From the IMG/VR virus record IMGVR_UViG_3300044742_000054, positions 1 to 42,706 of that record: a stretch of DNA of 42,706 nucleotides; one strand, 5' to 3'. The notes under the pieces were generated by a model. It saw nothing but the letters and a program-made list of their open reading frames with translations. It was not told the DNA's origin and made no database searches. The DNA comes from a virus. The position numbers and the translations under genes are program-made. Below, piece after piece: positions 1-42,706 of the stretch. Within the stretch, counting starts at the first letter, position 1; the number at the start of each line of letters is the position of its first letter.

Positions 1-113
1 ACCGGGGAGGGGTCGATCGGCAGCATGGAGGCGAGCGCCGGGGGAGGTGGCTCAGCCGGTGAGACAGGGAACACCGGAGGAGGGGGTACGTCGATCGCTT
101 GATGGTCTTCCAT
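1..113 (-). CDS. N-terminal fragment of the gene upstream of TerL (repeat copy)
   Basis: This is the left-hand duplicate of the 5' end of the leftward gene complete at 42308-42676. The start codon is the minus-strand ATG at 113-111, and the reading frame runs off the left edge of the window. It is cut because the window starts inside the gene, not because the gene is broken. On the closed genome the two copies are one gene. Confidence 0.85.
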   Translation of the reverse strand, partial: MEDHQAIDVPPPPVFPVSPAEPPPPALASMLPIDPSP

Positions 114-143
114 GAGCGGGGAGTATCGGGGGGTGATTCGGGG
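1..143. repeat. Terminal direct repeat, left copy
   Basis: Bases 1-143 recur at 42564-42706 with a single difference: C at 127 here against A at 42690. This shows that the molecule closes on itself, either as a circular or permuted genome sequenced past its start, or as a true short terminal repeat. The repeat covers the first 113 bases of the terminase-side gene and 30 bases upstream of it. Confidence 0.95.
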
Positions 144-187
144 TGTGTCGAGTATCGGTTGGGGAAGGGAAAACTACGACCGTAGGC

Positions 188-199
188 TCGACTAGTCGA
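188..199. repeat. 12-bp perfect palindrome
   Basis: TCGACTAGTCGA, perfectly self-complementary, lies 75 bases upstream of the leftward start codon at 113. It could be a protein site for the leftward promoter; nothing else supports a function. Confidence 0.4.
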
Positions 200-273
200 C
201 GCGACGGGGGCGGACTTCGGGACGACCGGGGGGTGGGTCGCGCCGCGCGCCGCCCGGCGGGCGACGGCCTTGG

Positions 274-310
274 TTAGTAAGCGCTCACTCACAGAGTGAG
301 TGCTTACTAA
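274..310. promoter_or_regulatory. Large dyad made of two GTRAG-type operators
   Basis: Two 17-base arms (274-290 and 294-310) are complementary at 16 of 17 positions around a 3-base centre. Each arm contains its own near-palindromic 12-mer: GTAAGCGCTCAC at 277-288 and GTGAGTGCTTAC at 296-307. The same 12-mer type recurs at 6736-6747 and 6958-6969, upstream of the replication operon. The shape resembles operators of TetR-family regulators (inference). No TetR gene is visible in the phage, so a host regulator or an unrecognised phage protein would be the ligand. Confidence 0.65.
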
Positions 311-324
311 CATGGGCGGATGGC

Positions 325-349
325 TGCATGGCTGCGCCGCAGCCATGCA
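325..349. repeat. 25-bp hyphenated palindrome
   Basis: TGCATGGCTGCG at 325-336 is perfectly repeated in inverse at 338-349 around a single central C. It sits between the large dyad and the iterons, so it may belong to the origin or act as an operator or extruded hairpin. It has no T-run and is not a terminator. Confidence 0.6.
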
Positions 350-373
350 ACGCAGCACGCATCCATGCAAGGA

Positions 374-431
374 TGTAGGACGCAGGATGTAGGACGCAGG
401 ATGCAAGCATACACGTTGTAGGACGCAGGAT
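374..431 (+). repeat. Three 15-bp iterons
   Basis: TGTAGGACGCAGGAT occurs exactly three times, at 374-388, 388-402 and 417-431. The first two are 14 bases apart and the third 29 bases further, close to two periods, so the copies lie at regular spacing. They directly abut the AT-rich stretch and the DnaA boxes, the usual arrangement of an iteron-type replication origin. Confidence 0.7.
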
Positions 432-478
432 TAAATTTAATACCGTGCCAGAGTTATGCACAGCATTAAATTTTACAC

Positions 479-497
479 CTGCTTAATTTTTAAGCAG
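479..497. repeat. AT-rich hairpin in the candidate origin
   Basis: CTGCTTAA at 479-486 and TTAAGCAG at 490-497 are perfect inverted repeats around TTT, lying between the two DnaA boxes. Possible initiation or priming structure. Confidence 0.5.
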
Positions 498-1098
498 TCC
501 CCTATGAGAGATGCTAAATGCATAGGGATTAAAATGTATACACGCGATTTATCCACATTTATACATTCCCCGCTAATAGGCTTAAAACGGCGCAGGCGCG
601 GGGCAACTAAATTCCGGGGGCGTGGTAGCCGGGTGGATAGCTAAAACGCGCCACGGGCCTTAAATCGATTTTGGTCTGTTTATGTTAAACGCATAAAATC
701 CGCCGCTGGCATGGATTTTGATTAGACGGGCGCAGCGCAGCCGGGCGCAGGGGGCGCAGCCGGGCCGGGGGAGGGGTTAAAAATCACCTAACAGCCTAAC
801 AGTCGATTAGGGGGGTATAGCTCTACAGCGTACGGGGTGTGTACGGGGTGCGGGGATACAGGGTTCAGCGACTATTCTTATATGTATGTATTTTGAGTGT
901 TAGGGTGTTAGAGATAGGGGAAAAACGCTATAGAGCATAGGGTTATGCGCCTGCCGCAGGGTACGATTTTGAAGTTAGGCTGAATGGCAGAAAAATGCCT
1001 TATAACTGGGGGTTATAACAACGCGGCGAAACTGCTAAATTTAATCTAAGCTAATCCGCAGCACGCCACATTTAGTTATTGCACTCCGCAGCCTATCC

Positions 1099-1117
1099 GC
1101 CTATATTCCATATAGGC
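1099..1117. promoter_or_regulatory. Palindromic operator upstream of the first rightward operon
   Basis: GCCTATAT (1099-1106) and ATATAGGC (1110-1117) are perfect inverted repeats around TCC, ending 43 bases before the ATG at 1161. Position and symmetry suggest an operator overlapping the promoter of the first rightward operon. The core includes TATATT, which could serve as a -10 element, but no clear -35 was found. Confidence 0.5.
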
Positions 1118-1160
1118 ATCCGTTGCCTGCCCCCTCCCATCCAACCCTCTAGGAGCCTCA

Positions 1161-1763
1161 ATGCAACCCTCTAGACTCGTTATAGACCGTTTAATCGCAT
1201 CCGGCGCACGGATTAACCCCGTTCCGCAGGGTTTTATCTCCAATTTAGCCTCTACACCAGCTGCTCCCACGCTGCGCGGAATGCTCACCTCTCCCGCCGC
1301 CGTGCGCCAGTACATAGAAGCAGGCGCGGCGACGCTGACGATCGTAAGCGCTCGCACGCAGACCCGCTATACGTTCAAGTTCAAGCGTCCCGACGCAAAA
1401 CCCGGCGAACCCCTGCACGCCCGGCCCGTATGGGTCAGCCTGCTTTCCGGCCCCGATAACGAGTCCAATTACTCGTTTCTTGGAACGTGCTTCCCCGACG
1501 TGCCCAAGGGTGACCCGGTCCCCGTGGGGACGCCTTTCCGGTATCGCCACTCCCACAAGTCCAAGGTCACCGGCGACGCCCCCAGCGTCCGCGCCTTGAC
1601 GTGGTTCCTGACCGTGCTTTACGCCGCAGGCACGGTCCCGACGACCCTGCTCGCGCAGGCCGAGTGCTGGCATGAAGGTCGCTGCGGGCGGTGCGGGCGG
1701 GCGTTGACCGTGCCCGCGTCCATTGCCTCCGGTTTCGGTCCCGAGTGCATCCAGCACGTTTGA
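1161..1763 (+). CDS. DUF6011-type zinc-finger protein
   Basis: A 200-residue protein, first gene of the first rightward operon. Its last 35 residues carry Cys169, His171, Cys175, Cys178 and Cys196 in the pattern CGRCGRALTVPxSIxxGxGPEC. This is the signature of the DUF6011 zinc-binding domain found in many phage and actinobacterial proteins; its biochemical role is unknown. The N-terminal 160 residues are mixed alpha/beta with no motif I recognise. The start is fixed by a strong Shine-Dalgarno AGGAG at 1151-1155 in the context CTAGGAGCCTCA, a leader type that recurs before several genes of the phage. The domain call is good; the function is open. A role in nucleic-acid binding is only inference from the zinc finger. 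Confidence 0.8.
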   Translation: MQPSRLVIDRLIASGARINPVPQGFISNLASTPAAPTLRGMLTSPAAVRQYIEAGAATLTIVSARTQTRYTFKFKRPDAKPGEPLHARPVWVSLLSGPDNESNYSFLGTCFPDVPKGDPVPVGTPFRYRHSHKSKVTGDAPSVRALTWFLTVLYAAGTVPTTLLAQAECWHEGRCGRCGRALTVPASIASGFGPECIQHV

Positions 1764-1777
1764 ACGGAGCCTAGACC

Positions 1778-2161
1778 ATGCCGCCCCGTATCCACTCCAC
1801 TTGCACCCTGCCCGGCTGCGCCAACCCGCACTATGCGACCGGGCTATGCCGTGGTCACTACGTGTCCCGGCGCGCCGCCGCCGTGCGCGCCGCGTCGCAC
1901 CCTATCCACGCCCCCGCGCCCTGCGCGGTGCCGCCCGCTCCCGCGCCGTTCTACGCCACGGCAGCACAGGTGCAGGCGCGCGAGGCGCAGCGCGCCGCCG
2001 ACGTGCCCGCACCTCCCGCGCCGCCTAGCGTGCCGCCTGCGCCCGTCCTGACCCCTGCGCGGGCCACTCCTGACGTGCCCGCGCCGCCCGGCGCGCCTAT
2101 GCTTCCCATCATCCCGGCCCCGCCGGGCGTCCCGCTTCCCCCGCCGTTCCGCAAGTCCTAA
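1778..2161 (+). CDS. Small zinc-knuckle protein with Pro/Ala tail
   Basis: A 127-residue protein, 14 bases after the preceding gene. Residues 9-28 contain Cys9, Cys14, Cys24 and His27 in the pattern CxxxxCxNPHYATGLCRGHY, a zinc-binding motif often seen at the start of phage HNH-type and other DNA-binding proteins. After it, from about residue 35 on, the chain is nearly all Pro, Ala and Arg and is probably disordered. There is no HNH catalytic core, so nuclease activity is not claimed. The ribosome site is only moderate (GGAG about 14 bases upstream). GC content here is extreme, so several other frames are also open; the Cys/His motif is the main reason for choosing this one. Confidence 0.6.
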   Translation: MPPRIHSTCTLPGCANPHYATGLCRGHYVSRRAAAVRAASHPIHAPAPCAVPPAPAPFYATAAQVQAREAQRAADVPAPPAPPSVPPAPVLTPARATPDVPAPPGAPMLPIIPAPPGVPLPPPFRKS

Positions 2162-2195
2162 CCTCGCAGCATCCAACCTCTAGGAGCAAGTCACC

Positions 2196-3659
2196 ATGTC
2201 ATCCGCAACCATCCCGCAAGCGCTTTCCCTGTTCAACGCCCTGTCGCACGCTGGCAAGGTGCAGACCATCACCGCGCTCTATCACGGCGCGCCCGGTTTC
2301 GACGTGCCGGGCAAGTCCGGCGGCGAGTTGGACTACATCGTCGCCGCATGGGTCAACTCCGGCGCACTTCCCGCCGACGTGCTGGCGCTCGCCTGCGCGA
2401 CGACCGTCGCGGAGTCGCAAACGCTACTGGCGGTGCCCGCTGTGCCCGCTGTGCCCGCTGCGCCCGCTGCGCCCGCTGCGCCCGCTGCGCCCGTGGCGCA
2501 GGCGGCGATCGTTGCCGCGGCGGACGCCGTCGCGGAAAGGCTCGCCGCAGAGCGCGCCGCCGCGCAGCCCGTGCAGACTCCGCTCGCCGCCGCGATCGTG
2601 ACCCCGGTCACCCCGGCATTCGACGCCGCAGCCATGCCCCGCCAGCGCTCCCGCGTGCTGGCCCGCAGCCTGTTCGCGGACGTGCCTCAGGATGTGCGCG
2701 ACGCGATCCCGGCGGAGTTGACCGTCGAGTACTACGCGCACAACGACGCGCCGCCCGTGGACCCGGACTATGCGTTTACCGGGCACATCCTCGCCGATTG
2801 TCTCGGCGCGCTGGCCGCGTCGCCCGCCATTAATCTTTGGTTCAAGGGGTCGCGCGCCACGGGCAAAACGGAGATGGCGCGGCAACTCGCGGCGCGTTGC
2901 GGGCGTCCGTTTTTCCGGTTCAATTTCAACCGCTCGACGACGAGCGAAGATATCCTCGGCGGGCAGGCTATCGTCAACGGGGACACGCAGACCCTGCCCG
3001 GCCCGGTCGCGATCGGCGCGCAAACGGAGGGCGCGATCGTGCTGCTGGATGAGCCGACCTACACCGTCGCCGCTCACGTCGCCAGCTTGAATCCCATCCT
3101 AGAGCGCGACGGGGCGAAGGTCCGCATCCCGCGCACCGGGGAAGTACTGCACATTGCGCCGGGCGTGTGCTTCATTGCCGCCGACAACACGGGCGGGCAC
3201 GGGTCCACGTCGAACGAATACCACGGGCGCACGCAGTTTGGCGCGGACACGCTGGATCGTTTCGGGAAGTTCATTGCGTTCGATTACTTGCCCGCCGACG
3301 TGGAGCGGCGCGTGCTGCGTGCGCTTGTGCTGCGGGCCTGCGGCGTCAAGCCTAGCAATGACCTCGCGCGCAGCGTGTGCAAGCTGGTAGGCATTTGCCG
3401 CAGCAAGGCGGATTCGGGAGAGTTGGAGGGCGCGCCAAGCTTGCGCCGCGCGGTAGCGTGGACGGTATCGATCGTGCAGGGGTTCGCCGCAGCGGACTCC
3501 TATGTGTCATGCGTCGTTAACGCCGCGCCGGAGGATAGCCAAGAGGCGTTGCGGCAGATTTTCGCCGCATCGTGGGACCACGGCACGCAGCCTGCGGCCC
3601 TCGACGTGAACGCTAACCCGTTCGCGGAGGGCGACGACGCCAACGCGATCCCGTTTTGA
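2196..3659 (+). CDS. MoxR/CobS-like AAA+ ATPase
   Basis: A 487-residue AAA+ ATPase. The first 180 residues are low-complexity Ala/Pro, including a run encoded by a 9-base tandem repeat. The ATPase domain starts near residue 200: Walker A GSRATGKT at 218-225, Walker B with Asp285-Glu286 (VLLDEP) and a sensor segment around FIAADNTGG. The order and the GRTQFGADTLDRF stretch fit the MoxR/CbbQ/CobS group, which remodels or loads metal into partner proteins together with a von Willebrand factor A protein. That partner is the very next gene. The strong leader CTAGGAGC at 2180 fixes the start. No cobalamin-synthesis gene is present, so a cobaltochelatase role is unlikely. A chaperone-like role during infection is inferred. 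Confidence 0.85.
   Translation: MSSATIPQALSLFNALSHAGKVQTITALYHGAPGFDVPGKSGGELDYIVAAWVNSGALPADVLALACATTVAESQTLLAVPAVPAVPAAPAAPAAPAAPVAQAAIVAAADAVAERLAAERAAAQPVQTPLAAAIVTPVTPAFDAAAMPRQRSRVLARSLFADVPQDVRDAIPAELTVEYYAHNDAPPVDPDYAFTGHILADCLGALAASPAINLWFKGSRATGKTEMARQLAARCGRPFFRFNFNRSTTSEDILGGQAIVNGDTQTLPGPVAIGAQTEGAIVLLDEPTYTVAAHVASLNPILERDGAKVRIPRTGEVLHIAPGVCFIAADNTGGHGSTSNEYHGRTQFGADTLDRFGKFIAFDYLPADVERRVLRALVLRACGVKPSNDLARSVCKLVGICRSKADSGELEGAPSLRRAVAWTVSIVQGFAAADSYVSCVVNAAPEDSQEALRQIFAASWDHGTQPAALDVNANPFAEGDDANAIPF
2433..2495 (+). repeat. Tandem 9-bp repeat, seven copies
   Basis: Seven consecutive copies of GTGCCCGCT, later GCGCCCGCT, inside the AAA+ gene; they encode a Val/Ala-Pro-Ala run. 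The copies change from GTG to GCG partway and the last is imperfect. Slippage-prone low-complexity linker. Confidence 0.9.
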
Positions 3660-3694
3660 TCCTCACTCATCCATTCATCTAGGAGCAAACGAAC

Positions 3695-5908
3695 ATGCAA
3701 CCGAAACCGAAACGCAAATCCACCTTGCAGCCGAAAACGAACGCCGCCGCGCAGAACGCGCTCACCTCTGCCGCGATATTCGGCGTGCAATCGTCCCTGT
3801 TCACGGGGCGCGCCAAAGTAACCGCGCTAGGGCTGCAACGCGGCGTTAGCGAAATGATCCGCCGCGTGTATGCCTGCGTGCCGGGCGTCGCGCCGATGAA
3901 GCTCGACGCGCCCGCAATCAAGGTAACGTACATCGGGCAAGACGCCTGCGCCCGGTACGATTGGGGCCGGGACAAATCGGGCAAGCTCGCCGTCGCGGGG
4001 GTAATCAACTTGCCCGCGACCGGCGAGCCGGACGCCCTGATTCCGCGCAGCGTGGCGGACCAGTACACCGGCAAAGCGCTCCATGAGATGGGGCATTTCC
4101 TGTTTACTTCCCTGCCCGCGTTCGGCCATGCGATCCGCGACGCCGCGCGCCGCTACAACGTATCGGAGGATTTTGCGAAAAGCGTCATTAACGCGCTGGA
4201 GGACGTGGCGGAAGAGCGCGAGTTGATCCGCAGCGGGTACGCGCCGGGCGCGGGCGCGATGCTGCGGGCGCTCGTTGAGAAATGCACCTCCGACATTCCG
4301 CACGATGCGTACGGCACGATTAAGGCCTTTCCCGTGACTCTGGCATTCGGCCTGCGCCACTACACGCCCGCGACGCGCCCGCTCGTTGCCGCGCTCCCGC
4401 CCGTGCTGCGCGCGATTTATGACGACGCCGCGCGCGGCATGGCGGCGCTCCCCCAGCGCGCGATCGGCGATCCCGCTTCCATGCAACCCGTAATCGACGT
4501 GGCAAACGAAGTGCTGCGGGCGCTCGCCGCGCTGCGCGACGCGCAACCTCCGCAACCCCCGCAGCCGGATGAGCCGCAGGGGCCGGAGGGGCAACCGTGC
4601 GACGACGGCGAGCCGGGCAGGCCCGGCGACGGCGAGCCGGGCAGGCCCGGCGACGGCGAGCCGGGCGGCGACGGTGACGATGACCTCGACGGTGACGATG
4701 ACCTCGACGGTGACGATGACCTCGACACGGGCGACATGGGAGAGCAAGGCGACACGCGCAGGCCCGGCGACGCGCTCCCGCCTAACCCGACGCTCCCGCC
4801 GGACGCGACGCCGGACCCGCAGGAACCGCAGCCGGGCAACGACGACGACGACGACGCAGGCGAGCCGGGCGAAGAAAACACGCCCGCAAAGGATGAGGGG
4901 TCCGACGACCGCCCCGACGCGATCGATACGCGCGACCTCAACGGCACGCCGCTCGACGCCGACATGCAACCGGAGCAGGCGGGCGAGCCGGGCGACGGTG
5001 CCAGCGGGCTTGCCAATGATGCCGTGCGCGTCGTCAAGGCGAGCGAAGCGTCAGCATGGGATAAATCCGACGTGCAGGATAAGGTAAAGCAAGCGCTCAC
5101 CGCGAGCGCGCGCGTCGCGCACGGTCTACGCACCTTGCTTGACACCTCCGCACGCGACGCGCGCGAGGGCGGGCACCGTAACGGACGCCTCGACATGTCG
5201 GCGCTAGCGCGGATCAAAGTCGGCGCGGAAAATGTTTTCGAGCGCCGCGAATATCGCGACGGGTCCGACGCTGCGGTTTCGATCCTGATCGATCAATCGT
5301 CGTCAATGAACATGGACGCGCGCTATGTTGCGGCGCGCACGCTGGCCGGGACGCTTTCCAAAATCATCTCCGGTTGCGCGGGCGTGCGCTGTGAGATTCT
5401 CGGCTTTCATAGCGGGGGCGGCGCGGGCATGACCGATGCGACGCTAGATCAATTGATAGCCGACGTGGGGACCGATGAGGACGGCGACATGTGGCGCAGC
5501 CTCAAGGGGGATTGCTGCATTACCGTGTTCAAGGGGTTCGCGGAGTCGCACGCGACCGGCATGGCGCGCCTTGGTTCCTGCTATGGCACGGGCGGCACGC
5601 CGGATGCTGCGGCGATAACGCACGCCGCGCAGCGCTTGAACAAAGAAACGGCAGACCAGCATATTCTCATCGTCATTGCCGACGGCGAGGGTTCGCCGCG
5701 CGACGTGCTGGCGCGCATCGTGTCGCGCATCGAACGCGAGGGCACCATGCTTATCGCGATCGGCATTGAGCAAGACATGTGCGAGGCATTCACGCATCGT
5801 TGCAAAGTGGACGATGTCGCCAAGCTCAACGAGTCCGGCCTGCACGCTCTGCTCCGCGCGTTGTCGCAAAGCGCGCTGGCGCAGGATATCCGCGCCGGGA
5901 ACGATTAG
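3695..5908 (+). CDS. CobT-like VWA-domain protein
   Basis: A 737-residue protein built like cobaltochelatase subunit CobT. The N-terminal region has a metal-binding HEMGH motif (His130-His134) in a helical segment. A long acidic Asp/Glu/Pro/Gly linker at about 290-450 contains two sets of tandem repeats. The C-terminal von Willebrand A domain carries a complete metal-ion-dependent adhesion site: DQSSS at 533-537, Thr635 and Asp663. AAA+ ATPases of the MoxR/CobS group normally work with such VWA proteins, and the ATPase gene lies 35 bases upstream. The start follows CTAGGAGCAAACGAAC, shared exactly with the gene at 5979. No CobN-type large subunit exists here, so the substrate is unknown; host-protein remodelling or virion assembly are possibilities. 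Confidence 0.85.
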   Translation: MQPKPKRKSTLQPKTNAAAQNALTSAAIFGVQSSLFTGRAKVTALGLQRGVSEMIRRVYACVPGVAPMKLDAPAIKVTYIGQDACARYDWGRDKSGKLAVAGVINLPATGEPDALIPRSVADQYTGKALHEMGHFLFTSLPAFGHAIRDAARRYNVSEDFAKSVINALEDVAEERELIRSGYAPGAGAMLRALVEKCTSDIPHDAYGTIKAFPVTLAFGLRHYTPATRPLVAALPPVLRAIYDDAARGMAALPQRAIGDPASMQPVIDVANEVLRALAALRDAQPPQPPQPDEPQGPEGQPCDDGEPGRPGDGEPGRPGDGEPGGDGDDDLDGDDDLDGDDDLDTGDMGEQGDTRRPGDALPPNPTLPPDATPDPQEPQPGNDDDDDAGEPGEENTPAKDEGSDDRPDAIDTRDLNGTPLDADMQPEQAGEPGDGASGLANDAVRVVKASEASAWDKSDVQDKVKQALTASARVAHGLRTLLDTSARDAREGGHRNGRLDMSALARIKVGAENVFERREYRDGSDAAVSILIDQSSSMNMDARYVAARTLAGTLSKIISGCAGVRCEILGFHSGGGAGMTDATLDQLIADVGTDEDGDMWRSLKGDCCITVFKGFAESHATGMARLGSCYGTGGTPDAAAITHAAQRLNKETADQHILIVIADGEGSPRDVLARIVSRIEREGTMLIAIGIEQDMCEAFTHRCKVDDVAKLNESGLHALLRALSQSALAQDIRAGND
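4604..4668 (+). repeat. Tandem 24-bp repeat in the VWA gene linker
   Basis: Two complete 24-base units (4604-4627, 4628-4651) and a partial third encode DGEPGRPG repeats in the acidic linker of the VWA protein. Confidence 0.9.
4670..4723 (+). repeat. Tandem 18-bp repeat in the VWA gene linker
   Basis: Three exact copies of GACGGTGACGATGACCTC (4670-4687, 4688-4705, 4706-4723) encode DGDDDL repeats. Calcium-binding-like composition, but no defined calcium motif. Confidence 0.9.
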
Positions 5909-5978
5909 CAGCACGCAGCACGCCGCGCGGCGTCCGCTGCGCGGCGCATCCATGCACGCAACCTAGGAGCAAACGAAC

Positions 5979-6287
5979 ATGGGCATTTTCGGATGGAGTT
6001 ATCCCCCCGGCTGTTCCGGCCCACCGGACGATGAGGCACCTTGCGAGGTATGCGGCGAATGGGCGGATGAGTGCATCTGCCCCGAATGCCCGTGCTGCGG
6101 CGTGCAGGGCGACCCCGCCTGCTACGCGCCGCAGCCGCAGGGGCACGGGCTGCGGCAAAGCGTGGCGCAGGCGCACGGTGCCGCGCTGCGTGAAATGGAG
6201 TACCGGGAGCAGGCGGCGGCGGACGCGGCGGAATATGAGTACTGGCGCGCGAACCCGCACGCGCTCGACATTACGCGGGAGCAATGA
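5979..6287 (+). CDS. Small cysteine-rich protein
   Basis: A 102-residue protein whose first half is packed with cysteines (Cys12, 22, 25, 32, 34, 37, 39, 40, 48), in paired CxxC and CxC patterns that almost certainly bind zinc. The second half is a charged, probably helical segment. It begins SYPPGCSGPP, a start I associate with uncharacterised phage and bacterial small proteins, but no function is known to me. The leader CTAGGAGCAAACGAAC is identical over 19 bases, including the ATG, to that of the VWA gene, suggesting similar translation strength. Its stop overlaps the next start in ATGA, so the two are translationally coupled. Confidence 0.75.
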   Translation: MGIFGWSYPPGCSGPPDDEAPCEVCGEWADECICPECPCCGVQGDPACYAPQPQGHGLRQSVAQAHGAALREMEYREQAAADAAEYEYWRANPHALDITREQ

Positions 6288-6415
6288 TGGGTGAAATGAT
6301 TCTCGGTTTCGCGGCGCTCGCCGCCTGCGGGGTAATCGGCGCGGTGTTCGGCGTCGTCCCCATGCTCTTCGCTCTTATGTTCCTCGCGTTTTTCGCGTTG
6401 ACGGCAGGACGCTAG
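6284..6415 (+). CDS. 43-residue membrane protein
   Basis: A tiny gene starting in the ATGA overlap with the cysteine-rich gene (a second ATG at 6287 is equally possible). Almost the whole product is hydrophobic, with Gly/Ala/Phe/Leu stretches that could form one long or two short membrane helices, ending in AGR. It closes the first rightward operon, just ahead of a terminator hairpin at 6454. Function unknown; small phage membrane proteins include holins and superinfection-exclusion proteins, but nothing here decides between them. Confidence 0.6.
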   Translation: MMGEMILGFAALAACGVIGAVFGVVPMLFALMFLAFFALTAGR

Positions 6416-6453
6416 CGCCGCCCGCGTAACACCCCGTTTTCGCGCTAAGTCCC

Positions 6454-6479
6454 CGGCCCGCCTGTAAAAAGGCGGGCCG
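6454..6479 (+). terminator. Terminator-like hairpin after the first operon
   Basis: CGGCCCGCC (6454-6462) and GGCGGGCCG (6471-6479) form a perfect 9-bp GC stem around TGTAAAAA. The tail TTCTGTCTGG is only partly T-rich, so termination may be partial. It lies 38 bases after the last stop codon of the first operon. Confidence 0.6.
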
Positions 6480-6648
6480 TTCTGTCTGGTAGACCGATTT
6501 AAACGACCGTGGCGCGATTCTACGGGACCGGGTGGGGGGTAGATAGCTACCCGAAACGCCCGTTCCTGCACGCATGGATGCAGGCGCACGCGCGGCCCGC
6601 TCCCGCCTGCGGCCCTGACCCCCGCTTTCGCGATCGATCCTCGCGCCG

Positions 6649-6668
6649 ATCTAGGCAATTGCCTAGAT
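6649..6668. promoter_or_regulatory. 20-bp perfect palindrome
   Basis: ATCTAGGCAATTGCCTAGAT is perfectly self-complementary with no central spacer. Such a long uninterrupted palindrome in an intergenic control region is most simply a binding site for a dimeric regulator; it lacks the loop expected of an RNA hairpin. Confidence 0.65.
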
Positions 6669-6735
6669 GCTCGCGGCGATTGCCGCAGGGGCGCAGCGCC
6701 GCCGCGCGCCGCGTCACATCCATGCAGCCGCCGAT

Positions 6736-6747
6736 GTGAGTACTCAC
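6736..6747. promoter_or_regulatory. GTGAG-type operator 1
   Basis: GTGAGTACTCAC, a perfect 12-bp palindrome, the same type as the two 12-mers inside the 274-310 dyad. Confidence 0.6.
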
Positions 6748-6769
6748 TAACCTGCATCCATGCCGCGAC

Positions 6770-6785
6770 GTGAGTGGGCACTCAC
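6770..6785. promoter_or_regulatory. GTGAG-type operator 2
   Basis: GTGAGTG-GG-CACTCAC: perfect 7-base arms around two bases, followed by TTCGC, as is the next copy. Confidence 0.6.
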
Positions 6786-6801
6786 TTCGCGCGCGGCGGC
6801 G

Positions 6802-6817
6802 GTGAGCGAGCGCTCAC
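6802..6817. promoter_or_regulatory. GTGAG-type operator 3
   Basis: GTGAGCG-AG-CGCTCAC: same 7-2-7 geometry as operator 2, also followed by TTCGC; the arm centres differ by compensating changes (T to C paired with A to G), so the symmetry is conserved rather than the exact sequence. Confidence 0.6.
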
Positions 6818-6957
6818 TTCGCCCGCCACCCCGGCCCTCCGGCCCCGCATTACAACCAGCGCATTAGGAATCCGAAACAACCGGGAAATCTAGATCGAAA
6901 AATATTTTCGGAAAAGCATAGACAAGGTAAAACGCCCGGCGCAGGATTCGATTCGTA

Positions 6958-6969
6958 GTAAGCGCTAAC
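6958..6969. promoter_or_regulatory. GTAAG-type operator 4
   Basis: GTAAGCGCTAAC, nearly identical to GTAAGCGCTCAC at 277-288, lies 32 bases before the ATG at 7002, where it could block the promoter or early transcript of the replication operon. Confidence 0.5.
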
Positions 6970-7001
6970 TTCGTTCAACGTATGGAGTAAGGAGTGATCA
7001 C

Positions 7002-7439
7002 ATGACCGACCCCGCCGTACCGGCAGCACCCTCCGCAGCACAATCCCCCGCAACATTGCACGATGCAGGAATGTCGTTGCCCGCGATTGCGAGCAACCTC
7101 GCATCCTTGCACGCGACGCGCGAGCCGCTGAAGCAATCGCTCGACATCCTCGACAAGGAAATCAAGCGCGTCGAAACGCTGGCCCATCAAACGATGGCCT
7201 CGCAGGACGTGCGCGCCTTCACCACCAGCGACGGCGTGCTGACGCTGAAGCCCAAGACAACGTACGTCCCGCAGGATTGGGACGCGATCTACGACCACGT
7301 CTCAACAACAAGGGAATTCGACTTGCTGCATAAGCGGCTGTCGATTACCGCGTTGAACGAGCGCGACCCCGATGCGTTGCCACCCGGCGTGATCCGCACG
7401 CAGTTCGACGAGTTCAAGTTCACACCGAGCAAGAAATGA
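7002..7439 (+). CDS. Conserved-looking phage protein, first gene of the replication operon
   Basis: A 145-residue protein with a Pro/Ala-rich first 20 residues, a helical and probably coiled-coil middle (about 25-65, including LDILDKEIKRVETLAHQ) and a C-terminal mixed region containing YVPQDWDAIYDHV. I do not recognise the family. Its place as first gene of a replication operon, directly before a probable ssDNA-binding protein and polymerase, suggests a DNA metabolism or host-takeover role (inference). The start is supported by AAGGAG about 8 bases upstream. The stop overlaps the next gene in ATGA. Confidence 0.75.
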   Translation: MTDPAVPAAPSAAQSPATLHDAGMSLPAIASNLASLHATREPLKQSLDILDKEIKRVETLAHQTMASQDVRAFTTSDGVLTLKPKTTYVPQDWDAIYDHVSTTREFDLLHKRLSITALNERDPDALPPGVIRTQFDEFKFTPSKK

Positions 7440-7636
7440 ATTATCCGACGTGGAAGGGCGCGGCGCAGCCTACACCGGCAGACTTACTCGCAGTATGTGG
7501 GCATTGTCAGCAAGCCGAATGGCGCATGTATACCGTCCCGAACGTACATCACCACTATTGCGGAAATCGCATGCGTGAAGCAACGCAGGAAGAACGCAAG
7601 TCCGCTATCACCGTTCTGAAAGGAAGCAAGATATGA
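7436..7636 (+). CDS. Small Cys/His protein
   Basis: A 66-residue protein with Cys21, Cys24, His38-40 and Cys42, a plausible single zinc site (CxxC followed by HHHYC). It is joined by ATGA overlaps to both neighbours (7436 and 7633), so it is surely translated as part of the replication operon. No family recognised; it could be a small zinc-ribbon accessory of the next protein. Confidence 0.7.
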   Translation: MNYPTWKGAAQPTPADLLAVCGHCQQAEWRMYTVPNVHHHYCGNRMREATQEERKSAITVLKGSKI

Positions 7637-8466
7637 GCAACGACATTGCACCCGCAGGACTGACCACCGAGTGGCTCGACAAGCTCGCCGCCGCAGCGAA
7701 AGAGCAAGCCGCGACCGAGAAGCCGACCGGCAACTTTTTCTCCACCAAGGGCGGCTTGCTGTCGTGGAACCAGATGGCGCTGCCCGGCAACAAGATGGAA
7801 GTCATCGCGCTGGCATCCATGCACGAAAACGTGTGGTACGCCGGGGCGAAGTTCGACGCCGCGAACCCGGCCTCGCCGCTGTGCTATGCGTTCTCGTTGA
7901 GCGGGCAGGGCATGGCCCCGCACGACGAGTCCGAGCAGAAGCAGGCCGAGGCGTGCGCGGCGTGCAAGCACAGCAAGTGGGGCACGGGGGATGGCGGCAA
8001 GGGCACCGCCTGCCGCCCCACGCGGCGCATCGCGCTACTCCCGGCCAGCGCAGCCGCGTCGGTCGATGCTGTGGAGAAGGCGACCGTGGGGCTGTTGCGC
8101 GTGCCGATTACCAGCGTTGCCAACTGGACCGCCTACGTCAACGGGTTGGCGAATAAGCAGGTGCCGACGTTCGCCGTGATCTGCGAGGTGAGCATCATCG
8201 TCGATGCCCGGACGATGTTCAAGATTCACTTCACCCCCAAGCGCCCGATCGGGGACACCGCCGTGCTCAACGCGCTGATGTTGCGGAAGCCGCTTGAAGA
8301 GGTAGCCATGCAGTCGCCGTACGCCAAGCGCAACATCAACGCGGCACAGGTTGCGCCGCAACCGGCGGCGGCACCGATACAGCAGGCGTTCATCGCGCCC
8401 GCAACACCACAACCCGCAGTTCCCCAACCGGCCTTCGGCGCAGCACCGCCCCCGGCCAAATACTAG
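7633..8466 (+). CDS. Putative ssDNA-binding-like replication protein
   Basis: A 277-residue protein. Residues 30-235 form a folded-looking domain with the patterns FFSTKGGLLSWN and LPGNKMEVIALASMHENVWYAGAKFD, and four cysteines (Cys84, 108, 111, 127) that probably bind zinc. The C-terminal 35 residues are Pro/Ala/Gln-rich and disordered. I associate this layout with a conserved phage family sitting just upstream of polymerase genes and proposed to bind single-stranded DNA, with a tail like that of SSB, but this one lacks the acidic tip typical of bacterial SSB. The role is therefore inferred from context. The start lies in an ATGA overlap with the previous gene. Confidence 0.65.
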   Translation: MSNDIAPAGLTTEWLDKLAAAAKEQAATEKPTGNFFSTKGGLLSWNQMALPGNKMEVIALASMHENVWYAGAKFDAANPASPLCYAFSLSGQGMAPHDESEQKQAEACAACKHSKWGTGDGGKGTACRPTRRIALLPASAAASVDAVEKATVGLLRVPITSVANWTAYVNGLANKQVPTFAVICEVSIIVDARTMFKIHFTPKRPIGDTAVLNALMLRKPLEEVAMQSPYAKRNINAAQVAPQPAAAPIQQAFIAPATPQPAVPQPAFGAAPPPAKY

Positions 8467-8476
8467 GAGCCTCACC

Positions 8477-8842
8477 ATGAAGGTATCCATGACCAAGTTC
8501 TATAACGAAATCACCGGCTCCCGCACCGGAAACAAGACAGTAATCGGCCCGGCGCTGGAGCGCTGGGGCGTGCCGTTCGATCAGCCCAACGGCATCAGCG
8601 GCAAGGGCGACGCGATCGATGTGAAGTGGCTCGAAGTGGCTCGCGAGAAGTACGCCGCCGAGGTCGCCGCGCGCAAGGAACGCATCGCCAAGGTGCAAAC
8701 GCAGAAGCAGGCCAAGCGCGCGGTGGCGGCGGTGGCCGATGCCGATGGTTTGGCCTTACTGGTGCGGCTCGACGACAACATGAAAGACCTCAACCGCAAG
8801 CTGGACGCGCTGATGCTGCACTTCATGGTGCGGCTCTCCTGA
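8477..8842 (+). CDS. Hypothetical protein with helical C-terminus
   Basis: A 121-residue protein. The open frame extends upstream to 8351, but the ATG at 8477 follows the phage leader CTAGGAGCCTCACC, so this start is chosen. Residues 1-50 include a compact region (ITGSRTGNKTVIGPALERWGVPF); 55-90 are rich in Ala/Lys/Glu and helical; 95-118 form a short amphipathic helix (LDDNMKDLNRKLDALML). No family recognised. Its position between the ssDNA-binding-like protein and the polymerase suggests a replication accessory role, but there is no direct evidence. Confidence 0.7.
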   Translation: MKVSMTKFYNEITGSRTGNKTVIGPALERWGVPFDQPNGISGKGDAIDVKWLEVAREKYAAEVAARKERIAKVQTQKQAKRAVAAVADADGLALLVRLDDNMKDLNRKLDALMLHFMVRLS

Positions 8843-8883
8843 TCCATCCATTCATTAACCCTATTCAATAAGGAATGCTGAAA

Positions 8884-9528
8884 ATGAATAACCGCCTCAC
8901 CCCCTTCACCAGCACCCCCGAGGAGATGGACAAGCTGCTGTTCAACGTCCTCACCGCCGAATTCAACGCGCTGTACCCGAACGATACGAGGATGGCGCTC
9001 AAGGCGGCGATGCACGTCTGCGACAACGTGATGACTCACGTCGACGCGCTGGCCGCGCGTGCCGCCAAGAGCGATCAGGCCCGGCGCGCCGCGCAGGCCC
9101 GCTATGCGGGCACCACACCCCCGGCGATCGAACCGGCGGCGCAGGCACCCGCTGCGCCGGAAATCCCCGCAGCGGCTCCGTTTACGGCTCCTGCGGCGGC
9201 TCCTGCGCCCAAGCCGCCGCGCGTCCGCAGGACGAAGGCGCAGATTGCGGCGGGCGTGCCGCTTGCTGCCGTGGCGGCGCAAGCACCCGCTGCCCCTGCT
9301 CCGCAGACCGCGCCGCAGCCGGTGCCGATGGGTGCGCCGTTCACGCCGCAGGAGCAACTGTTCCAACCCGCGCCGCAGCCCGCCGCTGCGCCCGCGCCCG
9401 AGGCTCCGGTGGTCACCGACTTCGCCGCGTTGGCGAAGCAGGCCGCGAGTCAAGGCGTGCCGCAGTTCGCCCCGCCCGGTGCCACACCCAACCCGGCCTT
9501 CGTCCCGCCCGCGCCGACGTTCGGGTAG
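8884..9528 (+). CDS. Pro/Ala-rich protein with basic RRTKAQIAAG motif
   Basis: A 214-residue protein. ATG codons at 8875 and 8884 are both possible, but AAGGA at 8870-8874 directly abuts the first, leaving the second with a proper 9-base spacing. Residues 1-65 are a helical domain (EEMDKLLFNVLTAEFNAL). Most of the rest is a Pro/Ala linker. In the middle is a basic segment PPRVRRTKAQIAAG, of a kind common in phage DNA-binding linkers and resembling an AT-hook-like patch. Function unknown; placed directly before the polymerase, it may tether replication proteins to DNA (inference). Confidence 0.65.
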   Translation: MNNRLTPFTSTPEEMDKLLFNVLTAEFNALYPNDTRMALKAAMHVCDNVMTHVDALAARAAKSDQARRAAQARYAGTTPPAIEPAAQAPAAPEIPAAAPFTAPAAAPAPKPPRVRRTKAQIAAGVPLAAVAAQAPAAPAPQTAPQPVPMGAPFTPQEQLFQPAPQPAAAPAPEAPVVTDFAALAKQAASQGVPQFAPPGATPNPAFVPPAPTFG

Positions 9529-9530
9529 TC

Positions 9531-11318
9531 ATGCTGCTCGACGAAGTCACCGTCTTGGATTTCGAGACGCACGCGATCCAAGCCCGGCCTGCTCCGATAC
9601 CGGAGCCGGTCGGGCTGGCGATCCGCTGGCCGAACGGGGTCAAGGAATACCTGTCGTGGGGCCATCCGACGTGGCTGCATAGCCACAACAACTCGACCAA
9701 GGGCGAGGCGTTCAACGCTCTGGTGAAAGCGTTCCGTGGGCCGGTGGTCTTCCACAACGCCCGCTTCGACCTTGAGGTTGCATGGACGCACTTCGGGTTG
9801 CAGTACCCGAGGGATTGGCACGACACCATGTTCCTCGCTTTCCTCGACTGCCCGCACGCGCCGAGCTTCGCGCTGAAGGCCACGGCGGAACGACTGCTCA
9901 ACCTTCCCCACGCAGCGCAGGACGTGCTACATGAATGGATTCTCGCCAACGTGCCCGAGGCGACATCGAAGACCGCCGGGGCGTTCATCGCGCAGGCTCC
10001 GGTCAACCTCGTTGCGCCCTACGCTATACAAGACGTGGACTTCACGTTTCGATTATTCAAGCACCTGTACCCGAAGGTCGCGCTGGACATGAGTGCGGCC
10101 TACGACCGCGAGCGGCGGCTGATGCCGTGGCTCCTCGACGCCGAGGTGCGCGGGGTGCGCGTCGATCGCGAGTTGCTCGCCAAGTGGAACGCGCTGTTCC
10201 TGCGCGGCATCCCGATCGTCGAGTCCCAACTTTGCAGGCGGCTGAACGTCACCGGCCTCAACTTCGACGCCGATCGCGAGGTAGCTATGGCGATCGACCG
10301 CGCCGGGCTGGTGCCCGTGTGGGAGTTGACCGCCAGCGGGCAGTACGCCACCAACAAGAAGGCAATGGCGCGGCAATGCGCCGATAAGGAATTTCTGAAC
10401 CTGCTGTCGCTGCGGAACACCGCATCCACCATGCACAAGTTCGTGCAGCAATGGGAAGCCGCGTCAACGACGGACGGGCGGCTGCACACGCAATGGAACC
10501 AAACCCGCAGCATCGACAACACCGGCACCAAGACGGGCCGCGTCGGCTCCGAGAAACCGAACCTCGCCAACGTGCCGAACGCATCGTTGAACCACCCCGA
10601 GTTGCCGAACCTGCGCCGTGCGTTCCTGCCCGAGGAGGGGCATACATGGCTGAAGGCCGACTTCTCACAACAAGAGTTCCGCATCGCCGCGCACTTTGAA
10701 AATGGCGCGATCATGTGGGCATACCAACAAAACGCGAATATCGACTTCCATGAGTTGACCTCGCAGCTTGTGCAGATGAACACCAGCTTGGTGCTGCCAC
10801 GCAAGCAGATCAAGAACGTCAACTTCTGCCTGTTGTACGGAGGGGGCGTGCCGCGCCTCATGGAGGTGCTGGGGGTGACGAGCGACGAGGCGGCGGCGGT
10901 GCGTAGCGCGTACTACACCGCGCTGCCGGGAATGCATCGGCTGTCGCAACTGGTGCAGATGCGGAGCATCAGCGTCGGCGGCGTGCGGACGATCGGCGGG
11001 CGCTTCATGCCGGTCGAGCCGCCCAACCTCGTCAAGGGGCAGACCTACGAGTACAAGCAACTCAACAAGCTGGTGCAAGGCTCCGCTGCCGACATGACCA
11101 AGGAAGCGATCATCAAGTTCGGGGATGCCGGGACACCGGCCCGGCTGTTGATCACGGTGTACGACGAGATCGATGTCTCGGTGCCGTCGATCATGGCGAT
11201 CGGCATCGCGGGCGTCTTGGATACATGCATGTGCAAGGCGATCCCGATCGACGTGCCGGTGTGTACCGACCTTTCGCAGGGATCGAACTGGGGTGAGTTG
11301 GAGGGGTTCAACCTATGA
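9531..11318 (+). CDS. DNA polymerase, family A, with 3'-5' exonuclease domain
   Basis: A 595-residue replicative polymerase. The exonuclease domain shows DFE at 10-12, the second motif NARFD and YAIQD for the third. Polymerase motif A is DFSQQEFR starting at Asp377; motif B has the spaced residues Arg424, Lys428, Phe432 and Tyr436 (RKQIKNVNFCLLYG); motif C reads VYDE at 543-546. In almost all family A enzymes motif C is HDE, so tyrosine at 544 replaces the usual histidine, while the catalytic aspartate (545) and glutamate are kept. There is no 5'-3' exonuclease domain, as usual for phage enzymes. The start lies two bases after the previous stop; the stop overlaps the next gene in ATGA. Confidence 0.95.
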   Translation: MLLDEVTVLDFETHAIQARPAPIPEPVGLAIRWPNGVKEYLSWGHPTWLHSHNNSTKGEAFNALVKAFRGPVVFHNARFDLEVAWTHFGLQYPRDWHDTMFLAFLDCPHAPSFALKATAERLLNLPHAAQDVLHEWILANVPEATSKTAGAFIAQAPVNLVAPYAIQDVDFTFRLFKHLYPKVALDMSAAYDRERRLMPWLLDAEVRGVRVDRELLAKWNALFLRGIPIVESQLCRRLNVTGLNFDADREVAMAIDRAGLVPVWELTASGQYATNKKAMARQCADKEFLNLLSLRNTASTMHKFVQQWEAASTTDGRLHTQWNQTRSIDNTGTKTGRVGSEKPNLANVPNASLNHPELPNLRRAFLPEEGHTWLKADFSQQEFRIAAHFENGAIMWAYQQNANIDFHELTSQLVQMNTSLVLPRKQIKNVNFCLLYGGGVPRLMEVLGVTSDEAAAVRSAYYTALPGMHRLSQLVQMRSISVGGVRTIGGRFMPVEPPNLVKGQTYEYKQLNKLVQGSAADMTKEAIIKFGDAGTPARLLITVYDEIDVSVPSIMAIGIAGVLDTCMCKAIPIDVPVCTDLSQGSNWGELEGFNL

Positions 11319-11644
11319 CCGGATTCATGCAAAAGCCGTGCGGCAACTGCCCTTTTCTCAAGACCGGGTACATCGAATTGAGGCCGGGGCGGGTGCGCGG
11401 CATCGTGAAATTCCTCATGCAGAGCGACTTCCACGGCTTCCCCTGCCACGAAACCACCGATGGCGGCTCCAACACTCACGGCAGGAAGGTGAAGGAATGC
11501 GCCGGGGCGGTGGTCTACCGCATGAAGGCAGGGCAACCGTCCGTATACATGCGCGTCGGCATGATGACCGGCAGCATCGACCACACCCGCATGATGCGGC
11601 TCGCGCCGCGCATCATCGATCATCCGTACAAGGGGCGGCGATGA
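11315..11644 (+). CDS. DUF6283-like protein
   Basis: A 109-residue protein with PCGNCPF (Cys9, Cys12), FPCHETTD (Cys44-His45) and ECAGA (Cys62). This set of cysteines, with the following hydrophobic segment, matches the uncharacterised DUF6283 family found in phages and bacteria, where the cysteines may hold zinc or an iron-sulfur cluster. The biochemical function is unknown. ATGA overlaps on both sides place it firmly in the polymerase-nuclease part of the operon. Confidence 0.75.
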   Translation: MTGFMQKPCGNCPFLKTGYIELRPGRVRGIVKFLMQSDFHGFPCHETTDGGSNTHGRKVKECAGAVVYRMKAGQPSVYMRVGMMTGSIDHTRMMRLAPRIIDHPYKGRR

Positions 11645-11901
11645 TCACCAAGGATCGCCTTGACGACGTGGTGAAGCGCGTCGAATTCATCTTGAAGAAG
11701 GAATGCGGTGCGGAGATTCCGTTCGTCCTCATCATCCTTGAGCCGTTCGCCAACGAGGTCGAGATCGGCATATCGATGCGCGCCACCGGCAACGCCCATG
11801 AGGAGATGGCGCGCGACATGATCACCAAGGCCGCAATGCATATCCTCGAAACCGAGGACGCAACCCTTGCGGCCACGACGCCACCGGAGAAACTGCAATG
11901 A
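11641..11901 (+). CDS. Hypothetical protein
   Basis: An 86-residue acidic protein, mostly helical at both ends with a beta-rich middle (FVLIILEPFANEVEIGISMRA). The frame is open further upstream inside the previous genes, but the ATG in the ATGA overlap at 11641 is the natural start. No family recognised. The stop overlaps the Cas4-like nuclease gene, again by ATGA, so the two are probably made in similar amounts. Confidence 0.7.
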   Translation: MITKDRLDDVVKRVEFILKKECGAEIPFVLIILEPFANEVEIGISMRATGNAHEEMARDMITKAAMHILETEDATLAATTPPEKLQ

Positions 11902-12596
11902 ACAACCCGTTCGCGATGACGAATCTCAACGTCGCCATCTACCCGAAGCAGAAGGCGTGGTCTTACTCCGCGTGCAGCAACCATGCCACTTGCCCGAAGA
12001 AGATCAAGTTCAGCAAGATCGACCGGATATCGGACGCCACCCCGGCAATGGATAGGGGGCAACAAATCCACAAGGCGTGCGCGGCGCGCATCGATCACGG
12101 CGTCGATCAGAACCTGCTGCGGCCCGATTGGCTGGCGAAGATCGACGAGTTGCGGGCGCGCGGCGCGAAGTCCGAGAAGCAGTTGGCGTTCACAATCGAT
12201 TGGCTACCGACCGAGTGGTACGCGCCGAACGTGTGGGGGCGCATCGTCATCGACGCCCACTACCTGATGCCGCCGAACATCGTGCAAGTCACCGAATTCA
12301 AGACCGGCAAAGTGTACCCCGAGCACGGCACCCAGCTACGGCTCTACGCGCTGGCGGGCTTCATCATGTATCCCGAGGCCGAGGAGGTGCGAACCGAGAA
12401 CTGGTATCTGGACTTGGCCCCGTCGCCCGGCCCCGGCTACGTCGCCAAGCGCAGCGCGCTCCCCCGGCTGAAGCAGGAATTCACCGAGTTTGCACGCCCG
12501 TTGTTGAACGACGACCTGTATCCGGCGACACCGGGGCGGCATTGCAACTGGTGCGGGTTCGCCAAGGCGAAGGGAGGTCCGTGTGACTTCGGATAA
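11898..12596 (+). CDS. Cas4/RecB-like PD-(D/E)XK exonuclease with Fe-S cysteines
   Basis: A 232-residue nuclease of the RecB/Cas4 class (PDDEXK_1). An N-terminal SYSACSNHATCPKK carries the first cluster cysteine (Cys32); His58 sits in GQQIHKA. The active site is Asp119 in IVIDA, then Glu133 and Lys135 in VTEFKTGK, with the QLRLYALA helix following. Three more cysteines (216, 219, 229) at the C-terminus complete the pattern of a 4Fe-4S cluster, as in Cas4 and AddB. Such phage enzymes degrade or process DNA ends during recombination. The start is in an ATGA overlap; the C-terminus overlaps the next gene by 14 bases. Confidence 0.9.
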   Translation: MNNPFAMTNLNVAIYPKQKAWSYSACSNHATCPKKIKFSKIDRISDATPAMDRGQQIHKACAARIDHGVDQNLLRPDWLAKIDELRARGAKSEKQLAFTIDWLPTEWYAPNVWGRIVIDAHYLMPPNIVQVTEFKTGKVYPEHGTQLRLYALAGFIMYPEAEEVRTENWYLDLAPSPGPGYVAKRSALPRLKQEFTEFARPLLNDDLYPATPGRHCNWCGFAKAKGGPCDFG

Positions 12597-12804
12597 TCTG
12601 CGTTGGGTGCCTGCACCGCCGACGCAATCCGTGGCTTTCCGGCTGCGCTTGGCGTGGACGCTGTTACGGTATCCGACGTACTTCGTTCTGCTGTGCGCGC
12701 CGAATGGGCGGGCTTTCCTTGAGCCGTCGCCGTGGTGTGATGAGTTTACGATCGAAGTCGATCATCGGCTACGCGTGATTAGGTTGAGCGGAGATTTTAC
12801 CTAA
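12583..12804 (+). CDS. Small hypothetical protein, GTG start
   Basis: A 73-residue protein beginning at GTG 12583, supported by GGGAGG at 12572-12577 and overlapping the preceding nuclease gene by 14 bases. Its stop overlaps the next start (TAATG). It has an aromatic and arginine-rich middle (FRLRLAWTLLRYPTYFVLLC) that might be a short membrane-seeking helix, and a beta-like C-terminus. No family recognised. Confidence 0.6.
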   Translation: MTSDNLRWVPAPPTQSVAFRLRLAWTLLRYPTYFVLLCAPNGRAFLEPSPWCDEFTIEVDHRLRVIRLSGDFT

Positions 12805-13112
12805 TGCACCCCCGCACAAAGCTGATCCGTGAAAACGCGCTGCAAGCGTACCTGATTCAGCAAGTACGCAAGGCAGGCGGGTTCGCGGTGAAGATCACTT
12901 CACCGAGCCGCCGGGGCATCCCCGACGTGCTGATCATCTACCTCGGGCGCGTGTACTTCGTCGAGGTGAAGATGAACCTCCGCAGCAAGCCGACGCCGAT
13001 CCAATCGCTGACCCACCGGGAGATGAAGAAGGCCGGGGGGCGTGTCGATGTTGTAAGTGGGAAAGAGGAAGCCGCCTATCACCTGTCGTTGATTTTCAAC
13101 CGTGCCATCTAG
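12804..13112 (+). CDS. VRR-NUC domain nuclease
   Basis: A 102-residue single-domain VRR-NUC nuclease, a member of the PD-(D/E)XK superfamily. Recognisable parts are RRGIPDVLII (Asp41), VYFVEVK (Glu54, Lys56), the conserved Gln67 in PIQSLTHREMKKAGG and the closing VDVVSG. Stand-alone VRR-NUC proteins of phages act as structure-specific endonucleases, for example on Holliday junctions, and are often next to SNF2 helicases, as here. The length is typical of the phage form. The start overlaps the previous stop by one base. Confidence 0.9.
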   Translation: MHPRTKLIRENALQAYLIQQVRKAGGFAVKITSPSRRGIPDVLIIYLGRVYFVEVKMNLRSKPTPIQSLTHREMKKAGGRVDVVSGKEEAAYHLSLIFNRAI

Positions 13113-13122
13113 GAGCATCACC

Positions 13123-13272
13123 ATGAAACCCGCAACACAAATCCTGATCTTCTGCGTCGCGTTCTTCGGCGTCTGGTTACTAGGCATCTACGCAGGCGCG
13201 CTGTGGGAGCGGCAATCCATGCGGCTCGTCCAAGCCGGGCTGCTGTGCATGTGCGACGAGAGGGGGCGATGA
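13123..13272 (+). CDS. 49-residue single-span membrane protein
   Basis: A tiny gene with a strong leader (CTAGGAGCATCACC) and an ATGA overlap with the helicase gene. Residues 6-27 form a clear membrane helix (ILIFCVAFFGVWLLGIYAGALW), followed by a short charged tail with two cysteines (CMCDERGR). Function unknown. The good ribosome site and tight packing make it likely that it is translated. Confidence 0.7.
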   Translation: MKPATQILIFCVAFFGVWLLGIYAGALWERQSMRLVQAGLLCMCDERGR

Positions 13273-14663
13273 TGAGCCAACAATGGCACCCGCACGCCTA
13301 CCAGATCGAAGCGATGCGCTACCTCGTCACCACCTCCAACTGCGGCCTGTGGTTCTCCCCCGGCTGCGGCAAGACCTCCTGCGTCCTCGGCGCGTTCCAA
13401 GTGCTGAAGACGCGCGGCTTCGTGACGCGGATGCTCGTCGTCGCCCCTCCGAGGGTGGCGGCAATGGTCTGGCCCGGCGAGAAGAACAAGTGGGCCGACT
13501 TCGCCGGGCTTCGCATGGTGGTGTTGCAGGGCACCCCGGCCAAGCGCGATGCGATGCTGTCGATCGACGCCGACATCTATGTATGCACGCTTGAGGGGTT
13601 CAAGGATTTGATCACCCGCAACCTGCTCCCGGCCATCCACGCCGAGATGATCGTCTTCGACGAGTCGAGCAACTACCGCAATCACATGAGCGCGCGGTTC
13701 AAGATGGCGAAGCCGATCTTGGAAATGTTCAAGCGCCGCATCACGCTCACCGGCACTCCAGCCCCCAACGGCTACCTCAACCTGTGGGCGCAGTCCTACC
13801 TCATGGATCGCGGTGGGGCGCTGGAGCCTTACATCACCAAGTACCGCAACATGTATTTTCAGGACGAGGGCTACAACTTCCCCGATTGGAAGCTGAAGCC
13901 GGGCAGCGCGCCGGTCATCGATGCAAGGCTCAAACCCTCTGTACTGCGTGAGGACGCGGTCGATCACCTCGACATGCCAGCGCTGATCGAAAACATCATC
14001 CCGGTGGATATGCCTGCCGACGCATGGGTAACCTACGAGGAGTTGGAGAAGAGGTATTACGTCCTGCTCGACGACGGCAGCGAGGCGTCGGCGGTACATG
14101 CGGGCGCGCTGTCGATGAAGCTGCGGCAGATCGCCAACGGCTTCATCTACACCCCCACCGGCCCGGCGTTCATGCACGCCGCGAAGCTGGACGCGCTGGA
14201 AGCGTTGCTGGCCGAGTTGCAGGGCGCGCCCGCGCTGATCTTCTACGAATTCGTGGAGGACAAGGAGCGCATCAGCAAGCTGCTCGGCGGCGTGCCGTCG
14301 TTGAGCGATGTGAGCGACACCAAGGCGAAGGCAATGGTCGATGACTTCAACGCCGGGCGCTTGCGCTACATGCTCGCGCATCCGGCGAGCGCGGGGTGGG
14401 GGCTGAACCTGCAAGACCGCGCGCAGCACGTCATCTGGTACGGGCCGACGTGGAACCTTGAATTCAAGACGCAGGCCACCGCGCGTGTGTGGCGGCAGGG
14501 CAATCCCCATGATCGGGTGTTCGTGCATACCATCGTCGCCGCAGGGTCGATCGAAGAGCGCGTGGCGGCGGTGCTGGCCGACAAGGACGCGACGCAGAGC
14601 GCGCTGTTGGCGGCGATGAAGCGACCGAAAACACAACCTGTAGCGTCCGCAGTACCCGCTTGA
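13269..14663 (+). CDS. SNF2/DEAD-like superfamily 2 helicase
   Basis: A 464-residue superfamily 2 ATPase of the phage SNF2-like type. Motif I is SPGCGKTS (30-37), motif II is DESS (Asp131-Glu132), motif III is TGTPAPNG. The second RecA domain holds ALIFYEF, then HPASAGWGLNLQ and ARVWRQGN (motifs V and VI). It probably moves along DNA during replication or recombination and pairs with the VRR-NUC nuclease 156 bases upstream, a common phage pairing. The open frame extends upstream to 13203, but the ATGA overlap at 13269 is preferred (ATG at 13272 is also possible). Confidence 0.9.
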   Translation: MMSQQWHPHAYQIEAMRYLVTTSNCGLWFSPGCGKTSCVLGAFQVLKTRGFVTRMLVVAPPRVAAMVWPGEKNKWADFAGLRMVVLQGTPAKRDAMLSIDADIYVCTLEGFKDLITRNLLPAIHAEMIVFDESSNYRNHMSARFKMAKPILEMFKRRITLTGTPAPNGYLNLWAQSYLMDRGGALEPYITKYRNMYFQDEGYNFPDWKLKPGSAPVIDARLKPSVLREDAVDHLDMPALIENIIPVDMPADAWVTYEELEKRYYVLLDDGSEASAVHAGALSMKLRQIANGFIYTPTGPAFMHAAKLDALEALLAELQGAPALIFYEFVEDKERISKLLGGVPSLSDVSDTKAKAMVDDFNAGRLRYMLAHPASAGWGLNLQDRAQHVIWYGPTWNLEFKTQATARVWRQGNPHDRVFVHTIVAAGSIEERVAAVLADKDATQSALLAAMKRPKTQPVASAVPA

Positions 14664-14726
14664 AACTAGACCGCTCATGCCCTATCGTAACCAACCGTCC
14701 CGCCCGCTGTACCTCTGGGAGTTCTC

Positions 14727-16835
14727 ATGTCTTTCATGGACACGGACCTCGCCCGCTCGGGCTTGGTCGCCACCGACCTATCGTCGATCGAAACACCGAA
14801 CCCCTTCGCCCCCACCACCTCGCAGTACAAGATTCCTTACTGGTTACCGGACGGCACGCCGCATCCGTTCATGTACCGCGAGCGGCTGGAGATACCGCGC
14901 CCCGATCGCGGCAAGTACAACCAGCCGTCGAAAGAGCAGGCGATCGCAGCAGGCCGACCCGAAACCGACACCACCTACCCCTACCTCAATCCATTCATCC
15001 TGCAACGCCGCTTCACCTCCGTGCAGACGGGGCTGACGTGGGCGCAGGTGCGCGCGATCCCGCCGCCCCACGGCGACGGCAAACTGTTCTGCCTCACCGA
15101 GGGCGAGAAGAAAGCGGTGGCGGTGGGGCTGTTCTGCGCGCGGCTGGCGATCGGTATCGGCGGCTGCTACAACGGCGTGGTGCGGGCGTGGGACGGCTCG
15201 TTCGACGTGCATCCCGCGCTGCTGGAGATCATACAAGCGGGCGATCGGGTGGAAGTGGTGTTCGACGCCGACATGCGAACGAATCGCAACGTGGAGCAGG
15301 CGGCGGGTTCGCTGCGCCGGGCGCTGGTGCGGCGCGGCATCCGCGTCTCGTTCGTCGTGGTGCCGCCGACCGTGAAGGGCATCGACGATTGGCTGATGGC
15401 CCACTCGGTGCAGCAACGGGTGGCGGCGTATGAGAGTTTGCAGCGGCTGACGTTCGATCGCGGCGAGTTGCAGGAGGATCGCCCGTCGCTGATCGCTTAC
15501 CTCGACTTGCCGACCAACGACGACGCGCTGATCACCAACGAGGCGGCGGCAGGCCGCGTCCTCGACATGCATGAGCGGTACAAGGACCGCATCTGGATCG
15601 AAGACAGCGAAGACATGATGTATGAGACGGTCACCAGCGACACGCCGCAGCCGGTCACCGACGCCTTCATCGACAAGCAGCCGAAATGGTTTCAGGCGCA
15701 CATCAACCACAGCTTCTCCCCGGCCAAGATCAAGAACGCCTTCGCTGCGCTCGCCGCTGACCAGCACCGCCACCGCAACGCCATCCATGCATATGTCGAT
15801 AGCTTGAAGTGGGACGGCGTCGATCGCTTGGAGTCGATGTTCGTGCGCGGGTGGGGCGCGGTGGACGATCCCTACACCCGCGCCATCGGCAAGGCGTGGC
15901 TGGTCGGCCTCGTTGCAAGGGTGTACCGGCCCGGCTGCGACATGCAGACCATGCTGATCTTGGAGGGGAAGCAGGGCATCGGCAAATCTCGCTCGCTGAA
16001 GGCTCTGGGCGGGCGCTGGTACGTCGAGACGACCGACAAGATGGATAACAAGGACTTTCTGCTCGCCGCGCACAGGAGCCTCATTTTCGACCTTGCCGAG
16101 CTAGGTGCCTACAAATACGCCGACTTCGCCTTCGTCAAGGGGCTGCTCTCCACCGCCGTCGATCTGATCCGCGCCCCCTACGGGCGCAAGGCCGAGGTCA
16201 AGCCGCGCCGGTTCATCATCGTCGGCACCACCAACGAAGACCTGTACCTGCGCGACCTCACCGGCAACCGCCGCTTCTGGCCGATCGCCTGCGGCAACAA
16301 GGTGGATATCGATTGGATCGAAGCCAACCGCGATCAGTTGTTCGCGGAAGCCAAGGTGCGGCTCGACGCCGGGGCCGAGTGGTGGGTGGACGACAGCCTG
16401 ACGCTGGCGGTGCTGGATGCCCGCATCGCCCGCGACCCGTGGGAGGATGCGATCGAAACGGTGCTGCTCGACGTGCAGCGCGGCGCGGCCCTCGTCCTCA
16501 ACAACGTGCCTTATCACTTCGCCCCGTCCGAGGTGCTGCTGCGCGCGGTGAGCAGCGGCAACAACAGCAGCCCGAATTACGCCCGGCTGCATGGACTGAT
16601 GAAGAAGATGTTCCCCGAGTGGGAGCCGTACCACTACGTCAACCCGCTGAAGCCGATCAACGTCGGGGGCGTGATGAAGCCGTCATCGCGCGGGTTCCGC
16701 ATCCCGGTGAGCATCGCGCAGACCGTGGTTACGCCGATCGACGCGGCGACGGTGACCATCTTGAACAGCAAACCCCTTGGCGAGTCGAACGACAGCGCAT
16801 CGCCGCCGGACAATCCATTTATCGTAGGGCCGTGA
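14727..16835 (+). CDS. TOPRIM (DUF3854)-VirE primase-helicase
   Basis: A 702-residue replication protein. The N-terminal half has a TOPRIM-like DUF3854 domain, with LTEGEKKA (Glu125) and FDADM (Asp180, Asp182), the acidic residues that bind metal in DnaG-type primases. The C-terminal half is a virulence-associated E (VapE/VirE) P-loop domain: Walker A GKQGIGKS at 414-421, then LIFDLAEL and a sensor region VGTTNEDLYLRDLTGNRRFW. Proteins with this layout serve as primase-helicases in phages and genetic islands. It is the last replication gene. The ATG follows CTGGGAG by 6 bases. A membrane or capsid-related role of VapE is not suggested here. Confidence 0.9.
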   Translation: MSFMDTDLARSGLVATDLSSIETPNPFAPTTSQYKIPYWLPDGTPHPFMYRERLEIPRPDRGKYNQPSKEQAIAAGRPETDTTYPYLNPFILQRRFTSVQTGLTWAQVRAIPPPHGDGKLFCLTEGEKKAVAVGLFCARLAIGIGGCYNGVVRAWDGSFDVHPALLEIIQAGDRVEVVFDADMRTNRNVEQAAGSLRRALVRRGIRVSFVVVPPTVKGIDDWLMAHSVQQRVAAYESLQRLTFDRGELQEDRPSLIAYLDLPTNDDALITNEAAAGRVLDMHERYKDRIWIEDSEDMMYETVTSDTPQPVTDAFIDKQPKWFQAHINHSFSPAKIKNAFAALAADQHRHRNAIHAYVDSLKWDGVDRLESMFVRGWGAVDDPYTRAIGKAWLVGLVARVYRPGCDMQTMLILEGKQGIGKSRSLKALGGRWYVETTDKMDNKDFLLAAHRSLIFDLAELGAYKYADFAFVKGLLSTAVDLIRAPYGRKAEVKPRRFIIVGTTNEDLYLRDLTGNRRFWPIACGNKVDIDWIEANRDQLFAEAKVRLDAGAEWWVDDSLTLAVLDARIARDPWEDAIETVLLDVQRGAALVLNNVPYHFAPSEVLLRAVSSGNNSSPNYARLHGLMKKMFPEWEPYHYVNPLKPINVGGVMKPSSRGFRIPVSIAQTVVTPIDAATVTILNSKPLGESNDSASPPDNPFIVGP

Positions 16836-16936
16836 TGACCCGCAGCGGGCATTCGGGGGCGGATAGGTCGTGCCGCCGCTCCTAGAGGGTAGACGGGGGG
16901 CTACCGTAAGTGCCCGCACCCCCCATCCATACAACC

Positions 16937-17032
16937 ATGCTGCGCCGACTTCTTGAAGCGTTGCTGATCATCGCGGTGTGGGCGTTCGTGCTGTACGTCT
17001 TGATGTGTGCTTTCGAGGGAGGATGGAAATGA
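16937..17032 (+). CDS. 31-residue membrane microprotein
   Basis: A very short gene (MLRRLLEALLIIAVWAFVLY and so on) with one strong hydrophobic helix preceded by two arginines, which would place its N-terminus in the cytoplasm. It overlaps the next gene by ATGA at 17029, and this overlap also fixes the start of that gene. No good ribosome site is visible upstream, which lowers confidence. Function unknown. Confidence 0.5.
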   Translation: MLRRLLEALLIIAVWAFVLYVLMCAFEGGWK

Positions 17033-17589
17033 ACGAGAAGATCGCCGCGCCGCCGCGAGAGCCGTGCAAGCCGCAGCAATGTCGTTGGACGCCGATGGCC
17101 TGCGCCAACGTAGGCCGGTGCCTGTATGCTGACGCACAGGTGCCGCCGCCCCCTGCGCCCGCCGACGCGCTGATTGCGAGGATAACTGGCTATCTCTCCA
17201 CCGGGGGATTGTTCAATCCCGAGCTTGCCCAACATGACGCGGTGCGCGATTTACTCATCGACTGCCGTGACCGCATCGCCGCGCTGGACCGAGACAACGC
17301 AATGCAGCATGAAGGGTTGCGGCAAGGTGTAGACAGGATCGCCGCGCTGACGGCAGAGCGGGACAAGCTACAGGAATTGGCGAATGACGGAATCCATGCC
17401 GAACGCGCCGCGCTGATCCGCGCCACCAAGGCCGAGGCCCGCGCTGATGCGATGCGAGATGCGCTACGCAATGCAGTCATCGACCGCCGCATCTGCAACC
17501 TATGCAAGACTTACTTTGGGGACGGCGGGGAGCAGCACGTCCCCGGTTGTCTCGCAGCCCTCGACGCCGCGCTGAAGGAGCCGAAATGA
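17029..17589 (+). CDS. Coiled-coil protein with C-terminal zinc finger, paralogue 1
   Basis: A 186-residue protein. The start at 17029 is set by the ATGA overlap and GGGAGG six bases upstream; the frame is open to 16978. N-terminal cysteines (CKPQQC) are followed by a Pro-rich hinge (DAQVPPPPAPADALIARI), then a long coiled coil (about 75-155, with RIAALTAERDKLQEL and AEARADAMRDALR), and a C-terminal CNLC-x10-H-x3-C zinc-finger motif ending in GCLAALDAALKEPK. The next gene is its tandem paralogue and shares a 51-bp and a 41-bp identical DNA segment with it. The function is unknown; coiled coil plus zinc finger suggests a dimeric adaptor or nucleic-acid-binding protein. Confidence 0.75.
   Translation: MNEKIAAPPREPCKPQQCRWTPMACANVGRCLYADAQVPPPPAPADALIARITGYLSTGGLFNPELAQHDAVRDLLIDCRDRIAALDRDNAMQHEGLRQGVDRIAALTAERDKLQELANDGIHAERAALIRATKAEARADAMRDALRNAVIDRRICNLCKTYFGDGGEQHVPGCLAALDAALKEPK
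17131..17181 (+). repeat. 51-bp repeat, copy 1 (with 17709-17759)
   Basis: Identical over 51 bases to 17709-17759. It encodes the Pro-rich hinge shared by the two tandem paralogues. Confidence 0.9.
17545..17585 (+). repeat. 41-bp repeat, copy 1 (with 18075-18115)
   Basis: Identical over 41 bases to 18075-18115. It encodes the common C-terminus of the paralogues and contains the AAGGAG ribosome site for the next gene in both places. Confidence 0.9.
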
Positions 17590-18122
17590 CCGCCGCGCCG
17601 CCGCGAGAGCCGACTGAGGCGATGGACATGGCGGGCTATCGCGTGCTGCAACATTACGCTGAGGCTGACTGCCGCCCGACAGCAAAGCAGGTGTGGCGAG
17701 CCATGTACGACGCACAGGTGCCGCCGCCCCCTGCGCCCGCCGACGCGCTGATTGCGAGGCTGAACTCAATCGTGATGCACCAATTTATTGTGCTTGACCG
17801 CGAAGCAGTGGCGATGGCCCGCGACCGCATCGCCGCGCTGACGGCAGAGTTGGCGGAGCAAGAACGTACTGGAAGCGACTGGCTGCGGCAGCGAGATGCT
17901 GCGCTGGACCGCGCCGAGCAAGCCGAGGCCCGCGCTGATGCGCTGCGGGAGTTGCTGCGGGGAGAAGTAATACACGGTATGACCAAAGACCCGCGTAGCT
18001 ACGCGATTACGCATCACCTTTGCCAACTGTGCAAAGCGGATTGGGTCGCGGGAGCGCCAGAGACACACTCGACAGGTTGTCTCGCAGCCCTCGACGCCGC
18101 GCTGAAGGAGCCGAAGACGTGA
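17586..18122 (+). CDS. Coiled-coil protein with C-terminal zinc finger, paralogue 2
   Basis: A 178-residue tandem paralogue of the preceding gene. It keeps the start region APPREP, the Pro hinge DAQVPPPPAPADALIARL, the coiled coil (RIAALTAELAEQE to AEARADALRELLR) and the terminal CQLC-x11-H-x3-C plus GCLAALDAALKEPK. The middle has diverged, and the N-terminal cysteine pair is lost. ATGA overlap with the first copy and AAGGAG just upstream fix the start. Identical DNA at both ends with diverged centres suggests recent duplication, conversion or strong selection on the ends. Confidence 0.75.
   Translation: MTAAPPREPTEAMDMAGYRVLQHYAEADCRPTAKQVWRAMYDAQVPPPPAPADALIARLNSIVMHQFIVLDREAVAMARDRIAALTAELAEQERTGSDWLRQRDAALDRAEQAEARADALRELLRGEVIHGMTKDPRSYAITHHLCQLCKADWVAGAPETHSTGCLAALDAALKEPKT
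17709..17759 (+). repeat. 51-bp repeat, copy 2
   Basis: Second copy of the hinge segment at 17131-17181, 578 bases downstream. Confidence 0.9.
18075..18115 (+). repeat. 41-bp repeat, copy 2
   Basis: Second copy of the C-terminal segment at 17545-17585; it supplies the ribosome site for the GTG start at 18119. Confidence 0.9.
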
Positions 18123-18307
18123 CACCGCATAAGCCGCGCCGTGATCACGTCACCGGCCCCCGTGTCGAGCAGGTGGGCGATCCGGCAGCGGCGTGCCTGC
18201 TGGCGGCGTGTCTCGGCTACCCCGCCCACGTTGGCGCGGGTCTTGCTTCGGTTGTCCCGCAACCCCCTGTTTTGCCCCCTCCTGTAAAGAAAGGCGACAT
18301 GCCATGA
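18119..18307 (+). CDS. 62-residue protein, GTG start
   Basis: A small gene with GTG at 18119 overlapping the previous stop (GTGA), AAGGAG at 18105-18110, and an ATGA overlap with the PEP-CTERM gene at 18304. These three features together make translation likely. The product has a short Ala/Leu-rich central helix (DPAAACLLAACLGYPAHVGAGLASV) between a basic N-terminus and a Pro-rich C-terminus. It is not recognised. Confidence 0.5.
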   Translation: MTPHKPRRDHVTGPRVEQVGDPAAACLLAACLGYPAHVGAGLASVVPQPPVLPPPVKKGDMP

Positions 18308-19011
18308 AGAAACTCCTGCTCGCTCTTGCCCTTGCGGCGCTCGCTGCCCCGGCGTCCGCCATCCTGCAACTCTCGGCCAACATCAACGGGATGCTGTTCA
18401 ACTGCGCCGATCAGGCCGCGTGCGACACCAACCTCGCCGTGGGCCAACTCCAGATCGCCAACCAGACCTTCAACGGGGTGGAGATCGTCGGCTCCTCGCA
18501 GTTCCAGACCATCGGCACCACCAACTTCCTCAACACCTCCTCGTTCCAGTTCATCAACCACAACCTCGCCGCCGCAAGTGTCATTTTCGCCGTCAGCGGG
18601 ATCAATTTCCTCGGCCCGGTCAACAACTTCTCCGCAAGCGGCAGCGGAACGTGGCAGAGCGCCAACGGCTCGACCATCAACCTGTCATGGTACGGCGATC
18701 CCGCCAACGCGCAGGGCGCGGACAGCCCGCTCGACCTCCCCGGCCTTCTGCTTGCCAGTTTTGCGGATGCGGCAGGGAGTGATGCCGACGCCTTCGCCTA
18801 CAGCGTCGGCGGGCCGTTCGCGGCGGCAGGGCTGCACAGCATGAGCCTCGGCACCAGCGGCGTGCTGACGGCGTGGGACGGCGTAGCGGGTAACGAGAGC
18901 GTGCTGGTCGGTCGGGCGCAAGCCCTGATCACCCAAGAGGTGCCGGAGCCTGCCACGCTGGCGCTGATGGGGCTGGCGCTGGTAGGCGCAGGCGTCGCGC
19001 GTCGGCGGTGA
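18304..19011 (+). CDS. Secreted PEP-CTERM sorting-signal protein
   Basis: A 235-residue exported protein. Residues 1-19 are a signal peptide (MKKLLLALALAALAAPASA). The body is rich in Asn, Ser, Gly and Ala with beta-type patterns and two cysteines (FNCADQAAC). The end is a complete PEP-CTERM signal: VPEP at 213-216, a hydrophobic helix and a terminal RRR. In bacteria, exosortase (EpsH/XrtA) recognises this signal, removes it and releases or anchors the protein at the cell surface, often alongside exopolysaccharide. No exosortase is in the phage, so the host must supply it. The ATGA overlap with the preceding gene fixes the start and shows it belongs to the operon. A role in altering the host surface, for example masking receptors, is inference. 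Confidence 0.9.
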   Translation: MKKLLLALALAALAAPASAILQLSANINGMLFNCADQAACDTNLAVGQLQIANQTFNGVEIVGSSQFQTIGTTNFLNTSSFQFINHNLAAASVIFAVSGINFLGPVNNFSASGSGTWQSANGSTINLSWYGDPANAQGADSPLDLPGLLLASFADAAGSDADAFAYSVGGPFAAAGLHSMSLGTSGVLTAWDGVAGNESVLVGRAQALITQEVPEPATLALMGLALVGAGVARRR

Positions 19012-19253
19012 CCCTCTGCTACCTTTGCGGCAGGCGGGTTACCCAGTACTGCGGCAAGGTTTCGATCCACAGGGAGCGGCGCGATAACACGCGCCGTCTT
19101 TCTGTCTGCCCCACCACCGGCCTGCCGTGGAAGACGCTGCTGCGGCAGATCGATCGGCTGGCTTCGGTCAAGGAGCCGCCGGAACAAACACCGGGGGCAC
19201 CACCACCACCGGAGGAACCACGACCACCGGGCTGTTGTCCTGCGTCCCGGTAG
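19008..19253 (+). CDS. Possible small CxxC protein at the convergent junction
   Basis: An 81-residue frame starting at GTG 19008 in a GTGA overlap with the PEP-CTERM gene. The first half has Cys4, Cys7, Cys15 and Cys34 (CYLCGRR, YCGK, VCPTTG) and a helical stretch (WKTLLRQIDRLASVKE), which looks like a genuine zinc-binding fold. The last 25 residues are Pro-rich and antisense to the end of the leftward lipoprotein gene, overlapping it by 86 bases. The coupling and the cysteines favour a real gene; the lack of a clear ribosome site and the overlap argue for caution. Confidence 0.45.
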   Translation: MTLCYLCGRRVTQYCGKVSIHRERRDNTRRLSVCPTTGLPWKTLLRQIDRLASVKEPPEQTPGAPPPPEEPRPPGCCPASR

Positions 19254-19809
19254 TCGGCGCGTTCTGCCCCGGCCCGCCGACGAGGACGAACCCATCGCGG
19301 TTGGTGATGTCGTTCTCGGTGTGGATGTTGGTGATGCTGGTCGGCAACAGCGCCTGCGGCACCGGCTTGAACGCGGCGAGCGCGGCGTAGGACGCCTGTG
19401 TGGTGGTGGCTTGGTTGTTCGACTGTACTTTCCCGAGTTGATAACCGAAATACGACGACACCAAGGCCGTCGTCGGTCCCGCGAACACCGCCGCCCATTT
19501 CAACGCGCGATCCTCCTGTGTCTCGGGGATGCGCGGCAGTTGCACGGCAATGTTCTGCGCGTGCCCGTCGCTGCGACCGACGAGGGCCAGCGCCATGATC
19601 GCCATGCTCTTCGTTTGTTGATCGCTGCGCTCCGCGATCTGCGCCATCGCGATGTACCGCGCCTCGTCGGCTCGCGCCTTCGCCACATCGACCTCGCGCT
19701 GCGACGTTATCGTCAGCCGGTACGCTTCCATCTGCAACACGAAGTTGGGGTCGATGGTGGTGGCGCATCCAGTTATGCATGACATGCATAGCGCGGCGAC
19801 GATTCGCAT
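19168..19809 (-). CDS. Putative outer-membrane lipoprotein
   Basis: A 213-residue protein, last gene of the leftward late block. The N-terminus has a short hydrophobic stretch and a lipobox ITGC with the acylated Cys15. A charged helical segment follows (30-70), then a hydrophobic segment (104-126, ALKWAAVFAGPTTALVSSYFGYQLG) that could span a membrane. The C-terminal 60 residues end in Val/Pro repeats. A lipoprotein with a second membrane segment is reminiscent of single-gene spanins, but those have their membrane helix at the very C-terminus, so this is only one option. Virion or lysis function is inferred from its place after the tail genes. Confidence 0.65.
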   Translation of the reverse strand: MRIVAALCMSCITGCATTIDPNFVLQMEAYRLTITSQREVDVAKARADEARYIAMAQIAERSDQQTKSMAIMALALVGRSDGHAQNIAVQLPRIPETQEDRALKWAAVFAGPTTALVSSYFGYQLGKVQSNNQATTTQASYAALAAFKPVPQALLPTSITNIHTENDITNRDGFVLVGGPGQNAPTTGTQDNSPVVVVPPVVVVPPVFVPAAP

Positions 19810-19811
19810 GA

Positions 19812-19946
19812 CTACCTCCCGAAGAAAAACGCGATCAGCGCGGTGACGAAGGCGACGATCATACCCTCCAGCGCAAGGATGACGACGCGCATCCGCGCTT
19901 CAAGGAGAGCGAGGCGCACCTCGACCGGCTTGTTGCTATCGACCAT
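19812..19946 (-). CDS. 44-residue single-span membrane protein
   Basis: A short gene two bases upstream of the lipoprotein gene. A charged N-terminal helix (EVRLALLEARMR) is followed by one membrane helix (about 22-43, VILALEGMIVAFVTALIAFFFGR). This layout, a small protein with a soluble N-terminal helix and one C-terminal span, is compatible with a type of holin or pinholin, but there is no family match. The ribosome site GAGGA lies in the end of the preceding gene. Position beside a lipoprotein makes a lysis role plausible. Confidence 0.6.
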   Translation of the reverse strand: MVDSNKPVEVRLALLEARMRVVILALEGMIVAFVTALIAFFFGR

Positions 19947-19950
19947 GTAC

Positions 19951-21516
19951 TCAATCTTCCTCGCCCCGCAACAATTTTGCTAACTTCTCCCGGCGGTACG
20001 CCTCATCCGCTTCCCGCCGCACGGTGGTCTGATCTACGAACGGAGCCGTTCTCATCTCATCGGTGATATGCCGAGCGCGCATCCCGCCGCCGGGGAACAC
20101 ATGCACAGGAATCTCCGACTCGGGGCCGAACATCTGTGCGATCGAATGTGATCGATGCCGACCTTCGTGCCCTGTGATGTCCCACGTCTTGCGCGCCTCA
20201 TTCCAGCGCGAGTCGAGGAAAGGCTGACCCAGCGGTCGCCCCTCCGTCAACGCTTTCTGGAGAAAGGCCAACGACTCTGGATCGTGATGCACCGGAGGGG
20301 CCAACTCCAGAAACTTCGACGCGGGCATCGTCGTCTGGAACCCCATGTAATCGATGTTGCGGTTGTTGGGGGTCGCGCCGATGCCGTGCTTCGCGCTGAA
20401 CCGTGGCGGGCTACCGCGCCGCTGTAGGTCGAGCATCGCCTCGGTGATCTCGGCGTGCGGTGTGACCGTGCCCGCCACTTTATCCCACACGCTGTGATGC
20501 GTCAGCGATTGGTAGAACGGCTCCAGCGACGGGTCGAGCGCAAGCGCCATCGCCTTCTGCCGCGCCGCGAGCCGATCGACTGCTTGGTTGCCGCCCTCGC
20601 CGCCACCGCGACGAAAGAATTTCCCCGCCTCATGTTTCGTATCCGGCGCGTGCAGCGCAAGCTGCCGTGCATCCAGCACCGGGATGTCGCCGCGCCCAAG
20701 CAGCGACGCCAAGAACCCCGACTTGGCGGGGCCGATCCACGGTATGTCCTGCGCGAACTTGTGCCAATCCTCGACGCTGCCGCCAAGCGCCGGACCAAGC
20801 TGCTGTGCTTTCGCGCCGAGGTTCTCCGCGCCGTAGGTCAAGTCCCTGCCGAGGGACTCGGCCTTGCCGAACGGCGCGAACCCTTCCGTCAAGTTGCTGA
20901 TGGCTTTCGGATCGGCCACCCCTTGCTGCGCGGCGGCACGATAATCCCGACCCGCACTCGACAGCAGCCAATCAGCTATGTAGTCCTCGGGGCGGATATT
21001 GCCTCGGTACGGTATGTCACGCGACCGCCGCCCGATGGAGCCGGTGGTGATCGCGTATGCCTTTTGTAGATCGTCTACGTCGAGGTCGCCTGACTTCGCT
21101 CGCGCCGCCTGCTGCTGCATGAATGGGCCGAACTCTTTCTGGACGTGCGCGGGCACCTCGGTAAGCCCCAGTTCCTTCTGCACGTCGGCAGCGTTGCGCC
21201 ACTTCCACCCCTTGATGAGATCGGGGCCGAGTGCGCCGACCATCGCCAGCCCCTTGAGGCCGGTCTTGAGCGGCGGGCCAGCGAGTTCGCCCCCGGTCTG
21301 CGCGATGCCGGCGCCTTCCTTCTCACCGACGAGCGCGGTGGCGAGCGCCTTGGCTCGCTCCGACATGCGCTCCGACGCTTCAAGGCGCTCACCGCGCCCC
21401 GGCAGCGGCAGGACGTAGTTGGAGAGCCATGCAAGATCGGCTGGCAGCGACGCCGCGCCACGGGCGACACCGCGCCCGATATCGCGCAACGACGCGAGGT
21501 GATCTTGCAGGCCCAT
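19951..21516 (-). CDS. Large virion-type protein with HEGRHR motif
   Basis: A 521-residue protein of unknown family. The N-terminal 130 residues are helical with Gly/Ala-rich stretches, like phage internal virion proteins. Near the C-terminus is a striking conserved-looking block: GQPFLDSRWNEARKTWDITG followed by HEGRHRSHSI and IPVHVF. HEGRHR-type motifs also occur in ParB/Srx-like and other polyvalent phage proteins, where the histidines and glutamate may be catalytic. It may be an injected enzyme. Its place after the tail-fibre genes fits either an ejected protein or a lysis-associated enzyme. The start follows the small membrane gene by 8 bases. Confidence 0.6.
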   Translation of the reverse strand: MGLQDHLASLRDIGRGVARGAASLPADLAWLSNYVLPLPGRGERLEASERMSERAKALATALVGEKEGAGIAQTGGELAGPPLKTGLKGLAMVGALGPDLIKGWKWRNAADVQKELGLTEVPAHVQKEFGPFMQQQAARAKSGDLDVDDLQKAYAITTGSIGRRSRDIPYRGNIRPEDYIADWLLSSAGRDYRAAAQQGVADPKAISNLTEGFAPFGKAESLGRDLTYGAENLGAKAQQLGPALGGSVEDWHKFAQDIPWIGPAKSGFLASLLGRGDIPVLDARQLALHAPDTKHEAGKFFRRGGGEGGNQAVDRLAARQKAMALALDPSLEPFYQSLTHHSVWDKVAGTVTPHAEITEAMLDLQRRGSPPRFSAKHGIGATPNNRNIDYMGFQTTMPASKFLELAPPVHHDPESLAFLQKALTEGRPLGQPFLDSRWNEARKTWDITGHEGRHRSHSIAQMFGPESEIPVHVFPGGGMRARHITDEMRTAPFVDQTTVRREADEAYRREKLAKLLRGEED

Positions 21517-21524
21517 CTATGCAG

Positions 21525-21692
21525 CTACTGAATCGGACTGCCGAAGACCTTCCAGCCGAGGATGAGCAGCAGGATGAATAGCAGCAGGTTCGGCCCCGCC
21601 ACCTGCCAAGCCACCGGCCCGCGAAACGTCCCGTAGCCGTAGCCAACGAGCCACAGCAGCATGAGAATCCAGAACAATAATCCGAGCGTCAT
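21525..21692 (-). CDS. 55-residue two-span membrane protein
   Basis: A small gene starting in an ATGA overlap with the gene at 21689-22129. It has two membrane helices, MTLGLLFWILMLLWLVGYGY and, after a Gly/Pro/Trp-containing turn, NLLLFILLLILGWKVFG. Two-span hairpin proteins of this size next to lysis or tail genes are typical holin candidates, but no homology is claimed. Confidence 0.65.
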   Translation of the reverse strand: MTLGLLFWILMLLWLVGYGYGTFRGPVAWQVAGPNLLLFILLLILGWKVFGSPIQ

Positions 21693-22129
21693 GGTTTCAC
21701 TCCTTTGCGTTTCGCCTTGCGAACATACGCCAAGGCGCTTCTCTCCATTGGCGTCAACACCACGGTCGGTGGCGTAGCGGTCGGCTCTCCTTCGGGCGGT
21801 GGGGGAGGATCACCGGGGATCGGCCAGCCCGCCCACGTCAGCGGGTAATCGCCGGGGCCGAACAAGTCGCGCTTGATGATGATGCTGCCGTCGTCCTGCA
21901 ACTCCGCTTCATGCAGGACGACGTAGGGCGACTTGTCGAAGATCGGATACACCAGCACGTCCCAGAAGTCGGTGGTGCCAGCCAACGGCGCTGGCCCCTG
22001 CTTGATGATGGTCGGTTCGATGTTGACCCCGACGCGACCTTGGACGAGAAGTTGTTGCGGATCGGTCGGGTCTTGCGGGTCGGCGGTCGGGCCAGCGAAG
22101 GCAACGAGGCGGGTGCAGACGGCGCTCAT
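21689..22129 (-). CDS. Hypothetical protein, tail-region
   Basis: A 146-residue protein. The open frame reaches 22204, but the ATGA overlap with the 30-residue gene puts the start at 22129. Residues 30-100 look like a compact beta domain (VGVNIEPTIIKQG, FWDVLVYPIFDKSPYVVLHEAEL, GSIIIKRDLFGPGDY). The C-terminus has a Pro-rich linker and a basic tail (YVRKAKRKGVKP). No family recognised; a structural or fibre-assembly role is suggested only by its neighbours. Confidence 0.65.
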   Translation of the reverse strand: MSAVCTRLVAFAGPTADPQDPTDPQQLLVQGRVGVNIEPTIIKQGPAPLAGTTDFWDVLVYPIFDKSPYVVLHEAELQDDGSIIIKRDLFGPGDYPLTWAGWPIPGDPPPPPEGEPTATPPTVVLTPMERSALAYVRKAKRKGVKP

Positions 22130-22218
22130 TTTGCCACCCAGACGAGATAGCCGACCCATAGCGGCCAGCCTACGACGTAGGCAAGTGTCGCAGCGATGAG
22201 CCAAGGATCGCGTTTCAT
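22126..22218 (-). CDS. 30-residue membrane microprotein
   Basis: A tiny gene held between two ATGA overlaps: it starts inside the fibre gene stop (22215-22218) and ends at the next start (22126-22129). The product is one hydrophobic, Trp/Tyr/Gly-rich helix (about 5-28) after MKRD. The double coupling is the main argument that it is translated. Function unknown. Confidence 0.55.
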   Translation of the reverse strand: MKRDPWLIAATLAYVVGWPLWVGYLVWVAK

Positions 22219-24314
22219 GCGGTCAGTCCTTGCAGTTGCACGTCGGTGAGCCGGGTGGCGTAGAACTTCACGTTGCGTAGGTTCCCGTACACCGGCAGCG
22301 CGGTGTTGCCGACCTCCATGCTGCCCGAGGGGGAGAAGCCCGCAGCCGCGCCCGTGCCCACCGTGCCGCCGTTGAGGCAGGCGCTGCCGGTGGCCCCGCT
22401 CAACGCGACCACGCCTTTGTTCAGCACGTTGCCGTACTGCACCGCGTTGGCGACGGACACCACGCCGCCGGGGCTGTCCATGTTGAACAGCGGCGTGACG
22501 CGCTGCGCCGTGCGGTTCTGGATCGTGTAGTGCAGCATCCGGCGTTGCGGAGTGATCGCCGCCCGCATGAAGAACTCAGAGTACAGCGTACCCGCGACCG
22601 AGAAGTCGAGGTTGGTGGCGATGGGGTAGGTCAGGTTGTCCACGTTCCGCGCCACCGCCGCCGTAGTGGTGGGGATGTACGAGGTGGCCTGCTCGAAAGC
22701 CTCGACCTGCGCTCCCCACAGGAACATCGTCTGGCCGGTGCCGACGTAGGTGGGTAACGCGGCGGCTACGTTAGTTAGTGAAGATAGGATTTGTACATTC
22801 CCGCCGCCAACTGCCTCTGCGGTGTAGGTGATCGAACAGCGATACCAGCCATTGGGCAGGGCGGTGATGGTGGCGACGACGCTGGCTTCCTTGTTGCCGA
22901 CAACGCCGTTGACCAGATCGAAGTTGGCCCAACGCGATGTGGTATTCGCCGCCGCCAATACCTGCATCCATTGCAACGTCCCAGCCTTGGCGTACACGCT
23001 GAAGGTATAGCCCGTGAGCGCGATGTGAGTGATAGATTGAAATATGCGGTGCATGCCGCTTGTCGCATCGTCGGTGAATACATCGGCGGTCAGCGTACCG
23101 TCCGGTGCCGCCTGCGTATTCGGGGTCGCCGTGGCGTTGGTCTTAGACCATGTCGCGCTATCGAACTCCTGCGAACGCAGGCACAGGTTGGTCGCCAAGT
23201 TCTCCGCGACGTAGCCCAGCATGGTCGCCGGGTCGATCGCGGTGCCCGCTGCCTCGGTGACCACATTGGCGGCGACGCTGTTGCCATTCGTGGTGCCGAA
23301 ATACTTGACCCCGTCCACCGCGTTGCCGTGGAAGGGAGCGGCCAGCACGCCACGGGAGACGTACTCGGCGGGAGCTTGATTTACTTGACCGGTCACGTCC
23401 TCCATTTGGGCATAGGCAAAGTCAACCTGATCCCCTAAAGTGCTCAATTGAATTTTTAGAGCCGCTGATGCTACAGCAACGGGGGCCGTAGCAAACCGCC
23501 TCCACGTTCCGTCAAGTTGAGCAGTTATGTCGATATTTGCATTGTTGGTGTTAGTGAGCGCTACTGTCCCTGTTCCAGTACGACGCCGAATCCATACGCT
23601 ATTGACCCCAATCTTGCCGTTCAACAGCCCGTTTTGCGTGTAGGTGAACCCACCTGCAACAGTCGCAGTCACAGTGTTCGCATCGGCCAATCCAGTGGGG
23701 CCAGTAGCCCCAAAGGTCACGGTCGATGACGTCTTGATCCACGCCGCACCCGAAGCATCTTGACTACTAGTGACGTAATTCTGCACCCGTCGCGCACCTT
23801 GGAACCGCGCCTCGCTTGCTATGGCGTTGCGGAGGATGCCCTCGTTGTCGGTGACGTACGCCGTCGTCGCCCGCGTGAAAGTGAAGGTGGGGTTCCCTGC
23901 GAGGGTGGGGATGAGCGAGGTGGTGAGCGGGGCGAAGAAGATCGGCACCGGAGCCACGCCGCTGCCGACACCGGCCACACCACCATCCGCTGCGATAGGC
24001 CATCCACCCACCGCGTACAGCGGTGGGTTGCTGCTGAAGAACACCCGGCCATCGGCGCTGACCACGATCCCGCCGATGTAGAACAGCGGTGACGGCAAGG
24101 CGGTGGTGACATACATGGAGCCGAGATGCGTGAAGCGGATGCCGCCCACCCAAGGATCGTTCGCGGCGGGTACCGCGTCGATCACCGCAAGCTCGCCCGT
24201 CACCGGGTCGTAGGTCATGCCGCCAAGACTAGGCCATGCCGCCGTGGGTATCGTGGCGGTGACCTTGAGCTTGCCGGTGGCGTCGTCGATCGGGGCGCGG
24301 TTAACGAGCGGCAT
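22215..24314 (-). CDS. Large tail fibre / lectin-like appendage protein
   Basis: A 699-residue, Thr/Ala/Asn/Gly-rich beta protein with two similar long jelly-roll-like regions (about 140-320 and 380-560), both ending in patterns such as VDFAYAQMEDVTGQ and MFLWGAQVEAFEQATSYIPT. These are typical of carbohydrate-binding-like domains in phage appendages. The C-terminus (SGSMEVGNTALPVYGNLRNV and YATRLTDVQLQGLTA) matches the end of a concanavalin-like LamG fold. A receptor-binding role is therefore likely. A stretch near 23430-23760 is clearly lower in GC and in codon bias than the rest, which suggests recent exchange of that domain. Confidence 0.75.
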   Translation of the reverse strand: MPLVNRAPIDDATGKLKVTATIPTAAWPSLGGMTYDPVTGELAVIDAVPAANDPWVGGIRFTHLGSMYVTTALPSPLFYIGGIVVSADGRVFFSSNPPLYAVGGWPIAADGGVAGVGSGVAPVPIFFAPLTTSLIPTLAGNPTFTFTRATTAYVTDNEGILRNAIASEARFQGARRVQNYVTSSQDASGAAWIKTSSTVTFGATGPTGLADANTVTATVAGGFTYTQNGLLNGKIGVNSVWIRRRTGTGTVALTNTNNANIDITAQLDGTWRRFATAPVAVASAALKIQLSTLGDQVDFAYAQMEDVTGQVNQAPAEYVSRGVLAAPFHGNAVDGVKYFGTTNGNSVAANVVTEAAGTAIDPATMLGYVAENLATNLCLRSQEFDSATWSKTNATATPNTQAAPDGTLTADVFTDDATSGMHRIFQSITHIALTGYTFSVYAKAGTLQWMQVLAAANTTSRWANFDLVNGVVGNKEASVVATITALPNGWYRCSITYTAEAVGGGNVQILSSLTNVAAALPTYVGTGQTMFLWGAQVEAFEQATSYIPTTTAAVARNVDNLTYPIATNLDFSVAGTLYSEFFMRAAITPQRRMLHYTIQNRTAQRVTPLFNMDSPGGVVSVANAVQYGNVLNKGVVALSGATGSACLNGGTVGTGAAAGFSPSGSMEVGNTALPVYGNLRNVKFYATRLTDVQLQGLTA

Positions 24315-24317
24315 GTC

Positions 24318-24878
24318 TTAAGCCTCGCTGAAGAGCAGACCGCCGCCTGCGGGCACGTCTGGGTTCTGGTAGCACACGCTCATCCGCACATTGCGGATCA
24401 CGATCGACCCCGGATTGCTGCCCTGCGACTTGAAGCCGACGCCGAAATTGCCCGCCTTCAACTGCGCCCCCGAGATGGTGGCCCCGTTGATGAATGGCGC
24501 GGCGAAGGTCTGGGTCACCGGGGTGAAACTGGTGGGCGTGCTGGCCGGGGCCGGGCCTGAGTCACGGGTCGTGGTGCCGTCGTACAAGTCCCACTCGTAG
24601 TTGGGTTGGAACGATCCGGTGCGGGTGCCCCGCACGTCCCACGTTACGATGAACTTGGTGATGATGGCGTCGTCGGCAATCGGCGCATACGCGGCGACGT
24701 TGCCGTTGGAGCAGCGCAGCGTGACCGAGTTATCGGCGGGGGTGGGGATGGTGGCCGTCGAGCCGGTGGTGCCGCTCAAGGCCTGCGCCGGGTTCGCCCA
24801 CGATTGCGTGCCGCTGCCCTGATTCACCGCCGTGGCCGGGGCGGCGCTGGTGGTACAGACCTCGGGCAGGTAAGGCAT
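24318..24878 (-). CDS. Tail appendage protein
   Basis: A 186-residue beta-rich protein, three bases from the large fibre gene. The sequence is Thr/Ser/Pro/Gly-rich with strands such as SVTLRCSNGNV, FIVTWDVRGTRTGSFQPNYEWDLYDG and GNFGVGFKSQGSNPGSIVIRNVRMSVCY, compatible with a jelly-roll or concanavalin-like domain. It has only a few cysteines and no signal peptide. It lies between the two fibre genes and is probably part of the same receptor-binding complex; no exact family match. Confidence 0.6.
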   Translation of the reverse strand: MPYLPEVCTTSAAPATAVNQGSGTQSWANPAQALSGTTGSTATIPTPADNSVTLRCSNGNVAAYAPIADDAIITKFIVTWDVRGTRTGSFQPNYEWDLYDGTTTRDSGPAPASTPTSFTPVTQTFAAPFINGATISGAQLKAGNFGVGFKSQGSNPGSIVIRNVRMSVCYQNPDVPAGGGLLFSEA

Positions 24879-24881
24879 GGA

Positions 24882-26510
24882 TCAATACACCGAGGACGAG
24901 GCGAGGAAATCCGTGCCGTCCCACTCCAGCACCACGATCGCCTTGTCCAGCGACCCGGCGGCGAGACTCGGCGCGACACCGGGGGCGGGCCACTTGACCG
25001 TCGCGGGCCACGTCACGGTGTTGGTGGTGCCGATCAGGACGAGGCGCAACATGCTGCCGACCGGGACGTTGTTGATGGCGGTGATGGTGACCGGCGCGGC
25101 GAGGGTGATGATTTGCGACTGCCCGTTGGTGAAGTCGATCTCCGTCCCGGCCAGCGTGACGATGAACTCGTCTTGGATGTAGCCCTTGGCGTTGACGAAG
25201 CCGGTCGCGACGAAGTCCCCGGCATTGACCGTAGGGGCCGAAATCGGGCCTGTGAACGCGTCCCCGGCCTTGTTGGCTGGGGTATAGCCAAGTGCCCCCG
25301 TAACGTCCGTGTCGAGCAGCACAACGGCCCCGCTGCGGCCATTGACCGAGGCCACCGAGGTCGGCAGCAGGCCGATCTGGTCATCGACGTACTGCTTGTT
25401 GGCGAGCGCAGGCCCGGTGGCCGGGGCGGCGGGCTGGAGCAGCGGCCCGGTGAGGGTGTCTCCCGCCTTGTTGACCTTGCCCGCGATGATCGGATCGGCG
25501 TTGTTGAACCACGACTGCGCGGTGGCACCGGGGATGGTCGGCGTCGGCACCACGCTGACGTTCGCCGCCAGCACCGGGACGATCGCCGCCGGGGAGTAAT
25601 ACCAGCCGATCGGCTGCGCCGCCGTGTTGACCGTGTTGTAGACGATCTGGTCACCGACGACGCACGCCGTCACCTGCGCGACGTAGGTGTTGGTGCCGAC
25701 GTTGAAGCGGAATAACGTAAGGTTGCCCGCGCCGACGATCAGGTAGAACTGGCCGTCGAGCGCAGCGGCGGGGTTGGTCCCCGGTCCCGCGTTCCACATG
25801 CCGATGTAGTCCAGCGCCGTGAACGGCATCTGCGCGATCGGCACCTTGGCGCTGCCGTCCAGCTTGACGAGGCCGAGCGGGATGTTCTTGTGGATGTTGA
25901 GGGTTGCCAGCGCCAGCGCGGGGTTGTTGGTGACGCTGATCACGTCCACGTCGTCCGAGGACACCGAGTTGATGGTGCTGGTGGCCCCCGCGCTGTTGAC
26001 CAGACGCCACGCCCCGCTCTGGAACATCACCTCGACGATGGCGCTGGTGCGGATGACGCCCGCCGGGGCCGGGGAGCCGTTGACGAGGATCGGCAGCGGT
26101 GAGTTGCCGTTCACCGCGAGCGTCATCGCCCCGGTGTTGTCCTTGTCGGCGGTGAATACATAGAAGGTGCCGTAGACCGGCGGCGCGGTGAGCGCCGTGG
26201 AGCCGGTATAGAAGTTCCCGGTCGCATCCGACGCCGCGCCGTTGATCAGCAGCAGGGCGCTGTCCCGCACCTGATCAGCCCTCGGCGCGTCAGCGGCCTG
26301 TATCGCCGCTGCGAGCGCGGTGATGCGGAAGCCGCCCATCGCGAGGGGTGCGGCCATGCCGCCCTTGCCCGAGCGTGAGAGTGAATCAGTCAGCGCCGCC
26401 GCGACATCGTCCAGCGTGGGGTTGGCCCACTCGGTTTCGATGATCGTGTTGGGCTGTACCGGGTTCTTCGGCCCGTAGAGGAAGTATTGACCGCTCGCGT
26501 CGCGTGACAT
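24882..26510 (-). CDS. Tail fibre protein
   Basis: A 542-residue protein. The open frame extends to 26666, inside the neighbouring gene, so the ATG at 26510 is chosen (product MSRDASGQYFLYG), 14 bases after the upstream stop. The N-terminal region (residues 1-150) resembles phage fibre attachment domains: NPVQPNTIIETEWANPTLDD, LSRSGKGGMAAPLAMGGF. Later residues have repeats typical of collar and fibre shafts, such as KVNKAGDTLTGPLLQP, VNGRSGAVVLLDTDVTGALG and NKAGDAFTGPISAPTVNAG. The C-terminal beta domain probably trimerises. It likely links the receptor-binding proteins to the tail. Confidence 0.8.
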   Translation of the reverse strand: MSRDASGQYFLYGPKNPVQPNTIIETEWANPTLDDVAAALTDSLSRSGKGGMAAPLAMGGFRITALAAAIQAADAPRADQVRDSALLLINGAASDATGNFYTGSTALTAPPVYGTFYVFTADKDNTGAMTLAVNGNSPLPILVNGSPAPAGVIRTSAIVEVMFQSGAWRLVNSAGATSTINSVSSDDVDVISVTNNPALALATLNIHKNIPLGLVKLDGSAKVPIAQMPFTALDYIGMWNAGPGTNPAAALDGQFYLIVGAGNLTLFRFNVGTNTYVAQVTACVVGDQIVYNTVNTAAQPIGWYYSPAAIVPVLAANVSVVPTPTIPGATAQSWFNNADPIIAGKVNKAGDTLTGPLLQPAAPATGPALANKQYVDDQIGLLPTSVASVNGRSGAVVLLDTDVTGALGYTPANKAGDAFTGPISAPTVNAGDFVATGFVNAKGYIQDEFIVTLAGTEIDFTNGQSQIITLAAPVTITAINNVPVGSMLRLVLIGTTNTVTWPATVKWPAPGVAPSLAAGSLDKAIVVLEWDGTDFLASSSVY

Positions 26511-26524
26511 GGATGTATCCCTAG

Positions 26525-28267
26525 CTACTCGTTGAACGGGTTGTTCACGATCGCGCCCGCCATCACCATGCGTCGGAACGCATCCAGCTTCGCCTGCGAG
26601 GGTGCCTTGCGCGACAGCCCCGCCGCCAACGCCGCCCCGAGAGTCGCGGGAGGAAGCGCACCCCATCCGCCATTCGTCAACGCGCCCCCGCCCGCAATGG
26701 CCCCACCCGTGCCCAGCAGGATCGCCGTCGCCAGCGCGCGGTTGCTGCCGGGGGGCGGCGTCGGCATATTGCCTCGCGCAGCAGCGACCAGCTTATCCAT
26801 CTCGGTGCCGGGGCGGAAGCTGTCTTCCAGATTCATCGCCAGCCGTTCCGGTGTCAGCTTCCCGCGCTTCAGAAACTCACCCCCACCGCCCGCTGCGCGC
26901 GTCACTTCTTCCATCTGCCCCCATTGCTTCAGCCAATCATCGAAACGATCGGAGCCATGCACGTCGCGCAGCTTGTCTTCCAGCGACCGCTTGTAATCCC
27001 GGTACGCAGCGCGCAACACCGGGTCTTTCTCGTTGTACGCCAACTCGCTCGCGGCATTGCGGAGGTTCATCACCTCGTCGGCGGTGCGAATCTGCGGCAC
27101 CGTGCGCGTTGGGCCGGGCATACCGACGCCGGGCGGGGGAGGAGCCGGAACACCAGCGGGAAGATTCGGGCGCATCGGCACGGTGCGATCAGCCAGCGTC
27201 TTCTCGGCAGCGCGCAGCGGACGCGTGCCGCCTGCTTGGGACGTGGCCTGCGCGTAAGTACTCACGTTATCCGCCGCCTGCTTCGCGGCGGCGCTCACCG
27301 GAGACATCACGATCGGGTCTTGTGTACGGAAAGCGTTCCCCTCCGCATCCAATCGATTGAACATCTCCTCGCGCGCGGAGGGAGACAGTTCACTCACCGC
27401 CTTGCCGGTGCCCGCCGTCTTCTTGCTCGTCAGCCAGCCGAGATTCACGTCCCGCGCCTTCTTCACCGCAGACCCGAGCCACGGAATCTGCTCCAAGGCG
27501 TTAGTCATGTGCTGGATCATGGTGTCGTCGGTCTGCGTCGCGGGAATTTGATTCGGCAACCCCTCCGCGTTGAGCCGATCGGCGTTTTGAATTGCGGTGG
27601 GGCCGCGCCCGGCATTGCGGAAAGGCGCGTACAGTCTTCCAGCCAGATGCCCCAGCGGCGAGGTCGCTGCGCCCCACAGCGCGCCCGTCTCTGCCTTATC
27701 GCCAAGATCGTACTCGCCGCTGGTCGGCTCAAACGGAGCCTGCGCCGCGCCGCCTGCCGCGCCACCCGCGACGCTACTCATCCATTTCGGGATCATCCCT
27801 GCGTATTTCGCCGCCTGCGGCAGCATGGCTGCACCGCGCCCCGCCAGCGCGGGGATACCGAGCGCGCCGCCCGCCATCCACGGCGCAACGTCGGTGACCG
27901 CCTTCCCCACGTCGGAGGTGAATGACGGCGGGTTCCCCGCTTCCTCCTGTTCCACCTTCAACTGCGCGAGACGCGCCGCCTCTGGGTCGCCAAGCCCAAG
28001 CGACGCCGCCCCTTGGCGGATACCGCGCCCGGTAGCAGCGAGCGAGCGCTGCGCGCCGCTCCGCAACTCGCTGGGGATCGACAGCACATCGCTGACGTTG
28101 CTCTTGAACCGCTCTCCGAACCCCGGCTCTGGTGCAGGAGCCGCTGCTGCGTCACGCTGCTCGCGTTTCCTCGCGACGACAGCCTTCATCTCGTCCGAAT
28201 TCGGATCAACGCTGTCGTCAACGTCATCGATGATGATGCCGTCCTTGGTGCGGATGGTGTACGCCAT
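26525..28267 (-). CDS. Putative internal virion / ejection protein 1
   Basis: A 580-residue protein, mainly helical, with Gly/Ala-rich amphipathic stretches (GAASLGLG, APWMAGGALGIPALAGRGAAML, SSVAGGAAGGAAQAPF) and a C-terminal hydrophobic pair of segments (LATAILLGTGGAIAGGGALT, PPATLGAALAAGL). Such proteins are carried inside podovirus heads and ejected to form a channel across the host envelope, as with P22 gp16/gp20 and T7 gp15/gp16. The call is based on composition, size and place between head-tail and fibre genes; sequence similarity was not testable here. Confidence 0.65.
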   Translation of the reverse strand: MAYTIRTKDGIIIDDVDDSVDPNSDEMKAVVARKREQRDAAAAPAPEPGFGERFKSNVSDVLSIPSELRSGAQRSLAATGRGIRQGAASLGLGDPEAARLAQLKVEQEEAGNPPSFTSDVGKAVTDVAPWMAGGALGIPALAGRGAAMLPQAAKYAGMIPKWMSSVAGGAAGGAAQAPFEPTSGEYDLGDKAETGALWGAATSPLGHLAGRLYAPFRNAGRGPTAIQNADRLNAEGLPNQIPATQTDDTMIQHMTNALEQIPWLGSAVKKARDVNLGWLTSKKTAGTGKAVSELSPSAREEMFNRLDAEGNAFRTQDPIVMSPVSAAAKQAADNVSTYAQATSQAGGTRPLRAAEKTLADRTVPMRPNLPAGVPAPPPPGVGMPGPTRTVPQIRTADEVMNLRNAASELAYNEKDPVLRAAYRDYKRSLEDKLRDVHGSDRFDDWLKQWGQMEEVTRAAGGGGEFLKRGKLTPERLAMNLEDSFRPGTEMDKLVAAARGNMPTPPPGSNRALATAILLGTGGAIAGGGALTNGGWGALPPATLGAALAAGLSRKAPSQAKLDAFRRMVMAGAIVNNPFNE

Positions 28268-28269
28268 GA

Positions 28270-29733
28270 TCAGTAAGTCACATCGACCGTTTTGTTCCCC
28301 GACCGCAGCTTGGCGGCTTCACGGACCTTCGCCCCGTACTTCTCCTCCATCTGTCGGTGGAACTCCACCTGCTGATTCAGCTTACGCGTAACGGTCTTCG
28401 CATCCATGCCGGGCAGCACCGCGAAGCGCGCCGCCGACGCCTTCTCGTTCGCGGTGTACGCGGAGCCATACAGCTTATGCATCAACTCCGCAAAGTTGCG
28501 CCCGACCTCGCCACGAATGTTGCTTTGCGCGTCGGTGAGTTTCTGGAATGCCTCTTCGCTGATGAAGCCTTCCGTCTTGCCGGAAAGCACGCTGCTGATG
28601 TTCGCCTTAGTGCTGAACGCCTTGGCGTTCGTCGGATCAGCCGCGCGCTTCGCCAAGTCCTCGGTGTACTTCAACTGCGCAGCGGAATCCATCGCCTTCT
28701 CGACCGCCTTCGCCTCGCCCTTACCGACGATTTCCCCCTTGTAGGGGACCGGCGAACCATCGACCATCTCGACCAGCGTAGTGCCTTTCCGTAGCAGCAA
28801 GTTGCCGCTTGGTGATGTACCGGCATCGACCCACGTTCCTTTTTCTGCGGCCCCCGCGATCCCCGCCGCAAATGTCGCGCGATCGATGGCCCGCTGCGTA
28901 TTCTCATTGATACGGTCGGCGGAACGCGCATCCTGATCGGCGCGACGATCGGCGGCGCGTTCCGCCGCCAAGCGCGCCGTTTCGATGCGTTGATATTCCT
29001 TCTCCTGCTCGCGAGCCACGCGATCGCGCGCTTTCTCCGCAGCCTTCTCCTCACGCGTGAGTTGCGCCTTCTCAGCTTCGATCGGCGCATCGATCGATCT
29101 ATCCATCGCGTGCTTCGCCACCGCCGCCGTCCACGGCGAGAAACCCGCGCCCTGCGCGGCCCACGCTGCGGTGTCGCGCAGCGGCGCGGGGAGGAATGGC
29201 GTAGCGGCCCTGTTCGCCACGAAGTTGTCGCCCGTGATGCCGCGCGGCAACATGTTCAACGCATTACCCGACCCAACCCACCCCGCAGGTGAGTCCGGCG
29301 TCATGTTGTTGGCGGGCGGCATCTCCACCGCGTCGGCCTCTGCCGCAGGCGGCGGGGGCGGTGCCTGATCGACTCCCGGCGCTCCCGGCGGCAGCGCGAG
29401 CGGGCCGGTGCCGACGACTTCCTCCTGCGCGGGGATATCCGGCGGGCGTTCAGTCAGCCATCGCTGCGCGGCCTCGGAGCGGCGCTGCGCGAGTTCCTTG
29501 TCCTGCTCATCCAGCGACTTGTTGTGGATGCCTCGGGTGACGCCGAGCGCGAGATTCGCCAAGCCCCCGGCCAAGCCGGTCATGCCTTTGGTCTGGCTCT
29601 GTGACAGCATCGACTCCAGCAGCAGGCGGCGACGCTTGATCGCCTCGCGCTCCTCGTCGAAGTCCTCGGCTCCGATCGGGCCGTTGGTGTCCGAGCCGAA
29701 ACCGTAGCTGCTGCGTGTCACCGCGCGTGGCAT
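28270..29733 (-). CDS. Putative internal virion / ejection protein 2
   Basis: A 487-residue protein. Residues 25-60 are a charged helix (EEREAIKRRRLLLESMLSQS), followed by a Gly/Leu segment (GLAGGLANLALGVTRG). A Pro-rich linker (about 95-140) precedes a long coiled coil at about 205-290 (EEKAAEKARDRVAREQEKEYQRIETARLAAERAADRRADQ), then a helical C-terminal domain. This is a common composition for podovirus ejection proteins. It starts 7 bases after the upstream stop. Exact homologue unknown. Confidence 0.65.
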   Translation of the reverse strand: MPRAVTRSSYGFGSDTNGPIGAEDFDEEREAIKRRRLLLESMLSQSQTKGMTGLAGGLANLALGVTRGIHNKSLDEQDKELAQRRSEAAQRWLTERPPDIPAQEEVVGTGPLALPPGAPGVDQAPPPPPAAEADAVEMPPANNMTPDSPAGWVGSGNALNMLPRGITGDNFVANRAATPFLPAPLRDTAAWAAQGAGFSPWTAAVAKHAMDRSIDAPIEAEKAQLTREEKAAEKARDRVAREQEKEYQRIETARLAAERAADRRADQDARSADRINENTQRAIDRATFAAGIAGAAEKGTWVDAGTSPSGNLLLRKGTTLVEMVDGSPVPYKGEIVGKGEAKAVEKAMDSAAQLKYTEDLAKRAADPTNAKAFSTKANISSVLSGKTEGFISEEAFQKLTDAQSNIRGEVGRNFAELMHKLYGSAYTANEKASAARFAVLPGMDAKTVTRKLNQQVEFHRQMEEKYGAKVREAAKLRSGNKTVDVTY

Positions 29734-29739
29734 GGATGT

Positions 29740-30906
29740 CTACCCGAGGTAATGATTCGACGACTTGTTCAAGCCGCCCGACGCCGCGCTGCCGAGCATC
29801 GACCCCAGCGCGGGATTACCGAAGAACGACCCGGCGATGCCGCCCGCGATCGGCAGCAGCGAACCGAGCAGGCCCGGCTTCTTCGCTTTCTTCGCTGCCG
29901 CCGCGTTGTCGAACTGCTGCTGCGTCGCGCCGTACACGTCCTCCGGTGCCCACGTCTTCACGTTGCCTTGGTCGATGCCGAACTGCGGCAGGAACTGCTG
30001 TGCCGGATTCCCGAACCCCGTCGCTTCCTGATACATCTGCTGGCGCAGGCGCAGTTCGTTGTCGGCGGCGTTGTTCGACATGGACGCACCCGCCGCGATA
30101 CCCGCCGCGCCGAGTTGACCTTGCAAGCCGGTGTCGTAGCCGTATTTCTTCAACCATTGATCCGCGCCCTGACCTTGCGCCGCGTTGTGGAACGCGCCGA
30201 GATTGCCCGCCTCGGTGACGCCTTGATTGCGGAGTTGCAGCGCCATCTCCTGCGCGCGTTGCGCTTCCAGCCCGCCCCCTGCGATCGCATCCTGCCGCGC
30301 TCCGGTGTAGGCCGACTCCTTGGCCCGTTGCAGGTTGGCGTAGGCGCGATCGTAGGCTTCCGTGCCGGGCACCAGTCCCTTGTTGGAGAGTTGCGCTTCG
30401 GTCGATCGCTGCGACTCCTGCCATTGTGGGTCGAGATAGCCCTTGCTGCGACCGTACAGCGCGTCCTGCGCCTGCTGCCGCGCCGCGCCGATGTCTTCGC
30501 CCGGCATCGCGGTGAGCTTGGAGTAGTCGAGATCGGTCTGGATACCTTTGCCGATCGGACTGTTCTTGTTGGCGGCTCCAGCGCCCGTGTTGATGACGAT
30601 CCCCGCCCCGCCACCACCTGCGCCGCCACCTTGCGCCGCGCCGGGGCCGTAATACTTGTTGGCGAAGGCGTTAGTCGCTCCGGTGCCGGTGTCCATCAGC
30701 GCGTTGTAGTACGCCTGCGGACGCGCGCCCATCGTCGTCGTGTTGGTCGCGGCTCCGGTAGCCGGATCGACGCCCCAGACGTTGGAGCCGCCTGCCGCGT
30801 CGAATTGCGAATAGCGGTTTGCCCCCGCTACGTCGAACGCGGTCTGCTTGTTGATCTCGCCCTGCGCCTTGGTGGCGGCGAGAAGGTCGGGCTGTTTCAA
30901 CGCCAT
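29740..30906 (-). CDS. Putative internal virion / ejection protein 3
   Basis: A 388-residue protein rich in Ala, Gly, Gln and Asn. Helical repeats in the middle contain many QAQDALYGR- and LQRAKESAYTGARQDAI-like segments. The C-terminus has a small hydrophobic Gly-rich tail (LLGSLLPIAGGIAGSFFGNPALGSMLGSAASGGL) like those of ejected podovirus proteins. A strong ribosome site (AGGAGAACAAC) directly precedes the ATG at 30906, one of the best in the late block, consistent with a high-copy virion protein. Confidence 0.65.
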   Translation of the reverse strand: MALKQPDLLAATKAQGEINKQTAFDVAGANRYSQFDAAGGSNVWGVDPATGAATNTTTMGARPQAYYNALMDTGTGATNAFANKYYGPGAAQGGGAGGGGAGIVINTGAGAANKNSPIGKGIQTDLDYSKLTAMPGEDIGAARQQAQDALYGRSKGYLDPQWQESQRSTEAQLSNKGLVPGTEAYDRAYANLQRAKESAYTGARQDAIAGGGLEAQRAQEMALQLRNQGVTEAGNLGAFHNAAQGQGADQWLKKYGYDTGLQGQLGAAGIAAGASMSNNAADNELRLRQQMYQEATGFGNPAQQFLPQFGIDQGNVKTWAPEDVYGATQQQFDNAAAAKKAKKPGLLGSLLPIAGGIAGSFFGNPALGSMLGSAASGGLNKSSNHYLG

Positions 30907-30915
30907 GTTGTTCTC

Positions 30916-31170
30916 CTACGCTCCGTAGCCGCGCATTGGGGCGCGTGGCGTCGGGACTGCGGGCTGTGCAACGGGCGCGGCCTGCGGCATCGGCGTACCC
31001 CACGGCATCGCCATCGGCGCTGGCGCAGACGGCATACTCATCAACGCCTGCGGCAGCATCTGCTGGCGCGTCGGCTGCGTCGCGCCGCCCATCATGGGTT
31101 CCGGTTGCTGCTGCGCGCGACCGCGCCTCGCCATGCTGTATCTCGGAATCATCCCACCCATCATCGGCAT
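30916..31170 (-). CDS. Small Met/Pro-rich protein
   Basis: An 84-residue protein rich in Met, Pro, Ala and Gln, probably disordered, with one arginine cluster (MARRGRAQQQ). ATG codons at 31176 and 31170 are both possible, but AGGAG directly abuts the first, leaving the second with a proper 6-base spacing, so 31170 is chosen. Its fixed position between the tail stabilisation protein and the ejection proteins suggests a minor virion protein. No family recognised. Confidence 0.6.
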   Translation of the reverse strand: MPMMGGMIPRYSMARRGRAQQQPEPMMGGATQPTRQQMLPQALMSMPSAPAPMAMPWGTPMPQAAPVAQPAVPTPRAPMRGYGA

Positions 31171-31179
31171 CGCCATCTC

Positions 31180-32823
31180 CTAAACCGTTGCGCCAAGCTC
31201 GTACACGAAGTCCGTCGCCACCCACAGCGTTTCGATGTTTTGCGTCACCAGCATGTGCAGCGCGGCGGCGTAACCCATGCCCTGCACCGACTGCCAGCGC
31301 CGGAAGCGTTGATTCTCCATATTCCACCGTGCCTGATTCCACAGCGAGCGCGGATCGTCCCAGAGGTAATCGACGGACGGCGGCACGGGTGGTACCGGGG
31401 TCACCAGCGGCGTCCGCACGCTGAAGTCCACCTCAAGGTCGATCGCGCTCTCGGGGATGGAGCCGGATTGGAAGATCGGGCGGGCCAGCGTCCAGCGTTT
31501 GGTCTGCCCGAGCGCCTGAAAATAATTGTAGGCGGTCAGCACTTCGATTTCGATGCGCTCACCGATGCTGCCATTCCACGGCACGTTGTCGTAGTAACCC
31601 ACCCACGCCCGGCAGACGCGGCCATCGGCGGTGATGAATAGCGGGGTGTTCTCAAAAAGGCACACGCAACGGATATCCATGTTGGTGTACTGGCTCCACG
31701 CGCCGGTAATGGTATTCATCACCATCACCTGCACCGCCGTGTCGTCGGTGACGATGCGCGGCGAAGCTCTGACCGGCCCCACGTCGGCCTGCGCCGGGAC
31801 CACCAGCCACGCTTGGTTCTCGGTCTGGAACAGCAGCATCATCCAGCCCACCACGTCCTTGTAGCGGGACACCAGCGCGGAGACGGTCTGCTGTACCTTG
31901 TCGGTGAGGTTGTCCCGCGTGTTGACGCGCGTGCTTTGGAACGACTTCGACAGCGGCACCACGCCGTCCGTGGTGAGCAGCAGCAGATCGCCGCCGTAGG
32001 AGCAGCCGCAGCGCCGTCCCACGGGCGCGCCGAGGCGATACACGCCCTCCAGCCCCCATGCGTCGGCGTCGGCCACGTCGAGGCCGCTAAAGATCGCGAT
32101 CTCGCCCTTCGACGAGATGAACACCAGCTTGTCGCTCATGCCGCTGCCCGAGTCCACGGCCCATGTGTAGATCGCCATGAGGAAGCCGCCGAACTTGAAC
32201 AGGTGACCGACCGGGAACACCGCCGCGATGCCGCCCAGTTGCTCTGGGGGCAGATACCACGCCTGCATGGAGTCCTTCTCCACGAACCACAGGCGGCGCT
32301 GATGGATGGCGACATGAATGAAAGTCTTGGGATCGACGCCTTGGATGTTGAAGCCGGTCGGCGGCGTCTCCGCGAGTACCGTGGTGAACGCTACGCCGTC
32401 GTACACCAGCGGCGAGTCGAAACCGTTCACCGCGTACAGGTAATTGCCCCCGGTGTTGCCGAACATCGTCGTTTGCCAGTAGTCGCTCAACATCCCGGTG
32501 ATCGCGGGCGTGAAGGTGTCGCCCGGCGCGGCGAGGACGTAGACGTTGCCCCCGGTGAAGGCCACCGGCTTGTCCGCGCCGATCGGCGGCGAATGCACGG
32601 CGATCGTGGCGTTGACGCCGGGCGCAAGCCCGATCGCCATCTCCTTCCAGCCCTTCCGCATCGCCACCGCGTAAGGTAGCGGGAACCAGTTACGCAGGAT
32701 CAGCGCGTCGGTGATCGGCATCGCCGCCACGCTGTCGCGCGCGTTCAGCCCGCCGATCGGGGACGGGACGCTGGCCGTCTTGATGACGGCGCGGCGGGAG
32801 GTGTCGCGCCAAGGCTGCGGCAT
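31180..32823 (-). CDS. Tail hub / packaged-DNA stabilisation protein
   Basis: A 547-residue beta-rich protein. The N-terminus VPSPIGGLNARDSVAAMPITDALILRNWFP matches the start of short-tail proteins in the P22 gp10/T7 gp12 functional class. It is followed by repeated beta-propeller-like blades (FTGGNVYVLAAPG, GNYLYAVNGFDSPLVYDG, TDGVVPLSKSFQS, MNTITGAWSQYTNMDIRCVC). Such proteins form the tail tube below the portal and head completion proteins and hold the packaged DNA in. It lies directly next to the probable adaptor protein. No peptidoglycan hydrolase motif was seen. Confidence 0.75.
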   Translation of the reverse strand: MPQPWRDTSRRAVIKTASVPSPIGGLNARDSVAAMPITDALILRNWFPLPYAVAMRKGWKEMAIGLAPGVNATIAVHSPPIGADKPVAFTGGNVYVLAAPGDTFTPAITGMLSDYWQTTMFGNTGGNYLYAVNGFDSPLVYDGVAFTTVLAETPPTGFNIQGVDPKTFIHVAIHQRRLWFVEKDSMQAWYLPPEQLGGIAAVFPVGHLFKFGGFLMAIYTWAVDSGSGMSDKLVFISSKGEIAIFSGLDVADADAWGLEGVYRLGAPVGRRCGCSYGGDLLLLTTDGVVPLSKSFQSTRVNTRDNLTDKVQQTVSALVSRYKDVVGWMMLLFQTENQAWLVVPAQADVGPVRASPRIVTDDTAVQVMVMNTITGAWSQYTNMDIRCVCLFENTPLFITADGRVCRAWVGYYDNVPWNGSIGERIEIEVLTAYNYFQALGQTKRWTLARPIFQSGSIPESAIDLEVDFSVRTPLVTPVPPVPPSVDYLWDDPRSLWNQARWNMENQRFRRWQSVQGMGYAAALHMLVTQNIETLWVATDFVYELGATV

Positions 32824-33567
32824 CTACGGTCCCGTGGGTCCGGTGTTCCAGTTGCCGTCGCTGATGTTCCACGGCCCGATGTAGATCGGGGATACACGCG
32901 GAGAAAGAGATAGCCGTGGAGCGCCTTTATTGCGCGACATGCTTGTATTGAACGACGCGTCGTAGTCCTTGGTGAGCGCGCTGGTATCGAAGCCCTTGAT
33001 CTCCCACAGCTTGAGCTTGATGCCGTTGACCATCAGCCGGTTCTGGAACACCGCACGGTCGTTGTCCACCGTCGCCTCGTTCTTGGTGTTGCCGTCCACG
33101 TCGATCACCCAGCCCGAAGCGTAGTACTCGAAATTGAGGTCGTAGGGCGTGAACGCCCCGCCGATCGTAGTCGGCGTCGGGAAGATTTCGATGGTGTCGT
33201 TAATGTAGCGATAGCGCAGGCGCGGGCCGAGCGCGACGATGCCGCTCTTCAGCGTCTGCCATTGCTGTTCCGTGGCCTGCCCGATCAGCGACCAATGGTT
33301 GGTGCGGTCCCATTCGGTCTGGTCGATCGCCCCTGCCCAATCGGCGGGCAGCGGGTACGCCGCGCGACCGACCTCGGTGAGGAAGCCGAAGCTCTTCACC
33401 AACTCCTTCCACATCCACTTCTCGTATAACTCCTGCCCGAGGGCGTTCCAAAGGCCGAAGATTTGCTGCCCCGTGGTGTCGTCGGCTGACGCTGCCGACG
33501 TTGGCACCGGCAGTCCTAGTTCACGCAGCGCATCCTGACATTGCTTCAACACCGATGGTGTCGGCAT
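32824..33567 (-). CDS. Head-tail adaptor protein
   Basis: A 247-residue protein. Patterns such as LQCQDALRELGL-like N-terminal helix, LWNALGQELYEKWMW, FLTEVGRAAYPLPADW, RLRYRYINDTIEIFPTP and FEYYASGWVID match short-tail adaptor proteins of podoviruses (functional counterpart of P22 gp4/T7 gp11). These join the portal to the tail hub. The gene stops exactly where the hub gene region begins, with no gap. A ribosome site AAAGG lies 7 bases before the ATG. Confidence 0.75.
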   Translation of the reverse strand: MPTPSVLKQCQDALRELGLPVPTSAASADDTTGQQIFGLWNALGQELYEKWMWKELVKSFGFLTEVGRAAYPLPADWAGAIDQTEWDRTNHWSLIGQATEQQWQTLKSGIVALGPRLRYRYINDTIEIFPTPTTIGGAFTPYDLNFEYYASGWVIDVDGNTKNEATVDNDRAVFQNRLMVNGIKLKLWEIKGFDTSALTKDYDASFNTSMSRNKGAPRLSLSPRVSPIYIGPWNISDGNWNTGPTGP

Positions 33568-33585
33568 CCTCGACCTTTCGGATCA

Positions 33586-34167
33586 TTACGCGGCCCTTGC
33601 CTGTTCCTTCTCTTCCAGCACCTCCAGCCGCGCCGCCATCTTGCGAAGCACCGCATCCTGCTGAATGAGCCGCTGCGTCAACTCGTCGTTCAGCGTGGCG
33701 AGGCGCTGCGCCTCGGCGCTGTCCTTGCTCACCTTGAGGAAGGTCATGGCTTTGCGGCGCAACTCGTAGCCGCCCATGAAGCGCGTCACATGGGCGTCGG
33801 ACATGCCCGCGAGTTGCTCGACGGTCATCACGTTCACCGCCTTCAACTCATGCACCTGACCCGTGGTAAGCAGCGGCCATTGCTCCAGCGGCGTGCCCTC
33901 GGGCGATTGCGACATCTGCTTCTGAAATTTCTCCCATTGCGGAGCGAAGCGTTGCTTGTGTTCCTCGGAAACAGGCTCCGTGACGACGTTGTTCTTGTCG
34001 CCGGGGATGTGAATCGTGACATGAGGCACATCGTCGAAAATCGGGCGTCCTTCCAATTCCGACTTGCCGCCATTCTTTACTGCCTGCATGAAGAACACGA
34101 CGTACAGCTTGTTGTCACCCGCGAAGCGATTATCGAACGCTACCGGGTCGAGCGTGAGTTCGGACAT
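33586..34167 (-). CDS. Conserved podovirus protein of unknown function
   Basis: A 193-residue protein. The N-terminal half has FFMQAVKNGG, PHVTIHIPGDKNNVVTEPVSEEHKQRF, and GTPLEQWPLLTTGQVHELKA; the C-terminal third is a coiled coil (about 155-193). I recognise this arrangement from podovirus genomes between capsid and tail genes; its function is not established, with minor virion or assembly roles proposed. The HIPGDK segment is also seen in prophages. The gene follows a probable terminator, so it may start a separate transcript or depend on readthrough. Confidence 0.65.
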   Translation of the reverse strand: MSELTLDPVAFDNRFAGDNKLYVVFFMQAVKNGGKSELEGRPIFDDVPHVTIHIPGDKNNVVTEPVSEEHKQRFAPQWEKFQKQMSQSPEGTPLEQWPLLTTGQVHELKAVNVMTVEQLAGMSDAHVTRFMGGYELRRKAMTFLKVSKDSAEAQRLATLNDELTQRLIQQDAVLRKMAARLEVLEEKEQARAA

Positions 34168-34192
34168 GGGTGGCCTTTAGGTTATGGTTTTG

Positions 34193-34242
34193 AAAAAACT
34201 CTCGGCATCGCGGAAGGTGGTGACCCTCGCAGCCGCCGAGAG
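34193..34242 (-). terminator. Rho-independent terminator after the capsid genes
   Basis: Read on the minus strand, CTCTCGGC (34242-34235) pairs with GCCGAGAG (34206-34199) around a 28-base loop, followed directly by TTTTTT. The 137-base gap here is the largest in the late block, and the stem plus T-run fits a terminator that lowers transcription of the downstream tail genes relative to the capsid. A second dyad (34260-34270 with 34283-34293, one mismatch) lies just before it. Confidence 0.6.
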
Positions 34243-34304
34243 AAGGGCCACCATCGACGCGCGAGCAGGCCCAGACAGGACTGCCTGCCCGCGATCGACC
34301 TTGA

Positions 34305-34961
34305 TTACGCGTGTGCCTTCGACCTTTTCTTGCCGTAGGCGTCCGCAGCAGCTTCGTCCGCTGTGAGCGCGGGCAACTGAGTTGGCTCCTTGGTGAGCCA
34401 AGCGTAGTCGCCGCTCACCAGTTTCACCCCGGTGTCGTTGGTCCAATCGCCCACCTGCGCGCCCGGCTCCACGTCCCCGCCGATGAGCGTGAACTTGCCC
34501 AGCTTGCCGTTGGGAAGCACGGTGAGCGCTTCCAGCGGGTAAGCCGGTTCGTCGCCGGGTTCCGCGAGTCTCCACACTTTCGAGGAGTCGGCCCCCGCGA
34601 ACGTCCCCGGCTCGTCGGCAGCAAGCGCCGTGACCTGCCCGGTGGTGAGCCACGCATAGTCGCCGGTAACGAGCGCCACGCCCGTATCGTTCGTCCATGT
34701 GTTGCCACCGGCTGCGGTGGTCGTCACGCCATCCGTGCCGATCCCTGCCGTTGCCGCTGCCGCGATGCCCGCCGCGCCGACGCGGCAGAACTTCGCCACG
34801 GTGCGCGACGTGCCCGCCGGGGGCGTGATGAGGCTGACGGTGCCGAGTGCGAAGGGAGCGGTTGCATCTCCCGCTGCGCCCGGCGTGACGCCGACCGGGG
34901 GCTTCCAGACGTTGTAAATCGTGGCTCCCGCCATCGGTACTGCGAATGCGCCTGCTGGCAT
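34305..34961 (-). CDS. Putative capsid decoration protein with internal duplication
   Basis: A 218-residue protein directly downstream of the major capsid gene, 36 bases away, with a strong ribosome site (AAGGAG). Two nearly identical 18-residue blocks occur at 89-106 and 173-190 (WTNDTGVALVTGDYAWLT and WTNDTGVKLVSGDYAWLT, 16 of 18 identical). They suggest a two-domain beta protein from internal duplication. Decoration or head fibre proteins often sit in this position and have such repeats; a function as a capsid decoration protein is inferred, not shown. Confidence 0.65.
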   Translation of the reverse strand: MPAGAFAVPMAGATIYNVWKPPVGVTPGAAGDATAPFALGTVSLITPPAGTSRTVAKFCRVGAAGIAAAATAGIGTDGVTTTAAGGNTWTNDTGVALVTGDYAWLTTGQVTALAADEPGTFAGADSSKVWRLAEPGDEPAYPLEALTVLPNGKLGKFTLIGGDVEPGAQVGDWTNDTGVKLVSGDYAWLTKEPTQLPALTADEAAADAYGKKRSKAHA

Positions 34962-34997
34962 GGTGTTCTCCTTGCGTTGGATGGATGGACGGGCAGG

Positions 34998-35987
34998 CTA
35001 GGTGTTGTCCAGCCGACCTTGCAGCGAGCGGTTCGACACCGTGAGGTTGCCCGCGAACGCGAGAATCTGCGTCACCGCGTCTTGGTTGATGCTGTACCTC
35101 TTGCCGGGGTCGAGCGCGACGAAGTTCCGATCCTTGTGCGGGCGGAAGAACAGGAACTTGGAGTTGATGAAGTACGCCACCGTCGCTGGAGCGAAGCCGC
35201 CGAGGCCACCGTCGAGCACCACGTCGGCATCCATGTACTTGACGCTGGGGAAGCCGAAGCCCGCCGTCGTGTCGGGCGAGTTGAACCGCTGGATGTTTTG
35301 CAGCGATTGCATGTAGATCGCCCACATCAGGTTGTCCATGACGATCAGGTCGGGCCGGTTCATGCCGCGAACTTGGCGCGCCCAGAGCCGATTCATGTAG
35401 ACGTTGATGTTGGTGGATGAGATCGCCGCCAGCCCGTCCGTGGTGCCCTTGTAAAGCTGGTTCTGCCAGAACGGCCACGCGACTTGATCGATGCCGCCGT
35501 AGGTTCCGGCAGCGAGTGGCGTGGCCGAGATGGCGGCGGCGAGGCCCGCGATCTCCTTGCCGCCGAAGCCGGTGCCGTTGGCGTAGATGCCTGCGGCGAT
35601 GAGGTTCTGCATCGTGTCTTCCGCGACCGTCATCCGGCCTTCCAGAAGATCGATGATCTGTTCCTTGCCGCTGTTTTGCAGCAGTTCCAGCCCGCTGATG
35701 GTGACCGGGCACGCCGCCTGCTTGATGTCGTACTGGGCGGCGCTGATCACGTCCTGCGCGCCGGTCGGCAGCGTCTCGTAGCCGCTGTACCACCCGGCAT
35801 TGCTGTTCTGCGCGAACGACAGTTCCTGCATGATGACGTTGCCACCCGAGAACGTCTTGGAGTTGCCACGGCCTTGCAGGCGGCGCAGCAGCGCGTTGTT
35901 CTTGGTGACGTTGTCAGCGATGATCCCGCTGCGGCTTTGGATCGTGGTCGCGATGATGTCGCTGACCTGTGCATTGGCGAATGCCAT
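34998..35987 (-). CDS. Major capsid protein, HK97 fold
   Basis: A 329-residue major head protein. Typical features are an N-terminal helix (SDIIATTIQSRSGIIADNVTKNN), the E-loop-like stretch (FSGGNVIMQELSF), a long spine helix (EGRMTVAEDTMQNLIAAGIYANG) and the P-domain/A-domain pattern FFRPHKDRNFV. The C-terminus SNRSLQGRLDNT is typical. It has the second-strongest ribosome site (GGAGG) of the block, expected for an abundant protein, and sits between scaffold and decoration genes. A 111-base gap upstream (with a 7-bp dyad at 36056-36082) separates it from the HTH gene. Confidence 0.85.
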   Translation of the reverse strand: MAFANAQVSDIIATTIQSRSGIIADNVTKNNALLRRLQGRGNSKTFSGGNVIMQELSFAQNSNAGWYSGYETLPTGAQDVISAAQYDIKQAACPVTISGLELLQNSGKEQIIDLLEGRMTVAEDTMQNLIAAGIYANGTGFGGKEIAGLAAAISATPLAAGTYGGIDQVAWPFWQNQLYKGTTDGLAAISSTNINVYMNRLWARQVRGMNRPDLIVMDNLMWAIYMQSLQNIQRFNSPDTTAGFGFPSVKYMDADVVLDGGLGGFAPATVAYFINSKFLFFRPHKDRNFVALDPGKRYSINQDAVTQILAFAGNLTVSNRSLQGRLDNT

Positions 35988-36098
35988 GTACGCCTCCGAT
36001 AGGTGGATGAATAAGCATCGACATCATCCAGCGCTGGGCCTCGGAGGCTGCGGGTACGGGGTTGGGCCTGCGGCTACCCCGTTAGGAATGCGGAAAGG

Positions 36099-36284
36099 CT
36101 ACGCCGCCCGTGCTTTTTTTGCAATGATCGCGCTTACCTGCGCTTGGGACACTCTAAATAGAGTGGCTAACTCCCGCTGCGTCCACCTATGCAGCCCAGC
36201 CATCTCGCGTAGCTGATCGACCTCCCTGTCGGTCAGCTTGGCTTGGCTGTGAGCCTCACCGACGCCGTCCCGCCGCCACGTCAT
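36099..36284 (-). CDS. Small HTH protein
   Basis: A 61-residue protein with one helix-turn-helix: the segment KLTDREVDQLREMAGL then WTQRELATLFRVSQAQVSAI is typical of phage HTH_23-like or resolvase-type recognition helices. The frame extends upstream to 36485, but the ATGA overlap with the scaffold gene fixes the start at 36284. It is placed between scaffold and capsid, unusual for a DNA-binding protein. It could control late transcription or be a relic of an HNH/homing gene. The sequence is slightly AT-richer than its neighbours in its last third. Confidence 0.75.
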   Translation of the reverse strand: MTWRRDGVGEAHSQAKLTDREVDQLREMAGLHRWTQRELATLFRVSQAQVSAIIAKKARAA

Positions 36285-37345
36285 ACCCTGCCGGAATTCC
36301 CCGCGAACTGGGACTCCAGCAGAGCGCGCAGGTTGGTAGGATCGACGTGCGGCCCGTCCACCCCCACCGCGCCCGGCGCGCCGTTGACCGCGAGCATAGC
36401 GTTGCGGTTCTTGCCCTGCTCCTGCACCCGGCGCGCGTTCTCGGCCATCTGCAACGCGGCGCGCACCGTGGGGTCGGCCCAACACGCCCGGTCGTAGGCG
36501 TCCTGCAAGCCCTGCGCCACGCCGGTCTGGATCAGCCCGGCCATCGCGGTACGCACGGTGTCGTAATGCTCATGCCCCGGCGTTTGAATGAAGGCCTGCA
36601 ACTCGCTCTGCACGTCGTCGGCCAGCGCTTGCTGCGCTTCCGTCTCGGCGCGGGCGTCGTGGATGCCGCGCGAATCCAACTCCCATTGCAAGCGCGCCTT
36701 CTCGGGATCGATCTGGTGGTCGAGGTCGATGCCGTACTGCTGGGCCATCGACATGAACAGCGCGTGCTTGTGTTCCGGCGAGCCGTAGCGCAGCGTGTGG
36801 ACCGTCTCCAGCAGCGAGCGGATCGCGCCTTGGGGGGTTGCCCCCTCCTTCGCCAGCAACTGCGCGTAGGGCGCGAATTCCTGCATCACCGAGTCCCCGA
36901 AGCGCCGCACCTCGGTCGCCTTGGACATGCCGTATTCGATCTCGCGCTCCCGGCGCACGATCTCGTTCTTCACCGCCGGGTCGAGCGCTCCCCACTTTTC
37001 CTTGGCGGCAGGGGTCCATGCGGGCGGCGCAGCGTCGGCGGCACCAGCGGCGGGCGTCGCCGCCGCAGGCGTAGCTGCACCGGCAGCAGGTGGAACAGCG
37101 TGCGGCGCAGGCGCAGGCGCGGGTTCAGACGCATCACGTCTCAGGAACTTGCCATCGGGGCCGCGCTGCGGCGTTCCTCGGTCTTGCGGAGGGGCGGCTT
37201 GTTCAGCGGCGGGGGCAGGCGTCGGCGCTGCCGCTGGGGCCACGGGTGCTTCGGCGGCGGGTGTGGGGTCTGCCTGCTCAACGACTTCGATCGCGGCGTT
37301 GAGCGACTCCGACATGGATGGTGGGGCATGTTCTTCCGGCGGCAT
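36281..37345 (-). CDS. Capsid scaffolding protein
   Basis: A 354-residue protein directly upstream of the capsid segment. The first 120 residues are Ala/Pro-rich and disordered. They contain TPQRGPDGKFLRRD and are followed by WTPAAKEKWGALDPAVKNEIVRREREIEYGMSK, a block I know from podovirus scaffolding proteins. Helices follow, and the C-terminal region (VDPTNLRALLESQFAG) is a likely capsid contact. Scaffolds help assemble the procapsid and are then released. ATG at 37345 with AAGGA upstream is chosen; ATG at 37315 is possible too. Confidence 0.75.
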   Translation of the reverse strand: MPPEEHAPPSMSESLNAAIEVVEQADPTPAAEAPVAPAAAPTPAPAAEQAAPPQDRGTPQRGPDGKFLRRDASEPAPAPAPHAVPPAAGAATPAAATPAAGAADAAPPAWTPAAKEKWGALDPAVKNEIVRREREIEYGMSKATEVRRFGDSVMQEFAPYAQLLAKEGATPQGAIRSLLETVHTLRYGSPEHKHALFMSMAQQYGIDLDHQIDPEKARLQWELDSRGIHDARAETEAQQALADDVQSELQAFIQTPGHEHYDTVRTAMAGLIQTGVAQGLQDAYDRACWADPTVRAALQMAENARRVQEQGKNRNAMLAVNGAPGAVGVDGPHVDPTNLRALLESQFAGNSGRV

Positions 37346-37357
37346 TGTATTCCTTGG

Positions 37358-37669
37358 TTAGTCGCGAGCCTTGTGACCTCGGCTCACGCGATCGGTGTAT
37401 TCCCAGATCATTTCGCGCATGGCTTTGCGATCCGCGTCGCTCCTGCCCGGCGGCTTCTTTTTCTCGTCGCCCGCCTCGAAAGGCACCACGTTATGCTTCT
37501 TCATATGTTCTTCGTACGCTCTGCGGCCTTCGACCGTCGAGCCGTCCAGCGGAGACACAAACGCCGGTATGTCGCCGTGAACCATCGTGTGATCGTCGAT
37601 AGCGTCATTGATAGGCACCTCCACCATGCAGCCCTGCTCGCGATCGTAGCGGAAGCGTCGCCGCGTCAC
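37358..37669 (-). CDS. Hypothetical protein, GTG start
   Basis: A 103-residue protein. The open frame reaches 37915, but the GTG at 37669 overlaps the previous stop (GTGA) and follows GAGGAAA by a few bases, so it is the likely start. Acidic/basic mixed, with MVEVPINDAIDDHTMVHGDIPAFVSPLDGSTVEGRRAYEEHMKKHNVVPF, a segment common to phage proteins next to the portal, and a helical C-terminus. The segment AFVSPLDGSTVEGRRAYEEH looks like the zinc-ribbon-less FmdB-type motif seen in phages. Function unknown. Confidence 0.65.
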   Translation of the reverse strand: MTRRRFRYDREQGCMVEVPINDAIDDHTMVHGDIPAFVSPLDGSTVEGRRAYEEHMKKHNVVPFEAGDEKKKPPGRSDADRKAMREMIWEYTDRVSRGHKARD

Positions 37670-37818
37670 TTTTTCCTCGGCAACATGGGCGCGCCCTTGT
37701 CGGCGGCGACGAACTCCTTGGCGACGGAGGTCGGGATGCCGACCTTCTTCGCGAACGCCGGGTTGTGCGCGGCGGCTTGCATCGTGCGCGCCTGCTTTTT
37801 CGATTTCGAGGGCATCAT
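37666..37818 (-). CDS. 50-residue conserved small phage protein
   Basis: A small basic protein (MMPSKSKKQARTMQAAAHNP to KEFVAADKGAPMLPRKK) that overlaps both neighbours, portal by ATGA at 37815 and the next gene by GTGA at 37666. The pattern PSKSxKQxxxMxAxxxNPxFAKKVGIPxSVxKEFxxADKG is one I recognise from many phage genomes, always as a short uncharacterised protein near head or portal genes. It may bind DNA or portal through its basic residues; unproven. Confidence 0.8.
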   Translation of the reverse strand: MMPSKSKKQARTMQAAAHNPAFAKKVGIPTSVAKEFVAADKGAPMLPRKK

Positions 37819-40388
37819 TTCCCTCCGATGGGCTTGGGTTTCGCCGCCGCAGCGGCCTTGGTCTGCGCGATCTTGGCGGCGGACGCTTCCTCCTGCTGCT
37901 CAAGGCTCGCGGCATGCGACTCCGAGGCTTGCGTCATGTCCAACTCCTGCTGCCGTTCCTTGATCTCGGCGTCCTGCGCGGCGCTGTCCTGCTTCAGCGC
38001 CGCGTCCTGCGCGGCGGTGTCCTGCTTGATCTGGCCGTCGATCTGCGCGGTGGCGATCTTGGTTTCGGCTTCCTTCTCCGCGATCTGGTTTTTCAGCGCG
38101 AACTCCTCGCGCATGAAGTCCAGCTTAAGCTGAAACTCGCGCTCCTTGAAGTCGAGTTGCTGCGCGTTCTGCTTCTCCTTGAAAGCGAGTTCCGACTGCT
38201 GCGCCTGCTGCTCCATCTGCATCTTGACGGCGTCGGCCTGCTGCTTGGCTGCGGCCTCCTGCTGCTTGATCTGCGTCTCGGCCATCAACTTGTTGTTCTC
38301 GGCCTCGGCCTTCATCGCCGCCGGGTCGGGCTTGGGCGGCGGTGGCCCCTGCTTGGCGAGCTTGGAAATCTGCTGTTCGATCGTGCCTTCGATGTCGCGC
38401 CCGACCTTGTAGCCGCGCACCACCCACATCATGATGTGACCGAACATCTCCCGCAACTCGGGCATCTGCTCCGCAGCCGGGACGAACTGCTGCATCAGGT
38501 AGCCGAACTGCTGCATGAACTCGCTGCGCGCTTCCTTCTCCTCCTTCTCGTCCTGCTCGGTGATGGCATCGACGCTGACGCTGATCTTGTGCTGTATCAG
38601 CCTGCCGTCCTTCACCAGTTGCACCGCCGCCGGGACGTAGCCGAAGTCCGGCCCCTGCGGGTCCGCCAAGTCGGCGTTGATGATCAGCGTCTCGGGCTGG
38701 AAGAAATTGGTCATCAACTGCGCCGCCATGTTGATGAGGTCGCTGGCGAAGCGCGCGATGTCGGTCTGCACGTCGTGGATGCGGATGTTGGCGAACTTCT
38801 CCTTGATGGTCTGCGCGGTGGCCGTCTCGCTCGCCACGCTCGCGCCGCGCACGATGTCGGCAATGCCGGTGATCTCGTACACGTCCTGCTTGATGACGCC
38901 GCGCGCGTTGATGAGACGCTCAAGGACGTTCATCACCATCTCGACCGGGAAGAAATCGACGACGCCCTTCAGCCCGCCCTTCTCCGCGAACATGGCCCAG
39001 TTGTCCACCGGGATCATGGTGTTGTCGGTGCCCTCGGTCAGCAGCCTCTGCACCGCCTCCTGCGTCTTGTCGTAGACGCCGATGACCTTGAGCGCCTGCG
39101 TGAGCAGGGAGATGCGGTTGGTGATCTGGTCCAACTCCCCGGCCTGATCCTGATACATGCAGAAGTCGGGGATGGGCACCAGCGAGTCGTTGGTCGTCGT
39201 CGCCAGCACCGGCTGCGGACACGGAAAAAACTCGTCCAACTGAAACAGGTCGGGCCGCTCGTCGAGAATCTCGGGATGCTCCTCGCAGAGCCAGTACACC
39301 TTGAGGTCGTCTTTCGACCAAATCTCCCAGATCGCGGCCTTCTTGAGCACGCCCTTGCCCGGCCCGAAGGCCTCGTTGCCGCCGGTCTGCTGATGCCCCA
39401 CGCCGCCCTTCGGCTCGGTGTAGTTGAGCGGCACCTTGTCGAACACCTCCTTGCCGAACCGCTTCACCCCCACCGCGCGGGTCATGTAGACCCGGCGCGC
39501 CACCCAGCACACCTCCTCCCATGTCCGCGCCGGGCTGTGCCGGAAGTCCTTCCAATGCACGTAGTCGAAGCACACCTGCTCCCCGGCGATGACCTGCGAC
39601 TCGTAGGCGTCCGAGGTGATGGCCTTGTTCTGCAACTCGGGCGGCTGCGGCGGGGTGAGGGGTGGCGGCGGGGTGGGCTGCGCCGCGCCCAGCATGGGCA
39701 GCGGCCCCGGCGGCAGGGCTTCGATCGGGGGCTGGGTCGGCGGCGGGACGCCGGGCGGTCCCTGCGGCACCATGCCCGGCGGGCCACCGGGCGCAGCCGT
39801 GGGCGGCAATCCACCTTGCGGCGGACCCGGCGGTGCGGCGGGTGGCCCCGGCATGGTAGGCTGCGGCGGGGCGGGCGGCGGGACCGGGGGCAGCGGGCTG
39901 GGCCTGCCTGCATACATGGGCTGCATCGACGCGACGTAGCGCACCCACGCGCTGCCCCTGCCCGGCAGCAGCCGATCCTCGACGCACGCCTTCAACGTGG
40001 CGTCGAACATGGAATGCTCGCAGACCGTGTAGTGCAGGTTGCGCTCCATGATCAGCGCCGCGACGCGGTTGACTTGGGATGAGGTGTCGAAGCGGCGGGA
40101 CACCTCGGGCACCGGGGGCTTGGCGTAGATCGCGGGCTTCAGCGTTTCGACGTTGCTCCACAGGATGTTGAACTTGCGATCCTGATCATCGACCGTGTCG
40201 CGCTCGTCGCGGTACCTCTTGACGGTCTTCTCGGCGCGCTTGACGAAGGTGGCCTCGGCGCGCTTGGCGCTGTCCAACTCGGCCTTCCACCGTGCCGCCT
40301 GCCCGACCTTGCCGGGGCCGAAGTCCTTGACCTCGTCGACGGCGGTGCCCGCCCCCGTGGCCGAGTCGCTGCTACCCTGCGGGTTCAT
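37815..40388 (-). CDS. Portal protein, P22-like, with Pro-rich insertion
   Basis: An 857-residue portal protein. The N-terminal part (VKRYRDERD, FNILWSNVETLKPAIYAKPPVPEVSRRF) and the wing-stem region are typical of P22 gp1-type portals. Twelve copies form the gate for DNA packaging and ejection. Between residues 162 and 251 is an unusual insertion of about 90 residues consisting largely of Pro, Gly and Ala. The C-terminal 160 residues are a long Gln/Glu/Ala coiled coil (about 690-840), comparable to the barrel of P22 portal. The start at 40388 overlaps the small gene at 40372-40554. Confidence 0.85.
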   Translation of the reverse strand: MNPQGSSDSATGAGTAVDEVKDFGPGKVGQAARWKAELDSAKRAEATFVKRAEKTVKRYRDERDTVDDQDRKFNILWSNVETLKPAIYAKPPVPEVSRRFDTSSQVNRVAALIMERNLHYTVCEHSMFDATLKACVEDRLLPGRGSAWVRYVASMQPMYAGRPSPLPPVPPPAPPQPTMPGPPAAPPGPPQGGLPPTAAPGGPPGMVPQGPPGVPPPTQPPIEALPPGPLPMLGAAQPTPPPPLTPPQPPELQNKAITSDAYESQVIAGEQVCFDYVHWKDFRHSPARTWEEVCWVARRVYMTRAVGVKRFGKEVFDKVPLNYTEPKGGVGHQQTGGNEAFGPGKGVLKKAAIWEIWSKDDLKVYWLCEEHPEILDERPDLFQLDEFFPCPQPVLATTTNDSLVPIPDFCMYQDQAGELDQITNRISLLTQALKVIGVYDKTQEAVQRLLTEGTDNTMIPVDNWAMFAEKGGLKGVVDFFPVEMVMNVLERLINARGVIKQDVYEITGIADIVRGASVASETATAQTIKEKFANIRIHDVQTDIARFASDLINMAAQLMTNFFQPETLIINADLADPQGPDFGYVPAAVQLVKDGRLIQHKISVSVDAITEQDEKEEKEARSEFMQQFGYLMQQFVPAAEQMPELREMFGHIMMWVVRGYKVGRDIEGTIEQQISKLAKQGPPPPKPDPAAMKAEAENNKLMAETQIKQQEAAAKQQADAVKMQMEQQAQQSELAFKEKQNAQQLDFKEREFQLKLDFMREEFALKNQIAEKEAETKIATAQIDGQIKQDTAAQDAALKQDSAAQDAEIKERQQELDMTQASESHAASLEQQEEASAAKIAQTKAAAAAKPKPIGGK

Positions 40389-40554
40389 CGCCGCCGACCT
40401 CGATCTGATCCATCCATGTCGCCCCGAAGGCGCGGCGCAGCGCCGACTCCAAGGCGTTGACCCGCGTCATCAGCATGATGACCTTCTGCTCCAGCGTGTC
40501 GATGCGCTCCAGCGCGGTGTGCGGCGGCGTGGGGGCGGTACTCTCATCGCTCAT
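40372..40554 (-). CDS. Small coiled-coil protein
   Basis: A 60-residue protein with a short coiled coil (TALERIDTLEQKVIMLMTRVNALESALRRAF) between an acidic N-terminus and the C-terminus DQIEVGGDEPAG. ATGA overlap with the upstream gene at 40551; GGGAGAA ribosome site 5 bases before ATG; its last 17 bases overlap the portal start. It may be a minor head or assembly protein. No family recognised. Confidence 0.65.
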   Translation of the reverse strand: MSDESTAPTPPHTALERIDTLEQKVIMLMTRVNALESALRRAFGATWMDQIEVGGDEPAG

Positions 40555-40790
40555 CGCGATTCTCCCAAGGGTGACCCGGCCCCGGTCAGCAGGGCGTACA
40601 GCGCGTCGTTGCGGCGCTTGCGCAGCCCTTGACCGATCAGGCGGCGATGCTCGGCGGGGGTGTAGCGGGGGCTTTTACCCCTCCCCTCCACCGGATTCAA
40701 GGATAGCGGCTCCCTCTTATCCCCGGCCAGCAGCAGCGCAAGCAGCGCCTTCTTGTCCTTGGCGCTCAACGCTGCCTTGCGCTTGCTCAT
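40551..40790 (-). CDS. Small basic protein
   Basis: A 79-residue basic protein. The frame begins at 40805, but the ATGA overlap with the terminase stop places the start at 40790 (MSKRKAALSAKDKKALLALL). A Lys/Arg/Leu-rich N-terminal helix is followed by RGKSPRYTPAEHRRLIGQGLRKRRNDALYALLTG. The basic character suggests nucleic-acid or terminase contact, but this is not established. Confidence 0.65.
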   Translation of the reverse strand: MSKRKAALSAKDKKALLALLLAGDKREPLSLNPVEGRGKSPRYTPAEHRRLIGQGLRKRRNDALYALLTGAGSPLGESR

Positions 40791-42139
40791 ATGCGTCTCC
40801 CCCACCTACCGACCGGGCGCTTGGCAGTATCCCATAATTTAGCGAGTTGCATCCCCTCGCTGACGAGAGGCTTGGTCTGGTACTTCTCAGGGACGAACAC
40901 GGGCGCAGCCCCGTAGTCCTCCTTGTAGCCGAGCGCACCGATCCGCAGCCCGTCGCAGTAGTCGGAGGCCCAGTCATGGCGCGGCTTCTGCCGGAAGGTC
41001 TGCTTGGCCTCGTCATACTCGTACTGGTACTGCCGCAGCGCCTCGATCGGCGACTTGGGGCCGTGGTCGAGCGCGGCGTTGAAGCGCGCCGTCCGCAGCA
41101 GCAGCCTTGTGGCCTGAATGCCGTCCTGCACCCCGAGGGAGGGCACCGGACGGCCCCTGATGCCGTGGCCGATGAGTTGCTCGACCGTGGAGCGCCCGGT
41201 CTGGAAAGTGTCGGCCCACGCGTCGTGGGGCAGGTAGTGGTAGCCGGGGGTATAGCCGTGGGTGAGCTTGTGGACGTTGAGGGCGGCGGCGACCTCATGC
41301 ACGTCGTAGCCGCGCACCGCGAAGCAGTCCACGAAGCAGGGCGTCCGCGCGATGACTTGGAAAAACCACACCACGGTGGCGTCGCTGTAGCCGATGTCCC
41401 AGCAGGTGTTGACCGCGATGCCGGGGTGGTAGGGTACGACGGTGAGCCGGTGGTCGAGTTCAAGGGTCTTGATCTGCTTGCCGTAAATCGACCCTTTGAT
41501 CGCCGCCCCGAAGTCGTTCTCGTACTCCTGCGCGTACTCCTCCTCGGACATGATCTCCTTGGCGTCGTCCAACTCGGCCTGCGGCAGGATGCCCGACTCG
41601 GAGGCCTTGACGTTCAAGTAGTACCACCCGCCCGGCCCGCCCTTGGACAGCCGGGCCTTCTCGTTGTACTCGAAAAACTCGTTCTTGCCGTTAGGGGTGC
41701 CGAGGAAGACCGCCCACCCGGCGCGGTCGCTCAAGGCGGGCCGAATAATCTCGGTGAAGACGCTCGGGCGCATGTTGGCAGGCTCGTCGATGGCGATGCC
41801 GTCGAAGTACTGCCCCCGCAGCGCGTCGGCGTTGTCCGCGCCGAACAGGCTTATACGACGGTCCCCGAACAGCGTCACGGTGAGGTCGGCGATGCTGTGG
41901 CTGACCCGCATGCCCTCGGTGTAACGCAGCAGGTAGTCCCACGCGACGCGCTTGGCCTGCTCGCGGTAGGGGGCGAGGTAGGCGTACCGGGCGTTGGGCT
42001 TGGGGGTATGCAGCGCCCTGCCGATGGTCTCGTTGACGCAGGCCACGGTCTTGCCCATGCGGCGGTGGCAGACGAGGAGCGCCCAGCGCTCTTGGCGACC
42101 GTGGAAGGGGATGAACTGGGCGCGCGGGACGTAGCGCAC
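40787..42139 (-). CDS. terL: Terminase large subunit
   Basis: A 450-residue packaging ATPase-nuclease. The N-terminal ATPase domain has a variant Walker A, CHRRMGKT (24-31), Walker B GIAIDEP with Asp118-Glu119, and the coupling motif FLGTPNG (145-151). The C-terminal RNase H-like nuclease has Asp248 (CWDIGYSD), Asp306 (HDAWAD) and Asp393 (SDYCDGLR), all acidic metal ligands. The short N-terminus beginning with GTG (42139) is typical of this group (YxPRAQFIPFHGR). The stop overlaps the next gene by ATGA. The tight block with portal identifies the packaging module. Confidence 0.95.
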   Translation of the reverse strand: MRYVPRAQFIPFHGRQERWALLVCHRRMGKTVACVNETIGRALHTPKPNARYAYLAPYREQAKRVAWDYLLRYTEGMRVSHSIADLTVTLFGDRRISLFGADNADALRGQYFDGIAIDEPANMRPSVFTEIIRPALSDRAGWAVFLGTPNGKNEFFEYNEKARLSKGGPGGWYYLNVKASESGILPQAELDDAKEIMSEEEYAQEYENDFGAAIKGSIYGKQIKTLELDHRLTVVPYHPGIAVNTCWDIGYSDATVVWFFQVIARTPCFVDCFAVRGYDVHEVAAALNVHKLTHGYTPGYHYLPHDAWADTFQTGRSTVEQLIGHGIRGRPVPSLGVQDGIQATRLLLRTARFNAALDHGPKSPIEALRQYQYEYDEAKQTFRQKPRHDWASDYCDGLRIGALGYKEDYGAAPVFVPEKYQTKPLVSEGMQLAKLWDTAKRPVGRWGRRI

Positions 42140-42145
42140 GCCGGG

Positions 42146-42307
42146 CTACCCTGCTTTCTTGCTATGCACTTCCTGCCGGGCCTCGTTCACCGCGTTCAGC
42201 ACGGCGAGCAGAATCGACGACGGCGTCGCGGCGAAATCCTGACATTGCTCGTATCGTTCATGCAGCGAACGCTCCAACGCCTGCATGAATACGTCGAGCG
42301 GGTCCAT
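42146..42307 (-). CDS. 53-residue protein between the terminase genes
   Basis: A small gene that starts one base below the stop of the gene at 42308 and ends 7 bases before the terminase GTG. The product (MDPLDVFMQALERSLHERYE to NAVNEARQEVHSKKAG) is helical and charged, with no cysteine motif. Its tight placement suggests co-translation. Unknown function; it may be a small terminase accessory. Confidence 0.6.
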   Translation of the reverse strand: MDPLDVFMQALERSLHERYEQCQDFAATPSSILLAVLNAVNEARQEVHSKKAG

Positions 42308-42676
42308 CTACTCAATCCGCATCTGCGGCGGCAGCACGTCGAGCGGACCCCGAGGGAACGGTGCCTGAATGATCACTTGTTGATTGTTGCCGCCGGTCTT
42401 GCCTTCAAGGTCGGCGGCGTAGGCGAACCGGATGAACTCAAGGAAGGTGCGGGGGCTGGCGTTGCGCTTCACGCTTTCGAGGTAGGCCACGTCGCAGAGC
42501 ATGGGGCCGAGGAGGGGTTGCAGCGAGGCGCGCAGGGCGTTCAGCGGAGCGAGGGCGGCGGCGACCGGGGAGGGGTCGATCGGCAGCATGGAGGCGAGCG
42601 CCGGGGGAGGTGGCTCAGCCGGTGAGACAGGGAACACCGGAGGAGGGGGTACGTCGATCGCTTGATGGTCTTCCAT
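42308..42676 (-). CDS. Putative small terminase subunit
   Basis: A 122-residue protein, first gene of the leftward block. Residues 1-40 are Pro-rich. The rest is helical (VAAALAPLNALRASLQPLLGPML, RTFLEFIRFAYAADLEG) with a beta-like C-terminal tail. No helix-turn-helix is obvious, so the small terminase call rests on position upstream of terL and on size. The first 113 bases of the gene are repeated at the left end of the window. Upstream, the minus strand reads TATACT 10-15 bases before the start codon, in this copy only. Confidence 0.45.
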   Translation of the reverse strand: MEDHQAIDVPPPPVFPVSPAEPPPPALASMLPIDPSPVAAALAPLNALRASLQPLLGPMLCDVAYLESVKRNASPRTFLEFIRFAYAADLEGKTGGNNQQVIIQAPFPRGPLDVLPPQMRIE

Positions 42677-42706
42677 GAGCGGGGAGTATAGGGGGGTGAT
42701 TCGGGG
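42564..42706. repeat. Terminal direct repeat, right copy
   Basis: Second copy of the first 143 bases of the window. It differs only at 42690 (A instead of C), 14 bases upstream of the start codon of the leftward gene that begins at 42676. The change turns GATACT into TATACT on the minus strand, closer to a bacterial -10 hexamer; whether this matters is unknown. Confidence 0.95.

Follow-up and report, generated by a model that had tools for sequence, protein, structure and literature searches.

According to published reports, T4-like cyanophages have CobS and CobT among their core genes, and viral surveys often count the two as vitamin-B12 auxiliary metabolic genes. The CobNST cobaltochelatase combines an AAA+ motor and a VWA partner with CobN, and its CobT is devoid of an HExxH motif. 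Homologous gene pairs with the same adjacency occur in viral cobST clusters (CRP-810, cyanophages, and Mae-Yong1326-1), which have been interpreted as encoding a B12 chelatase (Liu et al., 2021, PMC8651126); in that literature, the peptidase annotation of cyanophage cobT was deemed to be mistaken (PMC8651126). In jumbo phages, a two-gene locus encodes a MoxR protein and a VWA protein fused at its N-terminus to a metallopeptidase domain (Iyer et al., 2021, PMC7824862). Plasmids of the IncA and IncT groups and of Pseudomonas also encode a MoxR ATPase and a VWA protein, and the copies from IncA and P. mandelii contain an HExxH motif. The pair analyzed here is a further instance of this kind, already known and widespread in mobile elements (PMC8651126; PMC7824862). 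Existing annotations of such pairs read 'CobS/CobT' or, in jumbo phages, 'MoxR plus metallopeptidase-vWA', and databases name the present pair as the vitamin-B12 cobalt-inserting enzyme.

The gene pair and its cassette

The window, i.e. the whole stretch of DNA analyzed, is a short phage genome of 42.7 kb. Its two ends share a direct repeat of 143 bp (99.3% identity) and it looks complete, so that statements on genes absent from this genome are meaningful. Both open reading frames of the pair, first recognized in a sequence-only reading, were confirmed in their positions within the following cassette.

1161..1763, + strand: zinc-ribbon-type protein with DUF6011, leading ORF of the cassette (PF19474, E=7.7e-12)
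1778..2161, + strand: small Cys/His protein, weakly similar to the HNH type (phrog_5351, E=7.8e-5)
2180..2187, + strand: common ribosome-site motif CTAGGAGC, also at 1149, 3679, and 5963
2196..3659, + strand: MoxR/CobS-like AAA+ ATPase, 487 aa
3695..5908, + strand: zincin-VWA protein ('CobT-like'), 737 aa
5979..6287, + strand: small Cys-rich protein, without match in family searches
6284..6415, + strand: putative 43-aa hydrophobic ORF overlapping the 3' end of the preceding gene
6454..6479, + strand: terminator-like hairpin (10-bp stem, 9 G-C pairs)

The three small proteins at 1161-1763, 1778-2161, and 5979-6287 bear out the claim that zinc-motif proteins surround the pair. The unusually strong ribosome sites attributed to the cassette were recovered upstream of four of its genes, the window containing 7 matches to CTAGGAGC versus 0.59 expected. 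Three of these matches lie elsewhere (8463, 13109, and 16878 on the minus strand), indicating that the motif is not private to the cassette operon. A 586-nt gap follows the cassette on its 3' side and contains the hairpin, although such stems are no commoner than in shuffled sequences. A sigma-70 promoter of its own was not found for the cassette. DUF6011 was considered as a constant partner and discarded, since motif searching around other pairs did not reveal it, although a related PHROG family sits upstream of the Gordonia pair.

Both proteins retain their key residues

The motifs and domains of the two proteins are located as follows.

2847..2870, + strand: Walker A, GSRATGKT, ATPase residues 218-225 (G218, G223, and K224 invariant in alignment A1)
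3042..3053, + strand: Walker B, LLDE, ATPase residues 283-286 (D285 and E286 invariant in alignment A1)
3812..4309, + strand: predicted zincin (metallopeptidase-like) core, VWA protein residues 40-205 (AlphaFold2 model and fold comparison)
4082..4096, + strand: HEMGH, residues 130-134, putative HExxH zinc-binding and catalytic motif (H, E, and H in 50 of the 50 homologues covering the site)
4190..4219, + strand: NALEDVAEER, residues 166-175, with candidate third zinc ligand E169 (E169, D170, and E174 in 51 of 51 homologues)
4550..5014, + strand: low-complexity acidic and proline linker (32% D+E)
5267..5905, + strand: VWA domain with MIDAS (D533, S535, S537, GGTP, and D663)

The ATPase matched Pfam AAA_5 (46.2 bits for a cut-off of 22) and phrog_249 (E=3e-38). 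In addition to the Walker motifs, residues read from the sequence include N331 in the sensor-1 region, the arginine-finger-like R355-F356, and the sensor-2-like R417. The VWA protein matched Pfam VWA (PF00092, 26.6 bits, cut-off 23.8), CobT_C (PF11775, 22.2 bits, cut-off 21), phrog_1576 (E=4e-24), and phrog_17276. The MIDAS segments DQSSS (533-537), GTGGTPD, and IADGE are all intact. Judged from these residues, the AAA+ motor and the VWA/MIDAS module are intact and both proteins look active, as had been claimed; the inactive ATPase sites considered as a refutation were not borne out. As in the MoxR AAA+/VWA class, a VWA protein with MIDAS adjoins an ATPase in which the arginine finger and both Walker motifs are present. 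A PADLOC scan returned a weak match to the ATPase and nothing else.

The pair is probably distinct from the cobalt chelatase

In the published interpretation of the viral clusters, the phage CobS/CobT pair cooperates with the CobN of the host, thereby providing more cobalamin for nucleotide synthesis (Liu et al., 2021, PMC8651126). The homology to CobS and CobT is real and extends across both proteins, Pfam CobT_N (PF06213) matching 28 of 51 viral N-terminal domains, and the cellular CobS clade is located next to the CRP-810 phage clade in the ATPase tree. In that tree, Archie grouped with the window and its nearest pair-carrying relative, G016, a placement that we distrust because the Archie branch is very long. 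Against a chelatase, the ATPase scored 53.8 bits with the CobS equivalog TIGR01650, far under the cut-off of 558.55, and TIGR01651 (CobT) had no match anywhere in the window. CobN (PF02514) is missing from the window record, as had been noted; this absence is not distinctive, since none of 48 other pair-carrying records contains CobN. A search for the host by way of the capsid protein gave one relative only, on a Chloroflexota MAG contig, which was not accepted as indicating the host. E. coli is devoid of PF02514, yet the pair is present in Escherichia phages Cyrano and PhiR41_1 and in an IncA plasmid in E. coli. Of three features of CobNST that were compared (CobN accompanying the pair, equivalog scores, and a CobT N-terminus free of HExxH), none was found for the window pair.

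The N-terminal domain of the VWA protein provides a further distinction. The sequence-only reading had correctly listed HEMGH among the retained residues but overlooked that it is a zinc-metallopeptidase signature foreign to cellular CobT. The complete zincin signature, HExxH plus NxxED...E, is present in the viral homologues (50/50 and 51/51 for the two motifs) at only 15-27% identity to the window protein. HExxH also occurs in the ICP2, SSU5, and Gordonia Woes proteins and, as HEAAH or HESAH, in the proteins encoded by the IncA and P. mandelii plasmids, but in none of five cellular CobTs. In contrast to the published view of viral cobST clusters, this comparison of the metal site favors a peptidase, and we regard a contribution to cobalt insertion as very improbable.

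The AlphaFold2 model of the core (mean pLDDT 82.4) places HExxH and the downstream acidic motif on helices 118-137 and 158-180, respectively. In the fold comparison, the top 22 rows were all zincins by title or family, with best values for SPRTN (6mdx, Z 6.3, 3.8 A over 102), IrrE (3dte, Z 5.4, 3.3 A over 88), and ArdC (6sna, Z 4.7, 3.7 A over 91), all Z-scores being less than 8 and thus under the level proving homology. Selecase was also among the zincins resembling the predicted core. Foldseek searches of the PDB with the core gave no significant E-values, and the absence of the family there is no argument against it. SPRTN, IrrE/PprI, ArdC, and selecase, which are single-domain or DNA-linked zincins, contain HExxH and have a fold similar to that predicted for the core of the window protein; unlike it, they have no AAA+/VWA gene-pair partner, and the likeness is weak (Z 4.7-6.3). 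Together, these results indicate that the N-terminus of the VWA protein combines a conserved, putative zincin metal site with a zincin-like predicted fold.

The metal site is not retained by every member. HExxH is gone in Pseudomonas phage hairong and changed to HEVCGH in G016, both of which retain the AAA and VWA modules, indicating that at least some members can dispense with proteolysis. The domain might then be a peptide-binding relic in a machine whose sole activity is the remodelling of a complex of the host or phage, as with NorQ-NorD and RavA-ViaA. CobT itself, as a lineage with a broken site, is also in keeping with such a pure chaperone. This explanation is nevertheless unlikely, since the metal ligands are otherwise invariant over very diverse members and a relic would not need them.

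The cassette varies independently of the virion genes

A role in virion assembly or maturation, in which a chaperone and a peptidase would process structural proteins, has been proposed for the jumbo-phage pair by analogy with the Acidianus two-tailed virus (PMC7824862). Virion proteins could indeed be processed by a peptidase, and a chaperone role of a MoxR-VWA pair in an archaeal virus tail has been reported, as cited in PMC7824862. The window pair resembles the jumbo-phage pair, compared by its published description, in its two-gene layout and N-terminal metallopeptidase-VWA fusion, but resides in a short genome. Its relatives do not support the proposed role. Those with an 84-85% identical major capsid protein, one of which is complete (127-bp exact terminal repeat), lack both genes, whereas a complete genome with a 62% identical capsid protein carries them. 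BUCT555 and ppBjS10J-1 have portal and capsid genes in common with this kind of phage, and no homologue of the pair was seen in them. The comparison of capsid relatives thus showed that the pair is not conserved together with the structural module. In the window and G016, the cassette heads the early gene block, ahead of the DNA polymerase; it is missing from the genomes G002, G003, and G008. The pair lies together with the early genes on the strand opposite to the structural block. The comparison of relatives indicates that the cassette has been acquired or lost separately from the virion genes. Virion maturation, one of the roles left open by the sequence-only reading, is unsupported because pair-free close relatives keep the structural genes and conjugative plasmids carry the pair; we consider it improbable.

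A search for viral relatives and their neighbors, as had been suggested, found the pair in phages and plasmids, in some of them near replication or recombination genes. Phage pairs neighbor genes for DNA pol III alpha or ligase, for the sliding clamp and clamp loader, or for primase, helicase, and polymerase, a simple tally to be read against roughly a third of the window genome lying within 4 kb of such genes. The CRP-810 pair has mainly one repair gene nearby, and the neighbors of the Gordonia Woes pair have no known function. When the window ATPase or VWA protein was used singly to scan viral contigs, no relatives were revealed, the sequences having probably diverged too far for short peptide patterns to work; profile alignments offered no usable stretch. 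In conjugative plasmids, unlike in the window, other genes separate the two members of the pair and RecT/exonuclease and DUF3150 genes lie alongside. DUF3150 was present beside the pair in three of three plasmids and was rejected as a hidden phage partner, being absent from all eight phages searched. In Rts1, an IS element precedes a shortened VWA gene.

Discussion

Our analysis indicates that the pair is probably an accessory machine of the MoxR-VWA kind, remodelling or cleaving proteins at the expense of ATP, rather than a cobalt chelatase. The protein-remodelling machine suggested by the sequence-only reading is a better fit than a chelatase. Since the zinc-protease site is foreign to true cobalt chelatases and close relatives with the same particle are pair-free, the pair is most likely an optional remodelling or cutting machine, active early in infection.

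The ATPase may assemble as a ring, like MoxR proteins, and the VWA domain may use its MIDAS to take a peptide of the target protein. Powered by ATP, the ring would pull on the target or change its shape, and the zincin domain would cut it; where a lineage has a broken site, the domain would do no more than hold the target. The machine would probably meet its target at an early stage of infection, close to the replication or recombination of DNA. Candidate targets are proteins of the host bound to phage DNA, proteins of restriction or other defence systems, and proteins held on DNA by crosslinks.

More tentatively, mobile elements might share a motor-driven zinc protease acting against DNA-bound proteins, which would remove crosslinked or blocking proteins and cut restriction or defence proteins. 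SPRTN with an unfoldase and the antirestriction zincin ArdC offer parallels for such an enzyme. Cellular CobT might in that case represent a related lineage whose protease site disappeared on its adoption of metal insertion. If this is true, the name 'cobalamin auxiliary metabolic genes' would be wrong for many of the genes so listed in viral surveys. The conserved zincin site, which sets the viral and plasmid proteins apart from cellular CobT, provides a simple single-residue test of the B12 label.

The pair and its surroundings

The sequence-only reading had placed an active-looking ATPase and VWA protein at 2196-3659 and 3695-5908, and both ORFs were confirmed. The former encodes a MoxR/CobS-like AAA+ ATPase (AAA_5, 46.2 bits; phrog_249, E=3e-38) whose Walker A and B, sensor and arginine-finger residues are all in place; the latter carries a complete MIDAS in its C-terminal VWA domain. 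Related ATPases were detected by tblastn in 550 phage records, mainly from cyanophages, and related VWA proteins are present in dozens of phage records. In the ATPase tree, the window and G016, its nearest relative with the pair, form a clade of their own, separate from the other groups, although its exact place is unsure because of long branches. The pair thus belongs to an already known kind, within which it is divergent.

The 42,706-bp viral record has a direct terminal repeat of 143 bp (99.3% identical), with the portal, major capsid, terminase and tail module genes on the minus strand and those for DNA polymerase, helicase and primase-helicase on the plus strand. As claimed, the small neighbours of the pair contain Cys-type zinc motifs. 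The ribosome site CTAGGAGC is indeed common to four genes of the cassette (1161-6415), but it also occurs elsewhere in the genome. Operator-like palindromes are found in the non-coding stretches flanking the cassette on both sides; the GTNAGTNNNNACTNAC pattern has 15 matches in the genome versus 3.6 expected, 12 of them in these stretches. The Cys-rich gene 5979-6287 is overlapped at its end by a hydrophobic ORF of 43 amino acids (6284-6415), which may encode a small membrane protein. The predicted tRNA is possibly false.

Additional features of the window.
273-311, 6736-6817 and 6957-6969: operator-like palindromes, patterns GTNAGTNNNNACTNAC and AGTAAGCGCTAAC
32780-32865, plus strand: predicted tRNA-Leu (anticodon AAG), lying across the junction between two structural genes of the minus strand

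Absence of a cobaltochelatase large subunit

Clusters of cobST occur across tailed viruses and have been proposed to employ the CobN of the host (Liu et al., 2021, PMC8651126). The window encodes no PF02514-type (CobN) subunit, as had been noted from the sequence. Its ATPase (53.8 bits) does not reach the CobS equivalog cut-off of 558.55, and the CobT equivalog has no match in the window. PF02514 was not found in 48 records (three of them plasmids) harboring both genes or the ATPase gene, nor in E. coli, one of 14 control genomes; the pair is nonetheless present in Escherichia phages and on an IncA plasmid in E. coli. These tests bear on pair-carrying records and control genomes rather than on the window's own host. 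A role of the pair as a chelatase helper is highly improbable. In the control genome of Caulobacter vibrioides, the CobT equivalog was matched and the CobN family was not; cellular CobST may therefore function without CobN too.

A putative zincin site in the VWA protein

HEMGH had been listed among the key residues, and it is present, but its zincin character had been missed: it is an HExxH motif, followed by NALEDVAEER. Of 51 viral homologues (15-27% identity to the window protein), 50 extend over the HExxH site, and every one of these retains H130, E131 and H134; E169, D170 and E174 are conserved throughout the 51. HExxH is likewise present in the proteins of ICP2, SSU5, Gordonia Woes and the IncA and P. 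mandelii plasmids. It is absent from five cellular CobTs, taken from beside their CobS genes, which retain only the second-helix glutamate. The viral and CobT N-terminal domains are homologous all the same, with 28 of the 51 viral N-termini matching Pfam CobT_N.

There are two exceptions: the zinc motif is broken in Pseudomonas phage hairong (SEIAK; L004:6720-8795) and altered in G016 (HEVCGH; L240:7243-9297), both of which retain the VWA domain and the ATPase partner. That the pair acts as a pure chaperone is rather unlikely.

Models of residues 1-300 (pLDDT 75.9) and 40-205 (pLDDT 82.4) of the VWA protein both display a small sheet followed by two helices bearing HEMGH and NALED. Foldseek provided no significant match in the PDB. 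After a second alignment of its candidates, rows 1-22 were all zincins, including SPRTN (Z 6.3, 3.8 Å over 102 residues), BlaR1, DUF885, BepA, selecase, IrrE, PprI, ZMPSTE24, ArdC and others. Because all Z values are below 8, a zincin fold is suggested rather than proven, and motif conservation is the stronger evidence. Among viral models, the best named matches were phage 'CobT' proteins.

Distribution of the cassette and gene neighbourhoods

In jumbo phages, MoxR and a vWA domain fused to a metallopeptidase have been proposed to function in virion assembly (Iyer et al., 2021, PMC7824862), and virion maturation had also been considered for the window pair. Among 36 records gathered via the major capsid protein and searched whole, only G016 harbors the pair, at the same place as in the window, before the homologue of ORF 7002. 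The block 1161-6415 has no match in the relatives G002, G003 and G008, whose structural genes are up to 85% identical to those of the window; G002 and G008 also share its replication genes. Exact 127-bp terminal repeats are present in both G002 and G016, which look complete. The presence of the cassette thus does not track the virion genes, and the pair is also found on conjugative plasmids, which form no virion. The maturation role was not upheld, and a virion factor is improbable.

In the phages and plasmids inspected, the pair may tend to lie near replication or recombination genes. DNA polymerase III alpha, ligase or primase adjoin it or are close by in Rhizobium phage RHEph10, hairong, SSU5 and Cyrano; it is followed by sliding clamp and clamp loader in cyanophage S-RIM2, and by primase, helicase and polymerase in ICP2. 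Plasmids combine it with RecT and an exonuclease, and in Rts1 also SSB; a pyrimidine-dimer glycosylase is near it in CRP-810, and the Gordonia Woes neighbourhood was uninformative. DUF3150 separates the two genes on the IncA, IncT and P. mandelii plasmids and was not found in eight phages searched. In Rts1, an IS element directly precedes a shortened VWA gene.

Proposed role

Motifs, conservation and gene content are established directly for the pair. We consider it reasonably likely that the pair is an accessory machine that remodels proteins at the expense of ATP, contains a zinc-protease domain and acts early in infection. The ATPase would form a ring, the VWA domain would capture a peptide and the zincin domain would cleave it, the target being encountered around DNA metabolism or defence. 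Two elements are new: the clear divide, at the putative zincin site, between the viral and plasmid proteins and cellular CobT, and the comparison of cassette presence and absence among near relatives. Together, they speak against both published proposals, host-CobN use and virion assembly, and make a single-residue test possible.

Follow-up and report, generated by a model that had tools for sequence, protein, structure and literature searches.

Haft et al. (2006; PMC1569441) describe the PEP-CTERM/exosortase (EpsH) system of Gram-negative bacteria, in whose proteobacterial regulon a 17-nt motif 1 ending in TTTACA lies 32–92 nt upstream of a sigma-54 motif 2; they reported motif 1 before 99 of 167 proteobacterial PEP-CTERM genes (about 60%). 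In Aquincola, pepA is RpoN1-dependent, with a -24/-12 site where its transcription start was mapped, and host PEP-CTERM proteins attach exopolysaccharide to the cell (PMC9850573). Such proteins act in flocs and biofilms, for instance those of activated sludge, soil and sediment. The present analysis concerns a stretch of viral DNA of 42,706 nt (positions 1-42,706 of IMG/VR record IMGVR_UViG_3300044742_000054, hereafter the window), in which one of six consecutive frames, g5, encodes a PEP-CTERM protein. Phage morons can alter the host surface, as in superinfection exclusion by lysogenic-conversion genes. We propose, with a probability of roughly 0.58, that g5 by itself makes up an accessory unit of this kind, apart from any co-translated cassette, and that it would encode a host-regulated and host-sorted surface or matrix protein of phages. 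Features of the locus are listed in Table 1; viral relatives are referred to by G or L numbers.

Table 1. Features of the accessory locus and its borders, in window coordinates.
Feature	Position	Strand	Description
VapE-like helicase/primase gene	14727-16835	+	PF05272, E 1.7e-66; the conserved replication genes end here and the accessory locus follows
g1	16937-17032	+	31 aa, single-TM frame; doubtful gene; alternative GTG start at 16910
g2	17029-17589	+	186 aa, coiled coil and C-x2-C...H...C end; probable gene
g3	17586-18122	+	178 aa, g2 paralogue; probable gene
g4	18119-18307	+	62 aa, GTG start; covers the g5 promoter region
Sigma-54 -24/-12 type site of g5	18232-18247	+	TGGCGCGGGTCTTGCT; score 14/14
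Motif-1-like site (presumed PrsR site)	18283-18299	-	TGTCGCCTTTCTTTACA; between promoter and g5 start codon
g5	18304-19011	+	235 aa, secreted PEP-CTERM beta-sandwich protein (predicted)
Signal-peptide-like N-terminus of g5	18304-18360	+	MKKLLLALALAALAAPASA; by inspection and model helix 2-12
PEP-CTERM tail of g5 (residues 213-235)	18940-19008	+	PF07589 match; C-terminal helix 217-234
g6	19008-19253	+	81 aa, GTG start; covers the terminator-like hairpin of g5 and runs antisense to the end of the lipoprotein-like gene
Terminator-like hairpin	19076-19097	+	65 nt 3' of g5; folding z-score -4.57
Convergent lipoprotein-like gene	19168-19809	-	First gene of the late strand

Coding potential of the six frames

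The first-pass annotation read g1 to g6 as a translationally coupled cassette, placed after the replication genes and perhaps acting as one surface-modification or exclusion system. The placement is borne out, the accessory locus lying 3' of the VapE-like gene, which has relatives in G005, G025, L044 and L045. All six frames and the five 4-nt ATGA or GTGA overlaps between them are likewise present in the sequence, and g2 and g3 are indeed paralogues (55% identical as aligned, with the C-x2-C...H...C end common to both). The chain of overlaps is, however, weaker evidence than it appears at first. Overlaps of 4 nt are frequent in the window: among 43 junctions between called genes on the same strand, 8 have one, and seven of these are outside the cassette. 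ATGA, GTGA or TTGA closes 22 of its 45 called genes, so that a start codon overlapping the stop often arises by default.

A codon model trained on the long genes of the window phage itself scores g5 at +72, g2 at +16.8, g3 at +15.6, g1 at a marginal +4.7, g4 at -4.8 and g6 at -16.5. The per-codon score of g4 is equalled or exceeded by 58 of 175 spurious frames and that of g6 by 70 of 143. A separate gene caller kept three of the six frames (g2, g3, g5) and left out g1, g4 and g6; by inspection, no Shine-Dalgarno-like sequence was seen 5' of the g1 and g6 starts. Judged from sequence, g4 is probably not a gene, its frame holding the putative sigma-54 and motif-1 sites of g5, and the same probably applies to g6.

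The paralogues g2 and g3 have diverged to dN 0.41 and dS 0.69, values that give no clear reading of selection on the pair because the two genes share stretches of 51 and 41 nt that are identical in DNA. Profile searches returned no family match for g2. Kin of g2 and g3 were found neither in viral contigs (33 candidate stretches and a further 30, none confirmed) nor in annotated phage records, and g2 alone as query found none in 24 records with related capsids. The start of g3 gives a weak 43-residue match to L041:18438-18566 (= L046:15845-15973; E 0.003 / 0.012), which in L046 lies far from the PEP-CTERM gene and is the sole trace of g3 among the g5-carrying relatives. PADLOC models recognised no known defence system; their one match, to HEC-07 (18 bits, 52 residues), covers a coiled-coil segment of g3.

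The relatives separate g5 from its neighbours. The PEP-CTERM gene occurs in G025 (the same record as L046), L043, L044, L045, L047 and L048-L050, none of which has kin of g1, g2, g4 or g6. This is an outcome that the first-pass annotation itself had named as refuting its reading. At the 40 g5-family loci no kin of g2 or g6 was found, and none of g3 apart from the weak match above; the searches gave no relatives of g1 and g4 either. In L044 and G025 the gene occupies the same locus in the opposite orientation; the lipoprotein-like gene has relatives there and in G005 and, by clustering, also in L048-L050. In the window, the neighbouring sequence elements suggest that g5 has its own promoter and terminator, as it appears to be flanked by both.

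It is thus very improbable that six co-translated genes form one system for surface modification or exclusion. The run of five overlaps would fit such a system, and AAGGAG in the LKE codons common to g2 and g3 could be a ribosome site for the next frame, but the relatives keep g5 without the other five and even inverted, g4 and g6 score as non-coding, promoter- and terminator-like elements enclose g5, and g2 and g3 are without relatives. The six frames as one unit are not supported. The surface-related part of the earlier claim does not stand for the cassette as a whole; it survives for g5, whose product probably belongs to the cell surface or the matrix, and exclusion or surface modification by g5 alone is possible.

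The g5 protein and its phage family

With 29.6 bits for Pfam PF07589 (cut-off 20.7) and 25 bits for TIGR02595 (cut-off 16), the g5 protein scores above both thresholds. It has the PEP motif, the hydrophobic helix and the Arg cluster of PEP-CTERM proteins as well as, by inspection, an N-terminal signal. An AF2 model from a 37-sequence alignment predicts a beta-sandwich (pLDDT 89.6) and supersedes a model from six sequences (pLDDT 61.5). Its structural matches are weak, with TM below 0.47 among the PDB matches listed by Foldseek and a best Z of 9.1 in VIA.

Relatives of g5 are present in 40 further IMG/VR records, which with the window gives 41 proteins, 36 of them distinct. TerL (phrog_2) is encoded in 17 of the 40 records; in others of the family TerL, portal, capsid, endolysin or tail genes adjoin. 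Searches with g5 and two of its relatives found no match in 50,697 annotated phage records, and neither g5 nor one relative matched anything in plasmids. In bacterial genome contigs no g5 relative was found among 50 and 65 candidate stretches, with insensitive queries of one or two sequences, and a search with the tail peptide in plasmids and phages gave nothing, probably owing to the low-complexity filter. Bacterial chromosomes probably encode similar proteins as well; among the phages searched, the family so far appears only in uncultured ones. No exosortase was found in the window or in any of the 40 relatives. The literature searched (open-licence PMC) held no earlier report of phage-encoded PEP-CTERM proteins; what PMC12642866, PMC4886054 and PMC9378336 say on the subject is about bacterial proteins or is a reference.

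Eight g5-family pairs at 74-92% amino-acid identity have dN/dS of 0.10-0.39. The pairs were hand-picked, and over 15 of the 17 run (one of the others was without defined dS, one without synonymous change) the ratio is 0.10-0.46. These ratios show, at the level of codon comparison, purifying selection on the family. Each of the 39 members whose end is complete has the tail in some form, as a literal PEP in 33 and as a near variant in the other 6; in L076-L078, L081 and L082 the tail is of the PEPxxWA form. This constancy would suit a decoy: abundant g5 would occupy the host exosortase, block the sorting of host PEP-CTERM proteins, which bind exopolysaccharide to cells (PMC9850573), and loosen flocs before lysis. 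Such a decoy would need the tail only, so the conserved sandwich domain counts against it: the 37-row alignment has nine invariant positions, every one ahead of the tail. Low dN/dS across the whole gene argues in the same direction, and we regard the decoy as quite improbable.

Candidate sigma-54 and motif-1 sites upstream of g5

The candidate sigma-54 site of g5 is one of three TGG-N8-TTGC[AT] sites on both strands of the window. When the window was scored with a motif-1 matrix built from ten other phages, the site before g5 was the top match of all 42.7 kb (12.0 vs 8.6 for the runner-up). In both the window and L045 this site is reversed and falls within the predicted leader, 3' of the promoter, a position from which it could repress or do nothing.

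Upstream counts cover 38 family members (L061, L072 and L076, near contig ends, were omitted), and the control genes come from a simple in-house gene caller. A strict sigma-54 site is found in 9 of the 38 members vs 4 of 548 other genes. TTTACA followed 40-84 nt on by a sigma-54 site precedes 10 of the 38 and none of 545 other genes; removal of the near-duplicates (L049/L050 and L056/L057) leaves 8 of 36. With motif 1 in a leave-one-out test at a cut-off of 9.5, the site is found in 14 of 38 members, all 14 with a sigma-54-like site, and in 7 of 545 controls, two of these seven being the L056/L057 site itself viewed from the neighbouring gene. The remaining 24 of 38 fall below the cut-off, L044 just so at 9.4. 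About a third of the g5-family relatives have a two-part box like that of bacterial PEP-CTERM genes directly upstream, a comparison that for motif 1 of Haft et al. (2006) covers its length and its TTTACA end. Three other PEP-CTERM genes were also inspected: an unrelated one in L034 has the box, with a 73-nt spacer by the motif-1 matrix that is inside the 32-92 nt range of Haft et al., and L036 and a Nitrosospira plasmid gene do not have it.

One alternative is that the phage early or late programme drives a surface protein, with the sigma-54 box left over from the bacterial origin of the gene. Many members lie within structural operons and have no box, and in L044 and G025 the gene comes after late genes, as this alternative would predict. 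The box nevertheless persists although almost no other upstream DNA can be aligned between the relatives and the window, and despite divergence of the proteins to 60-68% identity, which makes a mere relic unlikely. Capture of a host gene and promoter by chance, of no use to the phage, we hold to be improbable. Its presence is patchy, with g5 absent from G005, the closest relative of the window, and the host-like box would have arrived with the gene. Against a useless passenger stand dN/dS well under 1 among the phage copies, the many phage contexts and the repeated retention of signal and tail.

Proposed role and comparison with known systems

What the sequences establish is a phage gene with a signal-like start, a predicted beta-sandwich and a PEP-CTERM tail, in many phage contexts, under purifying selection in the family, with a sigma-54 and TTTACA-type box directly upstream in the window and in about a third of the relatives. 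According to the proposed explanation, a host sigma-54 polymerase, acting with the PEP-CTERM response regulator PrsR, would transcribe g5; the exosortase, PrsR and RpoN of the host are assumed. The product would be exported via Sec, and an exosortase of the host, invoked because none was found in the phage, would process the tail and free the sandwich domain, which would then enter the layer of exopolysaccharide. By analogy with bacterial PEP-CTERM proteins, g5 may then alter the surface or the aggregation state of the infected cell. We infer a benefit to the phage; as a guess, the infected cell or clump would be shielded from further phages, or infected cells would be kept in the matrix.

A wider version of this proposal is tentative and has, in our estimate, slightly less than an even chance of being right. 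It holds that genes of diverse phages plug into the host matrix programme: PrsK/PrsR-RpoN would switch them on, exosortase would place the product in the exopolysaccharide, and the matrix would be remodelled. If phages do carry a PEP-CTERM family that is regulated in the manner of the host, viruses would be adding to the biofilm matrix, and in infected flocs and biofilms this remodelling would take place at any time when the host is producing matrix of its own. Whether phages change aggregation, hence phage access, via the sorting and control system of the host becomes a testable question, and the g5 family could serve as a marker for phages whose hosts carry a PEP-CTERM system.

Among described systems, the bacterial PEP-CTERM/exosortase system (PMC1569441) has the same protein plan as g5 (N-terminal signal, C-terminal PEP motif, helix and Arg cluster), and its genes have the same long upstream gap with a TTTACA motif and a sigma-54 site. 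Unlike that system, g5 is phage-encoded and the phage records yielded no exosortase; the TTTACA motif of the window and of L045, moreover, follows the promoter and points the other way. Aquincola PepA (NF033554; PMC9850573) shares with g5 the PEP-CTERM tail, the sigma-54 promoter and a hairpin 3' of the gene; g5 is not PepA, since it scores 26.9 bits against NF033554, whose cut-off is 80. The carbohydrate-binding TmCBM61 (2xom) has a sandwich arrangement similar to that of the g5 model (Z 8.1 over 120 residues), although identity is ~9% and the Z is near the level that the tool deems common for unrelated folds. Phage morons resemble g5 in standing alone as accessory genes at a module border, with a promoter and a terminator of their own and a predicted surface product. 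The difference from them is that no integrase was found in the window and that the candidate promoter of g5 is of the host sigma-54 PEP-CTERM regulon type.

Six overlapping frames and their relatives

The window covers one complete IMG/VR record (42,706 bases). Its six frames g1–g6, of which g5 encodes the 235-residue PEP-CTERM protein, were suggested in the first-pass annotation to be one functional unit. The four-nucleotide overlaps it described at all five junctions are present in the sequence; same-strand junctions show such an overlap in 8 of 43 cases, 7 of them outside the cassette. The early strand of the window carries the DNA polymerase and helicases, and the convergent late strand the terminase, capsid, amidase and tail genes. 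Codon scoring trained on the phage's own genes strongly supports g5 (+72), modestly supports g2 (+16.8) and g3 (+15.6) and is marginal for g1 (+4.7), while g4 (−4.8) and g6 (−16.5) fall among spurious frames. Between their diverged parts, g2 and g3 have two stretches of identical DNA (51 and 41 nt), as if kept alike through recombination; the AAGGAG of the 41-nt stretch could also act as ribosome site of the frame that follows. Two early genes of the window resemble cobaltochelatase subunits.

A related major capsid protein is encoded by 24 viral loci. The closest long capsid relative, the viral record G005 (41,311 bases, capsid 84%), has relatives of the VapE-like helicase and of the convergent lipoprotein-like gene; the interval between them holds only a 71-residue frame in helicase direction, and no PEP-CTERM match was found in this record at E up to 1. 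In record G025 (also L046; 40,799 bases; best-stretch identities of 46% for polymerase, 39% for helicase, 63% for capsid and 60% for lipoprotein), a 60% identical g5 relative occupies the same locus in opposite orientation, in the direction of the late genes, and L044 has the same inverted layout. The g5 relative lies in helicase direction after a 75-residue gene in L045, convergent with the lipoprotein gene and preceded by a 189-residue gene in L048–L050, and one gene after a capsid gene in L047. A comparison of g1–g4 and g6 with all 40 family loci (E up to 0.05) gave a single weak 43-residue match, to g3. Since relatives have the g5 gene without the other cassette genes, the claim of one functional unit is not supported.

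Coordinates of features in the window and in other viral loci (L)
Feature	Location	Remark
g1	16937-17032 (+)	
g2	17029-17589 (+)	
g3	17586-18122 (+)	
g4	18119-18307 (+)	
g5	18304-19011 (+)	PEP-CTERM gene
g6	19008-19253 (+)	
Lipoprotein-like gene	19168-19809 (-)	
AAA+ protein	within 2196-5908	phrog_249, E 3e-38
VWA/CobT-like protein	within 2196-5908	PF11775, E 1.2e-4
g2/g3 block, 51 nt	17131-17181 = 17709-17759	
g2/g3 block, 41 nt	17545-17585 = 18075-18115	
Predicted sigma-54 -24/-12 site	18232-18247	TGGCGCGGGTCTTGCT; directly upstream of g5; 14/14, a full match under our own -24/-12 scoring
Best motif-1 match	18283-18299	reversed
Hairpin with T-rich tail	19076-19097	z -4.57
PDQGLP-repeat protein	L033:2936-3553; L036:2254-2871; L044:7015-7623; L045:4916-5569; L077:4176-4559	
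Tandem second PEP-CTERM gene	L055:8717-9442; L060:8690-9382; L051:8721-9461	
Homing-endonuclease-like gene	L052:1626-2582 (-)	phrog_314, E 3.7e-18
Unrelated PEP-CTERM gene with complete box	L034:4-519 (-)	very edge of viral record

The g5 family in phages

The PEP-CTERM system and its promoter box are already known. No earlier report of phage-encoded PEP-CTERM proteins was found in searches of open-licence papers, and annotated phages gave no match for g5 or two of its relatives. Viral contigs searched with six g5 sequences yielded 40 family loci among 102 candidate stretches. In an alignment of 37 rows (36 of the 40 loci and the window), nine positions are invariant, every one in the domain. 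The end is complete in 39 of 41 proteins, with a literal PEP in 33 of those and REP, QEP, LEP, PET (two) or PEA in the other six. Of the 41 proteins, 34 contain a Cys pair (L072, one of the seven lacking it, is truncated), and 31 of 41 have a simple signal-peptide pattern, several non-matching starts being trimmed or truncated. Eight pairs at 74–92% identity have dN/dS of 0.10–0.39. The closest tree neighbours of the window protein are L048/L049 (support 90/87), within a fully supported clade of eight. The L045 and L051 proteins are 89% identical, and their gene surroundings differ, which suggests that the gene moves between phages. PEPxxWA-type tails, typical of alphaproteobacteria, occur in L076, L077, L078, L081 and L082; the phage tail type may track the host's exosortase type.

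The g5 relatives are phage genes; for some short contigs this assignment is that of IMG/VR only. A single PHROG detects TerL in 17 of the 40 family records, and neighbours match TerL in L054 and L056; further neighbours match an endolysin (L060), a major head protein (L047), a tail fibre (L058) and a DNA polymerase (L070), and in L075 a portal gene lies two genes away. Five of the 20 neighbours tested have no family match. Three loci carry a second, different PEP-CTERM gene in tandem behind the g5 relative, the pair following an endolysin-type gene in L055 and L060. PEP-CTERM genes belonging to two distinct families have a PDQGLP-repeat protein beside them or one gene away; it may be a genuine partner or simply a frequent neighbour. 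The end of the homing-endonuclease-like gene in L052 overlaps the PEP-CTERM gene by 4 nt.

The predicted promoter region of g5

Haft et al. (PMC1569441) described, ahead of 99 of 167 proteobacterial PEP-CTERM genes, a 17-nt motif with TTTACA at its end, then a 32–92-nt spacer and a sigma-54 site, at a mean distance of 71 nt from the start codon. Among the family members, 9 of 38 have the strict site TGG-N8-TTGC[AT] within 200 nt upstream, vs. 4 of the 548 remaining genes at these loci. TTTACA followed after 25–95 nt by a sigma-54-type site precedes 10 of 38 members vs. 0 of 545, and 8 of 36 without near-duplicates. A matrix for motif 1, the presumed PrsR site, was built from ten phage copies (tGTCGg..aaCTTTACA); tested with each locus excluded from its own test, it finds 14 of 38 members vs. 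7 of 545 controls. Its best match in the whole 42.7 kb, the reversed site at 18283-18299, scores 12.0 vs. 8.6 for the next, and L045 has the same reversed layout. Upstream gaps are longer in box-bearing members (70–561 nt, L044 counted as box-bearing) than in box-less ones (p 0.011). A matrix site, followed after 73 nt by a sigma-54 site, also precedes the unrelated PEP-CTERM gene of L034, which may be host DNA; the matrix finds no box at the PEP-CTERM genes of L036 and of a Nitrosospira plasmid.

Possible role and gene organization

Judged from sequence, g5 combines a signal-like start, a sandwich domain, the tail and the box. The sandwich model (pLDDT 89.6, pTM 0.81) shows only a weak resemblance to other structures, among them carbohydrate-binding modules and one protein from Bdellovibrio (best Z 9.1). 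Searches of the phage records for an exosortase gave no match. The product would be exported by Sec and sorted by a host exosortase, with the gene presumably controlled by host RpoN/PrsR. In Aquincola, as described in PMC9850573, a PEP-CTERM protein under RpoN1 moves exopolysaccharide from the soluble to the cell-bound fraction; by analogy, g5 would change the matrix around the infected cell. Our guess is that it excludes other phages or retains cells in a clump.

The predicted sigma-54-type promoter and motif-1 site of g5 fall within the g4 frame, and 65 nt past the end of g5, within the g6 frame, is a hairpin whose tail is T-rich; hairpins followed by T-rich runs also lie 3′ of the gene in L045 and L051. 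With its predicted promoter in one flanking frame and the hairpin in the other, g5 looks like a single-gene unit. In this it resembles the bacterial PEP-CTERM genes, most of which are single-gene units according to PMC1569441.

Follow-up and report, generated by a model that had tools for sequence, protein, structure and literature searches.

The window, i.e. the whole analysed stretch of 42,706 bases, is the record of a tailed phage in which genes for terminase, portal, major head protein, tail, DNA polymerase and helicases were recognised. The replication genes (DNA polymerase, exonuclease, helicase and primase) are read rightward, those for the virion (terminase, portal, major head, tail and amidase) leftward. 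The last recognised gene of the rightward operon is a primase/helicase gene at 14727..16835 (+ strand; PHROG 1313/256), and the convergent late operon ends with a lipoprotein-like gene at 19168..19809 (− strand), which is kept in syntenic phages. The gene of the major head protein (34998..35987, − strand; PHROG 9953) served as a marker for phage relatives. At the convergence of the two operons lies the gene of a PEP-CTERM protein of 235 amino acids (18304..19011, + strand), whose coordinates, strand and length had been given correctly by an earlier sequence-only reading of this DNA.

The N-terminus of the product, MKKLLLALALAALAAPASA, corresponds to a signal peptide of residues 1-19 (18304..18360, + strand), which was called by residue pattern and by conservation, since A17 and A19 at the -3/-1 positions of the cleavage site are unchanged across 40 aligned homologues. 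The C-terminus, VPEPATLALMGLALVGAGVARRR, directly precedes the stop codon. Residues 213-235 (18940..19008, + strand) form the PEP-CTERM sorting signal consisting of VPEP, a hydrophobic helix and RRR, in which E215 and P216 are likewise unchanged in the 40 homologues. The model search that the sequence-only reading had proposed as a check gave 29.6 bits for PF07589 (cut-off 20.7) and 25 bits for TIGR02595 (cut-off 16), and both parts of an exosortase substrate named in that reading are confirmed. A six-frame search of the 42,706-base record detected this gene as its sole PEP-CTERM match (E 2.2e-9). With a model-matching C-terminal tail and an N-terminal signal peptide in one product, its membership of the PEP-CTERM class is as well supported as sequence allows. 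For the exported body between the two signals (residues 20-212; 18361..18939, + strand), AlphaFold2 predicted a jelly-roll-like beta-sandwich with a mean pLDDT of 89.9 and values mostly above 90 in the body. Residues invariant in the 40 aligned rows include D36, C40, D41, N135, Q137, G138, P146 and G147. Comparison of the predicted fold yielded weak and generic matches to carbohydrate-binding modules and receptor-binding heads, with TM-scores of at most about 0.5.

Two short open reading frames border on the gene. A 62-codon frame (18119..18307, + strand) shares an ATGA overlap with its start, and an 81-codon frame (19008..19253, + strand) a GTGA overlap with its stop. The former overlaps a promoter-like element and is, judged by this position, probably not a gene; the latter is doubtful as a gene, contains a terminator-like hairpin and had no match in Pfam and PHROG searches. 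The hairpin, an intrinsic terminator-like structure at 19076..19097 (+ strand), lies approximately 65 nt past the stop codon of the PEP-CTERM gene, and the segment 19066-19110 folds strongly (-24.5 kcal/mol, z -5.0). The sequence-only reading had placed the gene, by its ATGA overlaps, inside a phage operon. The overlaps do exist, but the embedding is doubtful in view of the promoter-overlapping frame on one side and the hairpin-bearing frame on the other, and the gene resembles an independent unit more than a gene inside an operon.

Homologues were sought in several sequence collections. Searches for exact 8-mers of the single protein in IMG/VR, GTDB genomes and INPHARED gave no matches, from which the protein could have been taken for a singleton. 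This method was too strict, and the singleton reading was overturned by motif and alignment scans of IMG/VR, which recovered the family. A scan of the IMG/VR DNA for VPEPxxLALxG detected at least 119 stretches, most of which, among the matches listed, are true C-terminal tails. When the proteins were compared after removal of both sorting signals, that of the window grouped with 13 other viral proteins, to which it is 38-68% identical over nearly the full length. Alignment searches of IMG/VR revealed 59 and then 93 matching loci, of which 80 carrying full-length homologues were kept. All 80 encode a PEP-type tail (74 with PEP, six with the first P replaced), and a signal peptide was found by pattern in 75 of 79 testable loci, the remaining four being truncated where the contig stops. 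Of the two search patterns, one represented the tail and the other was derived from the body. The body pattern occurs in 54 kept loci, and 27 of these do not match the tail pattern; as a tail is nonetheless encoded at every one of these loci, the universal presence of the tail is not only a matter of ascertainment. Where whole-gene values were computable, dN/dS ratios of 0.12-0.36 indicate purifying selection. The tree contains deep viral-only clades (19 rows at 99/97 and eight rows at 99/95) and the bacterial copies fall outside them, with weak resolution of the deep branches. No PHROG family matches the gene, and relatives were not found among isolated phages (INPHARED) and plasmids (PLSDB). 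The gene is not a one-off. It belongs to a large, previously unnoticed viral family with members on over 80 contigs, and a literature search turned up no description of phage PEP-CTERM proteins, in line with the earlier expectation of few or no described examples. A second viral PEP-CTERM family with 26 members was also observed. Its body is unrelated, the mature protein begins like VILSFGQTSG, and its loci include L045, L049, L050, L061, L068, L078, L092, L110 and L117, several of them on contigs with a terminase gene.

Four nearly complete phages (G077, G078, G080 and G026) possess the replication and virion genes of the window. Their major head proteins are 60-65% and their PEP-CTERM proteins 59-68% identical to those of the window. 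As these collinear phages have the gene at the same place, the earlier view that it is a phage gene and not a stray host fragment holds. Its orientation at the early/late junction differs: in the four phages it is on the late-operon strand, in the window and L167 on the early one. The phage with the most similar head protein (G005, 84%) has no family gene and contains only small unrelated open reading frames at that spot. The other carriers are distinct phages that possess tail, portal, terminase or polymerase genes of their own; a recognisable terminase was present in 29 of 50 PEP-CTERM-bearing viral records tested, and in other phages the family gene occurs near RecB-like and other nuclease genes. 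By its patchy distribution, its occurrence in either orientation and its promoter-like and terminator-like signals, both recognised by pattern, the gene corresponds to a phage moron. At approximately twelve loci, the family gene has another, different PEP-CTERM gene as its neighbour, usually directly downstream (L171:6747-7598, also L175, L176, L178, L179, L196, L169 and L165), which suggests a pair of surface proteins. In syntenic phages, a small two-helix membrane protein, possibly a holin, is encoded next to the PEP-CTERM gene (L166:5678-5875, L167:4655-4852, L170:5556-5828).

In the bacterial genomes sampled, the family is rare. An alignment scan of 84,980 genomes, for which one peptide pattern was used, revealed one full relative (Roseomonas populi) and one partial relative. 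The same pattern is present in 25 viral loci and therefore, within the limit of a single pattern, the viral excess is real. Among 299 genomes of the Roseomonas order, the full family was found in Roseomonas and in genome G256 (several copies), and in none of 397 other Pseudomonadota. The bacterial copies of Roseomonas and G256 sit among ordinary chromosomal genes, and no prophage was seen around these loci (for G256 by reading the open reading frames). None of 47 viral records contains an exosortase gene and processing must therefore be carried out by the host, which supports, as far as sorting signals can, the use of a host exosortase proposed by the sequence-only reading. The Roseomonas order has exosortases and many PEP-CTERM genes, with one exosortase each in R. 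populi, in the family-bearing G256 and in G450, a genome with capsid relatives. Contig 137 of G450 (L243, L244; 39 kb) encodes a head protein, a portal and a terminase 52%, 35% and 27% identical to those of the window, together with tail relatives. On the basis of this contig, the Roseomonas order is a possible host group. Relatives of the head protein were detected in eight of 385 alphaproteobacterial genomes and are spread across the Alphaproteobacteria; only two of ten checked genomes with relatives of the phage proteins (G450 and G591) have an exosortase. A search of 397 Roseomonas-order genomes for spacer-like DNA gave hundreds of short GC-rich matches unusable as spacers, and the one match to stand out was that of head and portal in G450.

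The upstream region of the gene was compared with the control element that precedes proteobacterial PEP-CTERM genes. This element, described by Haft et al. 2006 (PMC1569441), comprises a motif 1 of 17 nt, ending in TTTACA, and a sigma-54 site, which follows after approximately 63 nt and is itself located approximately 71 nt upstream of the start. In the window, a sigma-54-like -24/-12 site, TTGGCGCGGGTCTTGCT, is present at 18231..18247 (+ strand), 56 nt before the ATG. It agrees with the consensus at 12 of 13 positions (P about 0.003 when compared with randomly drawn stretches of the window) and is the sole match of at least 11 positions on both strands of the 42.7 kb. A half-decayed site resembling a PrsR box lies 51 nt before it (18163..18179, + strand), with TGTCG kept and the TTTACA half lost. 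Its spacing is that of the intact boxes of relatives, but its score is not above chance in the window alone, and as the remnant lacks TTTACA, the regulation of the window gene itself is uncertain. A sigma-70 scan detected no promoter upstream of the gene on the same strand.

Within the family, TTTACA and a sigma-54 site occurred together at the right places in 11 of 43 genes, where random stretches of the same loci would give 0.25, a count in which related genes are not fully independent, although their proteins have diverged and the sites lie outside the family coding sequence. All 11 genes belong to the clade of the window, whose own gene is not among them. The aligned boxes share roughly TGTCG-N6-TTTACA, and L167 and L281 have PrsR boxes with one mismatch. 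In G078 and G080 the pair of elements is unique in the genome, in G077 it is the better of two. As a positive control, the element was recovered in six of 14 bacterial PEP-CTERM gene entries from the Roseomonas order (0.5 expected), two of the entries being the same genes entered twice. The spacers are near-constant in the 11 viral genes (39-51 nt), whereas those of the bacterial examples measured 52-61 nt. From most other clades of the family the element is absent. In the clade of the window, these upstream sites probably represent a host-type PrsR/sigma-54 promoter element that places the gene under host regulation.

Taken together, the gene is best read, with a probability of roughly 0.7, as a phage moron whose product is sorted to the surface by the host and changes the surface or the matrix of the infected cell. 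The host, expression and function in this reading are those that we infer, the surface function by analogy with the protein's class. During infection (or lysogeny), the gene would be transcribed by the sigma-54 form of the host RNA polymerase and switched by the PrsK-PrsR system, through which the host regulates its own PEP-CTERM proteins. The protein would be exported by the Sec system, cut after residue 19 by signal peptidase and held in the inner membrane by its C-terminal helix until cleavage at the PEP motif by the host exosortase, which would deliver it to the outer surface or the exopolysaccharide. Once displayed, it would change the cell surface or matrix to the benefit of the phage. 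Superinfection exclusion and an altered biofilm, both suggested by the sequence-only reading, may be among these effects. Hindered adsorption, either of a competing phage or of progeny that would be wasted on infected cells and debris, is tentatively ranked first among the benefits, at rather less than even odds; altered aggregation comes next and is clearly less likely.

Two other explanations accept that the protein is sorted by the host. It might be a decoy that saturates the exosortase, so that host PEP-CTERM proteins remain undisplayed and the matrix is loosened. Good signals at both ends would suffice for such a substrate, and all members keep them; a decoy, however, has no need of a folded body that is conserved, has many invariant positions and is kept by purifying selection, and we consider this explanation unlikely. 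Less improbable, but still not favoured, is a matrix or adhesion protein by which infected cells aggregate or virions stay near hosts, like PepA in flocs. The PEP-CTERM protein PepA is needed for the flocs of Zoogloea (PMC9012009), it uses the same sorting route and is similar in size, and the predicted beta-sandwich weakly resembles carbohydrate-binding modules. The match to the PepA model (NF033554) is weak, though, reaching 26.9 of 80 bits, which is far under the cut-off and does not show homology of the body, and most other NCBIfam matches rest on the tail.

The remaining alternatives concern the nature of the gene itself. Its position on the late-operon strand in several syntenic phages and a predicted fold weakly similar to receptor-binding proteins might point to a decoration or structural protein of the virion that merely resembles an exosortase substrate. 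Yet signal peptide and anchor are kept everywhere, the gene of the window is found on the early strand, that of other phages near RecB-like or other nuclease genes, and the closest relative lacks the gene. A virion protein is thus very unlikely, and the earlier suggestion that the protein may decorate released particles gains no support. Least credible of all is the idea that a host gene was recently captured by accident and has no function in the phage. Chromosomal homologues do exist in the Roseomonas order, some with the same promoter element; the deep viral-only clades, the distribution over dozens of diverse contigs, the purifying selection and the retention of all tails speak against it, and recent capture was rejected on the tree and on dN/dS.

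A host-sorted surface protein encoded by a moron can be compared with several known systems. Phage superinfection-exclusion and lysogenic-conversion envelope proteins, of which P22 SieA is an example, are likewise encoded by accessory junction genes of variable presence and orientation, and the product described here is likewise a predicted envelope protein. What separates it from morons of the SieA type is the signal for a host sorting transpeptidase and, in a part of the family, the promoter of a host-type sigma-54 regulon. The logic is analogous to that of LPXTG/sortase surface proteins, in which a C-terminal sorting signal is also read by a host transpeptidase, but signal, enzyme and type of cell envelope are all different. 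Bacterial substrates of the PEP-CTERM/exosortase (EpsH/XrtA) system (TIGR02595, PF07589; PMC1569441) likewise have a signal peptide and a tail of 20-25 residues with PEP, helix and basic end, their bodies similarly belong to no known family, and they share the PrsR/sigma-54 element with the clade of the window. The viral proteins differ in that they are encoded by phages without an exosortase and in that the full-length family is rich in viruses and almost absent from the sampled bacteria.

Until now, exosortase sorting has been regarded as a system of the bacterial surface that is linked to the formation of biofilms and flocs. With a widespread viral family of substrates, part of which carries the PEP-CTERM promoter of the host, phages would take a direct part in how bacteria of soil, sediment and sludge display surface proteins, and in the biology of their matrix. 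Given the viral family and the host control signals upstream of many of its genes, many phages probably remodel the surface of infected cells. It is conceivable, at a little below even odds, that many tailed phages have joined the host exosortase display regulon by PEP-CTERM genes, sometimes in tandem and in part under PrsR/sigma-54 control, so that display would occur when the host builds its exopolysaccharide matrix. The family may also offer a clean system in which to test the role of a PEP-CTERM protein, and a marker linking uncultured phages to exosortase-bearing hosts.

Some further features of the window were recorded. A predicted tRNA-Leu gene overlaps a tail gene and is probably false. 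At 16978-18122, two neighbouring genes without database match resemble diverged tandem duplicates with common CLAALDAALKEPK ends. The adjoining genes at 2196-5908 resemble those of a CobS-like AAA ATPase and a CobT-like protein; the PHROGs label them as porphyrin/cobalamin genes, but they probably do not serve cofactor synthesis.
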